A stretch of 64,000 nt of DNA from Stenotrophomonas beteli (GTDB taxonomy: Bacteria > Pseudomonadota > Gammaproteobacteria > Xanthomonadales > Xanthomonadaceae), in contig NZ_LLXV01000053.1 of NCBI RefSeq assembly GCF_001431665.1, positions 1 through 64,000 of the forward strand. Direction: 5' to 3'. Of this stretch, positions 1-64,000 are shown piece by piece (position 1 is the stretch's first letter; each line of letters begins with the position of its first letter). Below the pieces are notes generated by a model. It was not told where the DNA came from, searched no databases, and saw only the letters and a list, made by a program, of their open reading frames with translations. The translations under genes and the position numbers were made by a program.

Positions 1-114
1 GGAGTTATCAACCTGGGGCATTCCGGCTGGGACATCGGGGGGTTGTTTAGTTGGGCGGGGCGGCGCCCGGCACCCGCAGAGGCCAGATCACAAGCAACTG
101 GGGGTTTCTTGCGG
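1..114. other. Left edge, no gene assigned
   Basis: I see no convincing gene in this stretch. Open frames here are short and run into the repeats that follow. A minus-strand ATG at 21-19 (MPQVDNS...) would run off the left edge, but it has no clear Shine-Dalgarno sequence, so it is not called. The third plus frame closes with a TAG near 49-51 and could be the tail of a gene starting outside the window, but there is too little sequence to judge. Confidence 0.3.
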
Positions 115-222
115 GAGGGCGGGGTGGGTCCGGTGGGAGGGGACGCCGTGAACCCATCCCTGGGGGCTTGGTCGCCGCATCCATGCGGCTCACACCCCTG
201 CCACCGGACCCACCCCGCCCTC
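115..222 (-). repeat. Long hairpin element with two GGA hexaloops (copy A)
   Basis: The outer arms 115-142 and 195-222 are inverted repeats of about 28 bp with one mismatch. Read on the minus strand, the core holds two small hairpins: stem GCCGC/GCGGC closing loop ATGGAT, then CCC/GGG closing loop AGGGAT, followed by TTCACGGCGT. The same core, with different outer arms, recurs on the plus strand at 47947-48048. It lies downstream of the leftward rlmB gene. Seen: the inverted repeats and shared core. Inferred: that it is a mobile or regulatory repeat family. Confidence 0.7.
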
Positions 223-260
223 GACAGACTTCCGCGATCTGCCGGAATCTGCTGCTGATG

Positions 261-334
261 GTGGGTGCCGACCGTTGGTCGGCACGGACCCTGACCCCGG
301 TTCTGCTCTGGTAGGTGTCGACCTTGGTCGACAC
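261..334. repeat. Two SMAG/REP-type palindromes downstream of rlmB
   Basis: Two 24-25-nt palindromic units lie at 261-285 (GTGGGTGCCGACC, then GGTCGGCAC) and 311-334 (GTAGGTGTCGACC, then GGTCGACAC). The GTAG-type head followed by a short hairpin is the hallmark of the SMAG REP family described for Stenotrophomonas maltophilia. They sit just past the rlmB stop and could act as a processing or termination structure for its transcript. Confidence 0.75.
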
Positions 335-349
335 GGTCCCTGCTGCCGA

Positions 350-1093
350 TCAACCGCGCTGGCGCACAGCCTCGAACAGGCTGACGCCAGCGGCGACGGA
401 GACATTCAGGCTCTCGATCTCGCCCGGCATCGGGATCTTGACCAGGCCATCGCAGTTCTCGCGGGTCAGGCGGCGCAGGCCATCGGCTTCGCCGCCCAGC
501 ACCAGCGCGATGTTGCCCTTCAGGTCCAGCTGGTACAGCGAGGCAGTGGCTTCACCGGCCAGGCCGTAGATCCACACGCCCTGCTTCTGCAGGTCCTTCA
601 GGCAGCGCGAGAGGTTGGTCACCGCCACCACCGGGATGAGATCGGCGGCACCGGCCGAGGTCTTGCGCACGGTGGCATTGACCGTGGCCGACTTGTCCTT
701 CGGAATGATCACCGCAGTGGCGCCGGCGGCGGCGGCCGACCGCAGGCAGGCACCCAGGTTGTGCGGATCCTGCACCTCGTCCAGCACCAGCAGCAGGGCC
801 TTGCCCTCAGCGGCGGTGACCAGGCCTTTCAGCTCGTTCTCGCTGTAGGTGCGGGCGGCCGCATAACGCGCGGCCACGCCCTGGTGGCGCACCGAACCGC
901 CCACGCCGTCCAGCGCCTGTGCGTTGACCTTGCGCACATCGATGCCCTTGCGGCGGGCATTTTCCTCGATCTCGGTCAGGCGCGGGTTCTTCGCACCGGC
1001 CTCGACCAGCACTTCGCGGACGTTCTCGGCGTCGTTCTCGATGGAGGAGGCGACGGCGTTGACGCCGACGATCCACTGGCTGTTCTTGCTCAT
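350..1093 (-). CDS. rlmB: 23S rRNA (guanosine-2'-O-)-methyltransferase RlmB
   Basis: RlmB methylates the 2'-OH of G2251 (E. coli numbering) in the P-loop of 23S rRNA using S-adenosylmethionine. The protein is 247 aa, the usual length. It has an N-terminal substrate-binding domain starting MSKNSQWIVGVNAV and a C-terminal SpoU knot domain. The SpoU motifs are DPHNLGACLRSA (motif 1), LVLGGEADGLR (motif 2) and IPMPGEIESLNVSVAAGV (motif 3). I chose the ATG at 1093 because the N-terminal domain begins there; longer upstream reading would run into a SMAG repeat. It lies downstream of rnr on the same strand, the order often found in gammaproteobacteria, but a GFA gene and repeats separate the two here, so co-transcription is uncertain. 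Confidence 0.95.
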   Translation of the reverse strand: MSKNSQWIVGVNAVASSIENDAENVREVLVEAGAKNPRLTEIEENARRKGIDVRKVNAQALDGVGGSVRHQGVAARYAAARTYSENELKGLVTAAEGKALLLVLDEVQDPHNLGACLRSAAAAGATAVIIPKDKSATVNATVRKTSAGAADLIPVVAVTNLSRCLKDLQKQGVWIYGLAGEATASLYQLDLKGNIALVLGGEADGLRRLTRENCDGLVKIPMPGEIESLNVSVAAGVSLFEAVRQRG

Positions 1094-1155
1094 GCGGGCG
1101 GGGACCGGAAAGGGGGTGGCTATGGTAGAGCATCGGCGGCGGCCGCGCTTCAAGG

Positions 1156-1180
1156 CAGCCGAGCATGGGCTCGGCTCTAC
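1156..1180. repeat. SMAG/REP palindrome
   Basis: One SMAG unit (minus-strand sense GTAGAGCCGAGCCC, then GCTCGGCT) sits between the stop of the GFA-family gene and the start of rlmB. Confidence 0.8.
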
Positions 1181-1187
1181 ACAAACC

Positions 1188-1670
1188 TCAACGGCTGCGC
1201 GGCGGCCAGTGCGGGGTGTCGTGGTCGGGGTGCTGGTGGGACACGATCGTGGCCAGGAAATCCAGCGCGGCGATGTCATCCTCGGTACGTCGCGCCGGCA
1301 GGCTGGCCAGGCTGTCGACGAACGGCAGCTTGCGCTCTACCCCGTACTGGATCGTCGGCGGCAGCCGCTCGGGCTGGTCGAAAGCGCCCGCCGCCACCGC
1401 CATGCCGTCCGGGGCTTCGTAGGTCAACGGCGTGCCGCAGTCGGCGCAGAAGCCACGGCGCACGACGTTGGACGACTGGAAATAGCGCGGCTGGCCGCGG
1501 GTCCAGCTGAACTGCACCCCGCGCACCGAGACCAGCGGTGCGTAATAGGCGCCGAACGCCTTCTGGCACATCCGGCAATGGCAGATCGAGCTGTCGGCCA
1601 GCTCGCCGCGCGCCTGGAAGCGGATCGCGCCGCACTGGCAGCCGCCGCTGTACTCGGGTTGGCCCTGCAT
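1188..1670 (-). CDS. GFA-family zinc-binding protein
   Basis: This 160-aa protein belongs to the glutathione-dependent formaldehyde-activating enzyme (GFA/CENP-V) fold family. Its zinc-ligand cysteines are visible as GGCQCGAIRF near the start, CHCRMCQKAFGA around residues 31-42, and FCADCGTPLTYE in the middle. Family members bind two zinc ions; few have a proven enzymatic role, so the substrate is unknown. The start MQGQPEYSGGCQCG at 1670 puts the first zinc motif at the usual distance. Upstream lies a cluster of SMAG repeats that separates it from rnr. Confidence 0.85.
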   Translation of the reverse strand: MQGQPEYSGGCQCGAIRFQARGELADSSICHCRMCQKAFGAYYAPLVSVRGVQFSWTRGQPRYFQSSNVVRRGFCADCGTPLTYEAPDGMAVAAGAFDQPERLPPTIQYGVERKLPFVDSLASLPARRTEDDIAALDFLATIVSHQHPDHDTPHWPPRSR

Positions 1671-1690
1671 CTGCGGTCCTCCGTAACGTC

Positions 1691-1788
1691 GTGCCAACCA
1701 AGGTTGGCACCTACCGGGTGAGGTTGGCACCTACCAGGCCAGGTGGGTGCCGACCGGGTGAGATGGGTGCCGGCCGTTGGTCGGCACA
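1691..1788. repeat. Cluster of SMAG/REP units between rnr and the GFA gene
   Basis: The stretch holds a complete unit at 1691-1714 (GTGCCAACC, GGTTGGCAC, then CTAC), a half-copy at 1721-1734, a degenerate unit near 1743-1757 and another full palindrome at 1764-1787 (GGGTGCCGGCC, then TCGGCAC). The tandem head-to-tail spacing suggests repeated insertion or slippage. The cluster ends just beyond the rnr stop. Confidence 0.75.
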
Positions 1789-1792
1789 CCTT

Positions 1793-4258
1793 TCAATACT
1801 GCTTCTTGGTGCGCTTGGCCGGCTTTCCACGCTCTGGCAGCGGCGGCAGGCCATCGCCGTCGTCCTCCCCCTTGTGTTCAACCAAGCGGAAGTCGATCTT
1901 GCGCTCTTCCATGCTGGCCTTCAGCACCAGGATGCGCACGCGGTCGCCGAGCCGGTAGCTGCCGCCGCGGCGTTCGCCGGTCAGCGTCTTGCGGGTGGCG
2001 TCGAACTTGTAATAGTCCTGCGGCAACTGGGTGACATGCACCAGGCCCTGCACCTTGGATTCGTCCAGTTCCACGAACAGGCCGAAGCTGGTCACGCCAC
2101 TGATCACACCGTCGAACTGGCCGCCGACGTGCTTCTCCATCCACGCCGCGCGGTAACGCTCGTCGACCTCGCGCTCGGCCTCATCGGCACGGCGCTCACG
2201 CTCGGAACACTGCAGCGCCAGCGCAGCCATCTCGCGAGCGTTGTAGGTGAACGTATCCAGCGGCTTGCCAGACAACGCGTGCTTGATCGCGCGGTGCACC
2301 AGCAGATCGGGGTAACGGCGGATCGGCGAGGTGAAGTGCGCGTAGGCCTCCAGCGCCAGGCCGAAGTGGCCGTGATTTTCCGGGCTGTAGATCGCCAGGC
2401 TCTGGCTGCGCAGCAGCACCGATTCCAGCAGCGTGGCATCGGGGCGGTCTCGGATTTTCTTCAGCAGCTTGGTGTAATCGCCCGGGCGCACCTTCGACCA
2501 TGGCGGCAGGCTCAGCTTGAACTCCTTGAGGAATTCGAGCAGGTCGGCGTACTTGGTTTCCGGCGGCTTCTCGTGGATGCGGTACGGGGCCGGCACATGG
2601 CGCGACAGCAGGTACTTCGCCGCCTCCACATTGGCCGCGATCATGCATTCCTCGATCAGCTTGTGCGCGTCGTTGCGCACCAGCATGCCGGCCTGGGTCA
2701 CTTCACCGCGGTTGTCCAGCACGAAGCGCACTTCGCTGCTTTCGAACTCGATGGCGCCACGCTTGGCACGCGCCTTGGACAGCACCTTGTACAGCTGGTG
2801 CAGGCGCTGCACCTGCGGCAGCAGGTCACCCATCCAGGCCTTGGTATCGGCATCGTCCTCGCCCACCGCCTTCCACACCTGGGTGTAGGTCAGGCGCGCA
2901 TGCGAGTTCATCACCGCTTCGTAGAAGCGCGAATGGGTGACCAGGCCGTCGCGGTCGATCTGCATGTCGCAGACGAAGCACATGCGGTCGACCTTCGGCA
3001 TCAGCGAGCAGATGCCGTTGGAGAGCGTCTCCGGCAGCATCGGTACCACGAAACCCGGGAAATACACCGAGGTGGCGCGCTTCTGCGCCTCCTCGTCCAG
3101 CGGCGTGCCGGGGCGCACGTAATTGGAGACATCGGCGATCGCCACCACCAGGCGGAAGCCTTCGGCATTCGGCTCGCAGTACACCGCGTCGTCGAAGTCC
3201 TTGGCGTCCTCACCATCGATGGTGACCAGCGGCGTGCTGCGCAGGTCCACGCGGCCGCCAATCATCGCCGGCTCGACCACCAGCGGCACCGAGGCCGCTT
3301 CGTCCAGCACCTCCTGCGGGAACTCGAACGGCAGCTCGTGGCCATGAATGGCGGTCTCCACCACCAGCGAGGCGGTCAGCTTGTCGCCGAGCACGGCGAT
3401 GATGCGGCCGATCGGCGGGCGGCGGCTGTCCGGGGCCTGGGTCAGTTCGCAGACCACCAGCTGGCCGTCGCGCGCGCCCCCGGTCTGGTCCGGCGGTACC
3501 TGCACGTTGCGCTGGATGCGCTTGTCGTCGGGCACCACGTAACTGATGCCCATCTCGACGCTGAAGCGACCGATCAGGCGGGTCATGCCGCGTTCGAGCA
3601 CACGGGCGATGCTGCCTTCGCGACGGCCGCGATGGTCGATGCCGGTCACCCGGGCCAGCACCTTGTCACCGTGCAGGACCTTGCGCATTTCATACGGCGG
3701 CAGGAACAGATCGTCGCCGCCCTCGACCGGGCGCAGGAAGCCGAACCCTTCCGGGTTGGCGATCACCACGCCGGTGACCAGGTTCAAGGTCTGGATCGGG
3801 GCGAAGCCGCCGCGGCGGTTCTGCACCAGCTGGCCATCGCGGACCATGGCGCCGAGCCGGCGCGACAGCGCCTCGGCCCGGTCCGGGGCGGTCAGGCCCA
3901 GGCGCGCGCCCAGTTCTTCGGCGGTCTGCGGCCCTTCACAACGCTCCAGCAGGGCCAGGATGGCCTCGCGGCTGGCGATGGGCTGTTCGTACTTCTCGGC
4001 CTCGCGGGCGGCATAGGGATCGTTGATCACCTTGCCGGTGGGCGGCAGCTTGCGGCCCGGGGCCGGGCCCGGTGCGCTGGCCTCTGCACTGCGGACCTTG
4101 CGGCCACGTGGCGGCGCACCGCCTTCATTCAATTCGGGGAACCAGCCCGGCAGCGGCTTGCCCGGCTGGGGGGTGCGGGCTGCGCCCGCCTTGGCGCCCT
4201 TCTTCGGGGCCTGGCTGCGGGACGTGCGCCCGCCCTTGCTTGGTTTCTTGGTAGTCAT
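1793..4258 (-). CDS. rnr: Ribonuclease R, 3'-5' exoribonuclease
   Basis: RNase R degrades structured RNA, including rRNA and mRNA fragments, processively from the 3' end. This version has 821 aa. It starts MTTKKPSKGG with a Lys/Arg/Ala-rich N-terminal tail of about 60 residues, then a winged-helix and cold-shock region (LEPLERCEGPQTAEELG-like start, NPEGFGFLRPVEGG). The RNB catalytic core follows with TIDGEDAKDFDDAVY, which carries the metal-binding aspartates, and HFTSPIRRYPDLLVHR. It closes with an S1 domain (FDGVISGVTSFGLFVEL) and a basic tail (KPAKRTKKQY). Basic tails help RNase R on duplex RNA in E. coli. The start at 4258 is the ATG nearest the conserved region with a plausible leader. 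No promoter is obvious. Confidence 0.95.
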   Translation of the reverse strand: MTTKKPSKGGRTSRSQAPKKGAKAGAARTPQPGKPLPGWFPELNEGGAPPRGRKVRSAEASAPGPAPGRKLPPTGKVINDPYAAREAEKYEQPIASREAILALLERCEGPQTAEELGARLGLTAPDRAEALSRRLGAMVRDGQLVQNRRGGFAPIQTLNLVTGVVIANPEGFGFLRPVEGGDDLFLPPYEMRKVLHGDKVLARVTGIDHRGRREGSIARVLERGMTRLIGRFSVEMGISYVVPDDKRIQRNVQVPPDQTGGARDGQLVVCELTQAPDSRRPPIGRIIAVLGDKLTASLVVETAIHGHELPFEFPQEVLDEAASVPLVVEPAMIGGRVDLRSTPLVTIDGEDAKDFDDAVYCEPNAEGFRLVVAIADVSNYVRPGTPLDEEAQKRATSVYFPGFVVPMLPETLSNGICSLMPKVDRMCFVCDMQIDRDGLVTHSRFYEAVMNSHARLTYTQVWKAVGEDDADTKAWMGDLLPQVQRLHQLYKVLSKARAKRGAIEFESSEVRFVLDNRGEVTQAGMLVRNDAHKLIEECMIAANVEAAKYLLSRHVPAPYRIHEKPPETKYADLLEFLKEFKLSLPPWSKVRPGDYTKLLKKIRDRPDATLLESVLLRSQSLAIYSPENHGHFGLALEAYAHFTSPIRRYPDLLVHRAIKHALSGKPLDTFTYNAREMAALALQCSERERRADEAEREVDERYRAAWMEKHVGGQFDGVISGVTSFGLFVELDESKVQGLVHVTQLPQDYYKFDATRKTLTGERRGGSYRLGDRVRILVLKASMEERKIDFRLVEHKGEDDGDGLPPLPERGKPAKRTKKQY

Positions 4259-4343
4259 CGCCCCACATGGTAGCCGCTGACGGCGTGCAGAACGGGTCAG
4301 TGGCCGTCTTGAAGGCCTTGCGTGAAAAATATTCGGGAAGTCG

Positions 4344-4372
4344 TTGACAGCCCCCGGATTCATCTTCACAAT
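4344..4372 (+). promoter_or_regulatory. Sigma70-type promoter of tRNA-Leu copy 1
   Basis: TTGACA (4344-4349) and CACAAT (4367-4372) are separated by exactly 17 bp, 14 bp upstream of the mature tRNA 5' end. Confidence 0.75.
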
Positions 4373-4386
4373 TGCGCCTCTGGAAC

Positions 4387-4471
<85 letters not shown>

Positions 4472-4481
4472 ACGAAAAAAC

Positions 4482-4507
4482 TCCTCGCTCCGGCGGGGAT
4501 TTTTTTT
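4482..4507 (+). terminator. Rho-independent terminator after tRNA-Leu copy 1
   Basis: A 7-bp stem (TCCTCGC / GCGGGGA, one G-T pair) with a 4-nt loop is followed by eight T residues. Confidence 0.85.
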
Positions 4508-4525
4508 GCCTGTCATCCGGCGGCA

Positions 4526-4563
4526 GGGTCGGATCCCTTTCCACAGGAAAGGGCCCTGACCCC
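4526..4563. repeat. Inverted repeat with GGATCCCTTTCC core, copy 1
   Basis: The sequence GGGTCGGATCCCTTTCC is followed, after a short loop, by GGAAAGGGCCCTGACCC, forming a near-perfect hairpin. Related elements occur at 14970-15008, 60878-60916 and 60932-60970. This copy lies immediately before the promoter of tRNA-Leu copy 2. Confidence 0.75.
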
Positions 4564-4579
4564 GGAGCAGCAAAAAGTG

Positions 4580-4608
4580 TTGACACCCCCGTAACAACAC
4601 CCCATAAT
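4580..4608 (+). promoter_or_regulatory. Sigma70-type promoter of tRNA-Leu copy 2
   Basis: TTGACA (4580-4585) and CATAAT (4603-4608) are spaced by 17 bp, 13 bp before the mature tRNA. Confidence 0.8.
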
Positions 4609-4621
4609 CTCGCTCCTCGAC

Positions 4622-4706
<85 letters not shown>

Positions 4707-4720
4707 CGTCGAGAATGAGA

Positions 4721-4744
4721 AAAACCCGCGAAAGCGGGTTTTTT
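4721..4744 (+). terminator. Rho-independent terminator after tRNA-Leu copy 2
   Basis: The stem AAAACCCGC / GCGGGTTTT has a GAAA tetraloop and ends in a run of T residues. The same AACCCGC-GAAA-GCGGGTT hairpin follows copy 3. Confidence 0.9.
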
Positions 4745-4766
4745 CATGCCCGCAATCCGGGCCTTT

Positions 4767-4824
4767 GTAGAGTCGAGCCATGCTCGACTTCTGTGATGAT
4801 CAGTCGAGCGTGGCTCGAGTCTGC
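4767..4824. repeat. Pair of SMAG/REP palindromes
   Basis: Two units in opposite orientation lie at 4767-4789 (GTAGAGTCGAGCCATGCTCG) and 4801-4824 (CAGTCGAGCGTGGCTCGAGT). They lie beyond the 3' end of the leftward permease gene and form a larger stem-loop pair. Confidence 0.8.
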
Positions 4825-4845
4825 AAAAGGCGACCGCGAACGCCA

Positions 4846-5592
4846 TCAGAACAACGGCCGCAACATCAGCTCCAGCCCGAGCAGCAGCAGGAACCCGAGG
4901 AAACAAGCGCGGAACATGCGCGCACTGATGCGCTGCCGGATCACCTGCCCCAGCCACATGCCCAACAGCGCCGGCACCACCGCCACAGCGCTCAGACCCA
5001 GTTGCTGGATGCCGAACGCACCGTGCAGCACCAGCCCGGCGGTCAGCGCGATCGTCGACACGGTGAACGCCAGGCCCAGCGCCTGCACCAGCTCCTCGCG
5101 CTGCAGCCCCAGCGATTGCAGATACGGGACGGCCGGCATCACGAACACACCGGTGGCGCCGGTGACCACACCGGACAACGCGCCGACCAGCGGCCCCAGC
5201 CAGCGTTCGCGACGCTGCGGCACACGGAACACCGGCGCGATCAGCGCGTACAGCGCATACACCACCAGCGCCATGCCCAACGCTGCACGCGACCAGGTAC
5301 GGTCCACCCGCACCAGCAGCGCGGCGGAGCCGAGCGTCACCACCACCACTGCCAGCATCATCGGCCACAGGCGCCGCACGATGTGGCCCAGCGACGGGCC
5401 GGACAACAGCTGCCACGCATTGGTGACAAAGGTGGGGATGAACAGCATCGAGGCTGCCGCCACCGGCGACAGCGCGCCACCGAGCAGCCCCATCGCCACT
5501 GTCGGCAGGCCCATGCCGGTCACACCCTTGACCACGCCGGCCAGTACGAACACCACCGCTACCAGCAGGTAGAAATACGTTGTATCACTCAT
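4846..5592 (-). CDS. TauE/SafE-family membrane permease
   Basis: A 248-aa integral membrane protein with about eight hydrophobic segments, starting MSDTTYFYLLVAVVFVLAGV. The N-terminal repeat contains VVKGVTGMGLPTVAMGLLGG and the C-terminal repeat VVTGATGVFVMPAVPYLQSLG, the paired G-rich motifs of the TauE/SafE (sulfite/organosulfonate exporter-like) family. The transported compound cannot be told from sequence; known members move sulfite, sulfoacetate or other anions. It is divergent from the LysR gene at 5692, which probably regulates it. The pair is inserted between tRNA-Leu copies 2 and 3. Confidence 0.85.
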   Translation of the reverse strand: MSDTTYFYLLVAVVFVLAGVVKGVTGMGLPTVAMGLLGGALSPVAAASMLFIPTFVTNAWQLLSGPSLGHIVRRLWPMMLAVVVVTLGSAALLVRVDRTWSRAALGMALVVYALYALIAPVFRVPQRRERWLGPLVGALSGVVTGATGVFVMPAVPYLQSLGLQREELVQALGLAFTVSTIALTAGLVLHGAFGIQQLGLSAVAVVPALLGMWLGQVIRQRISARMFRACFLGFLLLLGLELMLRPLF

Positions 5593-5688
5593 GCCCTCAT
5601 TGGATCGCGCAGGCCTTCGGCGCACAATGCGGTCTTCCCGGCCCTGCCTTCGGCTGGCCCGAAGGCACCGGTATTGCGATGAGGGCAT
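5591..5688. promoter_or_regulatory. Divergent permease/LysR control region with inverted repeat
   Basis: ATGCCCTCAT (5591-5600) and its inverse ATGAGGGCAT (5679-5688) frame the 99-bp gap between the two divergent starts. A second hairpin GCCTTCG/CGAAGGC lies near 5646-5666. The GAGGG of the right arm serves as Shine-Dalgarno for the LysR gene, so part of the symmetry may reflect two ribosome binding sites and not an operator. Confidence 0.4.
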
Positions 5689-5691
5689 CAC

Positions 5692-6591
5692 ATGCGGATG
5701 GATATCGCCGACCTGCGCCTGTTCCTGGCGATTGCCGAGGCGGGCAGCATTACCGCCGGCGCGGCGCAGGCCAACCTGGCACTGGGTTCGGCGAGTGAAC
5801 GCCTGCGCATGATCGAAGCCGATGCCGGCACCCCGCTGTTGAACCGGCATCCGCGTGGCGTCAGCCTGACGGAAGCCGGCGCCGCCCTCGCGCACCATGC
5901 GCGCCTGATCCTGCAGCAGCAGGCGCAGCTGCGCGGCGAACTGCAGGCGTTCGCGCACGGTGCGCGCGGCACTTTGCATCTGTATGCCAACACCGCCGCA
6001 CTGACCCACTACCTGCCCGCACGCCTCGCACCGTGGCTGGCAGAACGCCCGCGCCTGCATGTGGAGCTGCTGGAACGCACCAGCCCGGAGGTCGTGCGTG
6101 CGATCCGCGCTGGCCAGGCCGAAGCCGGCATCATCAGCGACGCGATCGATGCGGCGGGCCTGCAGCAGCACGTGGTCGCCGAAGACCCGCTGGTGATGCT
6201 GCTTCCGGCCGATCATCGTTTCGCTTCGCGCCGCAGCGTGCCCTTCACCGACGTTGCCGGCGAGACCTTCGTCGCCCTGGCCGATGGCAACGCGTTGCAG
6301 ACCTACATCGAAGACCAGGCCCGCGCCATCGGCCACCGCCTGGACATGCGCATCCGCATGAAAACCTTCGAAGGCGTGTGCATCATGGTCGGCCACGGCA
6401 TTGGTGTCGGCATCGTGCCGCGCACCGTTGCCCGCCTGCATCGGCGCAGCACGCACACCGTTGCGGTGCCGCTCGCCGATGCGTGGGCACAACGCCGCCT
6501 GTGCGCCTGTTTTGCGCAGTGGACGCAGCTGTCACCGGCGATGCGCAGCCTGCTGCTTCACCTGGGCGTGCAGCCGCAGAAAAATGTGTGA
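5692..6591 (+). CDS. LysR-family transcriptional regulator
   Basis: A 299-aa LysR-type regulator. The N-terminal winged helix-turn-helix reads MDIADLRLFLAIAEAGSITAGAAQ...RLRMIEADAGTPLLNRHPRGVSLTEAG. A PBP2-like effector domain follows from about residue 90 (GTLHLYANTAALTHYLP). The start at 5692 has GAGGG six bases upstream; the ATG at 5698 is an alternative. It is divergent from a TauE/SafE permease, the usual arrangement for a LysR regulator and its target. It ends a few bases before the -35 box of tRNA-Leu copy 3. Confidence 0.92.
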   Translation: MRMDIADLRLFLAIAEAGSITAGAAQANLALGSASERLRMIEADAGTPLLNRHPRGVSLTEAGAALAHHARLILQQQAQLRGELQAFAHGARGTLHLYANTAALTHYLPARLAPWLAERPRLHVELLERTSPEVVRAIRAGQAEAGIISDAIDAAGLQQHVVAEDPLVMLLPADHRFASRRSVPFTDVAGETFVALADGNALQTYIEDQARAIGHRLDMRIRMKTFEGVCIMVGHGIGVGIVPRTVARLHRRSTHTVAVPLADAWAQRRLCACFAQWTQLSPAMRSLLLHLGVQPQKNV

Positions 6592-6598
6592 AATGTTG

Positions 6599-6627
6599 TT
6601 GACACACTCCCTGCCGTACCGCACAAT
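6599..6627 (+). promoter_or_regulatory. Sigma70-type promoter of tRNA-Leu copy 3
   Basis: TTGACA (6599-6604) and CACAAT (6622-6627) are spaced by 17 bp and lie 14 bp before the tRNA. The flanking sequence differs from copies 1 and 2, but the promoter geometry is the same. Confidence 0.8.
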
Positions 6628-6641
6628 TCATCTCCTGAGTC

Positions 6642-6726
<85 letters not shown>

Positions 6727-6741
6727 CGACTCAAGATGATC

Positions 6742-6764
6742 AAACCCGCGAAAGCGGGTTTTTT
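6742..6764 (+). terminator. Rho-independent terminator after tRNA-Leu copy 3
   Basis: The stem AAACCCGC / GCGGGTTT with a GAAA loop and T run has nearly the same sequence as the terminator after copy 2. Confidence 0.9.
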
Positions 6765-6798
6765 CGTTTCCGGAATTCGGGAAGTCACACGCCCCCGG

Positions 6799-6828
6799 GA
6801 TCCATCCCATGCATCGCATGGATCTACC
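6799..6828. repeat. SMAG-like palindrome between tRNA-Leu 3 and emrB
   Basis: Minus-strand sense: GTAGATCCATGCGATGCATG followed by GGATGGATC. This is a variant of the GTAG-headed REP family. Confidence 0.6.
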
Positions 6829-6835
6829 AGAAGAA

Positions 6836-6859
6836 AAACCCCGCCTTGCGGCGGGGTTT
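6836..6859 (-). terminator. Terminator of the emr operon
   Basis: On the minus strand the stem AAACCCCGCC / GGCGGGGTTT with a 4-nt loop is followed by a T-rich stretch, 25 bp past the emrB stop codon. Confidence 0.85.
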
Positions 6860-6883
6860 ATGCGTTTCAACGGCAATGATCGA

Positions 6884-8470
6884 TCAATGCCCACCTGCCG
6901 AAGCGGCACCGGCACCCGCCCCAAACGGCGGCTTGGCCAGCCACAGGAAGGTGATGATCGCCAGGAAGATCCAGCCCAGCAGGAAGAAGATGTCGTTGAA
7001 ACCCATCTGCGATGCCTGGTGGTTGATCATGGTGTTCAGTACCGCCGCACCGTGTTGCAGGTCGCCCTGCCCCATCGCGGTGACCTGGTCCTGCATGCCC
7101 GGCTGGTAGGCCGAGATGTGTTCGGTCAGGTCGGCATGGTGCACCTGGGTGCGACGCGCCCACAGCCATGTCGTCAGCGATGCCGCGAAGCTGCCGCCCA
7201 GCGTGCGCAGGAACGTGGCCAGGCCCGAGCCCGCGGCGATCTCGCGCCCATCCAGATCCGACAGCAGGATCTGCAGCACCGGCATGAAGAACAGTGCCAC
7301 GCCGATGCCCATGATCAGCTGTACGCCGGCCACGTGCTGGAAGTCCACCTGCAGGTTGAAACCGGAGCGCAGGAAGCTGGTCATCGACAGGAACACGAAG
7401 GCAATGGTCGCCAGCATGCGCATGTCGAACCGCGAGGCATACTTGCCCACGAACGGGGTCATGATCACCGGCAGTACGCCGATCGGCGCGGTCGCCAACC
7501 CTGCCCAGATCGCGGTATAGCCCATGTCACGCTGCAGCCACTGCGGAATCAGCAGTGCCACGCTGAAGAACGCCGCGTAGGCCACCACCATCGCCAGCGT
7601 ACCGGCGCGGAAGTTGCGGTGCCGGAACAGCTTCAGGTCGACGATCGGATCCTTGTCGGTCAGTTCCCAGATCAGGAACACGGTCAGCGCCACCACCGCC
7701 ACGCAGGCCAGCACCACGATCTTCATCGATGAGAACCAGTCCTCGTCGTTGCCCAGGTCGAGCACCAGCTGCAGCGCGCCGACGCCGATCACCAGGGTGA
7801 CCAGGCCGACGTAGTCCATCTTCGGTTTCTCGATCTGCTCCGGGCGCCCCTTCAACTGGTTGCCCACCACCAGCGCGGCGAAGATGCCCAGCGGTACGTT
7901 GATCAGGAAGATCCATTCCCAACTGTAGTTGTCGGTGATCCAGCCACCGAGGATCGGGCCGCAGATCGGCGCCACCACCGTGATCATCGCCAGCAGCGCC
8001 AATGCCTGCCCGCGCTTCTCACGCGGGTAGATCGAGACCAGCAGCGACTGCGTGATCGGATACATCGGGCCGGCCACGAAACCCTGCAGCGCACGCGAAA
8101 CGACCAGCATGCCCATGCTCTGCGCCAGGCCGCACAGCAGCGAGGTGATGACGAAGGCCAGCGTGGCCCAGACGAACAGCTTGCGTTCGCCGAAGCGGCG
8201 GCTGAGCCAGCCGGTCAGCGGCAGCGCGATGGCGGTGCTGACCGCGAACGAGGTGATGACCCAGGTCGCCTGCTGCGAACTGGCGCCGAGATTACCGGCG
8301 ATGGTCGGCAGCGAGACGTTGGCAATGGTGGTGTCGAGCACCTGCATGAACGAGGCCATCGCCAGGCCCACGGTGCACAGGGCGACACTGGGCGGCAGGA
8401 ACCCGGAGGCCGCACCCGGCGCCGCCGGTGCGCCCGGAGCGCCGGGTGCGGCTGGAGCTTGTGCGGACAT
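6884..8470 (-). CDS. emrB: MFS multidrug efflux transporter EmrB (DHA2, 14 TM)
   Basis: A 528-aa inner-membrane drug:H+ antiporter, the pump subunit of a tripartite MFS efflux system. After a Pro/Ala/Gly-rich N-terminus it shows DHA2 family marks: QVLDTTIANVSLPTIAGNLG in TM1, WLSRRFGERKLFVW (motif A) and RALQGFVAGPMYP (motif C region). GPILGGWITDNYSWEWIFLINVPLG is typical of EmrB/QacA proteins. It is the last gene of emrR-emrC-emrA-emrB, 7 bp after emrA. The S. maltophilia EmrCAB system is known to export hydrophobic compounds such as CCCP and nalidixic acid; the exact substrates of this copy are inferred. Confidence 0.95.
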   Translation of the reverse strand: MSAQAPAAPGAPGAPAAPGAASGFLPPSVALCTVGLAMASFMQVLDTTIANVSLPTIAGNLGASSQQATWVITSFAVSTAIALPLTGWLSRRFGERKLFVWATLAFVITSLLCGLAQSMGMLVVSRALQGFVAGPMYPITQSLLVSIYPREKRGQALALLAMITVVAPICGPILGGWITDNYSWEWIFLINVPLGIFAALVVGNQLKGRPEQIEKPKMDYVGLVTLVIGVGALQLVLDLGNDEDWFSSMKIVVLACVAVVALTVFLIWELTDKDPIVDLKLFRHRNFRAGTLAMVVAYAAFFSVALLIPQWLQRDMGYTAIWAGLATAPIGVLPVIMTPFVGKYASRFDMRMLATIAFVFLSMTSFLRSGFNLQVDFQHVAGVQLIMGIGVALFFMPVLQILLSDLDGREIAAGSGLATFLRTLGGSFAASLTTWLWARRTQVHHADLTEHISAYQPGMQDQVTAMGQGDLQHGAAVLNTMINHQASQMGFNDIFFLLGWIFLAIITFLWLAKPPFGAGAGAASAGGH

Positions 8471-8477
8471 GGCGACC

Positions 8478-9659
8478 TCAGCCCACCTTCGCCTGCTGCT
8501 GCGGCAGGTTGCCCTGGATGATCGTGTGGATCACCTCGTCGGCATCATGCAGCTGCTTGGCATACACGTCGGTGTCGAACACCGTGCCCTTGGCTGGCGC
8601 GCTCGGCAGCACTTCGCCCTTCTGGTCGCGCAGGCTCACTTCGGCCTTCATCGACAGGCCGATGCGCAGCGGGTGTTCGGCCAGCTGCTTGGCATCGATG
8701 GCGATGCGCACCGGCACGCGCTGCACGATCTTGATCCAGTTGCCGCTGGCGTTCTGCGCCGGCAGCAGCGAGAAGGCCGAGCCGGTGCCCAGGCCCAGGC
8801 TCTGGATGCGGCCCTTGTACTTCACGTCACCGGCATACAGGTCCGACTTCAGCTCCACTTCCTGGCCCAGGCGCATGTGGCGCAGCTGGGTTTCCTTGAA
8901 GTTGGCCTCGACCCACATCTGCTCGGTCGGCACCACGGCCATCAGGGCATTGCCCGGCTGCACGCGCTGGCCGACCTGCACCGAACGACGGGCAACGTAG
9001 CCGGTGACCGGCGCGACGATGCCGGCGCGGGCGTTGTTGAGGAAGGCCTGGCGCAGCTGCGCGGCGGCGGCCTGCACATCCGGCTGGGTGGCGATGACGG
9101 TGTCATCGACCAGCGCGCGGTTGCGCTCGACGGTCTCGCGCGAACCGGCCACGGCCGCTTCGGCGGCGGCCAGCTCGTCACGGGCGTGGGCCAGTTCTTC
9201 GTTGGAAATGGCGCCGGTGGCAGCCAGGTCCTTGCGGCGGGCGAAGTCTTCGCGCACGCGCTTCAGGGTCACCTGGCGGGCGTTCAGGTCCGCCTGCGCG
9301 CCTTCCACGCTGCGGTACAGGCCGCGGGTCTGGCGCACGGTCTTGGCCAGGTTGGCCTCGGCCTGCTGCAGCGCCACCGACGTGTCGGACGGGTCCAGCT
9401 GCACCAGCAGCTGGCCGCGCTCCACGCGCATGCCGTCATCGGCATTGATGGCGACCACGGTACCGGCCACCAGCGGGGTGATCTGCACCTGGTTGCCCTG
9501 CACGTAGGCATCGTCGGTTTCTTCGAACCAACGGCCGAACATGAAGTACCACAGCGCCAGTGCGGCCAGCAGCAGCACGACGATCACGAACAGGCCGCGC
9601 AGCAGGTGACCGCGGCGGTTGGGGGCGGCCGGGGCCGCGGTGTCTTGGGTCTGGCTCAT
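8478..9659 (-). CDS. emrA: Periplasmic adaptor (membrane fusion protein) EmrA
   Basis: A 393-aa HlyD/EmrA-family adaptor. A short cytoplasmic N-terminus is followed by one membrane anchor at about residues 22-44 (LFVIVVLLLAALALWYFMFG). Next come a biotinyl-lipoyl-like half (VAGTVVAINADDGMRVERGQ), a long alpha-hairpin rich in Ala/Gln/Arg, the second lipoyl half (GYVARRSVQVGQRVQPG) and a beta-barrel. It joins EmrB in the inner membrane to the outer-membrane channel EmrC. The gene lies 11 bp after emrC and 7 bp before emrB, so they are co-transcribed. Confidence 0.95.
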   Translation of the reverse strand: MSQTQDTAAPAAPNRRGHLLRGLFVIVVLLLAALALWYFMFGRWFEETDDAYVQGNQVQITPLVAGTVVAINADDGMRVERGQLLVQLDPSDTSVALQQAEANLAKTVRQTRGLYRSVEGAQADLNARQVTLKRVREDFARRKDLAATGAISNEELAHARDELAAAEAAVAGSRETVERNRALVDDTVIATQPDVQAAAAQLRQAFLNNARAGIVAPVTGYVARRSVQVGQRVQPGNALMAVVPTEQMWVEANFKETQLRHMRLGQEVELKSDLYAGDVKYKGRIQSLGLGTGSAFSLLPAQNASGNWIKIVQRVPVRIAIDAKQLAEHPLRIGLSMKAEVSLRDQKGEVLPSAPAKGTVFDTDVYAKQLHDADEVIHTIIQGNLPQQQAKVG

Positions 9660-9670
9660 GGCAGGGGTCT

Positions 9671-11164
9671 TCAGGAATGCGAGGAATCGGAATGGGAGGC
9701 GATCGGTGCGCGGTCGGCATCAGCGGGCTGGAAACCACCGCCCAGTGCCTTGCTCAGGCGCACCGAGGTCTGGACCTGCTGCGACTGCAGGCCGGCCAGC
9801 TGCTGCTGCGACTGCAGCAGGGTGGACTGCGCGGTCAGCACGTCCAGGTAGCTGCCGATGCCGGCGCGGTAGCGCTGCTGGGCCAGGTCGAAGGCCGAGC
9901 GTGCGGTATCCACCGCCTGCTGCTGCGAGTGCGCCTGCTGCGCCAGCGAACGCACCGCGTTGACCTGGTCGGCCACGTCGCGCAGTGCGTCGAGCACGGT
10001 CTGGTTGTAGTTGGCCACCGCCAGGTCGTACTGCGCATCGGTGCTGGCCAGGTTGGCGCGCAGCTTGCCGCCTTCGAAGATCGGCAGGCTCAGCGCCGGG
10101 CCGATGTAGGCGAAGGTGGAGCTGCTCTTCAGCAGGTCACCCAGGTTCGGGGCGACCACGCCGGCCAGCGCGGTCAGGTTGAAGCTCGGGTAGAACTTGG
10201 TCTTGGCGACCTTGATCTGCTTGTTGGCCGCTTCCACGCGCCAGCGCGCGGCCACGATATCCGGGCGACGGCCAAGCAGTTCGCTGGGCAGCACGCCCGG
10301 CAGCTGCAGCGCCATCGGGCTCAACGGTTGCGGGCGCTGGATCGACAGGCCACGGTCCGGGCCCTTGCCGACCAGTGCCGCCAGTGCGGTGCGGGCCGCG
10401 TCGATGCGCTGCTGCGCGGCCTGCACCTGCTGCTGCGCGGCCGGCACGCGCGCTTCGGCCTGGCGCACCTGCAGATCGCTGTCGATGCCGGCGCGGCGAC
10501 GCTGGCGGGTCAGTTCCAGCGACTTCTGCGAGCGGCTCAGCTCTTCTTCGGCTACGTCGTTGAGCTGCCATGCGTAAGCAAGATCGGCATAGGCCTGGGC
10601 AATACCGGTGGACAGGCTCAGGCGTGCGGCCTGGGCTTCGACAGTGGCGGCATGCGCGCCATCCACCGCCGCTTCCCAGGCAGCGCGCTTGCCGCCCCAC
10701 AGATCGACGCCATAGCTGAAATCGAAGGCAACCTGGCTGCTGCCGCCGTAACGTCCGCCCATTTCGCTGCCGACCATCGACTCCGGCAGGCGCAGGCCGG
10801 TGTAGCCACCGGACACCGACAGGCTCGGCAGTTCGTCGGCGCGCGCGGTACCGACCTGGGCCTGGGCCTGGCGCAGGCGCGCATCGGCGGCGTCCAGGCT
10901 CGGATGACCAGCCAGCCCTTCGGCGACCAGCGCGTCCAGCTGGGCATCGCCCAACGCCTTCCACCAGTCCTGCGCCGGGAAGCCGGTGGCGCTCAGGTCG
11001 GTGTCGGCCAGGGTGCGTTCGCTGTGCAGGCTGTCCACGTCAATCACGTGTCCCTGCGGGGTGAGGCCACGGCTGCTGGCGCAGGCGGCCAGAGCCAGGG
11101 CCAGCGCTGACACCAGCAGCGCGCGCCCGGACCGGCGGAGAGGAGAATGCGGGATCGGGTTCAT
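9671..11164 (-). CDS. emrC: Outer-membrane efflux channel lipoprotein EmrC (NodT/TolC family)
   Basis: A 497-aa outer-membrane factor of the NodT lipoprotein group. The signal peptide ends in a lipobox LALAACASS, so Cys at about residue 28 is probably acylated. Two TolC-type repeats follow; LGRRPDIVAARWRVEAANKQI and the second half RYRAGIGSYLDVLTAQSTLLQSQQQ are diagnostic. In S. maltophilia the channel gene belongs to the emr operon, whereas E. coli EmrAB borrows TolC. Its start overlaps the emrR stop by 4 bp. Confidence 0.94.
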   Translation of the reverse strand: MNPIPHSPLRRSGRALLVSALALALAACASSRGLTPQGHVIDVDSLHSERTLADTDLSATGFPAQDWWKALGDAQLDALVAEGLAGHPSLDAADARLRQAQAQVGTARADELPSLSVSGGYTGLRLPESMVGSEMGGRYGGSSQVAFDFSYGVDLWGGKRAAWEAAVDGAHAATVEAQAARLSLSTGIAQAYADLAYAWQLNDVAEEELSRSQKSLELTRQRRRAGIDSDLQVRQAEARVPAAQQQVQAAQQRIDAARTALAALVGKGPDRGLSIQRPQPLSPMALQLPGVLPSELLGRRPDIVAARWRVEAANKQIKVAKTKFYPSFNLTALAGVVAPNLGDLLKSSSTFAYIGPALSLPIFEGGKLRANLASTDAQYDLAVANYNQTVLDALRDVADQVNAVRSLAQQAHSQQQAVDTARSAFDLAQQRYRAGIGSYLDVLTAQSTLLQSQQQLAGLQSQQVQTSVRLSKALGGGFQPADADRAPIASHSDSSHS

Positions 11165-11604
11165 GGGGTCGTCAGGGAATCGCGGATTCGGGTGAGGAGG
11201 GACAGCAGCAGCGTGCGCTCGTCGGCGGAAAGATCACGCAGCGCGTAATCCATCACCGCGTCGCCGCGCAGCTTCAGCCGCGCCCACAAGGCGCGGCCTT
11301 CATCGGTCAGCACGATCTGCAGGGCGCGACGGTCCTGGGCGTGCGGTTCGCGGCGGACGCAGCCGAGGGCTTCCAGCTTGTCCAGCAGGCGGGTCACCGC
11401 GCTGGGGACCTGGTCGATGGCCTGGGCCAGTTCGTTGGCGGTGCAGGGCGCCATATGGGAAAGCACCTTCAACCCGATGTAGTGGGTGAAGCCGATACCC
11501 AGATCTTCTTCGGCCATGGACGCGTCGAGTTGCCGGACCAGGCCGTCGCGCACCTGGCGCAGCAGCAGGCCAAAGCTGGGGGGAGTGGTTGCAGGACAGA
11601 TCAT
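11161..11604 (-). CDS. emrR: MarR-family repressor EmrR
   Basis: A 147-aa MarR-type winged helix-turn-helix regulator. The DNA-binding region reads ANELAQAIDQVPSAVTRLLDKLEALGCVRREPHAQDRRALQIVLTDEG, with the D-R wing signature of the family. It is the first gene of the emr operon and overlaps emrC by ATGA, so it probably represses its own operon and is relieved by phenolic or uncoupler ligands, as E. coli EmrR is. I prefer the ATG at 11604 (MICPATTPP); longer readings back to 11661 would run through the AT-rich operator/promoter. The Shine-Dalgarno is weak. Confidence 0.9.
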   Translation of the reverse strand: MICPATTPPSFGLLLRQVRDGLVRQLDASMAEEDLGIGFTHYIGLKVLSHMAPCTANELAQAIDQVPSAVTRLLDKLEALGCVRREPHAQDRRALQIVLTDEGRALWARLKLRGDAVMDYALRDLSADERTLLLSLLTRIRDSLTTP

Positions 11605-11628
11605 GGGGGAGCATTCTCTTCCAAAAAA

Positions 11629-11650
11629 AATATTTCTCAATGGAAATATT
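11629..11650 (-). promoter_or_regulatory. Probable EmrR operator, 8-bp inverted repeat
   Basis: AATATTTC (11629-11636), a 6-bp spacer and GAAATATT (11643-11650) form a perfect AT-rich dyad 25 bp upstream of the emrR start. The dyad is typical of MarR-family operators and stands out in this GC-rich DNA. That EmrR binds here is inferred. Confidence 0.6.
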
Positions 11651-11749
11651 CGATCTGGCATCGAATGCTGTGTTGCAGCAGTGGGCTGGATCGGTGAAGG
11701 CGCCTACCTTAATGATCTGCTCAGGTGGCCCGGTAGTACAATTCAGCCA

Positions 11750-12658
11750 ATGGATGACAGTTTTCCGCCAGCGGACATGATGAACAAGGCAGAAATCCCC
11801 CCTCCCAAGCGGCTGTTGCGGGACGACGCGCTGGACTGGTTCGAGCGCAACGACGGCCCGCCGGTGGTCGGTTTCCGCTTCGACAGCCCGCAGGGGCTGG
11901 TGCGTGAGGTGGATTGGCACCACCACCAGCGTGCCCAGCTGATCTGCGTCGAACGCGGCCTGCTGACCACCCGTACCTCACACGGTACCTGGTCGCTGGC
12001 GCCGGGTTCGGCCGGGTGGATGCCGCCGCTGGAGCCGCATACGGTCACCCTCGACGGCCCACTGCGTGGCTGGGGCATGGCGCTGGCCGCGCCGGCCTGC
12101 GCCACCCTGCCCTCCGATCCCTGCGTGCTGGGCCTGTCCAAGCTGGCCCAGGCATTGGCCGACCGCATCTGCGAGTGGCCGCTGGGCTACGACACTACGC
12201 CCGAACGCCAGCACATCATCGACGTGCTGCTGGACGAGATCCGTACCGCGCCGCGCCAGCGCATGCACCTGCCGATGCCGCATGACCGGCGCCTGCTGAA
12301 GATCGCCTCGCAGCTGCTGGCCGACCCGTCAGACGAGCGCAGCCTGGCCGAATGGGCGCACTGGGCGGGGCTGTCGCCGCGCAGCCTGACCCGCCACTTC
12401 CGCGACGAGACCACGCTCAGCTTCGCCCAGTGGCGGCAGCAGGCGCGCCTGGCCGAGGCTCTGCGCCAGCTGACCGATGGTCGCAGCGTGGCCGACATCG
12501 CCCACGCGCTGGGCTTCAGCAGCGCCAGCGCCTTCGTTACCGTGTTCCGCCGCCACTTCGGGCTGCCGCCCGGGCGCTACTTGGCGCGGGCCGGGCACGG
12601 GCTGGAAACCGGACTGGATCCGGCGCGTGGCTTGGCATCCCCGGCCGCATCCGGATAA
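11750..12658 (+). CDS. AraC-family transcriptional regulator
   Basis: A protein of about 302 aa with a cupin-like N-terminal sensing half (REVDWHHHQRAQLICVERG...GSAGWMPPLEPHTV). Its C-terminal double helix-turn-helix reads DERSLAEWAHWAGLSPRSLTRHFRDETTLSFAQWRQQARLAEAL, then VADIAHALGFSSASAFVTVFRRHFGLPPG. The His-rich cupin strand is common in AraC regulators of efflux or small-molecule genes. The start is uncertain: ATG at 11750, 11777 or 11780. It is divergent from the emr operon and may respond to the same compounds, but it is separated by about 100 bp and the target is unknown. Confidence 0.88.
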   Translation: MDDSFPPADMMNKAEIPPPKRLLRDDALDWFERNDGPPVVGFRFDSPQGLVREVDWHHHQRAQLICVERGLLTTRTSHGTWSLAPGSAGWMPPLEPHTVTLDGPLRGWGMALAAPACATLPSDPCVLGLSKLAQALADRICEWPLGYDTTPERQHIIDVLLDEIRTAPRQRMHLPMPHDRRLLKIASQLLADPSDERSLAEWAHWAGLSPRSLTRHFRDETTLSFAQWRQQARLAEALRQLTDGRSVADIAHALGFSSASAFVTVFRRHFGLPPGRYLARAGHGLETGLDPARGLASPAASG

Positions 12659-12717
12659 TCACAGGATTGCGAGCGGCGACCGCCGTCGCCGCCTCCCGAC
12701 ATAGGTAACAACGCCGC

Positions 12718-14961
12718 ATGACCGAACTTGCCCGCCCCGTGTTCCACGGATTCGAACAACTGCCGCTGCGCGAGTACGCCGAACGCGCGTACCTGGACTA
12801 CTCGATGTACGTGGTCCTGGACCGTGCCCTGCCGTTCCTCGGCGACGGCCTGAAGCCGGTGCAGCGCCGCATCATCTATTCGATGAGCGAGCTGGGCCTG
12901 AATGCCGCGTCCAAGCCGAAGAAGTCCGCGCGCACCGTCGGTGACGTCATCGGCAAGTACCACCCGCACGGCGACAGCGCGTGCTACGAGGCGCTGGTGC
13001 TGATGGCACAGCCGTTCTCGTACCGCTACCCGCTGATCGAGGGCCAGGGCAACTTCGGCTCCAGCGACGACCCGAAGTCGTTCGCGGCGATGCGTTACAC
13101 CGAATCCAAGCTGACCCCGATCGCCGAAGTGCTGCTGGGCGAGCTGGGCCAGGGCACCACCGACTGGGCACCGAACTTCGACGGCACCCTGCAGGAACCG
13201 ACCTGGATGCCGGCGCGGCTGCCGCACCTGCTGCTCAACGGCACCACCGGCATCGCCGTGGGCATGGCCACCGACGTGCCGCCGCACAATCTCAACGAGA
13301 TCGTCAGCGCGCTGCTGCACCTGCTGGACAACCCCGATGCCAGCGTACGCGACCTGTGCGAGCACGTGCAGGGCCCGGACTACCCCTCCAGCGCCGAGAT
13401 CATCACCGCCGCCAACGATCTGCGGACCATGTACGAGACCGGCAACGGCAGCGTGCGTGCGCGTGCGACCTTCACCAAGGAAGCCAACAACATCGTGATC
13501 ACGGCGCTGCCGTTCCAGGTGTCGCCGTCGAAGGTGATCGAGCAGATCGCCGCGCAGATGCGCGCCAAGAAGCTGCCGTGGCTGGAAGACATCCGCGATG
13601 AATCCGACCACGCCAACCCGGTGCGCGTGGTGCTGGTACCGCGTTCCAACCGCGTTGATGCCGAGCAGCTGATGGGCCACCTGTTCGCGACCACGGACCT
13701 GGAGCGCAGCTACCGCGTCAACCTCAACGTGATCGGGCTGGACGGCCGTCCGCAGGTGAAGAACCTGAAGATGCTGCTCAGCGAATGGCTGACCTTCCGC
13801 AGCAACACCGTCACCCGTCGCCTGCAGCACCGCCTGCAGAAGGTCGAGCGCCGCCTGCACCTGTTGGAAGGCCTGCTGGTCGCCTTCCTCAACCTGGACG
13901 AGGTGATCCACATCATCCGTACCGAGGACGAACCGAAGGCCGCGCTGATGGCGCGCTTCGGCCTGTCCGAGGAACAGGCCGAGTACATCCTGGAAACCAA
14001 GCTGAAGCAGCTGGCCCGCCTGGAGGAGATGAAGATCCGCGGCGAGCAGGACGAGCTGGCCAAGGAACGCGAGAAGATCCTCGGCATCCTCGACAGCAAG
14101 GCCAAGCTGAAGAAGCTGATCCGCGACGAACTGACCGCCGACGCCAAGAAGTTCGGCGACGCACGCCGTTCGCCGCTGGTGCAGCGCCAGGCCGCGCAGG
14201 CGATCGACGAGACGGAGCTGGTGCCGAGCGAGCCGATGACCGTGGTGCTGTCGGAAAAGGGCTGGATCCGTGCCGCCAAGGGCCATGACGTCGACGCGTC
14301 CGCGCTGTCCTACCGCGATGGCGACGCACTGCAGGGGTCGGTGCGCGCACGCAGCACCCAGCAGGTCGCGTTCCTCGACAGCGAAGGCCGCGCCTACTCG
14401 ACGCCGGTGCACACCCTGCCCTCCGCGCGTGGCAATGGCGAACCGCTGACCGGCCGCTTCTCGCCGGCACCGGGCACCAGCTTCGTGACCCTGGCCAGCG
14501 CCGAGCCGGACACCCGCTTCGTGCTGGCCTCCAGCCATGGTTACGGCTTCGTCACCCGCTTCGAGAACCTGATCGGCCGCAACAAGGCCGGCAAGGCGAT
14601 GCTGAACCTGTCGGCCGGCTCCTCGGTGCTGACCCCGTCGGTGGTCGCCAACGTCGCCACCGACCGCATCGTGGCGGTGACCAGTTCGGGCAACCTGCTG
14701 GCGATTGCCGCCAACGACCTGCCGGAGCTGGACAAGGGCAAGGGCAACAAGATCATCGAGATCCCGAAGGCCAAGCTCGCCACCGAACGCGTGGTCGCCA
14801 TCGTGGCGATCAGCCCGGGGCAGACCCTGCAGGTACGCAGCGGCCAGCGCACCATGGGCCTGAAGTTCAACGAGCTCGACGCCTATCTCGGCGCCCGCGC
14901 CACCCGCGGCCACCTGCTGCCGCGCGGCTGGCAGAAGGTGGAAGGGCTGTCGGTGGAGTAA
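12718..14961 (+). CDS. parC: DNA topoisomerase IV subunit A
   Basis: ParC, 747 aa, is the DNA-breaking subunit of topoisomerase IV, which decatenates daughter chromosomes together with ParE. The QRDR reads [20 protein letters not shown] with Ser87 and Glu91 (E. coli Ser80 and Glu84) unmutated, so no classical quinolone-resistance change is present. The catalytic tyrosine is in FAAMRYTES at about residue 127. The tower, the coiled-coil region ([20 protein letters not shown]) and the C-terminal beta-pinwheel are complete. A strong terminator follows at 15016-15043. Confidence 0.97.
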
Positions 14962-14969
14962 GAGGTACG

Positions 14970-15008
14970 GGGGTCGGATCCCTTTCCATGGGAAAGGGCT
15001 CTGACCCC
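14970..15008. repeat. Inverted repeat with GGATCCCTTTCC core, copy 2
   Basis: GGGGTCGGATCCCTTTCC and GGAAAGGGCTCTGACCCC flank a tiny loop, just after parC. It is the same family as the elements at 4526, 60878 and 60932. Confidence 0.8.
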
Positions 15009-15015
15009 AGGCACG

Positions 15016-15043
15016 AAAAAGCCGGGGCATTCCCCGGCTTTTT
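15016..15043. terminator. Bidirectional terminator after parC
   Basis: AAAAAGCCGGGG and CCCCGGCTTTTT form a 12-bp perfect stem with a CATT loop. The A and T runs on both sides allow it to work in either direction. Confidence 0.92.
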
Positions 15044-15127
15044 CGTTGTCGGCTGGCGGGCAGTGGAGCGGCTGGCTGGCGAAGGCTGGCTGGCGGTGCT
15101 CCGGTGCTGGCGGGCGACAGAACTTTT

Positions 15128-15256
15128 GTAGAGTCGAGCCGGGCTCGACTCGGATCCAACAGCAGCCGAGCATGGCTCGGCTCTACATGAAGCGAGGCAG
15201 CCGAGCATGGCTCGGCTCTACATGAAGCGAGGCAGCCGAGCATGGCTCGGCTCTGC
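15128..15256. repeat. Tandem array of four SMAG/REP units downstream of bfr
   Basis: Units lie at about 15128-15150, 15163-15186, 15197-15221 and 15233-15256. The last three form a head-to-tail array with a period of about 35 bp; each period is ATGAAGCGAGGC followed by the palindrome AGCCGAGCATGGCTCGGCT. The array lies just past the 3' end of the leftward bacterioferritin gene. Confidence 0.85.
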
Positions 15257-15272
15257 AGAGAGCGGTGCCGGC

Positions 15273-15761
15273 TCAGTGCGCCGGGGCGCCGCTGCCGTCG
15301 ATCTTGCTCAGCTGGTACAGCTCCAGGCCGATGCGCTTGATCAGGCCCAGCTGCTGCTCCAACCACCAGGCGTGGTCTTCCTCGGTGTCCTTCAGCTGGG
15401 CCAGCAGGATGTCGCGGCTCACGTAGTCGCCCTTCTCCTCGCACAGCTTCATGCCGGCGGCGAGATTGTTCCGAACGGCGTATTCAGTATCGAGATCCTT
15501 CTGCAGCATCTCCTCCACGGTCTTGCCGGGCTCGGTGGCATGCGGGCGCATGTCCGGGTCGCCGCCCAGGAACAGGATCCGGCGCAGCAGCGCATCGGCG
15601 TGCTGGGTTTCCTCTTCCATCTCGTGGTTCAGGCGTTCGTACAGCGCGAACAGGCCCTGGTCCTCGTAGCGGCGGGAATGGATGAAGTACTGGTCGCGGG
15701 CAGCAAGCTCGCCGCGCAGCAGTTCCTTCAGGCAGGCGATGACGTCCGGGTTGCCTTTCAT
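15273..15761 (-). CDS. bfr: Bacterioferritin-like iron storage protein lacking the haem Met
   Basis: A 162-aa ferritin-like four-helix-bundle protein, with the length and start ([15 protein letters not shown]) of bacterioferritin. The ferroxidase ligands are present: Glu18, Glu51, His54, Glu93, Glu127 and His130, plus Tyr25. The axial haem ligand Met52 of E. coli Bfr is replaced by Thr ([10 protein letters not shown]), so the shell should store iron and detoxify peroxide/Fe(II) but may not bind haem. No bacterioferritin-associated ferredoxin gene is adjacent. It is divergent from the acylase gene at 15885. Confidence 0.9.
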
Positions 15762-15850
15762 GGGGGGCTCCTGTGAATCGATGCGGCATAGGGTGACGCA
15801 TTTCCGGCGACGGTGATCTAATCGGAATCAGTCGCAGTTGCGCCTGCGGC

Positions 15851-15884
15851 TACAATCGACCCTCGAGCGTGGAAAGGACGTGCG
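15851..15884 (+). promoter_or_regulatory. Probable -10 box and RBS of the acylase gene
   Basis: TACAAT at 15851-15856 and a strong Shine-Dalgarno GGAAAGGA at 15871-15878 precede the ATG at 15885. No clear -35 box was found at 17 bp. Confidence 0.45.
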
Positions 15885-18212
15885 ATGCGACGTACATGGC
15901 GTTGGGTGCTGGGCGTGTTGATCGCCCTCGTGCTGATCACCGCACTGGTCCTGTGGCTGCTGCTGCGCGGCAGCCTGGCCGACCTGGACGGCGAGCATGC
16001 GCTGCCGGGGCTGGCCAGGCCGGTCACCATCGAGCGCGACGCGCTGGGCGTGGTCACCATCACCGCCGGCAGCCAGGCCGACGCGATGCGTGCACTGGGC
16101 CGCGTGCATGCGCAGGAACGCTATTTCGAGATGGACCTGATGCGCCGCAGTGCCGCCGGCGAACTGTCGGCGCTGTTCGGCCCGAAGGCCATCGACGCCG
16201 ACAAGCGGATGCGCGTGCATCGGCTGCGTGCACGCACCGAGGCACACATGGACGCTGCATTGGGCGACAACGGCGATGCCGTGCGCGCCTACGTGGAAGG
16301 CGTCAACGAAGGCCTTGCCGATCTCTCCGTGCGCCCGTGGGCCTATCTGCTGCTGCGGCAGTCACCGCAGCCCTGGCAGGCCAGCGACAGCGTGCTGGCC
16401 GGGCTGGCCATGTATGCCGACCTGCAGGACCCCGGCAACCAGACCGAGCTTGCACTGAGCCGCATCCGCGCGGTGGTGCCGCCGGCGCTGTACGCATTGA
16501 TCGCCCACGACGGCACCGAATGGGATGCACCGCTGTTCGGCGAACCGACCGGCAACGCCGCCCTGCCCGATGCCAGCCAGCTCGACCTGCGCACATTGAA
16601 GGGAAAATCCGGCACCGCGCAGGAAGAGGTGGACGCCGTCGGCAGCAACAACTTCGCGGTGGCCGGTGCGCTTACCGCCGACGGCCGCGCCATTGTTGCC
16701 GACGACATGCACCTGGGCCTGCGCGCACCCGGCCTGTGGTTCCGCGTGCGCTTGCGCTACCCCGACCCACAGGCCGCTGGCGGCCAGGTCGACGTCACCG
16801 GCTTCTCGCTGCCGGGCCTGCCGGCAGTGATCGTCGGCAGCAACGGCCATGTTGCCTGGGGCTTCACCAACAGCTACATCGATACGGCCGACTACCGCAC
16901 TGAACCGGCCAATGCCGCAGTGACCGTGCATGAGGAACGGATTGCGGTGGCCGGCCAGGCCGACGTGCGGTTCCCGGTGCGCGAAACCGCCTGGGGGCCT
17001 ATCCTGCACACCCATGGCGATGGCAGCGGCGACGCGCTGCGCTGGGTCGCCCAGCTGCCCGGCGCGGTGCGCCTGGACTTCGCTGACCTGGCCCGCGCTG
17101 GCGATCTGGACGCTGCCCTGCAGTTCGCCGACCACGCCGGCATTCCCGCACAGAACCTGGTGGTCGGCGACCGCAACGGACGCATCGCCTGGCGCCTGAT
17201 CGGCGCCCGCCCGGATCGCGGTCCGGGCTGCGCACCGGCCGGCTTCACCGCCGCCCACAACCAGGACTGCGCCCCCTGGCCGATCCGCAGCGATGCCTCG
17301 CCGGCATTGATCGACCCACCCAACCATCGCCTGTGGACCGCCAACGGCCGCGTCCTCGACGGCGAGGCACTGGCCCATGCCGGCAACGGTGGCTATGACC
17401 TTGGCGCACGCGCGCGGCAGATCCGCGACCTGCTGGCGATCCAGGCGCGCTTCGACGAACACGACCTGCTGGCGATCCAGCTCGACGATCGCGCGGTGTT
17501 CCTGCAGCGCTGGTGGGCCCTGCTGCACGACGTCATCGAACGCAGTGACGACCCTGCACTGAAGCGCTTGAAGGAGGCCAGCCATCAATGGGGCGGCCGT
17601 GCATCGGCCAGCTCGGTCAGCTACCGGGTGGTGCGTGAATTCCGTACGCAGGTGATGACGACACTGTCCGATGCACTGCTGGCACCAGCCAACGCGCAGC
17701 TGGGCGATGACTACCTGGAGCCGCGGCTGGCGCAGCTGGAAGGCGTGGCCTGGCCGATGCTGCAACAGCGTCCGGCCAATCTGCTGCCACCGGCCTTCGA
17801 CAGCTGGGATGCGCTGCTGATCGACGCCGCGCGCCGCACCGAGAGTGAACTGGGCAAGCAGGGCCCGCTGGCCAAGCGCACCTGGGGCGAACGCAATACG
17901 GCGGCGATCTGCCATCCCATCGCACGGGCGCTGCCGGAGGTCGCAAAGCACTGGTTGTGCATGCCCGCCGACCAGCTACCCGGCGACCGTGACATGCCGC
18001 GCGTGCAGACGCCGAACTTCGGCGCTTCCGAGCGCATGGTGGTTTCGCCGGGCCACGAGGCCGATGGCATTGTGCATATGCCCGGCGGCCAGAGTGGCCA
18101 TCCACTGTCGCCCTACTGGGGTGCCGGCCACGAAGACTGGGTGCATGGCCGGCCGACCCCATTCCTGCCCGGCAAGGCGCAGCACACCATGACGCTGGTG
18201 CCAGCGCGCTGA
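15885..18212 (+). CDS. Penicillin-acylase-family Ntn hydrolase
   Basis: A 775-aa precursor of the penicillin G acylase / acyl-homoserine-lactone acylase family. It begins with an N-terminal membrane-spanning signal (VLGVLIALVLITALVLWLLL). The alpha chain contains ALGRVHAQERYFEMDLMRR, a family hallmark. The autocatalytic nucleophile is Ser254 in AVGSNNFAVAG; cleavage before it would release the spacer and expose the N-terminal serine of the beta chain. The beta chain shows DDMHLGLRAPGLWFRVRL and GFSLPGLPAVIVGSNGHVAWGFTNS. Members deacylate beta-lactams, AHLs or other amides; the substrate here is unknown. A SMAG pair follows. Confidence 0.9.
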   Translation: MRRTWRWVLGVLIALVLITALVLWLLLRGSLADLDGEHALPGLARPVTIERDALGVVTITAGSQADAMRALGRVHAQERYFEMDLMRRSAAGELSALFGPKAIDADKRMRVHRLRARTEAHMDAALGDNGDAVRAYVEGVNEGLADLSVRPWAYLLLRQSPQPWQASDSVLAGLAMYADLQDPGNQTELALSRIRAVVPPALYALIAHDGTEWDAPLFGEPTGNAALPDASQLDLRTLKGKSGTAQEEVDAVGSNNFAVAGALTADGRAIVADDMHLGLRAPGLWFRVRLRYPDPQAAGGQVDVTGFSLPGLPAVIVGSNGHVAWGFTNSYIDTADYRTEPANAAVTVHEERIAVAGQADVRFPVRETAWGPILHTHGDGSGDALRWVAQLPGAVRLDFADLARAGDLDAALQFADHAGIPAQNLVVGDRNGRIAWRLIGARPDRGPGCAPAGFTAAHNQDCAPWPIRSDASPALIDPPNHRLWTANGRVLDGEALAHAGNGGYDLGARARQIRDLLAIQARFDEHDLLAIQLDDRAVFLQRWWALLHDVIERSDDPALKRLKEASHQWGGRASASSVSYRVVREFRTQVMTTLSDALLAPANAQLGDDYLEPRLAQLEGVAWPMLQQRPANLLPPAFDSWDALLIDAARRTESELGKQGPLAKRTWGERNTAAICHPIARALPEVAKHWLCMPADQLPGDRDMPRVQTPNFGASERMVVSPGHEADGIVHMPGGQSGHPLSPYWGAGHEDWVHGRPTPFLPGKAQHTMTLVPAR

Positions 18213-18249
18213 CGGTGGCGCCCGCATGCCCCAGGGTGCGCTGCACGCT

Positions 18250-18310
18250 GTAGTGCCGAGCCCACGCTCGGCTCCGCGACAGACGCAGCCGAGCATGGGC
18301 TCGGCTCTAC
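18250..18310. repeat. Pair of SMAG/REP palindromes
   Basis: Inverted units at 18250-18273 (GTAGTGCCGAGCCCACG) and 18286-18310 (GCCGAGCATGGGCTCGGCTC) lie between the convergent acylase and antiporter genes. They can form a large hairpin acting on both transcripts. Confidence 0.8.
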
Positions 18311-18334
18311 AGAATGCCCGTGCGGCGCTACCGG

Positions 18335-19717
18335 TCAGCCCTTGCGTCGCTCGATCAGGTTCAGCAGTGGTCCGGTCATCGCCGTGGTCACCAGCGCCAT
18401 GATCACCAGCACCGCGAACAGGCGGTCGCCGAGCAGGCCCAGCTCGTAACCCAGGTTGAGCACGATCAGTTCCATCAGGCCGCGGGTGTTCATCAGCGCA
18501 CCCAACCTCCAGGCTTCACGCGCTGGCATGCCGGCACTGCGCGCCGCACTGAAGGTGCCCAGCAGTTTGCCGGCGGTAGCCACTGCGATCACCACCACGC
18601 AGAGCACGATGTCGCTGGCCTGCAGCGCATCGGCGCGCATGCGCAGCCCGGTCATGGCGAAGAACAACGGCAGCAGCAGCGTCACCGCGAAGGGTTCGAC
18701 GCGGGCCATCAGCAGCTCACGCAGCTGCACGTTGGACGAGACTGCGACGCCGGCAGCGAATGCACCAAACAGGGCATGGATGCCCAGCATTTCGGTCACC
18801 AGCGCGCTGGCCAGCGACAGCAGCAGGATGCCCAGCAGCCACCGTCCTTCGCGGCCCGCTGCGATCTGCTGACGGGCAAACCAGGGTTTCACCAGCCCCA
18901 GCATCAGCGCCACGAACACCACCACGCCCAGCAGGTTGAGGCTGGCCGACAACCAGCCGCTGACCTGGGCGGCGGCGACGATCAATGCCAACAGGCACCA
19001 GGCGGTGGCATCGCCCAAAGCGGCACAGGCGATGGCGGTCTGGCCCAGCGCTGTCCGGGTAATACCGCGGTCGGCGAGGATGCGCAGCAGCACCGGGAAC
19101 GCGGTGATGCTCATCGAGATGCCGACAAACAGCGCGAATGCGGTGAACCCCACCCCGTGCGGGCCATGCTGCGGGTACAGCCAGATCGCCAGTGCGACGC
19201 CCAGCACGAACGGAACCGCGATGCCGGCATGACTGACGGTGAAGGCAAAACGGCGGCGGCCACGCAGCGCCGCCAGGTCCAGCTCGGCACCGGCGACCAG
19301 CAGGAACATCAGCACACCCAGCTGGCTGAGCATGCCCAGCGGCCCCAGCGAACTGGCCGGGAACAGCGCCCCGTGCAACTGAGGCAGCGCACTGCCGAGT
19401 ACCAGCGGGCCCATCATCAGGCCGGCCGCCATTTCCCCGATCACCGCCGGTTGGCCCCATCGCTTCAGCAGTGCGCCGGCGCCCTTGGCCACCAGCAGCA
19501 GCACCAGCAGCTGCAGCAGGAACAGGCCCAGCGGCGACGCCAGGTGCTGCGCCCAGCCACCCTCAGCGGCAACCGTGGCAGGGGCAGCCGCCTGCGGCGT
19601 TCCGGGCCCGGCGTAACAGGCCAGCAGCACGCCAGCCAACAGTGGCACGCCGGCCCAGGCCAGGTAGCGCCATCCCCATTTCGTGGGCGACACGTCGCCG
19701 CCTGCCTGTACGTCCAT
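18335..19717 (-). CDS. CPA2-family cation:proton antiporter
   Basis: A protein of about 460 aa with 12-13 membrane segments. QPAVIGEMAAGLMMGPLVLG, VSHAGIAVPFVLGVALAIW, GISMSITAFPVLLRILADRG and the D-containing segment ACAALGDATAWCLLALIVAA are the ion-exchange core of CPA2 antiporters. GALMNTRGLMELIVLNLGYELGLL is the conserved C-terminal half. There is no TrkA_N domain, unlike KefB/KefC. The exported ion (Na+ or K+) is unknown. I prefer the ATG at 19717 because GGGGA lies about 6 bases upstream; ATG at 19723 is the alternative. Confidence 0.9.
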   Translation of the reverse strand: MDVQAGGDVSPTKWGWRYLAWAGVPLLAGVLLACYAGPGTPQAAAPATVAAEGGWAQHLASPLGLFLLQLLVLLLVAKGAGALLKRWGQPAVIGEMAAGLMMGPLVLGSALPQLHGALFPASSLGPLGMLSQLGVLMFLLVAGAELDLAALRGRRRFAFTVSHAGIAVPFVLGVALAIWLYPQHGPHGVGFTAFALFVGISMSITAFPVLLRILADRGITRTALGQTAIACAALGDATAWCLLALIVAAAQVSGWLSASLNLLGVVVFVALMLGLVKPWFARQQIAAGREGRWLLGILLLSLASALVTEMLGIHALFGAFAAGVAVSSNVQLRELLMARVEPFAVTLLLPLFFAMTGLRMRADALQASDIVLCVVVIAVATAGKLLGTFSAARSAGMPAREAWRLGALMNTRGLMELIVLNLGYELGLLGDRLFAVLVIMALVTTAMTGPLLNLIERRKG

Positions 19718-19750
19718 GAACATTCCCCAATGTGCAGGGGGCGATGATAC

Positions 19751-19817
19751 AAAAAGGGGACGGAGGGGATTAAGGCGCTAATGGCACAAACGACTTAATC
19801 CCCTCCGTCCCCTTTTT
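19751..19817. repeat. Large perfect inverted repeat between antiporter and asnB
   Basis: Two 24-bp arms (19751-19774 and 19794-19817) are perfect inverse complements around a 19-bp loop. The left arm begins AAAAAGGGGACGGAGGGG and the right arm ends CCGTCCCCTTTTT. It sits 7 bp beyond the asnB stop and about 30 bp upstream of the antiporter. It resembles REP-like ends moved by REP-associated tyrosine transposases, but no transposase is present. It may also terminate asnB transcription. Confidence 0.8.
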
Positions 19818-19824
19818 GGGGTGC

Positions 19825-21516
19825 TTAGGCCAGTGCCTGCTCGTGCACGCCGGCGATCGCGCGACCCGACGGATCCGCCGCCGCGGCGAAACTGGCGTCC
19901 CAGGCGATGGCTGCGGGCGACGAGCAGGCGATGGACTTGCCCCCCGGCACGGTCTCGGCCGCTGCCCGGCTCGGGAAGAACTGCTCGAACAGGTGGCGGT
20001 AGTAGTACGCCTCCTTGGTCTGCGGCGGGTTGTGCGGGAAGCGCTTGTCGGCGGCCGCCAGTACACGGTCGCTCACCTGCGCCTCGGCATGTGCCTTCAG
20101 CCCATCGATCCAGCCATAGCCGACGCCATCGCTGAACTGTTCCTTCTGCCGCCACAGGATGCTGTCCGGCAGGTAGCCGTCGAACGCCTCGCGCAGCACG
20201 GCCTTCTCGATGCGGCGGCCACCAAAACCGGCACCGACCATCTTGTGCGCGGCATCGAAGCGCATCGCCACATCAAGGAACTCGCGGTCGAGGAACGGCA
20301 CGCGCGGTTCCACGCCCCAGGCCATCATCGACTTGTTGGCACGCAGGCAATCGTAGTTGTGCAGGGCGTCGAGCTTGCGTACCAGCTCATCGTGGAACTC
20401 ACGCGCGTCCGGCGCCTTGTGGAAGTACAGGTAGCCTCCGAAGATCTCGTCGCTGCCCTCGCCGGAGAGCACCATCTTCACCCCCATCGCCTTGATCCGC
20501 CTTGCCAGCAGGAACATCGGCGTCGATGCGCGGATGGTGGTGACGTCGTAGGATTCGATGTGCCGGATCACTTCCGGCAGTGCATCCAGGCCCTCCTCGA
20601 AGGTGTATTCGAAACCGTGGTGCACGGTGCCCAGCGCTTCGGCGGCGACCGCAGCAGCAGCCAGATCGGGGGAACCCTTCAGGCCGATCGCGAACGAGTG
20701 CAGGCGCGGCCACCAGGCTTCGGTCTGCCCGCCGTCCTCGATGCGACGGCGTGCGTAGCGCGCGGCCACCGCCGCCACCAGCGATGAATCGAGGCCACCG
20801 GACAGCAGCACGCCGTACGGCACATCGCTCATCAGCTGGCGTTCCACCGCGTGCTCGAACGCCCGGCGCAGCTCGGCCAGATCGGCCTGGCGGCCCTGTA
20901 CGTCGGCATAGTCGCGCCACGGTTGCTGGTAGTAGCGCACCAGCTCACCGCTGGCACTGTCGAAGTAGTGGCCCGGCGGGAACTGCGCGACGTCGGCACA
21001 GGTATCGACCAGTGCTTTCATTTCCGAGGCCACGCGCAGGCGCCCCTGGCCGTCGTGGCCCCAGTACAGCGGCACCACGCCAACCGGGTCGCGCGCCACC
21101 AGCACGCGGCCGCTGTCACGGTCCCACAACGCGAAGGCGAAGATGCCGTTGAGCTGCTCCAGCCACTGCGCCGGTGATCCACCCTGGCGGTACAGCGCGT
21201 TGATCACTTCGCAGTCCGAGCCGGTCTGGAAGTCGTAGGCGGTGGCCAGCGCGGCCTTCAGTTGCTGGTGGTTGTAGATCTCGCCGTTCACCGCCAGCGC
21301 CAGCTGGCCGTCGGCTGACAGCAGCGGCTGCGAACCACCGGCCGGATCGACGATGGCCAACCGCTCGTGGACCAGCAGCGCGCCTTCGTCCAGGTACACG
21401 CCGCTCCAGTCCGGGCCCCGGTGGCGCTGGCGCTGCGACAGCTCCAGCGCGTGACGGCGCAGGGCGGGAAGATCGTCACCGGCCTGCAGGCCGAAGATTC
21501 CAAAGATCGAACACAT
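19825..21516 (-). CDS. asnB: Asparagine synthetase B, glutamine-hydrolysing
   Basis: AsnB makes asparagine from aspartate, ATP and glutamine. The start at 21516 gives MCSIFGIFG, so Cys2 becomes the N-terminal nucleophile of the glutaminase domain. That domain continues with RQRHRGPDWSGVY and VNGEIYNHQQLK. The synthetase domain has the PP-loop LLSGGLDSSLVAAVAARYA and VLSGEGSDEIFGGYLYF. At 563 aa it is close to E. coli AsnB (554). A Shine-Dalgarno AGGAGC precedes the ATG. The gene follows a leader peptide, antiterminator and terminator (21599-21756), which strongly suggest control by asparagine-tRNA charging. Confidence 0.97.
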   Translation of the reverse strand: MCSIFGIFGLQAGDDLPALRRHALELSQRQRHRGPDWSGVYLDEGALLVHERLAIVDPAGGSQPLLSADGQLALAVNGEIYNHQQLKAALATAYDFQTGSDCEVINALYRQGGSPAQWLEQLNGIFAFALWDRDSGRVLVARDPVGVVPLYWGHDGQGRLRVASEMKALVDTCADVAQFPPGHYFDSASGELVRYYQQPWRDYADVQGRQADLAELRRAFEHAVERQLMSDVPYGVLLSGGLDSSLVAAVAARYARRRIEDGGQTEAWWPRLHSFAIGLKGSPDLAAAAVAAEALGTVHHGFEYTFEEGLDALPEVIRHIESYDVTTIRASTPMFLLARRIKAMGVKMVLSGEGSDEIFGGYLYFHKAPDAREFHDELVRKLDALHNYDCLRANKSMMAWGVEPRVPFLDREFLDVAMRFDAAHKMVGAGFGGRRIEKAVLREAFDGYLPDSILWRQKEQFSDGVGYGWIDGLKAHAEAQVSDRVLAAADKRFPHNPPQTKEAYYYRHLFEQFFPSRAAAETVPGGKSIACSSPAAIAWDASFAAAADPSGRAIAGVHEQALA

Positions 21517-21598
21517 GGCGGAGCTCCTGTTGGGGGATTTCACGAGGGGAAGGTGTTCGACCGGCCATCCAGGCCCGGGAAGGACTGCGCCCGGGCAC

Positions 21599-21629
21599 AA
21601 AAAAACCCGCATCGGCCGATGCGGGTTTT
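21599..21629 (-). terminator. Attenuator terminator in the asnB leader
   Basis: On the minus strand AAAACCCGCATC pairs with GATGCGGGTTTT around a GGCC loop, followed by seven T residues. It lies about 30 nt after the leader-peptide stop and about 83 nt before the asnB ATG. This is the position expected of an attenuator and not of the end of an upstream gene. Confidence 0.9.
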
Positions 21630-21654
21630 CTGGTGTCCGGGCGTGTGTTGCTGT

Positions 21655-21756
21655 CTATCTACCCAGGGCGCAGTCCCGCATCGGCCGCGCACGATTATTC
21701 GCGCGCAGATTATTGCGGTTGTTGTTATTGACGGCGGTGGCCAGGCGGATCGACAT
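21655..21756 (-). CDS. Asn-rich leader peptide of asnB
   Basis: A 33-residue open reading frame, MSIRLATAVNNNNRNNLRAN and then NRARPMRDCALGR, ends at TAG 21657-21655. Eight of 33 residues are asparagine (codons 10-13, 15-16, 20-21), and five of the eight use AAT, an uncommon codon in this genome. Its stop lies about 25 nt before a rho-independent terminator. AGGG about 11 nt upstream of the ATG can serve as ribosome binding site. The design is that of his, leu or thr leader peptides, with asparagine as the sensed amino acid. Seen: reading frame, codons and hairpins. Inferred: attenuation. Confidence 0.85.
   Translation of the reverse strand: MSIRLATAVNNNNRNNLRANNRARPMRDCALGR
21666..21686 (-). 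promoter_or_regulatory. Antiterminator segment of the asnB leader
   Basis: On the minus strand this segment reads GGCCGATGCGGG then ACTGCGCCC. Its first 12 nt are identical to the 3' arm of the terminator and so can pair with the terminator's 5' arm (CCCGCATCGGCC). Its GGACTGCGCCC is also complementary over 11 nt to GGGCGCAGTCC just downstream of the terminator. It lies within codons 24-31 of the leader peptide, after the Asn codons. Confidence 0.75.
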
Positions 21757-21847
21757 GGGACCGACCCTACCCCGGTTTCCGGCGCGGTGCAACAGTTGCG
21801 TCGGCAACCACGCGTGCCGCGCATAATGGCCCGCCCCGCAATATGTA

Positions 21848-22730
21848 ATGGAAATGCAACACCGCACTGGACGCAACACGGCACTGGCCGCCCTGCTCTG
21901 CCTGGGCCTGGCGGCCTGCCAGACCCTGCCCCCGCCTTCGACCCTGCCACCGGCCCAGCTGCAGGCGCTGGAGCGGCGCGGCAGCGACGGTAGTTTCGAA
22001 GGTGCCTGGGACACCGCGCAGACCTTCGAACGATTCAACGATCCGCGTGCGGTCGCCTACTACGAGCGTGCCGCAGCGATCACCCCCCGGACCTTCCAAT
22101 GCCAAGGCGGAAGAAGCACTGGGCCGGATCTGGAGCTCCGGCACGTTGCGGCATGCCGACAGCCCACGCATCGACCCTGCGCCGGTGCTGCGTGCTTCGT
22201 GGCGACGCGGCGAACGCGCCTACCTGGCCGCGGCAAACCACGGCAATCCCTACGCGTTCTTCGAACTGGCCAATGCCTACCGCCAGCGCGGCGATGCGCA
22301 GCAGGCACTGCGCTGGGACCTGCGCGCGATGATCTACCAGCGCTCTCCGAGCCGCTCCTCGCAACTGCCGGATGCCCTGGCGCCACAAGGCGATGCGGTG
22401 CACCCGCTGATCGCCCGCATCCAGCATCATGCGGATCGCGGCGACGCCGAGGCGCAGGTGGATCTGGGCGCGCTGCTGGAACGAGGCGTGGGCCTGCCGC
22501 GCGATCCGGCGGCGGCACTGCTGCTGTACCAGCACGCCGGCGAGCAGGGCAACGTGTTCGGCCAGTACTTCGCCGGGCTGCTGCTGGGCCGGAGTGCGCC
22601 AGGGGTGGAGAAGGACACCGAAGCAGCGGCGCGCTGGTTTGCCATGGCCGAGGCGCAGCACTTCTACATGGCCGCGCCGAGTTACTGGAAGAAGGCGGTC
22701 GAACCGCCGTTCTTCCTTTTTTCGGAATAG
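21848..22730 (+). pseudogene. Sel1/TPR-type lipoprotein gene with a frameshift
   Basis: The first frame (from ATG 21848) encodes a lipoprotein signal (TALAALLCLGLAACQTL) and continues to about residue 80 (ERAAAITP). The +1 frame then carries the rest of the protein from about 22083, SNAKAEEALGRIWSSG to the stop at 22730. It includes Sel1-like repeats (EAQVDLGALLERGVGLPRDP, QYFAGLLLGRSAPGVEKDTE). The frames meet at a run of six C residues (22083-22088); one C fewer would give one continuous reading frame of about 293 aa. It may be a real frameshift, a phase-variable tract or a sequencing error. Function unknown; it would be an outer-membrane or periplasmic scaffold-type protein. Confidence 0.75.
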
Positions 22731-22794
22731 TGAAGCCGGGCCATGCTCGGGCGCTTCTTCCGGTAGACATCAGCCGAGCAAGGCTCGGCTCTAC
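22731..22794. repeat. SMAG/REP pair between Sel1 gene and dapE
   Basis: A degenerate hairpin (GAAGCCGGGCCATGCTCGGGCG) at 22732-22757 is followed by a regular unit at 22772-22794 ending CTAC. Confidence 0.7.
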
Positions 22795-22847
22795 AGGAAA
22801 GCAGTGCCGGCGAAAGACGTACCGACCCACGGCCGGCCCCACCCGCC

Positions 22848-23975
22848 TCACGCCAGCAGCCGTTCCACCAGCCGCTGGTACAGCCCTGGCAATGCTTCCA
22901 ACTCATCCACGCGCACGTTCTCGTCCACCTGGTGGATGCTGGCGTTGACCGGACCCACTTCGATGCACTGCGCACCCAATGGCGCGATGAAGCGCGCATC
23001 GGACGTGCCGCCACCGGTGCTTTCCTCCGGTGCACGGCCGATGTGCTCGGCCAGCACCGCACGCGCGGTGGCGCGCAGCGTGCCTTCCGGCGTATAGAAC
23101 GGCTCGCCGCTGCGATGCCACTTCAGCGTGTACTGCAGGCCATGCCGGTCCAGCAGCGCGCTGATCTCCGCTTCCAGCTTCGGCGCATCCCAATGCGGGT
23201 TGTAGCGGACGTTGAAGTCCACCTCCAGCTCGCCGGGGATCACGTTGTTGGCGCCGGTACCGGCATGGATGTTGGAGATCTGCAGGCTGGTCGGCGGGAA
23301 ACTTTCGTAGCCGTCATCCCAGCGCCGTGCACTCAGCTCGGCCAGGGCCGGCGCCGCCTGGTGGATCGGGTTGCGTGCCTTCTCCGGATACGCCACATGG
23401 CCCTGCACGCCCTGCACGCGCAGCTTGGCCGACAGGCTGCCACGGCGACCTACGCGCAGCAGGTCACCCAGCGTCGCAGTCGACGACGGCTCGCCGGTGA
23501 TGCACCAGTCGATGCGCTGGCCGCGCTCGGCGAACAGCCGTGCGACGTGGCGCACGCCATCGATGGCATCGCCCTCCTCGTCGCTGGTCAGCAGCACCGC
23601 CAGCGTGCCGGGATGATCGGGATGTGCGGCAACGAACTGCTCGGCGGCCACCACGAACGCCGCCACGCTGCCCTTCATGTCGGCGGCGCCACGGCCGTAC
23701 AGCACCCCGTCACGGATCTGCGGAACGAACGGGTCGCTGGCCCAGGCCTCGCGCGGGCCGGTTGGCACCACGTCGGTGTGGCCGAGCAGGACCAGTACCG
23801 GCGCCCCGCTGCCGTGGGTCGCCCACAGGTTGTCGACCTCGCCCAGGCGCAGGTGATCGCAGTGGAACCCGGCCTGCTTCAGGCGTGCGGCCAGCAGCGC
23901 CTGGCAACCGGCATCATCGGGCGTCACCGAGGGCCGCGCGATCAGCTCGCAGGTCAGGTCGAGAACGGCACTCAT
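22848..23975 (-). CDS. dapE: Succinyl-diaminopimelate desuccinylase
   Basis: DapE hydrolyses N-succinyl-LL-diaminopimelate to LL-DAP and succinate in the succinylase branch of lysine and peptidoglycan precursor synthesis. It has 375 aa, as in E. coli, and is an M20 dinuclear zinc peptidase-type protein. It shows [14 protein letters not shown] (metal His/Asp), [28 protein letters not shown] (catalytic Glu pair) and [14 protein letters not shown] near the C-terminus. The start at 23975 overlaps the stop of the arsC-like gene (ATGA), so they are translationally coupled. It is the last gene of the map-glnD-dapD run. Confidence 0.97.
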
Positions 23976-24337
23976 GCGCCGCCCACGCCGAAGCGTGCCT
24001 TGAAGCCATTGTCACTGAAGCCCTGGCTGACCGTGCCATCGGCGGTGACCACCAGCGGGCGCTTGATCAGCTGCGGGTACTCGCGCAGCAGCAGCTTCCA
24101 TTCGGCGTCGGATTCGGCCGCCTTGCGGTTGTCAGGCAGCTGGCGCCAGGTGGTGGAGGACCTGTTGACCATCGCCGCCAGCCCACCCAGCTGCGCGGCC
24201 CACTCCAGCAACGTCTCCGGACTCGGCTTGTTGTCGCGGTAGTCGACGAAGGTGTACGGCACGCCGAAGCGGTCCAGCCACTTGGTCGCCTTCTTGCAGG
24301 TATCGCAGTTCTTCAAACCGTAGACAGTGGTGCTCAT
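23972..24337 (-). CDS. ArsC/Spx-family thioredoxin-fold protein (YffB-like)
   Basis: A 121-aa protein close to E. coli Yff[31 protein letters not shown] with an N-terminal CxxC-type motif, [15 protein letters not shown] and [11 protein letters not shown]. The family resembles arsenate reductase and Spx, but the YffB group commonly sits beside dapE and its function is unproven. Here too it overlaps dapE by 4 bp. The start may be the ATG at 24337 (MSTTVYGL) or at 24343 (MAMSTT); no clear Shine-Dalgarno decides it. Confidence 0.88.
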
Positions 24338-24374
24338 GGCCATCTGTGATGCTGGAAAACAGAGGGCCAGAATC

Positions 24375-25241
24375 TCACAACAGGCGCTCGGACACGACCC
24401 GGAACGGCACCCTTGGCAACCGGAAGGCCATCCCCTCGTGCAGCGCGACGCCCATTGCCTGCAGGCGCGGGCACTGCAGCCCACCCGCCAGGCGCAGGGG
24501 CTGCAGGGTGTCGACGGGCACCGGCAGGTCAATGCGGGTGCTGGCCCAGCGCTGGTCACAGGTGCGGGCGATGGCCTCATCCTGGCAGGTCAGGAAGCGC
24601 AGCAGGCCTCCCTGGCCACCTAAGGCGGCCGACCACCCGGCCAGGTTCCACTCTGCGGCAGCCTGCCAGTGCAGATGCAGCGCCGGCGCACTGCCCTGCC
24701 CGCTCTCGATCAACGTGTGGCCTGCGCCATCGGCGTCCAGCACATGCTCGAAGCGCGCGGACAGGTGGGGCTGCATGGCGTCGCTGAACGCGCGCGCGCC
24801 GGCGACGAAGGCCAGCTGGTCCATCACGTTGCGGTCGAACAGTACCACCGGCGTCCCGTCCGGATCATCATCACGGCGCAGGTACCAGCGCCAGTTGCTC
24901 TGCCGCGGCGACGGCATCAGCGCGCGCAGCGAGCCGGCCAGGCCGGGCCCGAAATGGCCGTGGCGATAGCTGAGGATGGTGTACGGCGTGCGGCCGGCAT
25001 GGACCACGTAGTGATGGCCCGGCGGTGGCGGCGGTGCATGGTCCAGGTCCACCCACCAGCTCACGTAGACCACGTCGCGCACGTCGCTGACCAGCGCCGG
25101 CATCGGCCAGCGCCGCGACAGTGCGCGGCGCAGCCGGGTCCATGGTGCCGCGTGCAGCAGGCGCGGCAGCACCCGCCCGAACAGGCTGTCGGACGGGTGC
25201 CGGTAGATCGCAGACAGCGCCAGGTCCTGTGGCGCGGTCAC
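24375..25241 (-). CDS. Hypothetical protein in the dap operon, GTG start
   Basis: A 288-aa soluble protein, not firmly recognised. The proposed GTG at 25241 follows the dapD stop by only 2 bp, which implies translational coupling. Visible features: a WWVDLDH segment, a PPPPPGHHYVVHAGRTPYTI stretch, LSYRHGHFGPGLAGSLRALMP and SNWRWYLRRDDDPDG, with no signal peptide or membrane span. The pattern of short beta-strand blocks faintly recalls DUF2071/YqjF-type barrels, but I would not assign it. Its place between dapD and the arsC-like gene is conserved-looking but gives no function. Confidence 0.7.
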   Translation of the reverse strand: MTAPQDLALSAIYRHPSDSLFGRVLPRLLHAAPWTRLRRALSRRWPMPALVSDVRDVVYVSWWVDLDHAPPPPPGHHYVVHAGRTPYTILSYRHGHFGPGLAGSLRALMPSPRQSNWRWYLRRDDDPDGTPVVLFDRNVMDQLAFVAGARAFSDAMQPHLSARFEHVLDADGAGHTLIESGQGSAPALHLHWQAAAEWNLAGWSAALGGQGGLLRFLTCQDEAIARTCDQRWASTRIDLPVPVDTLQPLRLAGGLQCPRLQAMGVALHEGMAFRLPRVPFRVVSERLL

Positions 25242-25243
25242 CT

Positions 25244-26305
25244 TCAGTCGGCCAGGCCGCGCAGCAGGTCGTTGACGCTGGTCTTGCCGCGGGTCCTGGC
25301 ATCGACCTGCTTGACGATCACCGCACAGTACAGTGAGTGGGTACCGTCCTTGCTTGGCAGCGAGCCGGACACCACCACGCTGTACGGCGGGATGTAGCCG
25401 TAGGTGATCTCGCCGGTGGCACGGTTGTAGATGCGGGTGCTCTGGCTGAGGAACACGCCCATGCCGATCACGCTGTGGTGGCCCACCACCACGCCTTCCA
25501 CCACTTCCGAACGCGCGCCGATGAAGCAATGGTCTTCGATGATGGTCGGGCTGGCCTGCAGCGGCTCCAGCACGCCGCCGATGCCGGCACCGCCGGACAG
25601 GTGGCAGTGCTGGCCGATCTGCGCGCAGGAGCCGACGGTGGCCCAGGTGTCGACCATGGTGCCTTCGCCGACATGCGCGCCGATGTTGGTGAAGCTCGGC
25701 ATCAGCACCACGTCCTTGCCGAAGTACGTGCCGCGGCGGGCGATCGCCCCCGGCACCACGCGCACGCCGGCGCGTCGGAACTTCGCTTCGTCATAGCCGG
25801 CAAAGCGCGATTCCACCTTGTCCCAGAACGGCGCCGGACGCGCGTCGACCACGGCCATGTCGTTGACACGGAAGTACAGCAGCACCGCCTTCTTCAGCCA
25901 CTCATTGACCTTCCAGCCGCCGTGGCCGTCCGGCTCGGCCACGCGGAATTCACCGGTTTCCAGGCCGTCGATCACCCGGTTGACCAGCGGACGGGTGGAG
26001 CCTTCCAGCTCGTGCAGGGTCAACGTCGCGCGGCGCTCGAAGGCGCTCTCGATGCCGAACTTCAGTTCTTCCACGCCCGGCACCGGCGGCTTGCGCAGCG
26101 ACTTGCGGGCGATGGTTTCGGCGCGTGCGGCTTCGGCGCTCTTGGCCGGGGCCTTCTTCGGCGCAGCCACCTTCTTCGCCGGTCCCTTCACCGCCGCGGT
26201 CTTCTTCGGCGCAGCGGCCTTCTTCGCGGCCGGCGCGGCGGCAGTTCTCTTGCCCGCTGCACTCTTGGCGGTGGCAGCAGTCTTCTTAACAGGCTTGGTG
26301 GCCAT
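25244..26305 (-). CDS. dapD: Tetrahydrodipicolinate N-succinyltransferase with Lys/Ala-rich extension
   Basis: DapD succinylates tetrahydrodipicolinate using succinyl-CoA, opening the succinylase branch to meso-DAP. The catalytic part (about residues 75-353) aligns along its length with the 274-aa E. coli enzyme: [62 protein letters not shown] and [19 protein letters not shown], with left-handed beta-helix hexapeptides. Before it lies an extension of about 75 residues, made of repeated AAKK, APKK and PAKK blocks like a histone H1 tail. No other ATG exists before the conserved part, so the extension looks genuine. It lies directly after glnD, sharing its stop region. Confidence 0.94.
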
Positions 26306-28932
26306 CAGGCGGGGTCTCCGGCGTTTCGATCAGGGTCCAGGCAGGCCAGCATCGCGTCATGCAGCTGCTGCCGGGCAGGTTCAGTCAGGGGGAGGTCGTG
26401 TTCGTCACTGATCACGAAGGTGTCTTCGGCGCGTTCGCCGAATGTGGCAATGCGCGCGTCGTGCACGCGCAGGCCCTGGTTGCGCAGCACGAATGCCACG
26501 TCGGCGAGCAGGCCGGGACGGTCGGGCGCGACCAGGGCAAAGCGGGTCGCGCCGGGCTCATCGCGGAACTCGATGCGCGGGGCGAAACGGAAGTGGCGCA
26601 GCTGGCGTGGCACGACCCGGCGTGACGGCCGCAGGCGGGCCAGATCGCCGCCGAGGGCTTCGCGCAGGGCGGCTTCCAGATTGGCGCTGCTGCCATCGGC
26701 AAACGTGTCGGCCGGGCTCACTTCAAACGTATCGAAAATGGTGTCGGCCGGGCCATCGAGCACGCGCGCGCGGTGGATGCCGTAGCCCTTGCGGTCCAGC
26801 GTCATCACGATGGCCGCGAACAGTCCATCGCGGTCTGGCGAATGCACGAAGACTTCCAGCGCCGGATCGTCGACGCTGATCCGGCGCACCTTCACCAGGG
26901 CCTGGCCCTGCTTCACCGGTACCAGCGCGGCAGCCTGCCAGGCCAGCTGTTCCGGGCGCAGGCGGATGAAGCCTTCGTCGGGCATCACCGCGAACTGGCG
27001 GTCGATGGTGGCATCGTCGTAGCCCTGCTCGCGCACCAGTGCGCGTACGCTGTCCCGGGCCTCGGCCACGCGCTCGGCGGCCGGTACCGGATGCTCCAGT
27101 CCCTCGCGCAATGCGCGCCGCGCCGCGAAATACAGATCGGCCAGCAGCCGGTCTTTCCAGGCGTTCCACAGCTTCGGGCTGGTGCCGGCGATGTCGGCGC
27201 AGGTCAGCAGGTACAGGTAGTCCAGGCGGTCGCGGCTGCCGACCAGGGTGGCGAAACGATGGATCACCTCCGGATCGGCGATGTCCTGCTTCTGCGCGGT
27301 CACCGACATGCGCAGGTGCTGTTCGACCAGCCATGCCACCAGCTCGGTATCGGTGCCACTCAGCGCATGCGCCTGGCAGAATGCACGCGCGTCCACCGCG
27401 CCCAGCTCGGAATGGTCGCCGCCACGGCCCTTGGCGATGTCATGGAACAGCCCGGCCAGCAGCAGCAGTTCCGGCTTGCGCAGGCGCGGCCACACTTCGT
27501 GCGCGATCGAGAAGCGCTCGTCGGCACGGCTGCTGGCGAACAGGCCGATGTTGCGCAGGACCATCAGCGTGTGCTGATCCACGGTGTAGACATGGAACAG
27601 GTCGAACTGCATGCGCCCACTGACCTGGGCGAACGCGGGAATCCACTGGCCAAGCACGCCCAGCCGCGCCATGCGCGAAAGCGTATCGACCGGGCGCTGG
27701 CCACGCAGCAGGGTCATGAACTGCTCGCGCGCATCCGTGTCGGCCTGGTCGTAGGCCGGCAGCAGCGGCAGCGCTTCGGCCAGCGCGCGCGCGGTCAGCG
27801 AATGCAGGCCGCGCACCTGCGGATTGTTGGCCCAGCTGGCAAACAGCGCGAACACCTGGCCGATATCGCCGCGCGGCCAGTCGGCCTCATTGGCCGCCAG
27901 GTAGCCACGGCGCAGGGAGAAGCCCACGGTCAGCGGCTCCGGCTGCGCCTCGCCATCGAACTGCTCCTCGAAGCGCTGCAGCAGGCGGTCGCTGATCCGG
28001 CGCACCACCAATGCAGCGCGGTAGAAGCCCTGCATCATTTTTTCAACACCAAGATTCTCGGCGTCGTCTTCGAAGCCCAGGCGCGCGGCCAGGGTCTTCT
28101 GGTAGTCGAAGCGCAGGCGCTCTTCCGGGCGGCGCGCCACCAGGTGCAGGCCGAAGCGCAACCGTGCCAGCACCGCGCGCTCGCGCTTCAATGCGGCTGC
28201 TTCGTCGGCGCCCAGATGGCCCAGCCCGACCAGCGCCTCCAGATCGCGTACGCCGAACGCGCGCAGCGCCATCCAGCCCAGCGTGTTGAGGTCGCGCAGG
28301 CCACCCGGGCCGTCCTTCAGGTCCGGCTCCAGGTTGTCGGCGGTATCACCGAAACGCTGGTGCCGGTTGCGCAGTTCTTCCAGCTTGGCCAGGAAGAAGG
28401 TCCGCGCCGGCCACAGCTCGCCATCGTTGATCGCTTCGCGCAACGCTCGGCGGGCCGCGTCGTCGGCCAGGATCGGACGCGCCTCGATCAGCGCGGTGAG
28501 CACGGTCTGGTCGGCGGCGGCCTCGCGGCACTGCACGGCCGAGCGCACGGCATGGCTGACCGGCAGTCCGCAGTCCCACAGCAGCGCGAAGAGGCGTGCC
28601 AATGCGGGCTCATGAGCGAGCTGTGCCTGCGGGTCAGCGAACACCAGCAGGTCGATGTCCGACCGCGGGAACAGCTCGCCGCGCCCATAGCCGCCCACCG
28701 CGAACAGCGACAGGCCACTGCCGCCCGGCAGGCAGCGCTGCCAGGCCAGGCGGATCAGATGGTCGGCGGCACGCGCACGCAGCGCCAGCAGGCGCTCGAT
28801 GTTGTCACCCTGGTCGAAGCGGCGGTACAGGCGCGCATCGGCCTGCTGCAGCGCCTGCCGTGCGGCAGACGCCCATTCGGGATCGTCAAGCGAATCGGCC
28901 GGCGCGTCCAGCAGTGAACCCGCCGGCAGCAT
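26305..28932 (-). CDS. glnD: PII uridylyltransferase / uridylyl-removing enzyme
   Basis: GlnD senses glutamine and uridylylates or deuridylylates PII (GlnB/GlnK), setting nitrogen status. It has 875 aa, the usual length. The nucleotidyltransferase motif is [21 protein letters not shown]; the HD phosphohydrolase centre is [22 protein letters not shown]. Two C-terminal ACT domains follow ([25 protein letters not shown] and [27 protein letters not shown]). The start MLPAGSLL at 28932 lies 2 bp after the map stop. The stop overlaps the dapD start. Confidence 0.96.
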
Positions 28933-28934
28933 GC

Positions 28935-29711
28935 TCAGCAGACCTGCGATTCGCCGGGCGACAGGGTCAGCACGTCCACGCCGGTCTCGGTGACCGCGAT
29001 CATGTGCTCCCACTGCGCCGACAGCTTGCGGTCCTTGGTCACCACGGTCCAGCCATCCGGCAGCACCTTGTTGTAGCGGGTGCCCTCGTTGATCATCGGT
29101 TCGATGGTGAAGGTCATGCCCGGCTGCAGCACCAGGCCCTGGCCCGGGCGGCCGTAATGCACCACCTGCGGCTCGTCGTGGTAGACCTTGCCGATGCCGT
29201 GGCCGCAGTACTCGCGCACCACGCTGAAACGCTCGCCTTCGGCATAGCTCTGGATGGCATGACCGATGTCGCCCAGGGTCGCCCCCGGGCGCACCGCACG
29301 GATGCCACGCCACATGGCTTCGTAGGTGGCTTCCACCAGCCGGCGCGCCATCACCGACGGCGTGCCGACGAAGTACATGCGGCTGGTATCGCCGTGCCAG
29401 CCATCCTTGATGACGGTGACGTCGATGTTGATGATGTCGCCATCCTTGAGCACCTTCCCTTCGCTGGGAATGCCGTGGCAGATGACGTTGTTGACCGAAG
29501 TGCACACGGTCTTGGGGAAGCCGCGGTAGCCGACGTTGGCCGGAATGGCGCCCTGCACGTTCACGATGTGGTCGTGGCAGATGCGGTCCAGTTCCTCGGT
29601 AGTGACACCGGGCTTGACGTGGGGGGTGACGATGTCGAGCACTTCGCTGGCCAGGCGGCCGGCGACGCGCATCATCTCGATTTCCTGCGGGGTTTTCAGA
29701 TTCACGCTCAT
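28935..29711 (-). CDS. map: Type I methionine aminopeptidase
   Basis: MetAP removes the initiator methionine from nascent proteins. It has 258 aa and starts MSVNLKTPQEIEMMRVAGRL. The five metal ligands of the pita-bread fold are visible: Asp in INIDVTVIKDG and GDTSRMYF, His in GHGIGKVYHDEP, Glu in FTIEPMI and Glu in AQWEHMIAVTE. In many bacteria map is divergent from rpsB; here a fimbrial operon lies between map and rpsB. Its -10 box is so close to the ATG that the mRNA may be leaderless. Confidence 0.97.
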   Translation of the reverse strand: MSVNLKTPQEIEMMRVAGRLASEVLDIVTPHVKPGVTTEELDRICHDHIVNVQGAIPANVGYRGFPKTVCTSVNNVICHGIPSEGKVLKDGDIINIDVTVIKDGWHGDTSRMYFVGTPSVMARRLVEATYEAMWRGIRAVRPGATLGDIGHAIQSYAEGERFSVVREYCGHGIGKVYHDEPQVVHYGRPGQGLVLQPGMTFTIEPMINEGTRYNKVLPDGWTVVTKDRKLSAQWEHMIAVTETGVDVLTLSPGESQVC

Positions 29712-29718
29712 GGCGCCC

Positions 29719-29724
29719 ATTATC
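29719..29724 (-). promoter_or_regulatory. Probable -10 box of map
   Basis: On the minus strand GATAAT ends 7 nt before the map ATG; TTCAGA lies 16 nt upstream as a weak -35. The transcription start would fall at or next to the ATG. Confidence 0.45.
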
Positions 29725-29812
29725 GCCGATCCGGCCGCAATCTGAACGAACGTCACCCAACTGGCGTTGCGGGCCGTGCACGGTTCCGGCAAGGAAAGTG
29801 AAAGCGTGATGA

Positions 29813-29949
29813 GATTCGCCCTTTCGAATCCCTATTTATCACGGATTACAGACACTTAGCCGCACAAGCTGGCGCCGACCGTCGTCAAAGCGGCCTGAAC
29901 CTGCCGCCTTCGCCTTGTTCAACGGACCTTCGGGTCAGGGAGGTTGTCC
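29813..29949 (+). promoter_or_regulatory. Leader region of the fimbrial operon
   Basis: A comparatively AT-rich stretch holds a 6-bp inverted repeat GATTCG / CGAATC at 29813-29830, followed by TATTTATCACGGATTACAG, a possible promoter. About 100 nt of untranslated leader precede a strong Shine-Dalgarno AGGGAGG ahead of the pilin ATG at 29950. Confidence 0.4.
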
Positions 29950-30480
29950 ATGCGATCCCCGCTTCGTTCCCCGCTTGCCTGGGCCCTGGGCGCGCTCCTG
30001 CTGAACGGTCCGGCGCTGGCTGCCGACACCACCACCTTCAATGTCACTCTGGTGGTCACCAAGGCCTGCACCATCACCGCCGCAGCGGCCACCAACGTTG
30101 ACTTCGGCACCGCCGCCTCGACCACCGCCACCCCCACCCTGGGCCAGGGTACGGTGACCGCGCAGTGCTCGGCACTGACGCCCTACTCGATTGCGCTGAA
30201 TGCGGGCGCCAACGCCGGCACTGCCAACGACGTCACCACCCGCCGCATGAAGAACACCAATGCGGCCGTGACCGCCAACAACTTCGTTGGCTACCAGCTC
30301 TACCAGGACGCCGCACACACCCTGGTCTGGGGCGCCACCACCGGCACCAACACCCAGGCCGGCATCGGTACCGGCCTGGCGGTGCCCTACATCGTCTACG
30401 GCCAGATCCTGAACCTGAGCACCAACAACCCGGCCACCGGCAACTACCTGGATACGGTCACCGCCACGATCACCTATTGA
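29950..30480 (+). CDS. Csu-type (spore coat U domain) major pilin
   Basis: A 176-aa secreted subunit. The signal peptide MRSPLRSPLAWALGALLLNG is cleaved near ALA-ADTTT. The mature protein is a spore coat U (SCPU) immunoglobulin-like pilin domain: an N-terminal donor strand FNVTLVVTKACTI, a Cys pair, GTVTAQCSALTPYSIALNAG, RRMKNTN, YQLYQD and the terminal strand DTVTATITY. SCPU subunits polymerise through chaperone-usher donor-strand exchange into thin Csu pili used for attachment and biofilm. It is the first gene of a six-gene operon with its own strong ribosome binding site. Confidence 0.9.
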   Translation: MRSPLRSPLAWALGALLLNGPALAADTTTFNVTLVVTKACTITAAAATNVDFGTAASTTATPTLGQGTVTAQCSALTPYSIALNAGANAGTANDVTTRRMKNTNAAVTANNFVGYQLYQDAAHTLVWGATTGTNTQAGIGTGLAVPYIVYGQILNLSTNNPATGNYLDTVTATITY

Positions 30481-31247
30481 TGGAGCACGCCCGCATGGCC
30501 GGACCCCGCCCGTGGCGCGCCACCGGCGTGGCGCTGCTCGCCCTGAGCCTGCTGCTCGCCCTGAGCCTGCTGCTCGCCACCGCCGCCGGCGCCACCAGCC
30601 TGCAGGTCGCCCCCACCAGCCTGCAGCTCGAAGCCCGCCAACGCGCAGGCGAACTGTGGCTGACCAACAGTGGCACCTCGCCGGTCAGGCTGCAGGTACG
30701 CGTATTCCGCTGGGTGCAGCAGGACGGGCAGGAACAGCTGCTGCCCACCGACGAGCTGCTGGCCACCCCGCCGATGCAGGAACTGGCCGCCGGCCAGCAA
30801 CAGCTGGTGCGGGTGTTGCGCCCGCTCAACCAGCCGCCGGAGGCCCAGCGCTACTACCGGCTGATCGTCGACGAAGTGGCCGACCTGGCGACCCGCGCCA
30901 ACGGCATGCAGTTCGTGCTGCGCTATTCGATCCCGGTGTTCGTGCAGCCCTCCGGCGGCAAGCTCGCGCCACAGCTGGCCGCGCGCCTGGTCCGGCTGGA
31001 GGACGGCCGCAACGGAGTGGAAGTGGCCAACACCGGCAACAGCTATGCGCAGATCGCCGACCTCGCGCTGGGCAGCACGCAGCGCCCGCGCATCGTGCAC
31101 CCGGGGCTGCTGGGCTACGTGCTGCCCGGGCAGGTGATGCGCTGGCCGATCGAGCGCACCGCGATCGACCGCGACAACGACCAGATCACGGCCAAGCTCA
31201 ATGGCGAATCGGAACAGACGCCCCTCTCGCCAGCACCGGCTCGCTGA
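30480..31247 (+). CDS. Fimbrial periplasmic chaperone (first)
   Basis: A 255-aa FimC/PapD-like chaperone. After a signal peptide with a repeated ALSLLL block, the mature part begins TSLQVAPTSLQLEARQRAGELWLTNSG (G1/A strand region). It carries QQLVRVLRPLNQPPEAQRYYRLIVDEV, with the conserved R-Y pair that anchors subunit C-termini. It folds and caps pilin subunits in the periplasm. The ATG overlaps the pilin stop by one base (TGATG); an alternative ATG at 30495 has GGAG at a better distance. Confidence 0.92.
   Translation: MEHARMAGPRPWRATGVALLALSLLLALSLLLATAAGATSLQVAPTSLQLEARQRAGELWLTNSGTSPVRLQVRVFRWVQQDGQEQLLPTDELLATPPMQELAAGQQQLVRVLRPLNQPPEAQRYYRLIVDEVADLATRANGMQFVLRYSIPVFVQPSGGKLAPQLAARLVRLEDGRNGVEVANTGNSYAQIADLALGSTQRPRIVHPGLLGYVLPGQVMRWPIERTAIDRDNDQITAKLNGESEQTPLSPAPAR
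30540..30575 (+). repeat. Perfect 18-bp tandem duplication in the chaperone signal peptide
   Basis: GCCCTGAGCCTGCTGCTC occurs twice head-to-tail, encoding ALSLLLALSLLL in the hydrophobic core. Loss or gain of a unit stays in frame and would change signal peptide length by six residues. Confidence 0.85.
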
Positions 31248-33633
31248 GGCGTTGATGGGCGCGCTGCTGGCTGCGCTGGCTCCTGCGGCGACCGAGGCCG
31301 CCGATGTGCCCAGCATCGCGGCCGCCGGGGCTGCAGATGCCTCGGGCGTGTCGGCCGATGCGATCCTGCCACCGCCAACACCGCTGACCGCCGGCCAGAC
31401 GCTGTACCTGGACGTGTCGCTCAACAGCACGCCGCGCGGCCTGCTGCCGTTCACCGAGAACCGCGGCCGCCTGCAGGCCAGCCCCGAGGTGCTGCGCCAG
31501 CTCGGCTTCAATGCCAGCGGTGATGCCCCGGTCTACCTGGACCAGATCAGCGGCGCGGTAGTGCGTTACGACGCGCACATGCAGACCCTGGCGCTGGACG
31601 TGCCACTGGACCAGCTGACCCTGCCAACCACCGTGCTCAGCCGCCCACAGACCCGCGCACTGGCCGGCACGGCCTCGCCGGGCCTGCTGCTCAACTACGA
31701 CGTGTATGGCAGCCGCGTGGATACGCTCGGCAATCTCAGCCTCAGCTCGGAACTGCGCCTGTTCGGCATCGGCAACGGCACCTTCGAGAACACCGCGGTC
31801 AGCCGTCGCTACCAGCAGCCGGGTGATCGTCGCTGGCGCGGCGAGAGCGTACGCCTGGACACCCGCTGGAGCCTGGACTTCCCCGACCAGGCACTGACCC
31901 TGGACGTCGGCGACTTCTACAGCGGCTTTGTCGACTGGACCCGCCCGGTGCGCCTGGGCGGCCTGCAGATCGGCCGCAACTACGGCCTGCAGCCCTATCG
32001 CGTGTTGACGCCAACGCCGAGCTTCCTCGGCCAGGCGGTGGTGCCGTCCACGGTCGAGCTGTACGTCGATGGCCTGCGCCAGTACAGCGGCCAGGTACCG
32101 GTCGGCCCGTTCCAGCTGGGCGCCCAGCCCGGTATCAGCGGAACCGGCACCGCGCAGGTGGTGGTGACCGACGCGTTCGGCCGCATGCAGACTCTGGATT
32201 TCAGCTTCTACGGCACCCAGCAATTGCTGGCCAAGGGCCTGTCGGACTGGTCGGCCGGCATTGGCCGCCTGCGCGAGGATTTCGGCCAACGCTCGTTCGC
32301 CTACGATGATCGCACCGTGGCCAGTGCCAGCTGGCGCGGCGGCGTCAGCGACGCCTTCACCGGCGAGGCGCATGCCGAAGGCGGCGGTGGCCTGGCCCAG
32401 GCCGGCCTCGGCGGCTGGTGGCTGCTCGGCGGCGCGGGAGTGTTCAATGCCGGCTACGCGCGCAGCGGCTACCACGGCCTGCAGGGCGGGCAATGGGCGC
32501 TGGGCTACAGCTGGAACAACCGTCGCTTCAACGTCAACCTGCGCAGCGTGCGCAGCCATGGCGACTATCGCGACCTGGGCGCACTGCAGGGCAACCTGCC
32601 ACCGGACATCAGCGACCAGGCCACGGTCGGCGCCGCCCTGCTGCAGCTGGGCACGCTCAGCGCCAGCTACCTGCGCCTGCGCTATCCCGACGGCGAGGAC
32701 AACCGTTACGCCAGCCTGTTCTGGTCGCGCACCTGGAGCCAGCGCTGGTCGGCCTACCTGTCGCTGAACCAGAACCTGGACAACAGCGATGATCGCAGCC
32801 TCTATCTGTCAGTCACCGCCAGCCTGGGCAACAACCGCCAGGCCAGCCTGTCCAGCCAACGCAACGGCGACAGCCAGAGCTGGGTGGCCGATGTCACCCA
32901 GCCGGTGCCCGGCGATGGCAGCGCTGGCGGCGTCGGCTGGCGCGCCCAGGTGCGCCATGGCGAGGCGGGCAGCGGCGGCCTGGCCGAAGTCGGCATCCTC
33001 AACGGGGTCGGCCGCTATTCGCTGGGCGCCTCGCGCCAGGGCGGCCTGAACCATGCCTACGCCAGCGCCAGCGGCAGCCTGGTGTGGATGGGCGGGAATG
33101 CCTTCGCGACCCGCGAGGTCTCCGACGCGTTCGCGGTGATCAGTACCAACGGCGTGGGCGGCGTGCCGGTACGGCTGGAAAACCGGCTGATCGGCGTCAC
33201 CGATGATCGCGGCCTGCTGCTGGTCAGTCCACTGCTGTCCTGGCAGCGCAACCGGGTCTCGATCGACACCCTGGACCTGCCCGAGGACATGCGCGCCGAC
33301 CGCATCGAAGACTGGGTGACCCCGCGCCAGCGCGCGGGCACCCGGGTGAGCTTCGAACTGCGCTCGCGGCCCGCGCTGAGCCTGACCCTGCACGGCATGG
33401 ACGGGCAGCCACTGGAGGTGGGCAGCGAAGTGCAACTGCCCGACGGGCGGCAGGCGCTGGTGGGCTACGACGGCCTGCTGTACCTGGAAGACGTGGCCGC
33501 TGGCAGCGTGCTGTACATCACTACCAGCCGCGGCCAATGCCGGGTGAAGGTACCCGACCTGCCCAAGGTGGTGGCGTCCGGCGCGCGGCCGAAGCCGGCA
33601 CCGCTGGCGTGCATCCCGGAGGTGGCGCCATGA
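31201..33633 (+). CDS. Fimbrial outer-membrane usher (FimD/CsuD family)
   Basis: An 810-aa outer-membrane usher that forms the pilus secretion pore. After the signal region, the N-terminal domain reads LYLDVSLNSTPRGLLPFTENRGRLQASPEVLRQLGF. The 24-strand barrel follows with a plug (GQVPVGPFQLGAQPGISGTGTAQVVVTDAFGR), and then C-terminal domains (ISTNGVGGVPVRLENRLIGVTDDRGLLLVSPL). It overlaps the chaperone gene by 47 bp from ATG 31201; the ATG at 31255 (MGALLAALAP) would avoid the overlap but shorten the N-region of the signal peptide. The stop overlaps the adhesin start (ATGA). Confidence 0.92.
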   Translation: MANRNRRPSRQHRLAEALMGALLAALAPAATEAADVPSIAAAGAADASGVSADAILPPPTPLTAGQTLYLDVSLNSTPRGLLPFTENRGRLQASPEVLRQLGFNASGDAPVYLDQISGAVVRYDAHMQTLALDVPLDQLTLPTTVLSRPQTRALAGTASPGLLLNYDVYGSRVDTLGNLSLSSELRLFGIGNGTFENTAVSRRYQQPGDRRWRGESVRLDTRWSLDFPDQALTLDVGDFYSGFVDWTRPVRLGGLQIGRNYGLQPYRVLTPTPSFLGQAVVPSTVELYVDGLRQYSGQVPVGPFQLGAQPGISGTGTAQVVVTDAFGRMQTLDFSFYGTQQLLAKGLSDWSAGIGRLREDFGQRSFAYDDRTVASASWRGGVSDAFTGEAHAEGGGGLAQAGLGGWWLLGGAGVFNAGYARSGYHGLQGGQWALGYSWNNRRFNVNLRSVRSHGDYRDLGALQGNLPPDISDQATVGAALLQLGTLSASYLRLRYPDGEDNRYASLFWSRTWSQRWSAYLSLNQNLDNSDDRSLYLSVTASLGNNRQASLSSQRNGDSQSWVADVTQPVPGDGSAGGVGWRAQVRHGEAGSGGLAEVGILNGVGRYSLGASRQGGLNHAYASASGSLVWMGGNAFATREVSDAFAVISTNGVGGVPVRLENRLIGVTDDRGLLLVSPLLSWQRNRVSIDTLDLPEDMRADRIEDWVTPRQRAGTRVSFELRSRPALSLTLHGMDGQPLEVGSEVQLPDGRQALVGYDGLLYLEDVAAGSVLYITTSRGQCRVKVPDLPKVVASGARPKPAPLACIPEVAP

Positions 33634-34667
33634 GGACGCTGCTGCTGGGCCTGCTGCTGCTCGCTGGCCTGCTGGCGGCGGCGCCGGCGCGCGCCACCGC
33701 GGTATGCACCGCGATCGCCGACCCGACGCTGCCGTTCGGCAACGTCAACAGCAACGCCCCCGGCGCGACCACCGGCACGCTCAACATCACGGTGACCTGC
33801 ACCACCGCTGCGCTGAGCCTGCTGGCCACCACCGGCGTGCGGGTCTGCGTGGGCATCGGCGCCGGCAGCGGCGGCGGCAGCAGTTCCACCTGGCGCACCC
33901 TGCAGACCAGCACCAGCGACAGCATGAACTTCCAGCTCTACAACACCTCCAACTTCAGCCAGGTGACCGGGCTGACGCCGCGCGGCACGCCGCCGGCGCA
34001 GGAACTGACCATGACCTACAACGTGCCGTTGCTGACCGGCGGCAGCGGCGCGCAGGCCACCCAGCTGTTCGCGCAGATCCCGGCCAACCAGGTGCTGGCC
34101 TCCGGCGCCTACAGCAGCACCTTCAGTGGGGCGAACGTGGTGCTGACCTGGGCCTGGAACGAAGTGCTGCTCGGCACCGCCACCGTGCCGGCCACCTGCA
34201 ATGGCGGTGCCACCGGCACCAACAGTGCCAGCGCGGCCTTCAGCTTCACCGCCACCGCCAATGTGCTGCCGCAGTGCGGCAGCTACGTCACCACCACCAT
34301 GAACTTCGGCAATGTCACCGGCGGCATTGCCGCCAACATCGACCGGACCGCCACGCTGACCCTGACCTGCCTGAAGAACACCGCCTACCAGGTCAGCCTC
34401 AACAACGGACAGAACAACCCCACGGCCACCAGCACACGGCGCATGGCCACCATCATCGGCGGCAGCACCTACTACCTCACCTACGAGCTGTACCGCGATT
34501 CCACGCGCACCCAGCGCTGGGGCAACACCCTGGCCGTGGATACCGCCAGCGGCACCGGAACCGGCAGCGCGCAGCAGCTGACCATCTATGGCCGGGTGCC
34601 GCCGGTCACCGGCCAGCCACCGGCGGGCACCTACAACGACGTGGTGCAGGTGACGATCACCTACTGA
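33630..34667 (+). CDS. Csu-type tip adhesin with two SCPU domains
   Basis: A 345-aa secreted protein with signal peptide MRTLLLGLLLLAGLLAAAPARA. It holds two tandem spore coat U domains: the first from about residue 24 (VCTAIADPTLPFGNVNSNAPG), the second from about residue 215 (VLPQCGSYVTTTMNFGNVTGG...CLKNTAYQVSLNNG). It ends DVVQVTITY like the pilins. The two-domain architecture and place after the usher match CsuE, the tip adhesin of Acinetobacter Csu pili, whose first domain carries hydrophobic finger loops for abiotic surfaces. The surface bound here is unknown. Confidence 0.85.
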   Translation: MRTLLLGLLLLAGLLAAAPARATAVCTAIADPTLPFGNVNSNAPGATTGTLNITVTCTTAALSLLATTGVRVCVGIGAGSGGGSSSTWRTLQTSTSDSMNFQLYNTSNFSQVTGLTPRGTPPAQELTMTYNVPLLTGGSGAQATQLFAQIPANQVLASGAYSSTFSGANVVLTWAWNEVLLGTATVPATCNGGATGTNSASAAFSFTATANVLPQCGSYVTTTMNFGNVTGGIAANIDRTATLTLTCLKNTAYQVSLNNGQNNPTATSTRRMATIIGGSTYYLTYELYRDSTRTQRWGNTLAVDTASGTGTGSAQQLTIYGRVPPVTGQPPAGTYNDVVQVTITY

Positions 34668-34809
34668 CCTGCCTGCCGACCAACGGTCTGCACCCACCCG
34701 GCCGCCTCCTGGCAGGTGGATGCTGGCATGAAGCAATCGAGCAAGCTCTACAGTTCCAGCCGATCCAGCCGATACCGCGCAGCGAGTCCTGACGCAGGGT
34801 GGTTGGCTG

Positions 34810-35055
34810 GTGATTCGCGCACTTCTGATCGGGGCGATACTGTTCGCCAGCACGCCCGCATGGGCTGAACCCGGCACCACGCCACTGCAGATCCGGCTCA
34901 CCGTGGTGGAAGCATGCAGCGGCGAAGCCGGCAGCAGCCGTTGCCCGGTCCCGCAGCAACGCAGCGACGCACCGCAGCTGCCCGCCCAGGTCCGCGATCT
35001 GGCACCACCACCCGCCAACGAAGAACCGGTGCCTGCCGTGACCGTCATCTACTGA
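34810..35055 (+). CDS. Miniature pilin-like secreted protein
   Basis: An 81-aa protein starting with GTG. The signal peptide MIRALLIGAILFASTPAWA leaves a mature chain of about 62 residues. Its beginning, LQIRLTVVEACSG, resembles the donor strand of the operon's pilins (FNVTLVVTKACTI), and its end, PAVTVIY, resembles their last strand (TATITY, VQVTITY). The immunoglobulin-like body between is missing and replaced by a Pro/Gln-rich linker with a second Cys. It could cap, anchor or terminate the pilus, or be the remnant of a deleted pilin. It overlaps the following chaperone gene (TGATG), supporting expression. Confidence 0.65.
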   Translation: MIRALLIGAILFASTPAWAEPGTTPLQIRLTVVEACSGEAGSSRCPVPQQRSDAPQLPAQVRDLAPPPANEEPVPAVTVIY

Positions 35056-35753
35056 TGCGTACGGCGCTGATCCTGCTGGCGTCGCTGCTGGCGATGCCCG
35101 CCGCTGCACTGGACCTGTCCCCCACTACCCTGCAGCTGCCCGTCGAAGGCGGCCGCACCGAGCTGTGGCTGTACAACCCCGGCCCCGGCCACTGGCGGGG
35201 CCAGGTGCGGGTGCTGGCCTGGGAACAACAGGTGGATGCCGAACGGCTGCGGCCGACCAGGCAGATCCTGGCCAGCCCGGTCCAGCTGGATCTTGCCGCG
35301 GGCGCTCGGCAGCGCGTCTGGCTGCTGCCCGGCCGGCCCGAGGCAGCCTCGGTTGAACAGGCCTACCGGATCGTGCTGGAGCCCAGCCAGGCCGGCCTGC
35401 CACGCTACTCGCTGCCCCTGTTCCGCGGCCAGGCCGCACCGCAGGCGCAACCACGCGTGCAGGCCCGGATCGACTCCGGCGCGTCGCAGCCTTACCTGCG
35501 ATTGAGCAACATCGGCCCGTTGCACGCCCGGCTGCACGACCTGGTGTTCGTTGCCGATGACGGCCAGCGCACCCTGCTGCTGCCGGGGCTGGCCGGCTAT
35601 CTGCTGGCCGGGCACGAGCGCCGCTGGGCGCTGCCGGCCCGGCCGGACGGCTACCATGGCGGGCGCTTCCACGCCCGGTTGCAGGATGGCCGCCAGGTCG
35701 ACCTGACCGCGCCGGACCCCACAATTGCAACGAGCGCACCAAGCGGGCTATAA
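35055..35753 (+). CDS. Fimbrial periplasmic chaperone (second)
   Basis: A 232-aa PapD-like chaperone with a signal peptide (MRTALILLASLLAMPAAA). The mature start LDLSPTTLQLPVEGGRTELWLYNPG and the block QRVWLLPGRPEAASVEQAYRIVLEPS match the chaperone G1 and F1 strands. It is distinct from the first chaperone (30480-31247) and may serve the adhesin or the small protein just upstream. Its start overlaps that gene's stop. Its own stop TAA lies inside the -10 box of the rpsB promoter. Confidence 0.9.
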   Translation: MRTALILLASLLAMPAAALDLSPTTLQLPVEGGRTELWLYNPGPGHWRGQVRVLAWEQQVDAERLRPTRQILASPVQLDLAAGARQRVWLLPGRPEAASVEQAYRIVLEPSQAGLPRYSLPLFRGQAAPQAQPRVQARIDSGASQPYLRLSNIGPLHARLHDLVFVADDGQRTLLLPGLAGYLLAGHERRWALPARPDGYHGGRFHARLQDGRQVDLTAPDPTIATSAPSGL

Positions 35754-35754
35754 T
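35725..35754 (+). promoter_or_regulatory. rpsB promoter overlapping the end of the fimbrial operon
   Basis: TTGCAA (35725-35730) and a perfect TATAAT (35749-35754) are spaced by 18 bp. The -10 box contains the TAA stop of the second chaperone gene. A leader of about 210 nt follows before rpsB; in E. coli the rpsB leader is the site of S2 autoregulation. Confidence 0.75.
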
Positions 35755-35972
35755 CGACCGGATTCCTGCCGCCAGCGTGCGCTGGACCCCGTCCACACCG
35801 GACGTCACCGGTGAATCCACACCTGCTGCCCCCATCCGTGCCGGGGTGCTCCGCGAGGAGTTCGGCCACGGAGGCAACAGGGAAGCCCAACCCCGGAACC
35901 GATCGCGCTTCCATGCGCCCGCATACCCAATCCCGCGGGCGGAATCGCTGGTTCCCCATCAGGAGTATTGCA

Positions 35973-36779
35973 ATGCCCCAGGTCACCATGCGTCAGATGC
36001 TGGAAGCCGGCGTCCACTTCGGCCACCAGACCCGCTACTGGAACCCCAAGATGGCTCCGTACATCTTCGGCGCCCGCGGCAAGATCCACATCATCAACCT
36101 GGAAAAGACCGTCCCGCTGTTCAACGACGCGATGAACTTCATCTCGTCGGTGGCCCAGAAGCGCGGCACCGTCCTGTTCCTGGGCACCAAGCGCAGCGCC
36201 CGCGAAACCATCCGTGAAGAAGCCGAGCGTTGCGGCATGCCGTTCATGAACCAGCGTTGGCTGGGCGGCACCCTGACCAACTTCCGTACCGTCAAGCAGT
36301 CGGTTGCCCGCCTGAAGGAACTGGAAGCCGGTGAAACCGACGGCACCTTCGAGAAGCTGGTCAAGCACGAAGTGCTGGGCCTGCGTCGCGAGCGCGACAA
36401 GCTGGAAGCTTCGCTGGGCGGCATCAAGGACATGAACCGCCTGCCGGACGCCATCTTCGTGATCGACATCGGCCACGAAGACATCGCGATCAAGGAAGCC
36501 AAGAAGCTGGGCATCCCGGTCATCGCCGTGGTCGACACCAACTACAACCCGGAACTGGTTGATTACGCCATCCCGGGCAACGACGACGCCATCCGCGCTG
36601 TGCAGCTGTACGCTCGCGCCGCTGCCGACGCCGTGCTGGAAGGCAAGGCTGCTGCACCGCACGCCGCTTCGGTTCGCGAAGAAGAGTTCGCTGAAGCCGC
36701 CGCTGAAGGCGAAGACAAGCCGGCCCGCCGCGCGCCGGCCAAGAAGGCTGCCAAGAAGGGCGACGACGCCCAGGCCTGA
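35973..36779 (+). CDS. rpsB: 30S ribosomal protein S2
   Basis: S2 is 268 aa, longer than E. coli S2 (241) because of an acidic then Lys/Ala-rich C-terminal tail ([20 protein letters not shown] and [12 protein letters not shown]). The body is typical: [42 protein letters not shown] and the [21 protein letters not shown] region. AGGAG precedes the ATG. It starts the rpsB-tsf operon; transcription may be trimmed by the hairpin in the intergenic region. Confidence 0.98.
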
Positions 36780-36856
36780 TCCAGGCCCCGGGGTGGATGC
36801 CCGGCGTCCACCCTCCCTGCATGCCGCCCTTGGCGCGTGACAGGACCGTGTCACAC

Positions 36857-36878
36857 GGGCCGGCCACCATGCCGGCCC
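36857..36878 (+). promoter_or_regulatory. Intergenic hairpin between rpsB and tsf
   Basis: GGGCCGGC / GCCGGCCC forms an 8-bp stem with a 6-nt loop, without a T run. A weaker stem GGGTGGA/TCCACCC lies just upstream (about 36791-36815). They resemble the partial attenuator or processing sites often seen between rpsB and tsf. Confidence 0.5.
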
Positions 36879-36905
36879 AACCCCTTTCTTTCGTGAGGTA
36901 ATCCC

Positions 36906-37781
36906 GTGGAAATCACTGCTTCCCTGGTCAAGGAACTGCGCGAGCGCACCGGCGCCGGCATGATGGAATGCAAGAAGGCGCTCACTGAAGCCAACGGCGA
37001 CATCAACGCTGCTGCTGAAGCCATGCGCAAGTCCGGCGCCGCCAAGGCCGACAAGAAGGCTGACCGCGTGGCCGCCGAAGGCCGTCTGGGCCTGGCCCAG
37101 GACGGCGGCAAGGCCGTGCTGGTCGAAGTCAACTCGGAAACCGACTTCGTCGCCAACGATGACAACTTCAAGTCCTTCGTCAACGCCGTGGCCGCCGCTG
37201 CCCTGGCCTCCGACGCCAACGACGTCGAAGCCGTGAAGGCCGCCACGCTGGCCGATGGCCGCACCGTTGAAGAAGCCCGCGCCACCGCCGTGCAGACCCT
37301 GGGCGAGAACATCCAGATCCGCCGCCTGGTGAAGGTGGACGGCAACAACACCGTCGGCGCCTACGTCCACACCAACGGCAAGGTCGGCGTGCTGGTCGAC
37401 CTGGTCGGCGGCGACGTCGAGCTGGCCCGTGGCCTGGCCATGCATGTGGCCGCGCTGAAGCCGCCGCACAACAAGGCTTCGGACGTTCCGGCCGACTTCG
37501 TCGAGAAGGAAAAGGAAATCGAGCTGGCCAAGATGTCCGAGAAGGACAAGGCCAAGCCGGCCGACATCCTGGAAAAGATCATCAGCGGCAAGATCAACAA
37601 GATCGTCAGCGACGTGACCCTGTACGGCCAGACCTACGTGCTGGGCGACACCACCGTCGAGCAGGTGGTCAAGGCCGCCGGCGCCGATGTGGCGGGCTTC
37701 AAGCTGCTGGTCGTCGGCGAAGGCATCGAGAAGGTGGTGGAAGACTACGCCGCCGAAGTTGCCAAGGCGATGCAGGTCTGA
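36906..37781 (+). CDS. tsf: Elongation factor Ts
   Basis: EF-Ts, 291 aa, is the guanine nucleotide exchange factor of EF-Tu. It begins with GTG, preceded by GAGG at 7 nt. The N-terminal domain reads [32 protein letters not shown]; the core has the [13 protein letters not shown] signature, and the C-terminal part [21 protein letters not shown]. It is followed by a strong terminator, closing the rpsB-tsf operon. Confidence 0.98.
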
Positions 37782-37813
37782 TTCCAGCCCTCCGGCTGTG
37801 AAGCAACCAGAAG

Positions 37814-37842
37814 GAGCCGCGGGAAACCGCGGCTCTTTTTTT
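37814..37842 (+). terminator. Rho-independent terminator of rpsB-tsf
   Basis: GAGCCGCGG / CCGCGGCTC forms a 9-bp stem with a GAAA tetraloop, then seven T residues. Confidence 0.95.
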
Positions 37843-38050
37843 GTGCCCGGGACAATGGGAGGCCCATGCTCCAACCGTGGGTGGGCACCGTGGGGGCGCA
37901 CACCGCCGCCGCACACCGGTACCTTTGCGTTACGCACCAATCAAGCCGATACTCGGCGCAGGGAATCGACAGTCACATAGCAGGAACGAAAATCGCGGAC
38001 TGTGATGCATTCCTAGGTATTCTTGTCCTAATGGAATTGAACGACCCGAC

Positions 38051-39589
38051 ATGCCTCCCGAGCTGACAGCTGCCCTGGCGCTCTGCCGCAACCTGCCTTC
38101 GCCGCCCGGTATTGCCCTGCGCATCATCGAACTGGCGCAGGACCCGGAAGCGGACATCGCCACCGCCGCCGACATCATCGCCATCGATATGGCGCTGAGC
38201 GCTCGCATGCTGCGCATCGCCAATTCACCGCTGTACGCCAGCCGCCGCCGGATCGAGAACCTCGGCCAGGCGCTGACCATGCTCGGCCTGAATGCCACGA
38301 TCAGCCTCGCCCTCGGCTTCACCGTCACCCAGGGCCTGACCGGTGGCAGCGGTGCCGACCACGACCTGCGCCAGCGCGCGTGGAAGCGCAGCATCCTCAG
38401 TGCACTGGCTGCCAGCCAGCTGGGCCAGGCGCGCGGGCTGCGCCGGCTGGAGGAGCTGATGCTGGCCGGACTGCTGCAGGACCTGGGCGTGCTGTGCCTG
38501 GCCCAGGCCGAATCGGAGCGCTATCTGCCGCTGCTGCGCGATGCGCGCGACAACATCGACCTGGTCTCGCGTGAACGCGACGCGCTGGGCTGCAGCCACG
38601 CCGACGTCGGCGCCTGGGTCGCCGAGCAGTGGGGCCTGCCGCGCTACCTGGTGGAGAGCATCAGCCACAGCGAAGACCAGGACGCCGCGGCATCGGCGTT
38701 CCAGGCCTGCGTCCAGCTGTCCGGCGCCGTGGCCGACATCTGGCTCGATGACGACGCCGATGCCGCGCGCGAGCGTGCCCTGCAGCAGGTGCATGATCGC
38801 CTGGAGCTGGACAGCGCGCGTTTTGACCAGGTGCTGGTGCGCATCAGCGAAGCCCTGCCGGACATCGCCAGCCTGTTCGAGGCCGGCCTGAGCTCGCCGA
38901 TGCGGGTGCGCGAGCTGATCGACCACGCCCAGGAACTGGCCACCCTGCGCAACCTGCGTGAACTGCAGGATGCCGAACAGGCGCGCCGCCGCGCCGACGA
39001 ATTCGAGGCCCGCGCCAAGCGCCTGGCCGACCAGGCCCATCGCGATGCCCTGACCGGCGTACTCAACCGCCGCCAGCTCGAGGCCGTGCTCGAACAGGAA
39101 TTCCTGCGCGCCGGGCGCCAGGGCTGGCCGCTGTCGGTGGCCTTCATCGACCTGGACGACTTCAAGAAGATCAATGACGCCCACGGCCACCTGACCGGCG
39201 ACGAAGTGCTGCGCGCCTTCGCCGGCAAGCTGCAGGGCCAGCTGCGCAACAGCGACACCGTCGCCCGCTTCGGCGGCGAGGAGTTCGTCGCGCTGCTGCC
39301 CAACACCAGCGAAACCGTGGCACTGGACGTGATCCGCCGGGTCCTGGCCAACATCGTCGCCACGCCGATGGCCGAGCTGGAAGGCGGCCCACTGTTCGTC
39401 ACCTTCTCGGCCGGCGTGGCCACCCAGGGCGGTTACGAGCGCTTCGCCGATGTGCAGGACCTGCTGCGCGCCGCCGACGACGTGCTGTACCGCTCCAAGA
39501 ACCTGGGCCGCAACCGGGTGATCGCGCGCTCCCCCGGCGCGCTGGGCCACGACGAGCTGTCGGCGACGGCCGGCGCCGAGCTGGGCTGA
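38051..39589 (+). CDS. HDOD-GGDEF protein, probable diguanylate cyclase
   Basis: A 512-aa cytoplasmic signalling protein. Residues 1 to about 210 form an HDOD domain ([54 protein letters not shown]). A coiled-coil linker rich in A/R/E (about 300-335) leads to a GGDEF domain. Its active site is [13 protein letters not shown], with the upstream metal Asp in [25 protein letters not shown]. An RNSD I-site lies five residues before GGEEF, so c-di-GMP product inhibition is likely. It stands alone between rpsB-tsf and pyrH; the input signal is unknown. Confidence 0.92.
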
Positions 39590-39710
39590 ACAGGAAGCCC
39601 CGCGCCATCGGGGCGAATCGCCGGATTTTGCGCCGCAGTGCACAAAACACTATGGCCCGACGCCGCATGCGCGTAGAATCGCCCGCGATTTCCACGCACC
39701 CGAGGTCCCC

Positions 39711-40439
39711 ATGTCCAAGCTCGCCTATCGCCGCATCCTTCTGAAACTGTCCGGGGAGGCGCTGATGGGAGATGAGGACTACGGCATCGACCCGAAGATC
39801 ATCAACCGCCTGGCCCGCGAGGTCATCGAAGCCCAGCAGGCCGGTGCCGAAGTGGCGCTGGTGATCGGCGGCGGCAACATCTTCCGCGGCGCCGGCCTGG
39901 CCGCCGGCGGCATGGACCGGGTCACCGGCGACCAGATGGGCATGCTGGCCACGGTCATCAACGCCCTGGCCATGCAGGACGCGCTGGAGAAGCTCGGCGC
40001 CAAGGCCCGCGTGATGAGCGCGATCAAGATCAACGACGTGTGCGAGGACTACATCCGCCGCCGCGCCATCCGCCACCTCGAAAAGGGCCGCCTGGTGATC
40101 TTCGCCGCCGGCGTCGGCAGCCCGTTCTTCACCACCGATTCCGGCGCCGCCCTGCGTGCGATCGAGATCGGTGCCGACCTGCTGCTGAAGGCCACCAAGG
40201 TCGATGGCGTATACGACAAGGACCCGAACAAGCACAGCGATGCGGTCCGCTTCGACACCCTCAGCTACGACGAAGTGATCCGCCGCGGCCTGGAAGTGAT
40301 GGATACCGCCGCCTTCGCGCTGGCGCGCGACAGCGATCTGCCGATGCGTGTGTTCGACATGGGCCAGCCGGGCGAACTGCTGAAGATCCTCAGCGGCGAG
40401 AACATCGGCACCCTGGTCCAGGGCCGCGATCCGGCCTGA
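39711..40439 (+). CDS. pyrH: UMP kinase
   Basis: PyrH, 242 aa, phosphorylates UMP to UDP and belongs to the amino-acid kinase fold. Diagnostic segments are [90 protein letters not shown] and NIGTLVQG at the end. It starts the pyrH-frr-uppS-cdsA-dxr cluster, in the order found in E. coli. Confidence 0.98.
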
Positions 40440-40497
40440 GCCTGAGCGGGCGGCGACAGCCGGGTCGATCCAGGCCCGGCAGCGTCCCGTATTCGCC

Positions 40498-40503
40498 TAT
40501 AAT
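40498..40503 (+). promoter_or_regulatory. Possible internal -10 box for frr
   Basis: A perfect TATAAT lies 32 nt upstream of the frr ATG, but no recognisable -35 box is at the right distance. Confidence 0.35.
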
Positions 40504-40535
40504 CGCCCGATTCCAGATACATCCAGGACCGGGCG

Positions 40536-41090
40536 ATGCTCAACGACATCAAGAACAACGCGCAGACGCGCATGGCCAAGAGCATCGACGCTCTGAAGCA
40601 CACCCTTACCTCCATCCGGACCGGGCGTGCCACGCCGGCCCTGCTGGACCGTGTGACGGTCAATGCCTACGGCAATGCCAGCACCCCGCTGAACCAGGTT
40701 GCCTCGATCTCCAACGCCGACGCCCACTCGCTGCTGGTCACCCCGTTCGACAAGGGCATGATCAAGGAGATCGAGAAGGGGCTCTACAACGCCGAGTTCA
40801 CCCCGAACACCCTGGGGACGGCGATCCGCATCAACATGCCGCCGCCGACCGAAGAGCGCCGCAAGGAGCTGGTCAAGCAGGTGCAGAAGGAAGGCGAAGG
40901 CGCCAAGATCGCGATCCGCAACATCCGTCAGGACGCGAACAAGGAAATCGCCAAGCTGGTCAAGGACAAGGCGATCAGCGAAGACGAGAAGAAGCGCGGC
41001 GAAGACGACATCCAGAAGTTGACCGACGCCAACATCAAGGACGTCGACAAGGTCGTTGCCGACAAGGAAAAAGAACTGTTGTCGGTCTGA
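40536..41090 (+). CDS. frr: Ribosome recycling factor
   Basis: RRF, 184 aa, releases ribosomes after termination together with EF-G. It shows MLNDIKNNAQTRMAKSIDALKHTLTSIRTGRATPALLD and the tRNA-mimic core AYGNASTPLNQVASISNADAHSLLVTPFD. The three-helix bundle ends in KDVDKVVADKEKELLSV. It lies 96 bp after pyrH and 5 bp before uppS. Confidence 0.98.
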   Translation: MLNDIKNNAQTRMAKSIDALKHTLTSIRTGRATPALLDRVTVNAYGNASTPLNQVASISNADAHSLLVTPFDKGMIKEIEKGLYNAEFTPNTLGTAIRINMPPPTEERRKELVKQVQKEGEGAKIAIRNIRQDANKEIAKLVKDKAISEDEKKRGEDDIQKLTDANIKDVDKVVADKEKELLSV

Positions 41091-41095
41091 AGTCG

Positions 41096-41863
41096 ATGCC
41101 TTCAGTCCCGCCCCCGTTGCCGGCTGCCCTGCCCCGCCACGTTGCCATCATCATGGATGGCAACGGCCGCTGGGCGCAGCAGCGGCGCCGCCCGCGCGTG
41201 ATCGGCCACCGTGCCGGCGCGCGTGCCGTCAACCGCACCATCGAGCGCTGCCTTGAGCTGGGTATCCCGGCGCTGACCCTGTTCGCGTTTTCCAGCGAGA
41301 ACTGGGGCAGGCCGCAGGACGAAGTGGATGCGTTGATGAAGCTGTTCCTCGGCGCGCTCGACCGCGAAGTGGACGAGCTGCATCGGCGCGGCGTGCGCGT
41401 GCGCTTCATCGGCGAACGCGAACGCTTCGGTGCAGGGCTGGTCAGCCGCATGCAGCTGGCCGAGCAGCGCACCGCCGACAACACCGCGCTTACCCTGTCG
41501 ATCGCCGCCAGCTACGGCGGCCGCCAGGATATCGCGCGTGCCGCGCGCGCCCTTGCCGCTGAAGTCGCGGCCGGCCGCCTGCTGCCCGAGCAGATCGACG
41601 AGTCGCTGCTGGGCCGCCAGGTCGCTCTGGCCGACCTGCCGCCGCCGGACCTGTTCATCCGCACCGGCGGCGACACCCGCATCAGCAACTTCCTGCTGTG
41701 GCAACTGGCCTATACCGAGCTGTGGTTCACCGAGGCGCTGTGGCCCGATTTCGATGCCGACCAGCTGCAGCAGGCGCTTGATGCCTATGCCGGCCGCGAG
41801 CGTCGATTCGGCCTGACCAGCGCCCAGATCGCCGCCCTGGCCACCGAGACCTCCAGCCCATGA
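41096..41863 (+). CDS. uppS: Undecaprenyl diphosphate synthase
   Basis: UppS (255 aa) is the cis-prenyltransferase that makes C55-PP, the lipid carrier for peptidoglycan and O-antigen. The conserved regions are [20 protein letters not shown] with the catalytic Asp, [27 protein letters not shown], and the C-terminal [27 protein letters not shown]. Its stop overlaps the cdsA start by 4 bp. Confidence 0.97.
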
Positions 41864-42696
41864 CCAAGACCCGAGTCCTCGCCGCGCTGATCATGGCGCC
41901 GCTGGCCATCGCTGCGATCCTGCTGCTGCCGACGCAGTGGCTGGCCGCCGCCGCCGCCGCCGTGCTGCTGATCGGCCTGTGGGAATGGCTGAAGCTGTCC
42001 GGCATCGAAGACACCCTGGCGCGCACCGTGCTGCTGGTGCTGAACCTGCTGCTGATGGTGCTGCTGGTCTGGGCCGACGGCAGCACCCTGGTGCTGTTCC
42101 AGATCACCACGCTGGCCGGCGTGGCCTGGTGGCTGGCGGCGCTGGTCTGGCTGCGCTTCTTCAACTTCGGCGCACAGCCGACGGCCCCTGCGCGGATCGT
42201 GAAGATGCTGGCCGGTACCCTGGCCATCGTCCCGGCCTGGGCGGCGCTGGTGCTGATCCATGCCGGCGGCGATCCGCCGGGCCAGCAGGGCCACCTGTGG
42301 CTGCTGGCCGCGCTGGCCCTGGTCTGGGCGGCCGATTCGGGCGCCTATTTTGTCGGCAGACAATTCGGCAAGCACAAGCTGGCCCCGCGCATCAGCCCCA
42401 ACAAGACCTGGGAAGGCCTGTTCGGTGGGCTGATCGCCGGCGTCGCCGTCGCCCTGGGCCTGGGCTGGTTGGCCGGCATCGATGCCGCCCACCTGCCGGG
42501 GCTGCTGATCACCTCGGTGGTGGCGGTGTTCGCCTCGGTGCTGGGCGATCTGTTCGAAAGCCTGATCAAGCGCCATGCCGGCGCCAAGGACTCAGGCCAC
42601 CTGATTCCGGGCCACGGTGGCGTTCTGGACCGGGTCGATGGCGTGCTGGCGGCCGTGCCCGTGTTCGCGCTGGGCAAGGAAATCTTCGGATTCTGA
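41860..42696 (+). CDS. cdsA: Phosphatidate cytidylyltransferase
   Basis: CdsA (278 aa, about eight TM segments) makes CDP-diacylglycerol for phospholipids in the inner membrane. The family signature is [28 protein letters not shown] at the C-terminus; [31 protein letters not shown] is the preceding conserved loop. It lies 2 bp before dxr. Confidence 0.96.
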
Positions 42697-42698
42697 CC

Positions 42699-43889
42699 AT
42701 GAATGCTGCTGCAGACCTGCGCCGGGTCGCCGTATTTGGCGCCACCGGCTCGATCGGCGCCTCCACGCTGGACGTGATCGCCCGCCACCCGCAGCGCTAC
42801 CAGGCCACCGTGCTGGCGGCGGGCCGCCAGGTGCAGGCGCTGCTGGCCCTGTGCCGGCAGCACGCGCCGGCCCATGCGGTGATTGCCGACGAATCGCTGT
42901 ATGCGACGCTGCGCGACGGCCTGCGCGAGGCCGGCCTGGCCACCGAGGCCCATGCCGGCCACGCTGCACTGGACCAGCTGGCGGCAAGCGACGCCTGTGA
43001 CACCGTCGTGGCCGCCATCGTCGGCGCTGCCGGCCTGTCCTCGACCCTGGCCGCCGCTGCTGCGGGCAAGCGCATCCTGCTGGCCAACAAGGAATCGCTG
43101 GTGCTGGCCGGCGAACTGCTGACCCGCACCGCCGAGCGCGCCGGCGCCGAGATCATCCCGATCGACAGCGAGCACAGCGCGATCTTCCAGTGCCTGCGCT
43201 CGCGCGATGCCAGTGCCGACGGCGCCGGTGTGCGTCGCATCCTGCTCACCGCCTCCGGTGGCCCATTCCGTGGCCGCACCCGGGCCGAACTGGCCCAGGT
43301 CACCCCGGCGCAGGCCGTTGCCCACCCGAAATGGTCGATGGGCCCGAAGATCTCGGTCGATTCGGCGACGTTGATGAACAAGGGTCTGGAAGTGATCGAG
43401 GCCCATCACCTGTTCGCGGTGCCCGGCGAACGCATCGAGGTACTGGTGCATCCGCAGAGCCTGGTGCATTCGCTGGTCGAGTTCGTCGACGGCTCGACCC
43501 TGGCCCAGATGGGCCTGCCGGACATGCGCACCACCCTGGCCGTCGGCCTGGGCTGGCCGCACCGCATCGAATCTGGCGTGGCCGGGCTGGACCTGCTGGC
43601 GCAGGGCCGGCTCGATTTCGAAGCCCCCGACACTGGCGCGTTCCCCTGCCTGGCGCTGGCCTGGCAGGCGATGCAGGCCGGCGGTACTGCCCCGGCAGTG
43701 CTGAACGCTGCCAACGAAGAGGCGGTTTCAGCGTTTCTTCAGGGCCGGATCGGTTTCCTGACCATCCCGGACCTGGTTGCTAACGCTCTTTCAACACTGC
43801 CGACCGAACCAGCCGATACACTGGAGGTCCTGTTGTCCGCCGACCAGCGGGCACGCCAGCTGACCCTGAACGCCATCGCCGCCGCCTGA
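42699..43889 (+). CDS. dxr: 1-deoxy-D-xylulose 5-phosphate reductoisomerase
   Basis: Dxr (396 aa) converts DXP to MEP with NADPH, the committed step of the MEP isoprenoid pathway and the target of fosmidomycin. The nucleotide-binding start is [18 protein letters not shown]. Metal and substrate residues lie in [56 protein letters not shown] and the LNAANEEAV stretch. It feeds uppS and quinone synthesis. Confidence 0.97.
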
Positions 43890-43944
43890 ACGACCGCCTC
43901 GCCCAGCATGACGACGCCGCCCCTGCCCGCCACTGTGAGCCTGC

Positions 43945-45303
43945 ATGACTGATTTCATCGGATCGGTCTGGTGGATGATCGTCAGCCTCGGGCTGCTGGT
44001 CACCTTCCACGAATTCGGGCATTACTGGGTCGGCCGCCTGTGCGGCGTCAAGGTGCTGCGCTTCTCGGTCGGCTTCGGCCGGCCGCTGTGGTCGCGCCGC
44101 GACCGCCATGGCACCGAGTTCGCCATCGCCGCCATCCCGCTCGGCGGCTATGTGAAATTCCTCGACGAGCGCGAGGTCGAGGTCCACCCGCACGAACGCG
44201 GCCAGGCCTTCAACCACAAGACCGTGTGGCAGCGCATCGCCATCGTCGCCGCCGGCCCCCTCGCCAACCTGCTGCTGTGCATCCTGCTGCTGTGGGCGAT
44301 GTTCGTGATCGGCAAGCAGGACTATTCCCCCACCATCGGCCGCACCAGCGGCATTGCCGCCACGGCCGGCCTGTCCGGCGGCGATCGCGTGCTGCGCGTG
44401 GACGACCGCCAGGTGGTCACCCTGGGCGAGGCCAGCATGGCGCTGACCGCTGCGGCGATGGACCGCCGCGATGTGAAACTGGAAGTGCTCGATCCCGCCG
44501 ACCAGGTGCGCGTGCGCACGCTGCCGCTGTCGCAGCTGCCGGCAGGCTTCGATGAACGGCGGGTGCCGATCCTGGCCGGCCTGTACTGGCAATCGTGGCT
44601 GCAGCCGGCCCGGGTCGATTCGCTCACGCCCGATTCGGTGGTGACCGGGCTGCTGCAGCCCGGTGACCTGATCGTGGCGATCGACGGCCAGCGCATCGAC
44701 AGCGTCGACCAGGTGATCGGCGAGATCCAGGCCCTCGGCCGCGCCGGCGGCCCGGGCATGATCGAAGTCCTGCGTGGCGGCGAGCGGCTGGCGCTGGAGG
44801 TCACCCCGCGCCAGGGCAAGGACGGCAAGGGCAACCCGGTCTGGCAGATCGGCGTCGGCTTCCCTACCTCCTACAGCCCGGCCTACGACACCCTGCTGCG
44901 CTATGGCCCGCTGGACGCGGTCACCGTGGCCGTGCGCGAAACCGGCCGCCTGGCCGCCGACTCGCTCGGCATGATGGGCCGCATCATCACCGGCAAGGCC
45001 TCGCTGCAGAACGTTTCCGGGCCGGTCACCATCGCCCGGGTGGCCAATGTGTCGGCCAAGCGCGGCCTCGACTGGTTCCTGCAGTTCCTGGCCCTGCTGT
45101 CGCTCAGCCTGTGCATCATCAACCTGCTGCCGATCCCGATCTTGGACGGCGGCCACCTGCTGTATTACCTTATCGAGTTGGTCAAGGGCAGCCCGCTGAG
45201 CGAGCGTGCCATCGCCGCCGGCCAGTACATCGGCCTGGCGTTGCTGGCCGGGCTGATGGGGTTGGCGTTCTACAACGACATCCTCGGCCTGGTCCCGCGA
45301 TGA
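43945..45303 (+). CDS. rseP: Site-2 protease RseP (regulator of sigma-E protease)
   Basis: RseP (452 aa) is an inner-membrane zinc protease that cleaves anti-sigma factor RseA inside the membrane and clears signal peptides. The catalytic HEFGH is at residues 22-26; the second motif LPIPILDGGHLLYYLIELVKG is at the C-terminus. PDZ domains lie between, with LSGGDRVLRVDDRQV and LLQPGDLIVAIDGQRID as ligand-binding loops. It is followed immediately by bamA, as in most gammaproteobacteria. Confidence 0.97.
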   Translation: MTDFIGSVWWMIVSLGLLVTFHEFGHYWVGRLCGVKVLRFSVGFGRPLWSRRDRHGTEFAIAAIPLGGYVKFLDEREVEVHPHERGQAFNHKTVWQRIAIVAAGPLANLLLCILLLWAMFVIGKQDYSPTIGRTSGIAATAGLSGGDRVLRVDDRQVVTLGEASMALTAAAMDRRDVKLEVLDPADQVRVRTLPLSQLPAGFDERRVPILAGLYWQSWLQPARVDSLTPDSVVTGLLQPGDLIVAIDGQRIDSVDQVIGEIQALGRAGGPGMIEVLRGGERLALEVTPRQGKDGKGNPVWQIGVGFPTSYSPAYDTLLRYGPLDAVTVAVRETGRLAADSLGMMGRIITGKASLQNVSGPVTIARVANVSAKRGLDWFLQFLALLSLSLCIINLLPIPILDGGHLLYYLIELVKGSPLSERAIAAGQYIGLALLAGLMGLAFYNDILGLVPR

Positions 45304-45377
45304 ACTTTTCCACGTTGTTGCCGTCTACAGCGTCGGCATCCCGCACCAATGAAATCGACCTTCCTACCGGACGTGAC

Positions 45378-47741
45378 ATGACGCGACTCCCCAATCGCCG
45401 CCTGCTGGCCCTCGCCCTCGCCGCCGTCACCGGCGCCCCCGCCCTGGCCCAGGCAGCCGAGCCCTTCACTGTCAGCGACATCCGCGTCGATGGCCTGCAG
45501 CGCATCAGCTCGGGCACGGTGTTCACCTACCTGCCGGTGGAACGTGGCGAGACGGTCACCGACAGCAAGGTCGGCGAGACCATCCGCGCCCTGTACAAGA
45601 CCGGCTTCTTCGAAGACGTGCAGCTGGACCGCCAGGGCACCATCCTGGTGGTGACCGTCAAGGAACGCCCGGCGATCAACAAGCTGACCGTGACCGGCAA
45701 CAAGGACATCAAGTCCGACCAGCTGCTCAAGGGCCTGTCCGACATCGGCCTGACCGAAGGCGGCACGTTCGATCGCCTGAGCCTGGACCGCGTGACCCAG
45801 GAACTGCGCCGCCAGTACAACGACCGCGGCAAGTACAACGTCGAGATCACCCCGACGGTGAGCCCGCTGGACCGCAACCGCGTGGACATCGCCATCGCCA
45901 TCAAGGAAGGCAAGGCGGCCAAGATCCGCCATGTCAACCTGGTCGGCACCGAGAAGTACGAGAGCAAGGACATCCTGGAGACCTGGGAATCGAAGGAGCA
46001 CAACTGGGCCTCGTGGTACCGCCGCGATGACCAGTACTCCAAGGAAAAGCTGTCCGGCGACCTGGAAAAGCTCAACTCCTGGTACCTGGATCGCGGCTAT
46101 GTCGACTTCAGCATCGATTCGACCCAGGTCTCGATCAGCCCCGACAAGCGCGACATGTTCCTGACCGCCGGCGTGACCGAGGGTGCGCAGTACAAGATCT
46201 CCGAGATCAAGGTCAGCGGCGACACCATCCTCCCGCAGGAGGATGTCGAGCGCATGGTGATCCAGAAGTCCGGCGACACGTTCTCGCGTGCGCTGCTGGA
46301 GTTCAGCTCGGACACCATCACCAATTCGCTGTCCAACATCGGCTACGCGTTCGCCAAGGTGAACCCGATCCCGACCACCAACCGCGCCGAACAGACGGTG
46401 GCCATCAACATGCAGGTCGTGCCCGGCCCGCGCGTGTCGGTGCGCCGCATCCTGTTCCGTGGCAACACCCGCACCTCCGACGAAGTGATGCGTCGCGAAA
46501 TGCGCCAGTTCGAGAACAGCTGGTACTCGCAGGCCGCGATCGACCGTTCCAAGATCCGCCTGCAGCGCCTGGGCTACTTCGAGTCGGTCGAGGTCGAGAC
46601 CCCGGCGGTCAGCGGCAGCAACGACCAGGTCGACGTCGTCTACAACGTCAAGGAAACCACCTCCGGCAGCTTCGTGTTCGGCCTGGGCTACTCGCAGTCC
46701 TACGGCATGACCACCTCGGTGCAGCTGTCGCAGAACAACTTCCTCGGCGGCGGCAACCGCGTGTCGGTTGAAGCCTCGCGCAGCAGTTACCTGCAGCGTT
46801 ACGGCTTCAGCTACACCAACCCGTACTTCACCGACGACGGCGTCTCGCTGGGCTACAACCTGTCCTGGCGCGAACTGGACTACTCCGACTTCAACACCGC
46901 GCAGTACAACAGCACCAATGGTTCGGCGCAGGTGGTGTTCGGCGTGCCGCTGACCGAGACCGATACCGTCTCGCTGATGTTCGGCATCGACAGCAACCAG
47001 ATCACCACGTACGAAGGCTCGACGCCGCAGTCGATCATCGACTACATCAATGCGGTCGGTAAGCGTACCTTCCATGCCTGGCGCACCGAACTGGGCTGGG
47101 CGCGCGACTCGCGCAACGACTACTTCATGCCGACCCGCGGCACCTACCAGCGCGTGGGCCTGGAAACCACGCTGCCGGGCTCGACCATCGAGTACTACAA
47201 GCTGAACTACCAGATCAGCAAGTACTGGCCGATCATGCCGTCGCTGGTGATCAACACCCGCGCCGAAATCGGCTACGGCGATGCCTACGGCAAGGACTAC
47301 ACCCGTACGCTGACCAATCCGGATGGCACCACCCGCACCGTCACCGCCAGCGGCCTGCCGTTCTTCGAGAACTTCTACGCCGGTGGCACCAACTCGGTGC
47401 GCGGCTTCGAGGACAACACCCTCGGCCCGCGCGAAGTCACCCGTGGCTACCCCGAGGGCCAGCCGCTGGGTGGTTCGCTGAAGACCGTCGGTTCGGTGGA
47501 AGCCTACTTCCCGCGCCTGTTCGACAGCCCGTCGGCGCGCGTGTCGGCCTTCGTCGACTTCGGCAACGTGTATACCGGCGTGGACAACTTCAAGGCCAAC
47601 GAGCTGCGCGTGTCCACCGGTGTGGCCCTGCTGTGGCGCGCCCCGGTCGGCCCGATCTCGATCAGCTACGCCTTCCCGTTGAAGAAGGAAGACGATGACA
47701 AGATCGAGCGGCTGCAATTCACGTTCGGCGGCCAGTTCTAA
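45378..47741 (+). CDS. bamA: Outer-membrane assembly factor BamA
   Basis: BamA (787 aa) is the core of the BAM complex that inserts beta-barrel proteins. The signal peptide RRLLALALAAVTGAPALAQA is followed by FTVSDIRVDGLQRISSGTVFTYLPV (POTRA 1), further POTRA domains to about residue 430, then a 16-strand barrel. The barrel has the conserved VRGFEDNTLGPR loop (VRGF motif) and ends KIERLQFTFGGQF with C-terminal Phe. I chose ATG 45378 because it gives a normal signal peptide; an ATG at 45300 overlapping the rseP stop would add 26 residues. No skp gene follows. Confidence 0.96.
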   Translation: MTRLPNRRLLALALAAVTGAPALAQAAEPFTVSDIRVDGLQRISSGTVFTYLPVERGETVTDSKVGETIRALYKTGFFEDVQLDRQGTILVVTVKERPAINKLTVTGNKDIKSDQLLKGLSDIGLTEGGTFDRLSLDRVTQELRRQYNDRGKYNVEITPTVSPLDRNRVDIAIAIKEGKAAKIRHVNLVGTEKYESKDILETWESKEHNWASWYRRDDQYSKEKLSGDLEKLNSWYLDRGYVDFSIDSTQVSISPDKRDMFLTAGVTEGAQYKISEIKVSGDTILPQEDVERMVIQKSGDTFSRALLEFSSDTITNSLSNIGYAFAKVNPIPTTNRAEQTVAINMQVVPGPRVSVRRILFRGNTRTSDEVMRREMRQFENSWYSQAAIDRSKIRLQRLGYFESVEVETPAVSGSNDQVDVVYNVKETTSGSFVFGLGYSQSYGMTTSVQLSQNNFLGGGNRVSVEASRSSYLQRYGFSYTNPYFTDDGVSLGYNLSWRELDYSDFNTAQYNSTNGSAQVVFGVPLTETDTVSLMFGIDSNQITTYEGSTPQSIIDYINAVGKRTFHAWRTELGWARDSRNDYFMPTRGTYQRVGLETTLPGSTIEYYKLNYQISKYWPIMPSLVINTRAEIGYGDAYGKDYTRTLTNPDGTTRTVTASGLPFFENFYAGGTNSVRGFEDNTLGPREVTRGYPEGQPLGGSLKTVGSVEAYFPRLFDSPSARVSAFVDFGNVYTGVDNFKANELRVSTGVALLWRAPVGPISISYAFPLKKEDDDKIERLQFTFGGQF

Positions 47742-47824
47742 GAACTGACCACCGAAGGTGCGCCGCGGCTTGCTGCGCAAGCAGCGGGTCCCGACCTACC
47801 TCCTATCCCCCGCGCCATTGGCGC

Positions 47825-47847
47825 GCCCCCCTTAACAGAAGGGGGGC
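47825..47847. repeat. C6/G6 hairpin after bamA
   Basis: GCCCCCCTT and AAGGGGGGC form a perfect 9-bp stem with a 5-nt loop, without a T run. It lies 84 bp past the bamA stop. Confidence 0.7.
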
Positions 47848-47870
47848 TCTCCACCAGACGGGGCGCGAAG

Positions 47871-47899
47871 CGCCGGGCATTGCCCGGCGTTTTCGTTTT
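47871..47899 (+). terminator. Rho-independent terminator downstream of bamA
   Basis: CGCCGGGC / GCCCGGCG forms an 8-bp stem with a 3-nt loop, followed by TTTTCGTTTT. Confidence 0.85.
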
Positions 47900-47946
47900 A
47901 CTTGCTCACCACCGTTACTTCCCGCGCTCGCGTGAAATCATCTGGT

Positions 47947-48048
47947 GATGGCGCAGGGGGCTGACCAGGACCGTTGGCGCCATGGATGGCGCCATCGAGC
48001 CCCCAGGGATGGGTCTACGGCGTGTCCTGGGCAGCCCCCTGCGCCATC
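47947..48048 (+). repeat. Long hairpin element with two GGA hexaloops (copy B)
   Basis: The outer arms 47947-47970 and 48025-48048 are inverse complements over 24 bp with one mismatch. The core contains TGGCGCC-ATGGAT-GGCGCCA (47975-47994), then CCC-AGGGAT-GGG (about 48002-48013) and TCTACGGCGTG. The core matches copy A (115-222, minus strand) closely although the outer arms are unrelated in sequence. It fills most of the gap between the bamA terminator and lpxD; no gene was found in this 380-bp gap. Confidence 0.8.
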
Positions 48049-48121
48049 ACCCCGGGACATCAGGCAGGCGCCGCTTTTGACCCCGCATGACCGCAATGGC
48101 GTCACACGTTAAACTCCCGCC

Positions 48122-49144
48122 GTGAATACTCCCACCTACACCGCCCAGCAACTCGCCGAGCAGTTCGGCCTGCAGGTCCATGGCGACCCCGCCACCGCCA
48201 TCCATGGCGTGGCCACCCTCGCCCATGCCGGTCCTGGCCAGCTGACCTTCCTCGCCAATCCACGCTACCGCGCCCAGCTGGCCGGCAGCCAGGCCTCGCT
48301 GGTGGTCCTGCGTGCCGACGACGCCGAGGCCGCCCCCGGCGCCGCGCTCGTGGCCAAGGACCCCTACACCACCTTTGCCAAGATCGCCGCGCTGTTCGAC
48401 ATCGCGCCGACGCGGCCGCCGGGCATCCACCCCAGCGCCGTCATCGATCCCAGCGCCCAGGTCGCCGCCAGCGCCCACATCGGCCCGTTCGTCTCCATCG
48501 GCGCACGCAGCGTCGTGGGCGACAACTGCATCATCGGCGCCGGCAGCGTGATCGGCGAAGACTGCCGCCTGGACACGGGGTGTGAACTGATCGCGCGGGT
48601 CACCCTGGTCACCCGGGTCACGCTGGGCAAGCGCGTGCGCGTGCATCCCGGTGCCGTGCTCGGCGCCGACGGTTTCGGCCTGGCGATGGACGCTGGCAAG
48701 TGGATCAAGGTGCCGCAGCTCGGCGGCGTCCGCATCGGCGACGACTGCGAGATCGGTGCCAATACCTGCGTCGACCGTGGCGCGCTGGAAGACACCGTGC
48801 TGGACGAGGATGTGCGCCTGGACAACCTGGTGCAGATCGCCCACAACGTGCAGATCGGCGCGCACTCGGCCATCGCTGGCTGCACCGGCATCGCCGGCAG
48901 CGCCAGGATCGGCCGCTACTGCCTGCTCGGCGGCCACGTCGGCGTGGTCGGCCATCTTGAGATCTGCGACAAGGTCGTGATCACTGGCAAGTCAGTGGTG
49001 CGCAATTCCATCCATGAGCCGGGCGAGTACTCGTCCGGCACCCCGTTGACCGACAACCGCACGTGGCGCAAGAACGCCGCGCGCTTCAAGCAGCTGGACG
49101 CATTGGCTCGCCGCGTCCTGGCTGCTGGCAAGGAGAAAGAATGA
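48122..49144 (+). CDS. lpxD: UDP-3-O-acyl-glucosamine N-acyltransferase
   Basis: LpxD (340 aa) adds the second acyl chain, from acyl-ACP, in lipid A synthesis. It begins with GTG. The N-terminal uridine-binding domain (TLAHAGPGQLTFLANPRYRAQL) is followed by a left-handed beta-helix of hexapeptide repeats. The helix carries the catalytic His in VQIAHNVQIGAHSAIAGCTGIAGS. The C-terminal helix ends [18 protein letters not shown]. It overlaps fabZ by 4 bp. Confidence 0.96.
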   Translation: MNTPTYTAQQLAEQFGLQVHGDPATAIHGVATLAHAGPGQLTFLANPRYRAQLAGSQASLVVLRADDAEAAPGAALVAKDPYTTFAKIAALFDIAPTRPPGIHPSAVIDPSAQVAASAHIGPFVSIGARSVVGDNCIIGAGSVIGEDCRLDTGCELIARVTLVTRVTLGKRVRVHPGAVLGADGFGLAMDAGKWIKVPQLGGVRIGDDCEIGANTCVDRGALEDTVLDEDVRLDNLVQIAHNVQIGAHSAIAGCTGIAGSARIGRYCLLGGHVGVVGHLEICDKVVITGKSVVRNSIHEPGEYSSGTPLTDNRTWRKNAARFKQLDALARRVLAAGKEKE

Positions 49145-49599
49145 ACGACACGCTGCAGCTTCCGATCGACGTCAGCCAGATCCAGGAACTGCTTCCGCAC
49201 CGCTACCCGTTCCTGCTGGTGGACCGGGTGCTCGAGCTCGACATCGAGGCCAAGCGCATCCTCGCGCAGAAGAACGTCAGCATCAACGAGCCGTTCTTCC
49301 AGGGCCACTTCCCGGGCCGCCCGATCATGCCCGGCGTGCTGATCATCGAGGCGCTGGCGCAGGCCGGTGGCGTGATGACCCAGCTCACGCTTGGCCGCGA
49401 CTCGCAGTCCAAGCTGTTCTACATGGTCAAGGTGGAAAACGCCCGCTTCAACAAGCAGGTCGTGCCCGGCGATGTGCTGATGCTGGATGTGCAGATGAAG
49501 CGCCTGATCCGCAACATGGGCTGGTACTACGGCGAAGCCAAGGTCAACGGCGAAGTGGTCGCCTCGGCCGAGGTCATGTGCGCGGGCGCCAAGGGCTGA
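49141..49599 (+). CDS. fabZ: 3-hydroxyacyl-ACP dehydratase FabZ
   Basis: FabZ (152 aa) dehydrates 3-hydroxyacyl-ACP and competes with LpxA for hydroxymyristoyl-type substrates. The hot-dog fold has [17 protein letters not shown] and the catalytic [19 protein letters not shown] helix (His and Glu). It overlaps lpxD by ATGA, and lpxA follows after 16 bp. Confidence 0.97.
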
Positions 49600-49615
49600 T
49601 CCACGGGAGGCAGCA

Positions 49616-50407
49616 ATGACTGACAACGCACCACGGATCCATCCCACCGCCGTCATCGATCCGGCCGCACGGCTGGCCGACGACGTCCAGGTGGGTGCCT
49701 TCACGCTGATCGGCGCCGATGTTGAAATCGGTGCCGGCACGGTGGTCGGCCCCCATTGCAGCATCCACGGTCCGACCCGGATCGGCCGCGACAACCGCTT
49801 CGTCGGCCACGCGGCCATCGGTGGCGAGCCGCAGGACAAGAAGTTCGGCGGCGAGCGTACCGAACTGGTGATCGGCGACCGCAACGTGTTCCGCGAGTTC
49901 GTCACCCTCAACCGTGGCACCGGCGGCGGCGGTGGCATCACCACCATCGGCAACGACAACTGGATGCTGGCCTACACGCACGTGGCGCACGACTGCCATG
50001 TGGGCAACTTCTGCGTGTTCTCCAACAACACCACGCTGGCCGGCCACGTGACCGTGGGCGACTACGTGATCATCAGTGGCTTTGCCGGCGCCCACCAGTT
50101 CTGCCGCATCGGCGCGCACGCCTTCCTCGGCATGGGCGCGCTGACCAATGGCGACGTGCCACCGTTCACCATGGTCGGCACCGACTCGCTCGGCCGCCCG
50201 CGTGGGATCAACAGCGAGGGCCTGAAGCGCCGTGGCTTCGATGCCGAGCGCATCTCGGCCATCAAGCGCGCTTACCGCACGCTGTATGTGGCCGGACTGC
50301 CGCTGGCCGAGGCCAAGGTGCAGCTGACCGAACAGGCGCGTGACAGCGATGACGTGAAGGCCATGCTGGACTTCATCGAGCACGCCGAGAGGCCCTTGCT
50401 GCGATGA
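49616..50407 (+). CDS. lpxA: UDP-N-acetylglucosamine O-acyltransferase
   Basis: LpxA (263 aa) starts lipid A synthesis by 3-O-acylating UDP-GlcNAc. The left-handed beta-helix has repeated hexapeptides ([20 protein letters not shown]); the catalytic His lies in [19 protein letters not shown]. The C-terminal helical part is [20 protein letters not shown]. It overlaps lpxB by 4 bp. Confidence 0.97.
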
Positions 50408-51663
50408 GCAGCACGCCCGGCCAGGCGCCGGCCGGCGCCGCCGTGATCCCGCTGGCCTCGATGGCCGGCAGTGTCCCCGCGCAGCGGGTGCTCAGCGAGC
50501 GCCCGTTGCGGATCGCGCTGGTGGCCGGTGAAGCCTCCGGCGATCTGCTCGGTGCGGGCCTGGTACGCGAGCTGAAGGCCCGCTTCCCGAATGCCGAATT
50601 CGCCGGCATCGGCGGCGATGCCATGCGCAGCGCCGGCTGCCAGACCTGGCACGATGCGAGCGAGCTGGCCGTGATGGGCCTGACCGAGGTACTGCGCCAT
50701 CTGCCGCGCCTGCTGAAGCTGCGCTCGGCCTTCCGCCAGCGTGCGTTGGAATGGCAGCCCGACGTGTTCATCGGCATCGATGCGCCCGACTTCAACCTGG
50801 GCATCGAGCGTTGGTTGAAGCAGCGTGGCGTACGCACCGTGCATTACGTCAGTCCATCGGTGTGGGCCTGGCGCGAAAAGCGCGCCGAGAAGATCGGCAG
50901 CAGCGCCGACCTGGTGCTGTGCCTGTTCCCGATGGAACCGCCGATCTATGCCAGGCACGGCATCGACGCGCGCTTCGTCGGTCATCCGATGGCCGACGAC
51001 ATTCCCCTGCAGGGCGACCGCGAAGCCGCACGTGCCACGCTTGGCCTGCCGGCCTCGGCCAAGGTGCTGGCGGTGTTGCCGGGCAGCCGCCTGGGCGAGA
51101 TCTCGCGCCTGGGCGAGCCCTTCTTCGAAGCCGCCTGGCAGGTCTCCGAGCGCATTCCCGGGCTGCATGTGGTGGTGCCCGCTGCCAACGCGGCCTGCCG
51201 ACGGCTGATCGAAGAACAGCTGTCGCGCTCGGCGCTGCCGGTGGCCTATTCGCATGTGCTCGACGGCCAGGCGCGCGATGCGATGATCGCCGCCGACGTG
51301 GTGGTGCTGGCGTCCGGTACCGCCACCCTGGAGGCCATGCTGGTGAAGCGCCCGATGGTGGTCGGCTACCGCGTCAACGAACTGACCTACCGCCTGGTCA
51401 AGGCACTGGGCCTGATCAAGGTCGACCGCTTCGCCCTGCCCAACATCCTGGCCGGCCAGGACCTGGCCCCGGAACTGATGCAGCATGACTGCACGCCGGA
51501 CAAGCTGGCTGCGGCCATCCAGCAGTGGTTCGACCACCCGCAGCGGGTGAGCGACCTGCAGGACACCTACGCGCGCCTGCACGAACGCCTGCGCCGCAAC
51601 GCCTCGGCACGTGCCGCCGACGCCGTGGGCGAGCTGCTGGTGCGCAACCAGGCCCAGGCATGA
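50404..51663 (+). CDS. lpxB: Lipid A disaccharide synthase
   Basis: LpxB (419 aa), a GT19 glycosyltransferase, joins lipid X and UDP-diacylglucosamine. Conserved parts are [22 protein letters not shown], the [18 protein letters not shown] segment, [20 protein letters not shown] and [24 protein letters not shown]. An N-terminal extension of about 35 residues precedes the family start. Its stop overlaps the rnhB ATG. Confidence 0.96.
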
Positions 51664-52319
51664 GCCGCCGCCACGCCGCTGCGGCCAGCCTGGCCCTGTT
51701 CGATGCCGCCGCGGTGGTCGAGCCGGAGCGCCTGGTCGCCGGCGTCGACGAGGCCGGCCGTGGCCCGCTGGCTGGGCCGGTGGCGGTGGCGGCGGTGGTG
51801 TTCGATCCGTCCCGGCCGCGGATCAACGGCCTGGATGACTCCAAGCAGCTGACCGCGGCCCGCCGCGAGCAGTTGCATGACCGCATCATCGAGCGCGCCC
51901 TGGCCTGGCGCGTGGTGCTGGTGGACGTGGACACCATCGACCGCCTGAACATCTACCAGGCTACCCTGCAGGGCATGCGCGACGTCGTTGCAGCGGTCGC
52001 CCATGTGGCCGGCTTCGCCCGCATCGATGGCAACGTGGTGCCCAAGGGCCTGGCGCTGCCGGCGCAGGCGCTGGTCGGCGGCGACGGCATCGACCGCGCG
52101 ATCATGGCCGCCTCGATCCTGGCCAAGGTCTCGCGCGACCGTTACATGCTGGACGTGCACAGCCGCCACCCGCAGTACGGCTTCGAGCAGCACAAGGGCT
52201 ACGGAACCCCGGCCCACCTGGCCGCCCTGCGTGAACATGGTCCCTGCGCGGAGCATCGGCGCAGCTTCGCCCCGGTGCGTGAGTGCCTGGACCTGACGCA
52301 GGCGGCGGCCATCGCCTGA
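51660..52319 (+). CDS. rnhB: Ribonuclease HII
   Basis: RnhB (219 aa) cleaves RNA in RNA-DNA hybrids and excises misincorporated ribonucleotides. The DEDD site shows as [23 protein letters not shown] (first Asp-Glu), [26 protein letters not shown] with Asp and the [21 protein letters not shown] end. It is translationally coupled to lpxB (ATGA). A SMAG pair separates it from dnaE. Confidence 0.96.
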
Positions 52320-52332
52320 GCCTGCTGGAGTT

Positions 52333-52389
52333 GTAGAGCCGAGCCCATGCTCGGCTGCTGTGGACAGCCGAGCATGGGCTCGGCTCTAC
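52333..52389. repeat. Pair of SMAG/REP palindromes between rnhB and dnaE
   Basis: Inverted units at 52333-52356 (GTAGAGCCGAGCCCATG) and 52365-52389 (GCCGAGCATGGGCTCGGCTC) form a large hairpin. The remaining 160 bp up to dnaE holds no gene I can support. Confidence 0.85.
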
Positions 52390-52556
52390 AGAAGGCGGCC
52401 TCCCGCACGCCTGAATCCGGCGCCACGCCGTGCCCCTGTCAAGCCTTGTGGCAACCCCCTGCCCTCGCTACCCTGACCGGGCATTCCAGCGCTTCCCGAC
52501 CCCGGCGACGAACCTCCGTCAGCACCCGGGGCCCGCGCGCTCCAACCTGGTCCGGC

Positions 52557-55500
52557 ATGTCCAACTCCCGCTTCGTACATCTCCACGTCCACACCGAGTT
52601 CTCGCTGGCGGACTCGACCATCCGTGTGCCGGCCAAACCCGATCAGGCCGACCCGAAGAAGGCCAAGCAGGCCAACCTGCTGTCACGCTCGGTGGAACTC
52701 GGCCTGCCCGCGCTGGCGGTGACCGATCTCAACAACCTGTTCGCCCTGGTCAAGTTCTACAAGGCGGCCGAAGGCGTGGGCATCAAGCCGATCGCCGGCG
52801 CCGATGTGCTGATCGCCGAGGAAGGCCAGGACCCGTGGCGGATGACCCTGCTGTGCCGCGATCGCGAGGGTTACCTGAGCCTGTCGCGGCTGCTGACCCG
52901 CGCCTGGATGGAAGGCCATCGCCCCGAAGGCGGCGTGGCCATCCATCCGGACTGGCTGAAGGCCGGCAACGCCAACCTGTTCGCGCTGGCCGGGCGGCAG
53001 AGCCTGGCCGGGCGCCTGGCGCTGGACGGCAAGCATGAGCTGGCCGAGCAGCAGCTGGCCGACTGGCAGCGCGTGTTCGGCGATGGCCTGCACCTGGAGC
53101 TGACCCGCACCGGCCGCGAGGGCGAGGAAACCTTCAACCAGTTCGCGCTGATGGCCGCTGGCCAGCGCGGCCTGCCGGTGGTGGCCAGCAATGACGTGCG
53201 CTTCCTGTCGCCGTCGGATTTCAGCGCGCACGAAGCGCGCGTGTGCATCTCCACTGGCCGCGTGCTGGACGACCCCAAGCGCCCGCGCGAATACAGCGAC
53301 CAGCAGTACCTGAAGTCGGCCGAGGAAATGTGCGCGCTGTTCGCCGACATTCCCGATGCGATCGACAATACGCTGGCACTGGCCGAGCGCTGCAACATCG
53401 AGATGCGGCTGGGCACCTACTTCCTGCCCAACTACCCGGTACCCGACGACGAGACCCTGGACACCTGGATCCAGAAGATGTCGCGCGACGGCCTGGAAGA
53501 GCGCCTGGAGAAGAATCCGCTGGCGCCGGGCAAGACCCGCGAAGAGTACTTCGAGCGCCTGGAATTCGAGCTCAACACCATCATCAAGATGGGTTTCCCG
53601 GGCTACTTCCTGATCGTGGCCGACTTCATCCAGTGGGGCAAGAACCAGGGCATCCCGATCGGCCCCGGCCGTGGTTCCGGTGCCGGTTCGCTGGTGGCGT
53701 GGGCACTGAAGATCACCGATCTGGACCCGCTGCCGTACAACCTGCTGTTCGAGCGCTTCCTGAACCCGGAACGCGTGTCGATGCCCGACTTCGACATCGA
53801 CTTCTGCATGGACCGCCGCGACGAGGTGATCGACTACGTCGCGCGCAAGTACGGGCGCGAGCGCGTCAGCCAGATCATCACCTACGGCACCATGGCCGCC
53901 AAGGCGGTGGTGCGCGACTCCGGCCGCGTGCTCGGCTTCCCGTATGGCCTGGTCGACGGTGTTTCCAAGTTGATTCCCAACATCCTGGGCATCCACCTGA
54001 AGGATGCGCTGGGCAAGGGCAAGGAAGGCCCCGGCTCGGAAATGGCGTCGCCGGAACTGATCCAGCGCTATGAGACCGAGGACGATGTCCGCGACCTGAT
54101 CGACCTGGCGCTGCAGCTGGAAGACCTGACCCGCAACGCCGGCAAGCATGCCGGCGGCGTGGTGATCGGGCCCGAGCCGCTGAGCGAGTTCTGCCCGCTG
54201 TACGCCGAACACGACGAGAACGGCCTGGGCAAGAACCCGGTCACCCAGTTCGACAAGAACGACGTGGAAGAAGTGGGCCTGGTGAAGTTCGACTTCCTCG
54301 GCCTGCGCACGCTGACCATCATCGACTGGGCAGTGAAGGCGATCAACAAGCGCCACGAACGCGCGGGCATCCCGCCGGTCGACATCGCCGCGATCCCGCT
54401 CGACGATGCGCCCACCTACAAGGACATCTTCGCCAACGGCAACACCGGCGCGGTGTTCCAGTTCGAATCCTCGGGCATGCGCCGCCTGCTGAAGGATGCG
54501 CGCCCCGACCGTTTCGAAGACCTGATCGCGCTGGTGTCGCTGTACCGCCCCGGCCCGATGGACCTGATTCCCTCCTTCAACGCGCGCAAGCACGGCCAGG
54601 AAGAGATCATCTATCCCGATCCGCGCACCGAAGCCATCCTGAAAGACACCTACGGCATCATGGTGTACCAGGAGCAGGTGATGCAGATGGCGCAGATCGT
54701 CGGCGGCTACTCGCTGGGCGGCGCCGACCTGCTGCGCCGCGCGATGGGCAAGAAGGTGCCGGCGGAAATGGCCAAGCACCGCGAGATCTTCCGCGAAGGT
54801 GCCGCCAAGGGCGGCGTCGATGGCCCCAAGGCCGACGAAATCTTCGACCTGATGGAGAAGTTCGCCGGCTACGGCTTCAACAAGTCGCACGCTGCAGCCT
54901 ATGCACTGGTCAGCTATCAGACCGCGTGGCTCAAGCGCCACTACCCGGCCGAGTTCATGGCGGCCACGCTGTCCTCGGACCTGGACAACACCGACAAAGT
55001 GGTCGGCTTCCTGGACGAAGTGCGCAACCTCGGCCTGACCGTGCTGCCGCCGAAGGTGAACCAGTCGGCTTTCATGTTCGAAGCGGTGACCCCGGACACC
55101 ATCCAGTACGGCCTTGGCGCGATCAAGGGCGTCGGCCAGGGCGCCTGCGAGGCGGTGGTCGAGGAGCGGTTGAAGGGCGGCGAGTTCAAGGACCTGCTCG
55201 ACTTCTGCACCCGCGTCGGTTCAGCCAAGCTCAACCGGCGCACGCTGGAAGCGATGATCAACTGCGGTGCGCTGGACGAGCTCGGCCGCAACCGTGCCTC
55301 GCTGATGCTGCAGCTGCCGGAAGTGATCAAGGCCACCGACCAGATGGCGCGCGAACGCGCCTCCGGGCAGAACTCGCTGTTCGGCGGGCCCGACCCGAGC
55401 GCCGTGTCGATCCAGCTGGACCTGCCCGAGGCCGAAGAATGGCCGCTGCTGCAGCGCCTGAACGGCGAGCGCGATACGCTGGGCTTCTATCTCAGCGGCC

Positions 55501-56144
55501 ATCCGTTCGACCCGTGGCGCGACGATGTACGCGACCTGGTCGGCAACGATCTGGGCGCGGTGGAGAAGATCTGGAGCGCCAACAGCGGTGGCGGCGGCGG
55601 CGAGAAGCGCTGGCGGCCGGAAGTGCAGACCGTGCTGGCCGGCCAGGTGGTCGGCGTGCGCCGCAAGGGCGAAAGCCAGATCTTCATCCAGCTGGAAGAT
55701 GGTCGCGGCCGCGTCGAATGCAGTGCGTTCTCCGATGCGATGGCCGAGTTCGGCCACTTGATGACCAAGGACCGCATCCTGGTGGTCAAGGGCGGCCTGC
55801 GCGAGGACGAATTCAATGGTGGCTACGCACTGCGCATCCGCCAGTGCTGGGACTTCGATGAGGTCTGCGCCAACTACGCCACGCGGCTGTCGCTGCGCCT
55901 GGACCTGCGCCAGCAGCGCCCGGTCTGGGAACGCATCAATGCCCTGCTCGACCGCCATCGCCCGGGCCGCACGCCACTGCGCCTGGACCTGCTGCTGAAG
56001 GGCCCGCAGGGCGGCGTCGCCGGCATGCTCGATGTATCCGGGCAGAGCGCGGTACGCATCGACTCGAAGCTGATGGAGGCGCTGCGCGCCGACCCGGCCG
56101 TGCGCACGCTGAAGGTTCGCTACAGCCCGCCATGGGCCAGCTGA
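52557..56144 (+). CDS. dnaE: DNA polymerase III alpha subunit
   Basis: DnaE (1195 aa) is the replicative polymerase. The N-terminal PHP domain reads FVHLHVHTEFSLADSTIRVP. The C-family catalytic aspartates are Asp411 and Asp413 in MPDFDIDFCMDRRDEVIDYV, with GPGRGSGAGSLVAWALKITDLDP before them and LYRPGPMDLIPSFNARKHG after. The third catalytic Asp lies in the VEEVGLVKFDFLGLRTL region. The C-terminal OB fold (VLAGQVVGVRRKGESQIFIQLEDGRG) and tau-binding end are complete. ATG 52557 (MSNSRFVHLHVH) matches the family start. Confidence 0.98.
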   Translation: MSNSRFVHLHVHTEFSLADSTIRVPAKPDQADPKKAKQANLLSRSVELGLPALAVTDLNNLFALVKFYKAAEGVGIKPIAGADVLIAEEGQDPWRMTLLCRDREGYLSLSRLLTRAWMEGHRPEGGVAIHPDWLKAGNANLFALAGRQSLAGRLALDGKHELAEQQLADWQRVFGDGLHLELTRTGREGEETFNQFALMAAGQRGLPVVASNDVRFLSPSDFSAHEARVCISTGRVLDDPKRPREYSDQQYLKSAEEMCALFADIPDAIDNTLALAERCNIEMRLGTYFLPNYPVPDDETLDTWIQKMSRDGLEERLEKNPLAPGKTREEYFERLEFELNTIIKMGFPGYFLIVADFIQWGKNQGIPIGPGRGSGAGSLVAWALKITDLDPLPYNLLFERFLNPERVSMPDFDIDFCMDRRDEVIDYVARKYGRERVSQIITYGTMAAKAVVRDSGRVLGFPYGLVDGVSKLIPNILGIHLKDALGKGKEGPGSEMASPELIQRYETEDDVRDLIDLALQLEDLTRNAGKHAGGVVIGPEPLSEFCPLYAEHDENGLGKNPVTQFDKNDVEEVGLVKFDFLGLRTLTIIDWAVKAINKRHERAGIPPVDIAAIPLDDAPTYKDIFANGNTGAVFQFESSGMRRLLKDARPDRFEDLIALVSLYRPGPMDLIPSFNARKHGQEEIIYPDPRTEAILKDTYGIMVYQEQVMQMAQIVGGYSLGGADLLRRAMGKKVPAEMAKHREIFREGAAKGGVDGPKADEIFDLMEKFAGYGFNKSHAAAYALVSYQTAWLKRHYPAEFMAATLSSDLDNTDKVVGFLDEVRNLGLTVLPPKVNQSAFMFEAVTPDTIQYGLGAIKGVGQGACEAVVEERLKGGEFKDLLDFCTRVGSAKLNRRTLEAMINCGALDELGRNRASLMLQLPEVIKATDQMARERASGQNSLFGGPDPSAVSIQLDLPEAEEWPLLQRLNGERDTLGFYLSGHPFDPWRDDVRDLVGNDLGAVEKIWSANSGGGGGEKRWRPEVQTVLAGQVVGVRRKGESQIFIQLEDGRGRVECSAFSDAMAEFGHLMTKDRILVVKGGLREDEFNGGYALRIRQCWDFDEVCANYATRLSLRLDLRQQRPVWERINALLDRHRPGRTPLRLDLLLKGPQGGVAGMLDVSGQSAVRIDSKLMEALRADPAVRTLKVRYSPPWAS

Positions 56145-56209
56145 CGTTGGCTCCGTGGTTTTGTCGCCCCCCCCTGTTTTCCCGTTTCCTGTATCAAGGA
56201 CGATTGCCG

Positions 56210-57079
56210 ATGAAGACCCTGCTGTTCCCGTTCGCTGCCGCTCTGGCCCTGGCCGCCTGCTCGCCCTCGAAGGTCGAGTTCCAGATCGACAATCCGACCG
56301 ACACGCCGCTGGCCCTGAGCATCGATGGCAAGGACCTGCCGGTCGCCGCGCAGGGCTCGCGCCCGGTTTCGCTGGCTGTGGGCGAGCATCGCCTGCACAC
56401 CGACAAGCTCGGCGACGTGCGCTTCATCGTCTACGTCGATGGCCGCGGCGGCCTGATCAACCCGACCCTGAGCGAGTACGTGATCGCTCGCGAGGTCTAT
56501 GTCACCGACGAGAGCAAGCTGAAGAACTTCGGCACCGGCAAGGCCGGCATCGAGCTGGGCGGCGTCGACTTCGAGGGCCCGTTCGAGAAGAGCCACGAAC
56601 TGTTCATCGACAAGGCTTGGACCTACGGCGTGCGCGAACCCTTCCCGAAGGAAAAAGTGGTGGCCCACGTCGACGCCAGCGGCGGCCAGATCGTGGCCAA
56701 GGTGTTCACCGCGCCGGACTTCATCGCTTACGTGGAAGAAGGCATGGGCGAGCCCGGCGCGTTCAAGCGCGAGCAGCCGGCCGGCTACGTGGCCCCGGCG
56801 TTCAGCCTGGAACCGGCCCCGGCCAGCCTGCCGGCGCTGGTGCCGGCCTTCGAGGCGCATGCCGCGCCGCTGCGTGAGGTCTATGCGCGCTGGCTGAAGG
56901 CCACCACCGCCGATGAACAGAAGGCCCTGCGCAAGCAGGACTTCGCCGCGCAGATGGCCTTCACCTCGGCCACCGCCAGCCTGGGCAGCGGGCTGGGCCG
57001 TGAGGCCAACGAGGCCTACAACGACTTCGTTTCCCAGCGCAGCCAGTTGATGGGCCGCAGCGCCCTGGTGGTGCCCTGA
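56210..57079 (+). CDS. Lipoprotein of unknown function between dnaE and accA
   Basis: A 289-aa protein with signal peptide MKTLLFPFAAALALAACSPS; the lipobox Cys is at residue 17. I do not recognise the family. The mature part begins with a beta-rich segment (VEFQIDNPTDTPLALSIDGKDLPVAAQG...HTDKLGDVRFIVYVDGRGGLINPT), reminiscent of a small beta-sandwich. A longer region (GKAGIELGGVDFEGPFEKSHELFIDKAW) and a helical Ala-rich C-terminus follow. It lies 65 bp after dnaE and is spaced from accA, so it could be its own transcript. Function unknown. Confidence 0.8.
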   Translation: MKTLLFPFAAALALAACSPSKVEFQIDNPTDTPLALSIDGKDLPVAAQGSRPVSLAVGEHRLHTDKLGDVRFIVYVDGRGGLINPTLSEYVIAREVYVTDESKLKNFGTGKAGIELGGVDFEGPFEKSHELFIDKAWTYGVREPFPKEKVVAHVDASGGQIVAKVFTAPDFIAYVEEGMGEPGAFKREQPAGYVAPAFSLEPAPASLPALVPAFEAHAAPLREVYARWLKATTADEQKALRKQDFAAQMAFTSATASLGSGLGREANEAYNDFVSQRSQLMGRSALVVP

Positions 57080-57192
57080 GCTGACTGGCGCGCCCTGCCC
57101 GGCTGCGCTACCGTCGCCTTCCAGACGAAGGCGTACGGGTGGTTTGCACGCATTCGGCTAGAATTCCCCCCTTCTTTACACGACGGCTTCCG

Positions 57193-58152
57193 ATGAATCC
57201 GAACTACCTCGACTTCGAGCAACCCATCGCCGACCTGGAAGCCAAGATCCAGGAGCTGCGCAACGCCAGCGCCGGGCCGGCGGTCAATGTCGAGGCGGAA
57301 GTGCACGCGCTGCAGGACAAGCTGCGCGTGCGCACCGCACAGATCTTCCGCAACCTGACCTCCTGGCAGGTACTGCAGCTGGCCCGTCACCCGTCGCGCC
57401 CGTATACCGCCGACTACATCCGCATCATCTGCGATGAGTTCCAGGAGCTGGCCGGCGACCGCGCCTTCGCCGACGACAAGGCCATCATGGGCGGCCTGGC
57501 CCGCATCAACGGCCGCGCGGTGATGGTGATCGGCCACCAGAAGGGCCGTGACACCAAGGAAAAGATCAAGCGCAACTTCGGCATGCCCAAGCCAGAGGGC
57601 TACCGCAAGGCCCTGCGCCTGATGAAGATGGCCGAGCGCTTCGGCCTGCCGGTGCTGACCCTGATCGACACCGCCGGCGCATGGCCGGGCATCGACGCCG
57701 AATCGCGCGGCCAGTCCGAAGCGATCGCACGCAACCTGATCGAGATGGCCGAACTGAAGGTGCCGATCATCTGCACCGTGATCGGTGAAGGTGGCTCCGG
57801 CGGCGCGCTGGCGCTGGGCGTGGGCGACCGCACCGTGATGCTGGAATACGCGGTGTACTCGACCATCACCCCGGAAGGCTGCGCCTCGATCCTGTGGAAG
57901 GACGCGGGCAAGGCCAAGGATGCCGCCGAGCAGCTGGGCCTGACCGCGCCGCGCCTGAAGGGCCTGGGCCTGGTCGACAAGGTCGTGCGCGAGCCGACCG
58001 GTGGCGCCCACCGCAACCCGACCCAGATGGCCAAGCGCCTGAAGGCGGTGCTGCTGAACGAACTGGACGCGCTGGACAAGCTGTCCACCGAGCAGCTGCT
58101 GGAACAGCGCTACACGCGCCTGCGCAGCTACGGCACCTACGAAGCAGCCTGA
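57193..58152 (+). CDS. accA: Acetyl-CoA carboxylase carboxyltransferase subunit alpha
   Basis: AccA (319 aa, same as E. coli) forms the carboxyltransferase with AccD, making malonyl-CoA. It has [18 protein letters not shown], the crotonase-like core [24 protein letters not shown] and [48 protein letters not shown]-like TAGAAT at 57159-57164 is a possible -10 box, 28 bp upstream. A SMAG pair follows the stop. Confidence 0.98.
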
Positions 58153-58171
58153 TCGGCCGCGCTGCCTTTCT

Positions 58172-58232
58172 GTAGAGTCGATCCATGCTCGACTGCTGTT
58201 GATCGAAGCAGTCGAGCATGGCTCGACTCTAC
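58172..58232. repeat. Pair of SMAG/REP palindromes between accA and hemJ
   Basis: Inverted units lie at 58172-58195 (GTAGAGTCGATCCATGCTCG) and 58209-58232 (CAGTCGAGCATGGCTCGACT), between convergent genes. Confidence 0.85.
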
Positions 58233-58272
58233 AAGGGCCCCGCCACGCATGACGTGGAATCTACCGGGCATG

Positions 58273-58728
58273 TCAGAACGGCTTGGCCAGCACCAGCCAC
58301 ACGATCGGAATAAAGGCCAGCAGCGGAATCTCGTTGATCCAGCGCAGCGCGCGCGACGACGGCAGCGCCCTGCCCTTGGCCACGCCCTTGAGCAGGCGCC
58401 CGATCCAGCCGAAATACACCAGCAGCAGCACCACCAGGCCCAGCTTGGCATGCAGCCAGCCAGCGCCGCCCGGCGCGACCATGGTCGGGAAATCCGGGAT
58501 GACCCTGTAGCCCAGCCACAGCACCAGGCCGAGCAGGAACGCCAGGCCGAACATTGAATGGCCGAACCGGTACAGGCGCAGGCCCATCAGCTGCAGGCGC
58601 TCGGTCACGGCGGGCTGGCCGGCGGTTTCGGCCAGGTTGACCAGGATGCGCGGCAGGTAGAACACCGTGGCCATCCACGCCACCACGAACACAATGTGGA
58701 AGGTCTTCACCCAGTAGTAGCTCTGCAT
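58273..58728 (-). CDS. hemJ: HemJ/CopD-like four-TM membrane protein
   Basis: A 151-aa protein with about four membrane spans. The start MQSYYWVKTFHIVFVVAWMATVFYLPRILVN and the end RWINEIPLLAFIPIVWLVLAKPF match the HemJ (UPF0093) family, an oxygen-independent protoporphyrinogen IX oxidase thought to bind haem through conserved histidines (His in KTFHIV). HemJ substitutes for HemG/HemY in many proteobacteria. No other haem genes are adjacent, so the symbol rests on family resemblance. Confidence 0.75.
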   Translation of the reverse strand: MQSYYWVKTFHIVFVVAWMATVFYLPRILVNLAETAGQPAVTERLQLMGLRLYRFGHSMFGLAFLLGLVLWLGYRVIPDFPTMVAPGGAGWLHAKLGLVVLLLVYFGWIGRLLKGVAKGRALPSSRALRWINEIPLLAFIPIVWLVLAKPF

Positions 58729-58876
58729 GCGCTCGCTCCAGCGGCTGGCGTAGATGGGCGGCCATTCTCGCACGCGGCGATCACCGCGCCCCATGTACCG
58801 CCGCCGCGACACATCGACGCATGGCGCGCCGCAACACCGTACGATAGGCGCCGTTTCCCGGACCCCGCCCTGCACC

Positions 58877-59467
58877 ATGGACAAGACCTACGACGCCGCC
58901 TACTTCCAGCGCTGGTACCGCCGTGCCGACATCGGCGGCAGCGCCCGCCTGGCACGCAAGGTCGCCCTGGCCGTGGCCAGCGCCGAGTACTACCTGGAGC
59001 GGCCGATCCGCAGCGTGCTGGACATCGGCTGCGGCGAAGGCGCCTGGCGCGCGCCGTTGCTGAAACTGCGTCCAAAGGTCGAATACCTGGGCTTTGACAG
59101 CAGCGAGTACGCTGTGCGCCGCTACGGCCGCACCCGCAACCTGCACATGGCCCGCTTCGGCGACTTCGCCTGGCTGCGGCCCTGCGCCCCGGTCGACCTG
59201 CTGGTGTGCTCGGACGTGATGCACTACGTGCCCAGCCGCGAGCTGCGCGCCGGACTGGCCGGCGTGGCCGAGCTGACCGGCGGCGTGGCCTTCCTGGAGA
59301 CCTTCGCCGCCGAGGACGCGTTCGACGGCGACCACGAGGGCTTCCAGGCCCGGCCCGCCCGCTGGTACCGGCGGGAGCTGGCCCGGCACGGCCTGCAGGC
59401 GGCGGGGTCGCACTGCTGGCTCGGCCCCGCCCTGGCAGGCGATGCCGCCGCGCTGGAGCGGATGTGA
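58877..59467 (+). CDS. SAM-dependent class I methyltransferase
   Basis: A 196-aa Rossmann-fold methyltransferase. Motif I is RSVLDIGCGEGAWRAPLLKL, followed by VEYLGFDSSEYAVRRYG (acidic residue contacting SAM ribose) and PVDLLVCSDVMHYVPSREL (motif IV-like). The N-terminus DAAYFQRWYRRADI is helical. The substrate is unknown. It is divergent from hemJ and lies 93 bp upstream of phaZ. Confidence 0.85.
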   Translation: MDKTYDAAYFQRWYRRADIGGSARLARKVALAVASAEYYLERPIRSVLDIGCGEGAWRAPLLKLRPKVEYLGFDSSEYAVRRYGRTRNLHMARFGDFAWLRPCAPVDLLVCSDVMHYVPSRELRAGLAGVAELTGGVAFLETFAAEDAFDGDHEGFQARPARWYRRELARHGLQAAGSHCWLGPALAGDAAALERM

Positions 59468-59478
59468 ATCCGGATTCA
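59465..59478. promoter_or_regulatory. 14-bp perfect palindrome over the methyltransferase stop
   Basis: TGAATCCGGATTCA is a perfect dyad starting at the TGA stop. It is followed by an AT-richer stretch to the phaZ start (59561), which includes ATATGACCATACATAT. It could be an operator for phaZ; this is inferred only from symmetry. Confidence 0.35.
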
Positions 59479-59560
59479 TTATTTTCAGCCGACTTAACCT
59501 GCGGGACCCCCGGATGGGATATGCTGCGCGGCAACATATGACCATACATATTCGGTCGTC

Positions 59561-60868
59561 ATGCTCTATCAACTGCACGAACTGACCCGCAACCTGCTCG
59601 CCCCCTGGGTGCACCAGGCCCAGGCCAACGCCAAGTTCTTCGCCAACCCGGGCCACTGGTGGTCGCAGATGCCGGGTGCCGATCGCCTGGCCGCGGTCAA
59701 CGAGCTGTTCCATCGCATCGGCAAGGATTACGAGAAGCCCGAGTGGGGCATCAACGAAATCGACGTCGATGGCGAGCGCGTGCCGATCGTGGTGCACGAG
59801 GAAGTGAGCAAGCCGTTCTGCAGGCTGCTGCGCTTCAAGCGCCACAGCAACGAAGCCGACCAGCTGCACACCATGCTCAACCAGCCGTTCGTGCTGGTGG
59901 TGGCGCCGCTGTCCGGCCACCACGCCACGCTGCTGCGCGATACCGTGCGCACCCTGCTGCGCGACCACCGCGTGTACGTCACCGACTGGGTGGACGCGCG
60001 CATGGTGCCGGCCAGTGAAGGCGAGTTCGGCCTGGATGACTACATCGCCTACATCCAGGAATTCATCCGCCATCTGGGCGTCGAACGCCTGCACGTGGTC
60101 AGCGTGTGCCAGCCGACCGTGCCGGTGCTGGCTGCGGTTTCACTGATGGCCAGCCGTGGCGAGCCGACGCCGCGCACGCTGGTGATGATGGGTGGCCCGA
60201 TCGATGCGCGCTGCAGCCCCACCGCAGTGAACAACCTGGCCACGCAGAACCCGCTGTCGTGGTTCGAGAACAACGTCATCCACACCGTTCCGCCGAGCTA
60301 TCCCGGCGCCGGCCGCCGCGTGTATCCCGGCTTCCTGCAGCACGCCGGCTTCCTGTCGATGAACCCGAGCCGCCACTTCAGCTCGCACTGGGATTTCTAC
60401 ACCGATCTGGTCAAGGGCGACCTGGAAGACGCCGACGCGCATCGTCGTTTCTACGACGAGTACAACGCGGTGCTGGACATGCCGGCCAAGTACTACCTGG
60501 ACACCATCCGCGTGGTGTTCCAGGACTTCCTGCTGCCGCGCGGCGAGTGGGTGGTCAACGGCGAGAAGGTCGATCCGTCGGCGATCCGCGATACCGCGCT
60601 GCTGAGCATCGAAGGCGAGCTGGACGACATCGCCGGCCTTGGCCAGACCGAAGCGGCGCAGGCGCTGTGCACCGGCATTGCTGCTGACCGGCGCGAGCAT
60701 TTCATCGTCGAAGGTGCAGGCCACTACGGCATCTTCAGCGGCCGCCGCTGGCGCGAAGTGGTGTACCCGAAGGTTCGCGACTTCTTCGCCGCGCACGCCG
60801 AAGCCCCGGCCGCCAAGGCCACGAAGAAGAAGAGCAACGTCACCCCGTTGCGGCGGAAGGCGGGCTGA
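59561..60868 (+). CDS. phaZ: Intracellular polyhydroxyalkanoate depolymerase
   Basis: A 435-aa cytoplasmic alpha/beta-hydrolase of the PhaZ family that mobilises storage PHA/PHB. The nucleophile is Cys183 in HVVSVCQPTVPVLAAVS; the other triad residues are Asp355 (IEGELDDIAG) and His388 (EGAGHYGIFSG), the same numbering as Ralstonia eutropha PhaZ1. No signal peptide is present. A Lys-rich tail (AAKATKKKSNVTPLRRKAG) follows. No synthase or phasin gene is nearby in this window. Confidence 0.93.
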   Translation: MLYQLHELTRNLLAPWVHQAQANAKFFANPGHWWSQMPGADRLAAVNELFHRIGKDYEKPEWGINEIDVDGERVPIVVHEEVSKPFCRLLRFKRHSNEADQLHTMLNQPFVLVVAPLSGHHATLLRDTVRTLLRDHRVYVTDWVDARMVPASEGEFGLDDYIAYIQEFIRHLGVERLHVVSVCQPTVPVLAAVSLMASRGEPTPRTLVMMGGPIDARCSPTAVNNLATQNPLSWFENNVIHTVPPSYPGAGRRVYPGFLQHAGFLSMNPSRHFSSHWDFYTDLVKGDLEDADAHRRFYDEYNAVLDMPAKYYLDTIRVVFQDFLLPRGEWVVNGEKVDPSAIRDTALLSIEGELDDIAGLGQTEAAQALCTGIAADRREHFIVEGAGHYGIFSGRRWREVVYPKVRDFFAAHAEAPAAKATKKKSNVTPLRRKAG

Positions 60869-60877
60869 TTCCCGGCA

Positions 60878-60970
60878 GGGGCCGGATCCCTTTCCAACGG
60901 AAAGGGCTCTGGCCCCAGCATGATGGGATCCGGGGCCAGAGCCCTGTTCTGCGAACAGGGATCCGACCCC
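60878..60970. repeat. Double GGATCCCTTTCC-type inverted repeat between phaZ and the DUF1700 gene
   Basis: A first hairpin at 60878-60916 (GGGGCCGGATCCCTTTCC / GGAAAGGGCTCTGGCCCC) is followed by a second at 60932-60970 (GGGGCCAGAGCCCTGTTC / GAACAGGGATCCGACCCC). They stand between the convergent phaZ and DUF1700 genes and may terminate both. Confidence 0.85.
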
Positions 60971-60977
60971 TGGCCTG

Positions 60978-61967
60978 TTACAACCGCACCAGCAGGTTCT
61001 TGGCGATCAACCCATGCAGCCTGCCGATGCCACGCGCCAGGTGCATCGTCAGCACCAGCAGCAGCGCGCCCACGGCCGCCACCACGATCGCCACCAGCGG
61101 CGAGGCCGCCATCGGCAGCACATTCACGTCGTTGATGTACACGCCCGGGATGTCGCCACTGAAGATCGCCGCGACCGGCGCCCAGATCAGGCTCAGCGAC
61201 AGCGACAGCAGCGTCACCGCGATGGTGAAGTAGATGATGCCCAGCGGCAGCATCAGCACGAAGTACAGCAGGGTCAGCCAGGTGCGGCCGTCGGTGAACA
61301 TGTCACCGATGCGCTGCAGCCACGTGCGGCTGCGGTCGGTGTAACGCGGACGACGCGGCATGCGTTCGCCCAGCAACGCTTCCACCAGCCGCCCTTCCAG
61401 CAGCGCCAGCCCGCGCACCGAGCCGAAGAACAGCACGGTCAGCGGAATGCCGACGATCAGGATCAACAGGCCGAGCGAGAGCGACAGGCCGGTCACCACC
61501 CAGGTGAAGAAGAAGATGCCGGTGGCCAGCGACAGCAGCATGTAGAACAGCGCGCCGTAGGTATGCGGATCGGTCACCACGCCGAAGAAACGCGCCAGCA
61601 GCGAACGCGGCGCCGGCGCCGGCGGCGGCGCCGCCGGTTCGACGCCACTGGCTTCGGCCGCCGCACGCAGCACCGGCGCGGTATCCGCGCGCGGCGTACG
61701 CAGCGCGCGGTTCACCGTCACTTCGGTCTCGCGGTAGATGTCGGCCACTTCGTCCGGCGCGCCATAGCTGCCGGCAACATCGGCGATCACCTCGGCCTCG
61801 CTGCGGCCGGGCTGCGCCGCCAGCTCCGAACGCAGGTATTCCTCGGCGTCATACAGCGCGTCCTGCACCATCGCCGGATCGGCGCCTTCCAGCGCCGCGC
61901 GCAGCTGCGCCAGGTACTGCGGGATGGTCGTGGGCAGGGCTCGGCCTGCCAGGCTCGGGTCGTTCAT
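60978..61967 (-). CDS. DUF1700/HAAS-type membrane protein
   Basis: A 329-aa protein. The N-terminal region (IPQYLAQLRAALEGADPAMVQDALYDAEEYLRSELAAQPGRSEAE) is a HAAS-like helical signalling domain of the DUF1700 group. A Pro/Ala linker follows, then four to five membrane spans (FYMLLSLATGIFFFTWVV, LILIVGIPLTVLFFGS, LLYFVLMLPLGIIYFTIAV, VAIVVAAVGALLLVLTMHLA). It overlaps the padR gene by 4 bp. PadR-DUF1700 pairs are common and thought to sense envelope state; no proven role is known. Confidence 0.82.
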   Translation of the reverse strand: MNDPSLAGRALPTTIPQYLAQLRAALEGADPAMVQDALYDAEEYLRSELAAQPGRSEAEVIADVAGSYGAPDEVADIYRETEVTVNRALRTPRADTAPVLRAAAEASGVEPAAPPPAPAPRSLLARFFGVVTDPHTYGALFYMLLSLATGIFFFTWVVTGLSLSLGLLILIVGIPLTVLFFGSVRGLALLEGRLVEALLGERMPRRPRYTDRSRTWLQRIGDMFTDGRTWLTLLYFVLMLPLGIIYFTIAVTLLSLSLSLIWAPVAAIFSGDIPGVYINDVNVLPMAASPLVAIVVAAVGALLLVLTMHLARGIGRLHGLIAKNLLVRL

Positions 61968-62329
61968 TGCGGTACCCCCTCCAACACGGAATCGACGGAA
62001 TCGCGGGTGGCCTGCCAGGCCTGGCGCCACTGCGCCAGCACCTCGCGGCCACGTTCATTGATGCGGTAGTAGCGTCGCGGCGGCCCGCTGCTGGACGGCT
62101 CCACATGGCTTTCCAGCAGCCCGGCGCCCTCCAGGTTGCGCAACACCGGGTACAGCGCGCTCTGCTTGCCGCTCAGCACGCCCTCGCCCACCCGCTCCAG
62201 CTCCTTGGCAATGAGGTAGCCGTACAGCGGCTCCCCGGCTCGGGCCAGCACCGCCAGCAGGGCCAGCGACACCGTCCCGGCGCTGAGTTCCTTCTGGAAC
62301 TTCTTCAGGTGGACATCGTCCTCGGACAT
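61964..62329 (-). CDS. PadR-family transcriptional regulator
   Basis: A 121-aa winged helix-turn-helix protein: ELSAGTVSLALLAVLARAGEPLYGYLIAKELE and LSGKQSALYPVLRNLEGAGLLESHVEPSSSGPPRRYYRINERGREVL are the PadR DNA-binding signature. It probably represses its own operon with the DUF1700 gene it overlaps (ATGA). Confidence 0.92.
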   Translation of the reverse strand: MSEDDVHLKKFQKELSAGTVSLALLAVLARAGEPLYGYLIAKELERVGEGVLSGKQSALYPVLRNLEGAGLLESHVEPSSSGPPRRYYRINERGREVLAQWRQAWQATRDSVDSVLEGVPQ

Positions 62330-62465
62330 GACCGGGCCTCCACTACGTTTAAGTCCACAGTAGTGCGAACTTCGGTATAGCGAATGTGTCGTTAGTCACT
62401 CTGCCGGTTGGCGCGGCTGCGCGGCTCACGCAGAATCGAAGCCTCGTTCATGTTCCGGGGTTCCC

Positions 62466-63368
62466 ATGCCGCACCGCCGTTGCCTTGCCCTGACCGCCCT
62501 CGCCCTGTCCTGCCTGCTGCCCGCCCTCGCCAGCGCGGCCACGCCCTACCGCAGCCCGCAGCAGATCCTCGACGCCTCGGCGGCCAGCGACTGGCGCACC
62601 CCGGACCCGGCCAACCTGCTGTACATGGACCTGCCGGCCGGTCGGGTCATCATCGAGCTGGCACCGCAGTTCGCCCCGCGCCATGTCGCCAATATCCAGA
62701 CCTTCGCCCACGAGCATTTCTGGGACGGCACCAGCATCTACCGCTCGCAGGACAACTTCGTGGTGCAGTTCGGCGATGCCGACGCCGATGACGCAGCCAA
62801 GGCCAAGCCGTTCGGCAGTGCCGCGCGCAAGCTGCCGGCCGAGTTCGAACGCGCCAGCGCCGGCCTGAAGGTCAGCGTGCTGCCGGATCGCGATGGCTGG
62901 GCCGCGCAGACCGGTTTCGTCGACGGCTTCCCGGTCGGCCAGGACCCGCGAGCCGGCAAGGCCTGGCTGGCGCACTGCTACGGCATGCTGGGCGCGGGCC
63001 GCAGCAACGATGAGGACAGCAGCATCGGCGCCGAACTGTACGTGGTGACCGGGCAGTCGCCGCGCCAGCTGGACCGCAACATCACCCTGGTCGGCCGCGT
63101 ACTGAAGGGCATGGAACTGCTCAGCGCAACGCCGCGCGGCCCGGCGCCGATGGGCTTCTACACCGACCCGAAGCTGCGTACGCCGATCGTATCGATCCGC
63201 CGCGCCAGCGACGTACCGGCGGCCGAGCGCACGCCGATCCAGGTACTGCGTACCGACTCGAAGACCTTCGCCGATACGGTGGAGGCACGGCGCAATCGCG
63301 TGGATGATTTCTACAAGCGCCCGGCGGGGCATATCGATCTTTGCAATATTCCGGTGCCGGTGAAGTAA
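62466..63368 (+). CDS. Periplasmic cyclophilin-type peptidyl-prolyl isomerase
   Basis: A 300-aa protein with signal peptide [20 protein letters not shown]. The cyclophilin fold shows as [55 protein letters not shown] and [32 protein letters not shown]. It catalyses cis-trans proline isomerisation during periplasmic folding. It carries a longer C-terminal part ([20 protein letters not shown]) than the small PpiA proteins. Confidence 0.9.
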
Positions 63369-63380
63369 CGCCGTCGCGGG

Positions 63381-63927
63381 TTCTGCGCGTGGCGCGTGCT
63401 GAAGGTGCTTCATCGTTCATGGGCGTTACTTTTCTTTGTACGCAAAGAAAAGTAACCAAAAGAAACGTTCCGCCGGCCGCGAGCCGGTGCTGCGCACCGG
63501 TGCCCTGCGCTCCTCGGCCCGTCGAGGGACGGCGCGGGAACTCGCTGCGCTCAGACACCCGCGCCTCTTCGCCCTCGCCGGACCTGCGGTGCTCGGCTCG
63601 CTCAAGGCGGACTGGAAGGTCAAGATCAACAGCAAAAGCATCCACACATTGCGTGGATCTTCTGGGTGCAGCTGTGGCCTTTGAACTGGGTCCGCCTTGA
63701 GCGAGCCGAGCATCGCAGGGGAATCAGGGGCGAAGAGGTGCCGATGTCTGAGCGCAGCGAGTTCGGCGCCGTCCCCTGATTCACCGAGAAGCGCAGGGGA
63801 CCGGCGTGCGAAGCACGGCGGCTCGCGACCTGGCGGCGCGTTTCTTTTGGTTACTTTTCTTTTCGCGCGAAAAGAAAAGTGACGCCCATGTAAGGTGAAG
63901 CGCCTTCAGCACGCGCCACGTGCAAAA
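63381..63927. repeat. Giant imperfect palindromic element, about 550 bp
   Basis: Arms of about 110 bp at each end are near inverse complements: GTGGCGCGTGCTGAAGG...ATGGGCGTTACTTTTC on the left and GTGACGCCCAT...CCTTCAGCACGCGCCAC on the right. Each arm contains AAGAAAAGTAACCAAAAGAA or its inverse, itself a smaller hairpin. The interior repeats the pattern (CTCGGCTCGCTCAAGGCGG against CCGCCTTGAGCGAGCCGAG) around a short central region near 63610-63690. No gene I can support lies inside; open frames there are by-products of the symmetry. Confidence 0.85.
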
Positions 63928-63931
63928 CACC

Positions 63932-64000
63932 TCAGCCCTTTTGGCTCACCGCCACGCTCCCCAGAATCAACGCACCCGCAATCAGCATCTGCACCGTCAC
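63932..64000 (-). CDS. C-terminal end of a DMT/EamA-type transporter (partial)
   Basis: The last 22 residues VTVQMLIAGALILGSVAVSQ and KG then stop TGA run off the right edge. The hydrophobic tail with MLIAGALILGSV is typical of the last membrane span of EamA-family drug/metabolite transporters. The family call rests on 22 residues only. Confidence 0.5.
   Translation of the reverse strand: MTVQMLIAGALILGSVAVSQKG

Follow-up and report, generated by a model that had tools for sequence, protein, structure and literature searches.

The closest described systems to the locus analysed here are the classical attenuators of Proteobacteria (his, thr, trp, ilv, leu and phe), which place a short ORF with codons for the end product, overlapping alternative RNA segments and a terminator before a biosynthetic gene. 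The leaders of enterobacteria possess a 5′ untranslated region. The Asn-specific T-box of Firmicutes senses tRNA-Asn charging and sets the choice between terminator and antiterminator at asparagine genes, and it binds the uncharged tRNA directly. In E. coli, AsnC is a DNA-binding protein which controls asnA and responds to asparagine. Cys-rich upstream ORFs of mycobacteria contain a codon cluster for the amino acid of the following genes and attenuation has been proposed for them (PMC4633059); an earlier study saw no conserved terminator hairpin at mycobacterial cys leaders (PMC1262725).

The asnB locus described below lies in a window of 64,000 nucleotides, the whole stretch of Stenotrophomonas beteli DNA that was analysed. 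It shares the end-product-codon ORF, the overlapping segments and the terminator of the classical attenuators, but it uses asparagine and its start apparently coincides with the start of the transcript, without a 5-nt Shine-Dalgarno sequence. Like the Asn T-box it would convert tRNA-Asn charging into a choice between terminator and antiterminator, but with sensing by a ribosome on Asn codons; like AsnC and asnA it would be an asparagine-responsive control of asparagine synthesis, but one made of RNA. The mycobacterial ORFs concern cysteine and, according to the earlier study, have no conserved terminator hairpin, whereas both terminator and antiterminator are conserved at the asparagine locus. 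These mycobacterial ORFs are reportedly leaderless, as a later paper is said to have found. We consider it very probable, judging from the sequence comparisons below, that asnB is controlled by an asparagine-specific, ribosome-mediated transcription attenuator. Mechanistically it would belong to the leader-peptide attenuators already known, the amino acid being new, and the leaderless layout may make it a variant of that class.

The earlier note on this DNA knew of no well-described attenuator for asparagine, and our searches of open-access papers likewise gave none, including passages of PMC9413887, PMC3744752 and PMC5009743. In the attenuator survey PMC2965389, neither “asnB” nor “asparagine” appears in the main text, and an open-access paper containing both “leader peptide” and “asparagine codons” used the two terms in unrelated passages. 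T-box models had no match at the gathering threshold in the window, nor any at E-values up to 1 in positions 21400–21900. None of the Rfam amino-acid leaders reached its gathering threshold; the best was Thr_leader (22.2 bits against a threshold of 55), which matched at the terminator end of the model, and Leu_leader scored 19.3 bits against a threshold of 50. The features of the locus are collected in Table 1.

Table 1 Features of the asnB leader region in the window, all on the minus strand.
Feature	Position	Strand	Basis or remark
-35-like hexamer TTGCAC, predicted leader promoter	21787..21792	-	promoter scan
-10-like hexamer TAGGGT	21764..21769	-	17 nt 3′ of the -35 hexamer, 7 nt 5′ of the leader ATG; predicted promoter
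Asn leader peptide ORF, 33 codons + TAG	21655..21756	-	ATG at 21756; translation and conservation
Asn codons in leader	21729-21718, 21714-21709, 21699-21694	-	clusters of 4, 2 and 2
Segment 1:2 hairpin CTGCGCGCGA-ATAA-TCGTGCGCGG around the last Asn pair	21685..21708	-	folding and 55 relatives
Segment 2, antiterminator strand GGCCGATGCGGG, within the leader ORF	21675..21686	-	pairing and alignments
Intrinsic terminator AAAACCCGCATC-GGCC-GATGCGGGTTTT, then TTT	21599..21629	-	-19.6 kcal/mol; hairpin 21629-21602
Segment 3, terminator 5′ arm CCCGCATCGGCC	21625-21614	-	
Segment 4, terminator 3′ arm GGCCGATGCGGG	21617-21606	-	overlaps segment 3 in the palindromic loop
Terminator T-run	21605-21599	-	
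asnB Shine-Dalgarno AGGAG	21524..21528	-	
asnB, glutamine-hydrolysing asparagine synthetase, 563 aa, regulated gene	19825..21516	-	ATG at 21516

The leader ORF translates as MSIRLATAVNNNNRNNLRANNRARPMRDCALGR, which bears out the earlier claim of a 33-residue peptide with eight Asn codons in three clusters directly upstream of asnB. Two further claims, that a strong terminator separates leader and gene and that the leader holds a 12-nt copy of the terminator 3′ arm able to pair with the 5′ arm, also held: the terminator is stable in the window and recurs in every relative with a leader (see below), and exact complementarity between leader and 5′ arm ran to 12 nt at most, a length reached by 0 of 5000 dinucleotide shuffles of the leader (maximum 11). 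The minus strand from 21770 to 21599 folded with a z-score of −4.26 (0/200 shuffles as good), compared with −0.79 for the opposite strand of 21599–21790 (40/200).

A plain intrinsic terminator next to a chance ORF, with the asnB promoter downstream and the leader idle, would have to be considered for such a region, as short ORFs are common and stable hairpins arise easily in GC-rich DNA. The gene upstream is on the plus strand, so the terminator serves no upstream gene on the minus strand and a plain terminator would have no transcript to terminate here. This divergent neighbour (21848–22730, plus strand) appears to be split, with a lipoprotein-like start and a Sel1-repeat part in different frames, possibly due to a frameshift or a sequencing error.

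We compared the locus with its relatives, and this comparison supports a conserved ORF, its Asn codons, the terminator, the alternative pairing and the placement of the promoter. AsnB matches were found in 357 of 395 genomes of the same family, and upstream regions were taken from part of these; the loci came from the best 80 contigs among the matches listed and from further genomes. After the removal of duplicates and short regions, 207 asnB upstream regions were scored, a leader being called where an ORF had at least 3 Asn in 14 codons. Such an ORF was present in 158 of the 207, and 156 were kept after L157 and L178 had been judged false. The leader was found in 65 of the 78 loci from the best-80 contig set. 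By family, it was found in 78/88 loci of the window's own family, in 9/10 and 3/3 loci of the neighbouring families f153 and f143, in 1/13 loci of f148 (absent from the other 12), in 0/10 loci of f150 and in 0/5 loci of five other families. Where AsnB identity was known, the leader accompanied 126/131 loci at ≥ 70% identity (the misses being L034, L044, L071, L156 and L157) and 1/23 below that. The ten own-family loci without it comprised two with AsnB at 76–77% identity and eight at 63–66%, and no Asn leader was found in the ten scored distant loci L072, L073, L076–L079 and L081–L084. Leader-bearing genera included Stenotrophomonas, Xanthomonas, Pseudoxanthomonas, Luteimonas, Thermomonas, Lysobacter, Arenimonas, Rhodanobacter, Dyella, Luteibacter, Frateuria and Fulvimonas. 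One distant locus, L181 (genome G606, f148), has MFAIYNTINTTNNRLLRSAGSF and a terminator before asnB without a leaderless-type promoter; it is a candidate Asn attenuator which is either old or independent.

At least 4 Asn in 14 codons were found in 97.4% of the 156 leaders and in 0.6% of 780 shuffles, although it should be noted that the leaders had been preselected for at least 3 Asn in 14 codons, a level which 6.5% of shuffles attain. For amino acids besides Asn, no enrichment over shuffles was found in the 156 leaders. The N-terminal part of the peptide varies from genus to genus and the Asn clusters persist, keeping the identity of the amino acid while AAT and AAC are interchanged. Across 353 equal-length leader pairs, which are not independent of each other, pN/pS up to the last Asn was 0.69 in frame compared with 1.80 and 1.08 in the shifted frames, but only 0.22 at codons which were Asn in either member of the pair. 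The pattern points to translation of the leader ORF, with purifying selection acting on the Asn codons while the remaining peptide drifts. AAT made up 475 of the 973 leader Asn codons (49%) compared with 126 of 1049 (12%) in 127 asnB genes. The recurrence of the Asn clusters in 156/207 regions, with selection on Asn codons in this frame only, argues against a chance ORF. Conservation of the ORF in frame would also be expected of a functional Asn-rich small protein; we regard this reading as exceedingly improbable, as the peptide varies in sequence and length save for the Asn runs and the segment 2 codons, and its overall pN/pS is far above that of the Asn codons.

The terminator is as widespread as the leader. 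A hairpin with a T-containing tail lay 3′ of the leader in 156/156 loci (mean −21.4 kcal/mol), under a lenient tail rule of 3 T in 9; the presence of a terminator had played no part in choosing these loci. A hairpin of −15 kcal/mol or lower was found in 98.7% of loci compared with 10.9% of shuffled regions (one shuffle per locus), which gives the rate at which GC-rich sequence alone would supply one. The duplex between the 3′ region of the leader and the terminator 5′ arm averaged −15.4 kcal/mol and was at or below −10 in 97.4% of loci, with weak duplexes in 4/156. Set against shuffles of its own sequence, the median locus was equalled by 2%, and for 64% of loci this fraction was at or below 5%. 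When arms were permuted over 131 distinct leader/arm combinations, with the relatedness of loci uncontrolled, cognate pairing averaged −15.43 kcal/mol compared with −13.61 for permuted pairs (sd 0.18; lowest −14.21; 0/2000 as low).

Leader and arm also change together. The earlier note had proposed aligning the asnB upstream regions of Xanthomonadaceae; across the relatives compared, the leader with its Asn clusters, the terminator and the alternative pairing were conserved, with a two-sided change from G-C to A-U in the antiterminator of 8/27 loci, which recurs on the AsnB tree. These 27 loci are the subset of the 156 whose leaders end like PRAGD or PQAGD, and they were picked by that motif. 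Leader codon (CGG or CAG) and terminator arm (CCCG or CCTG) change in step in 27/27: leaders with CAGGCC have GGCCTG in the arm in 8/8 loci, and those with CGGG[CT]C have GCCCG in 19/19. The terminator 3′ arm keeps G at the switching position, pairing with C in 19 loci and with U in 8, so it is the leader strand, rather than the terminator, that the change in the 5′ arm tracks. On a tree of 54 AsnB proteins, which includes 26 of the 27 loci, 5 changes are required for the CGG/CAG label, and 3 or more are forced across well-supported branches; label shuffles were as low in 24/500 (PQ) and 30/500 (PR) cases.

In alignment A1 (27 rows), 92.1% of antiterminator cells were paired and covariation was 0.161 compared with 0.100 in shuffles (sd 0.012); neither the two-sided changed pairs (1) nor the further pair types (2) of this antiterminator exceeded shuffles. 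The A1 covariation rests on a single base pair which has switched repeatedly. In alignment A2 (55 distinct rows from 64 loci with a GATGCGG-type leader) the antiterminator was paired in 96.2% of cells, with covariation of 0.029 compared with 0.010 and two two-sided pairs (25/500 shuffles as high). The A1 terminator was paired in 99.3% of cells, with three two-sided changed pairs (95/500 shuffles as high). As leader:arm pairing covaries and exceeds permutation, an idle leader fits poorly, and together with the orientation of the upstream gene and the selection on Asn codons this leaves a plain terminator beside a chance ORF with a very slim chance.

The hairpin of segments 1 and 2 was paired in 84.2% of A2 cells, and four pairs were changed on both sides (1/500 shuffles as high). 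It is possibly a pause or protector hairpin; its support is weaker than that of the other two helices and is confounded with the conserved codons. A second hairpin, GCCCGGG...CCCGGGC, is found 3′ of the terminator T-run (21596–21573, minus strand), and CCCGG...CCGGG followed the T-run in 22/26 loci of the genus by a simple pattern match. The earlier note had also described a further 11-nt complement spanning the terminator, GGACTGCGCCC/GGGCGCAGTCC. This exists in the window, but its downstream half was intact in just 2/26 loci of the genus (the window and one other), with an 8-nt part in 13/26; we therefore rejected it as a switch element, the local hairpin after the T-run being better kept.

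Under the attenuator model, transcription would start at or within about 1 nt of the leader ATG and a ribosome would trail RNA polymerase through the Asn clusters. With plentiful charged tRNA-Asn the ribosome would reach the stop codon, a few nucleotides past segment 2, and cover that segment, so that terminator 3:4 would form and transcription would halt before asnB. Scarcity of charged tRNA-Asn would stall the ribosome at the first or second Asn cluster; segment 2 would then be free to pair with segment 3 while segment 4 is still to be transcribed, and polymerase would read into asnB. Without a ribosome, the terminator would probably be favoured via the 1:2 hairpin, although the model is ambiguous here. 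We infer the timing of these steps, the response to asparagine and the leaderless initiation from this arrangement.

We examined this scheme with a folding model which contains only the RNA downstream of a parked ribosome, omitting what lies under or behind it, with an assumed footprint ending 13 nt past the start of the A-site codon. For the early transcript, cut off ahead of the terminator 3′ arm, the share of the 5′ arm paired with the leader exceeded 0.4 in 97% of loci with the ribosome at the first Asn, 100% at the middle Asn, 85% at the last Asn and 81% with no ribosome. At the stop codon this pairing is zero by construction: the model omits ribosome-covered RNA, and the distance from the end of segment 2 to the stop has a median of 6 nt. 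The complete terminator of the window was paired at about 0.4% with the ribosome at the first or middle Asn, 95% at the last Asn, 97% at the stop codon and 78% with no ribosome. The claim that stalling at Asn codons frees the antiterminator thus fits both the geometry and the folding model of the window. Averaged over the 156 loci, the same pairing was 67% at the first Asn, 62% at the middle, 85% at the last, 97% at the stop and 84% with no ribosome, i.e. the stalling geometry is present but the full flip of the terminator, seen in the window, is only partly seen on average. As the terminator of most loci is weakened but not lost in the equilibrium model, it must be important there that the antiterminator forms early, which would make this a kinetic switch outside the window. 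Leader and arm also pair in the ribosome-free early transcript (mean 0.57, window 0.69), so that the default-off state is ambiguous in the model.

The average behaviour at equilibrium would also suit a real control which works by another route, through translational coupling, Rho, or a protein or ligand sensing asparagine, with the peptide as an accessory. The hairpin-like pattern after the T-run would be compatible with this, and since no Rfam family reached its threshold in the region an undescribed RNA may exist. Such routes are set against a terminator hairpin a median of 25.5 nt past the leader stop in the 156 loci, Asn clusters in which the amino acid is kept while its codons swap, and an asnB Shine-Dalgarno sequence which lies outside the switching helices in the window. 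We give them only a slim chance and prefer ribosome-mediated attenuation at the Asn codons.

The position of the promoter was a feature that the earlier note had not seen. We set the leader start at whichever in-frame codon scored highest for its promoter, the score being raised slightly for ATG and for a spacing of 17 nt. A TTGC-17/18-TAnnnT-like promoter then ended 6–7 nt 5′ of the start in 152/156 loci, with 17- or 18-nt spacing in 156/158. TTG[CT] lay 35–37 nt 5′ of the start in 152/155 leaders (62 + 79 + 11), a set which omits L157, L178 and L181. A promoter score of at least 11 was reached by all 155 leaders compared with 2.5% of 769 other ATGs and 3.2% of asnB starts, though the leader score is a maximum over starts and this favours the leaders. 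A 5-nt Shine-Dalgarno match preceded 0/155 leaders compared with 59% of asnB starts and 3% of other ATGs; for a 4-nt match the figures were 16%, 92% and 9%. Because the promoter lies 6–7 nt from the start and a 5-nt Shine-Dalgarno sequence is missing, the asnB leader mRNA is probably leaderless.

Similar layouts precede other biosynthetic genes. In the window's genome, a short ORF rich in Thr precedes a thrA homologue, and one rich in Ile, Val and Leu lies near ilvC. Within the family, choosing the best-scoring start, Thr-rich leader candidates were found before thrA homologues in 24/26 loci (L234 on the minus strand and L239–L263), with none at L247 and L248. TTGAC[AG] at 16–18 nt spacing was present in 22 of these candidates, being missing at L249 and L253, and in 18/22 a -10-like hexamer lay 6–7 nt from the start; no 5-nt Shine-Dalgarno sequence was found in the 24. 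Ile/Val/Leu-rich short ORFs (..VLVLIT..) near ilvC, with a like promoter layout, were found at L238 (minus strand), L271, L274 and L276, i.e. in just 4/25 loci at the threshold used, which makes this comparison weak. We think it fairly probable from these patterns that the attenuators of this group are leaderless as a rule, with the ORF beginning at the first nucleotides of the RNA, no Shine-Dalgarno sequence and ribosome-polymerase coupling from the 5′ end, asnB being the Asn-specific member. No short ORF with at least 4 His in 14 codons was found upstream of hisG in the same genome, and at its asnS locus none had at least 4 Asn in 14 codons, with a few having 3.

AsnB of the window scored 863.9 bits against NF006949 asparagine synthase B (cut-off 499). 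It is the only one of the genome's three AsnB-like proteins to pass this cut-off, but the other two pass the broader TIGR01536 asparagine synthase model (464.9 and 322.7 bits, cut-off 267.1); their genes are L002:70-2013 (minus strand) and L003:88-2172 (minus strand). We therefore rejected AsnB as the sole asparagine synthetase of the cell, and asnB may not be its sole source of asparagine. The L002 gene starts a few bases past the preceding long ORF, leaving no room for a leader. The genome gave no AsnA match, and AsnRS was present (635.2 bits, cut-off 342.6); in a cell that has this enzyme, control of asnB by tRNA-Asn charging would make sense. Elsewhere in the window lie three tRNA-Leu (cag) genes (4387–4471, 4622–4706 and 6642–6726, plus strand), which do not differ over the 82 bases that were compared.

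This locus would extend leader-peptide attenuation to the sensing of asparagine, in a bacterial group which includes Xanthomonas, Stenotrophomonas, Lysobacter and Rhodanobacter. The asnB leader would be a natural reporter of tRNA-Asn charging and, if its leaderless start is true, it would offer a clean system for studying how ribosome-polymerase coupling is established on an RNA that lacks a 5′ untranslated region.
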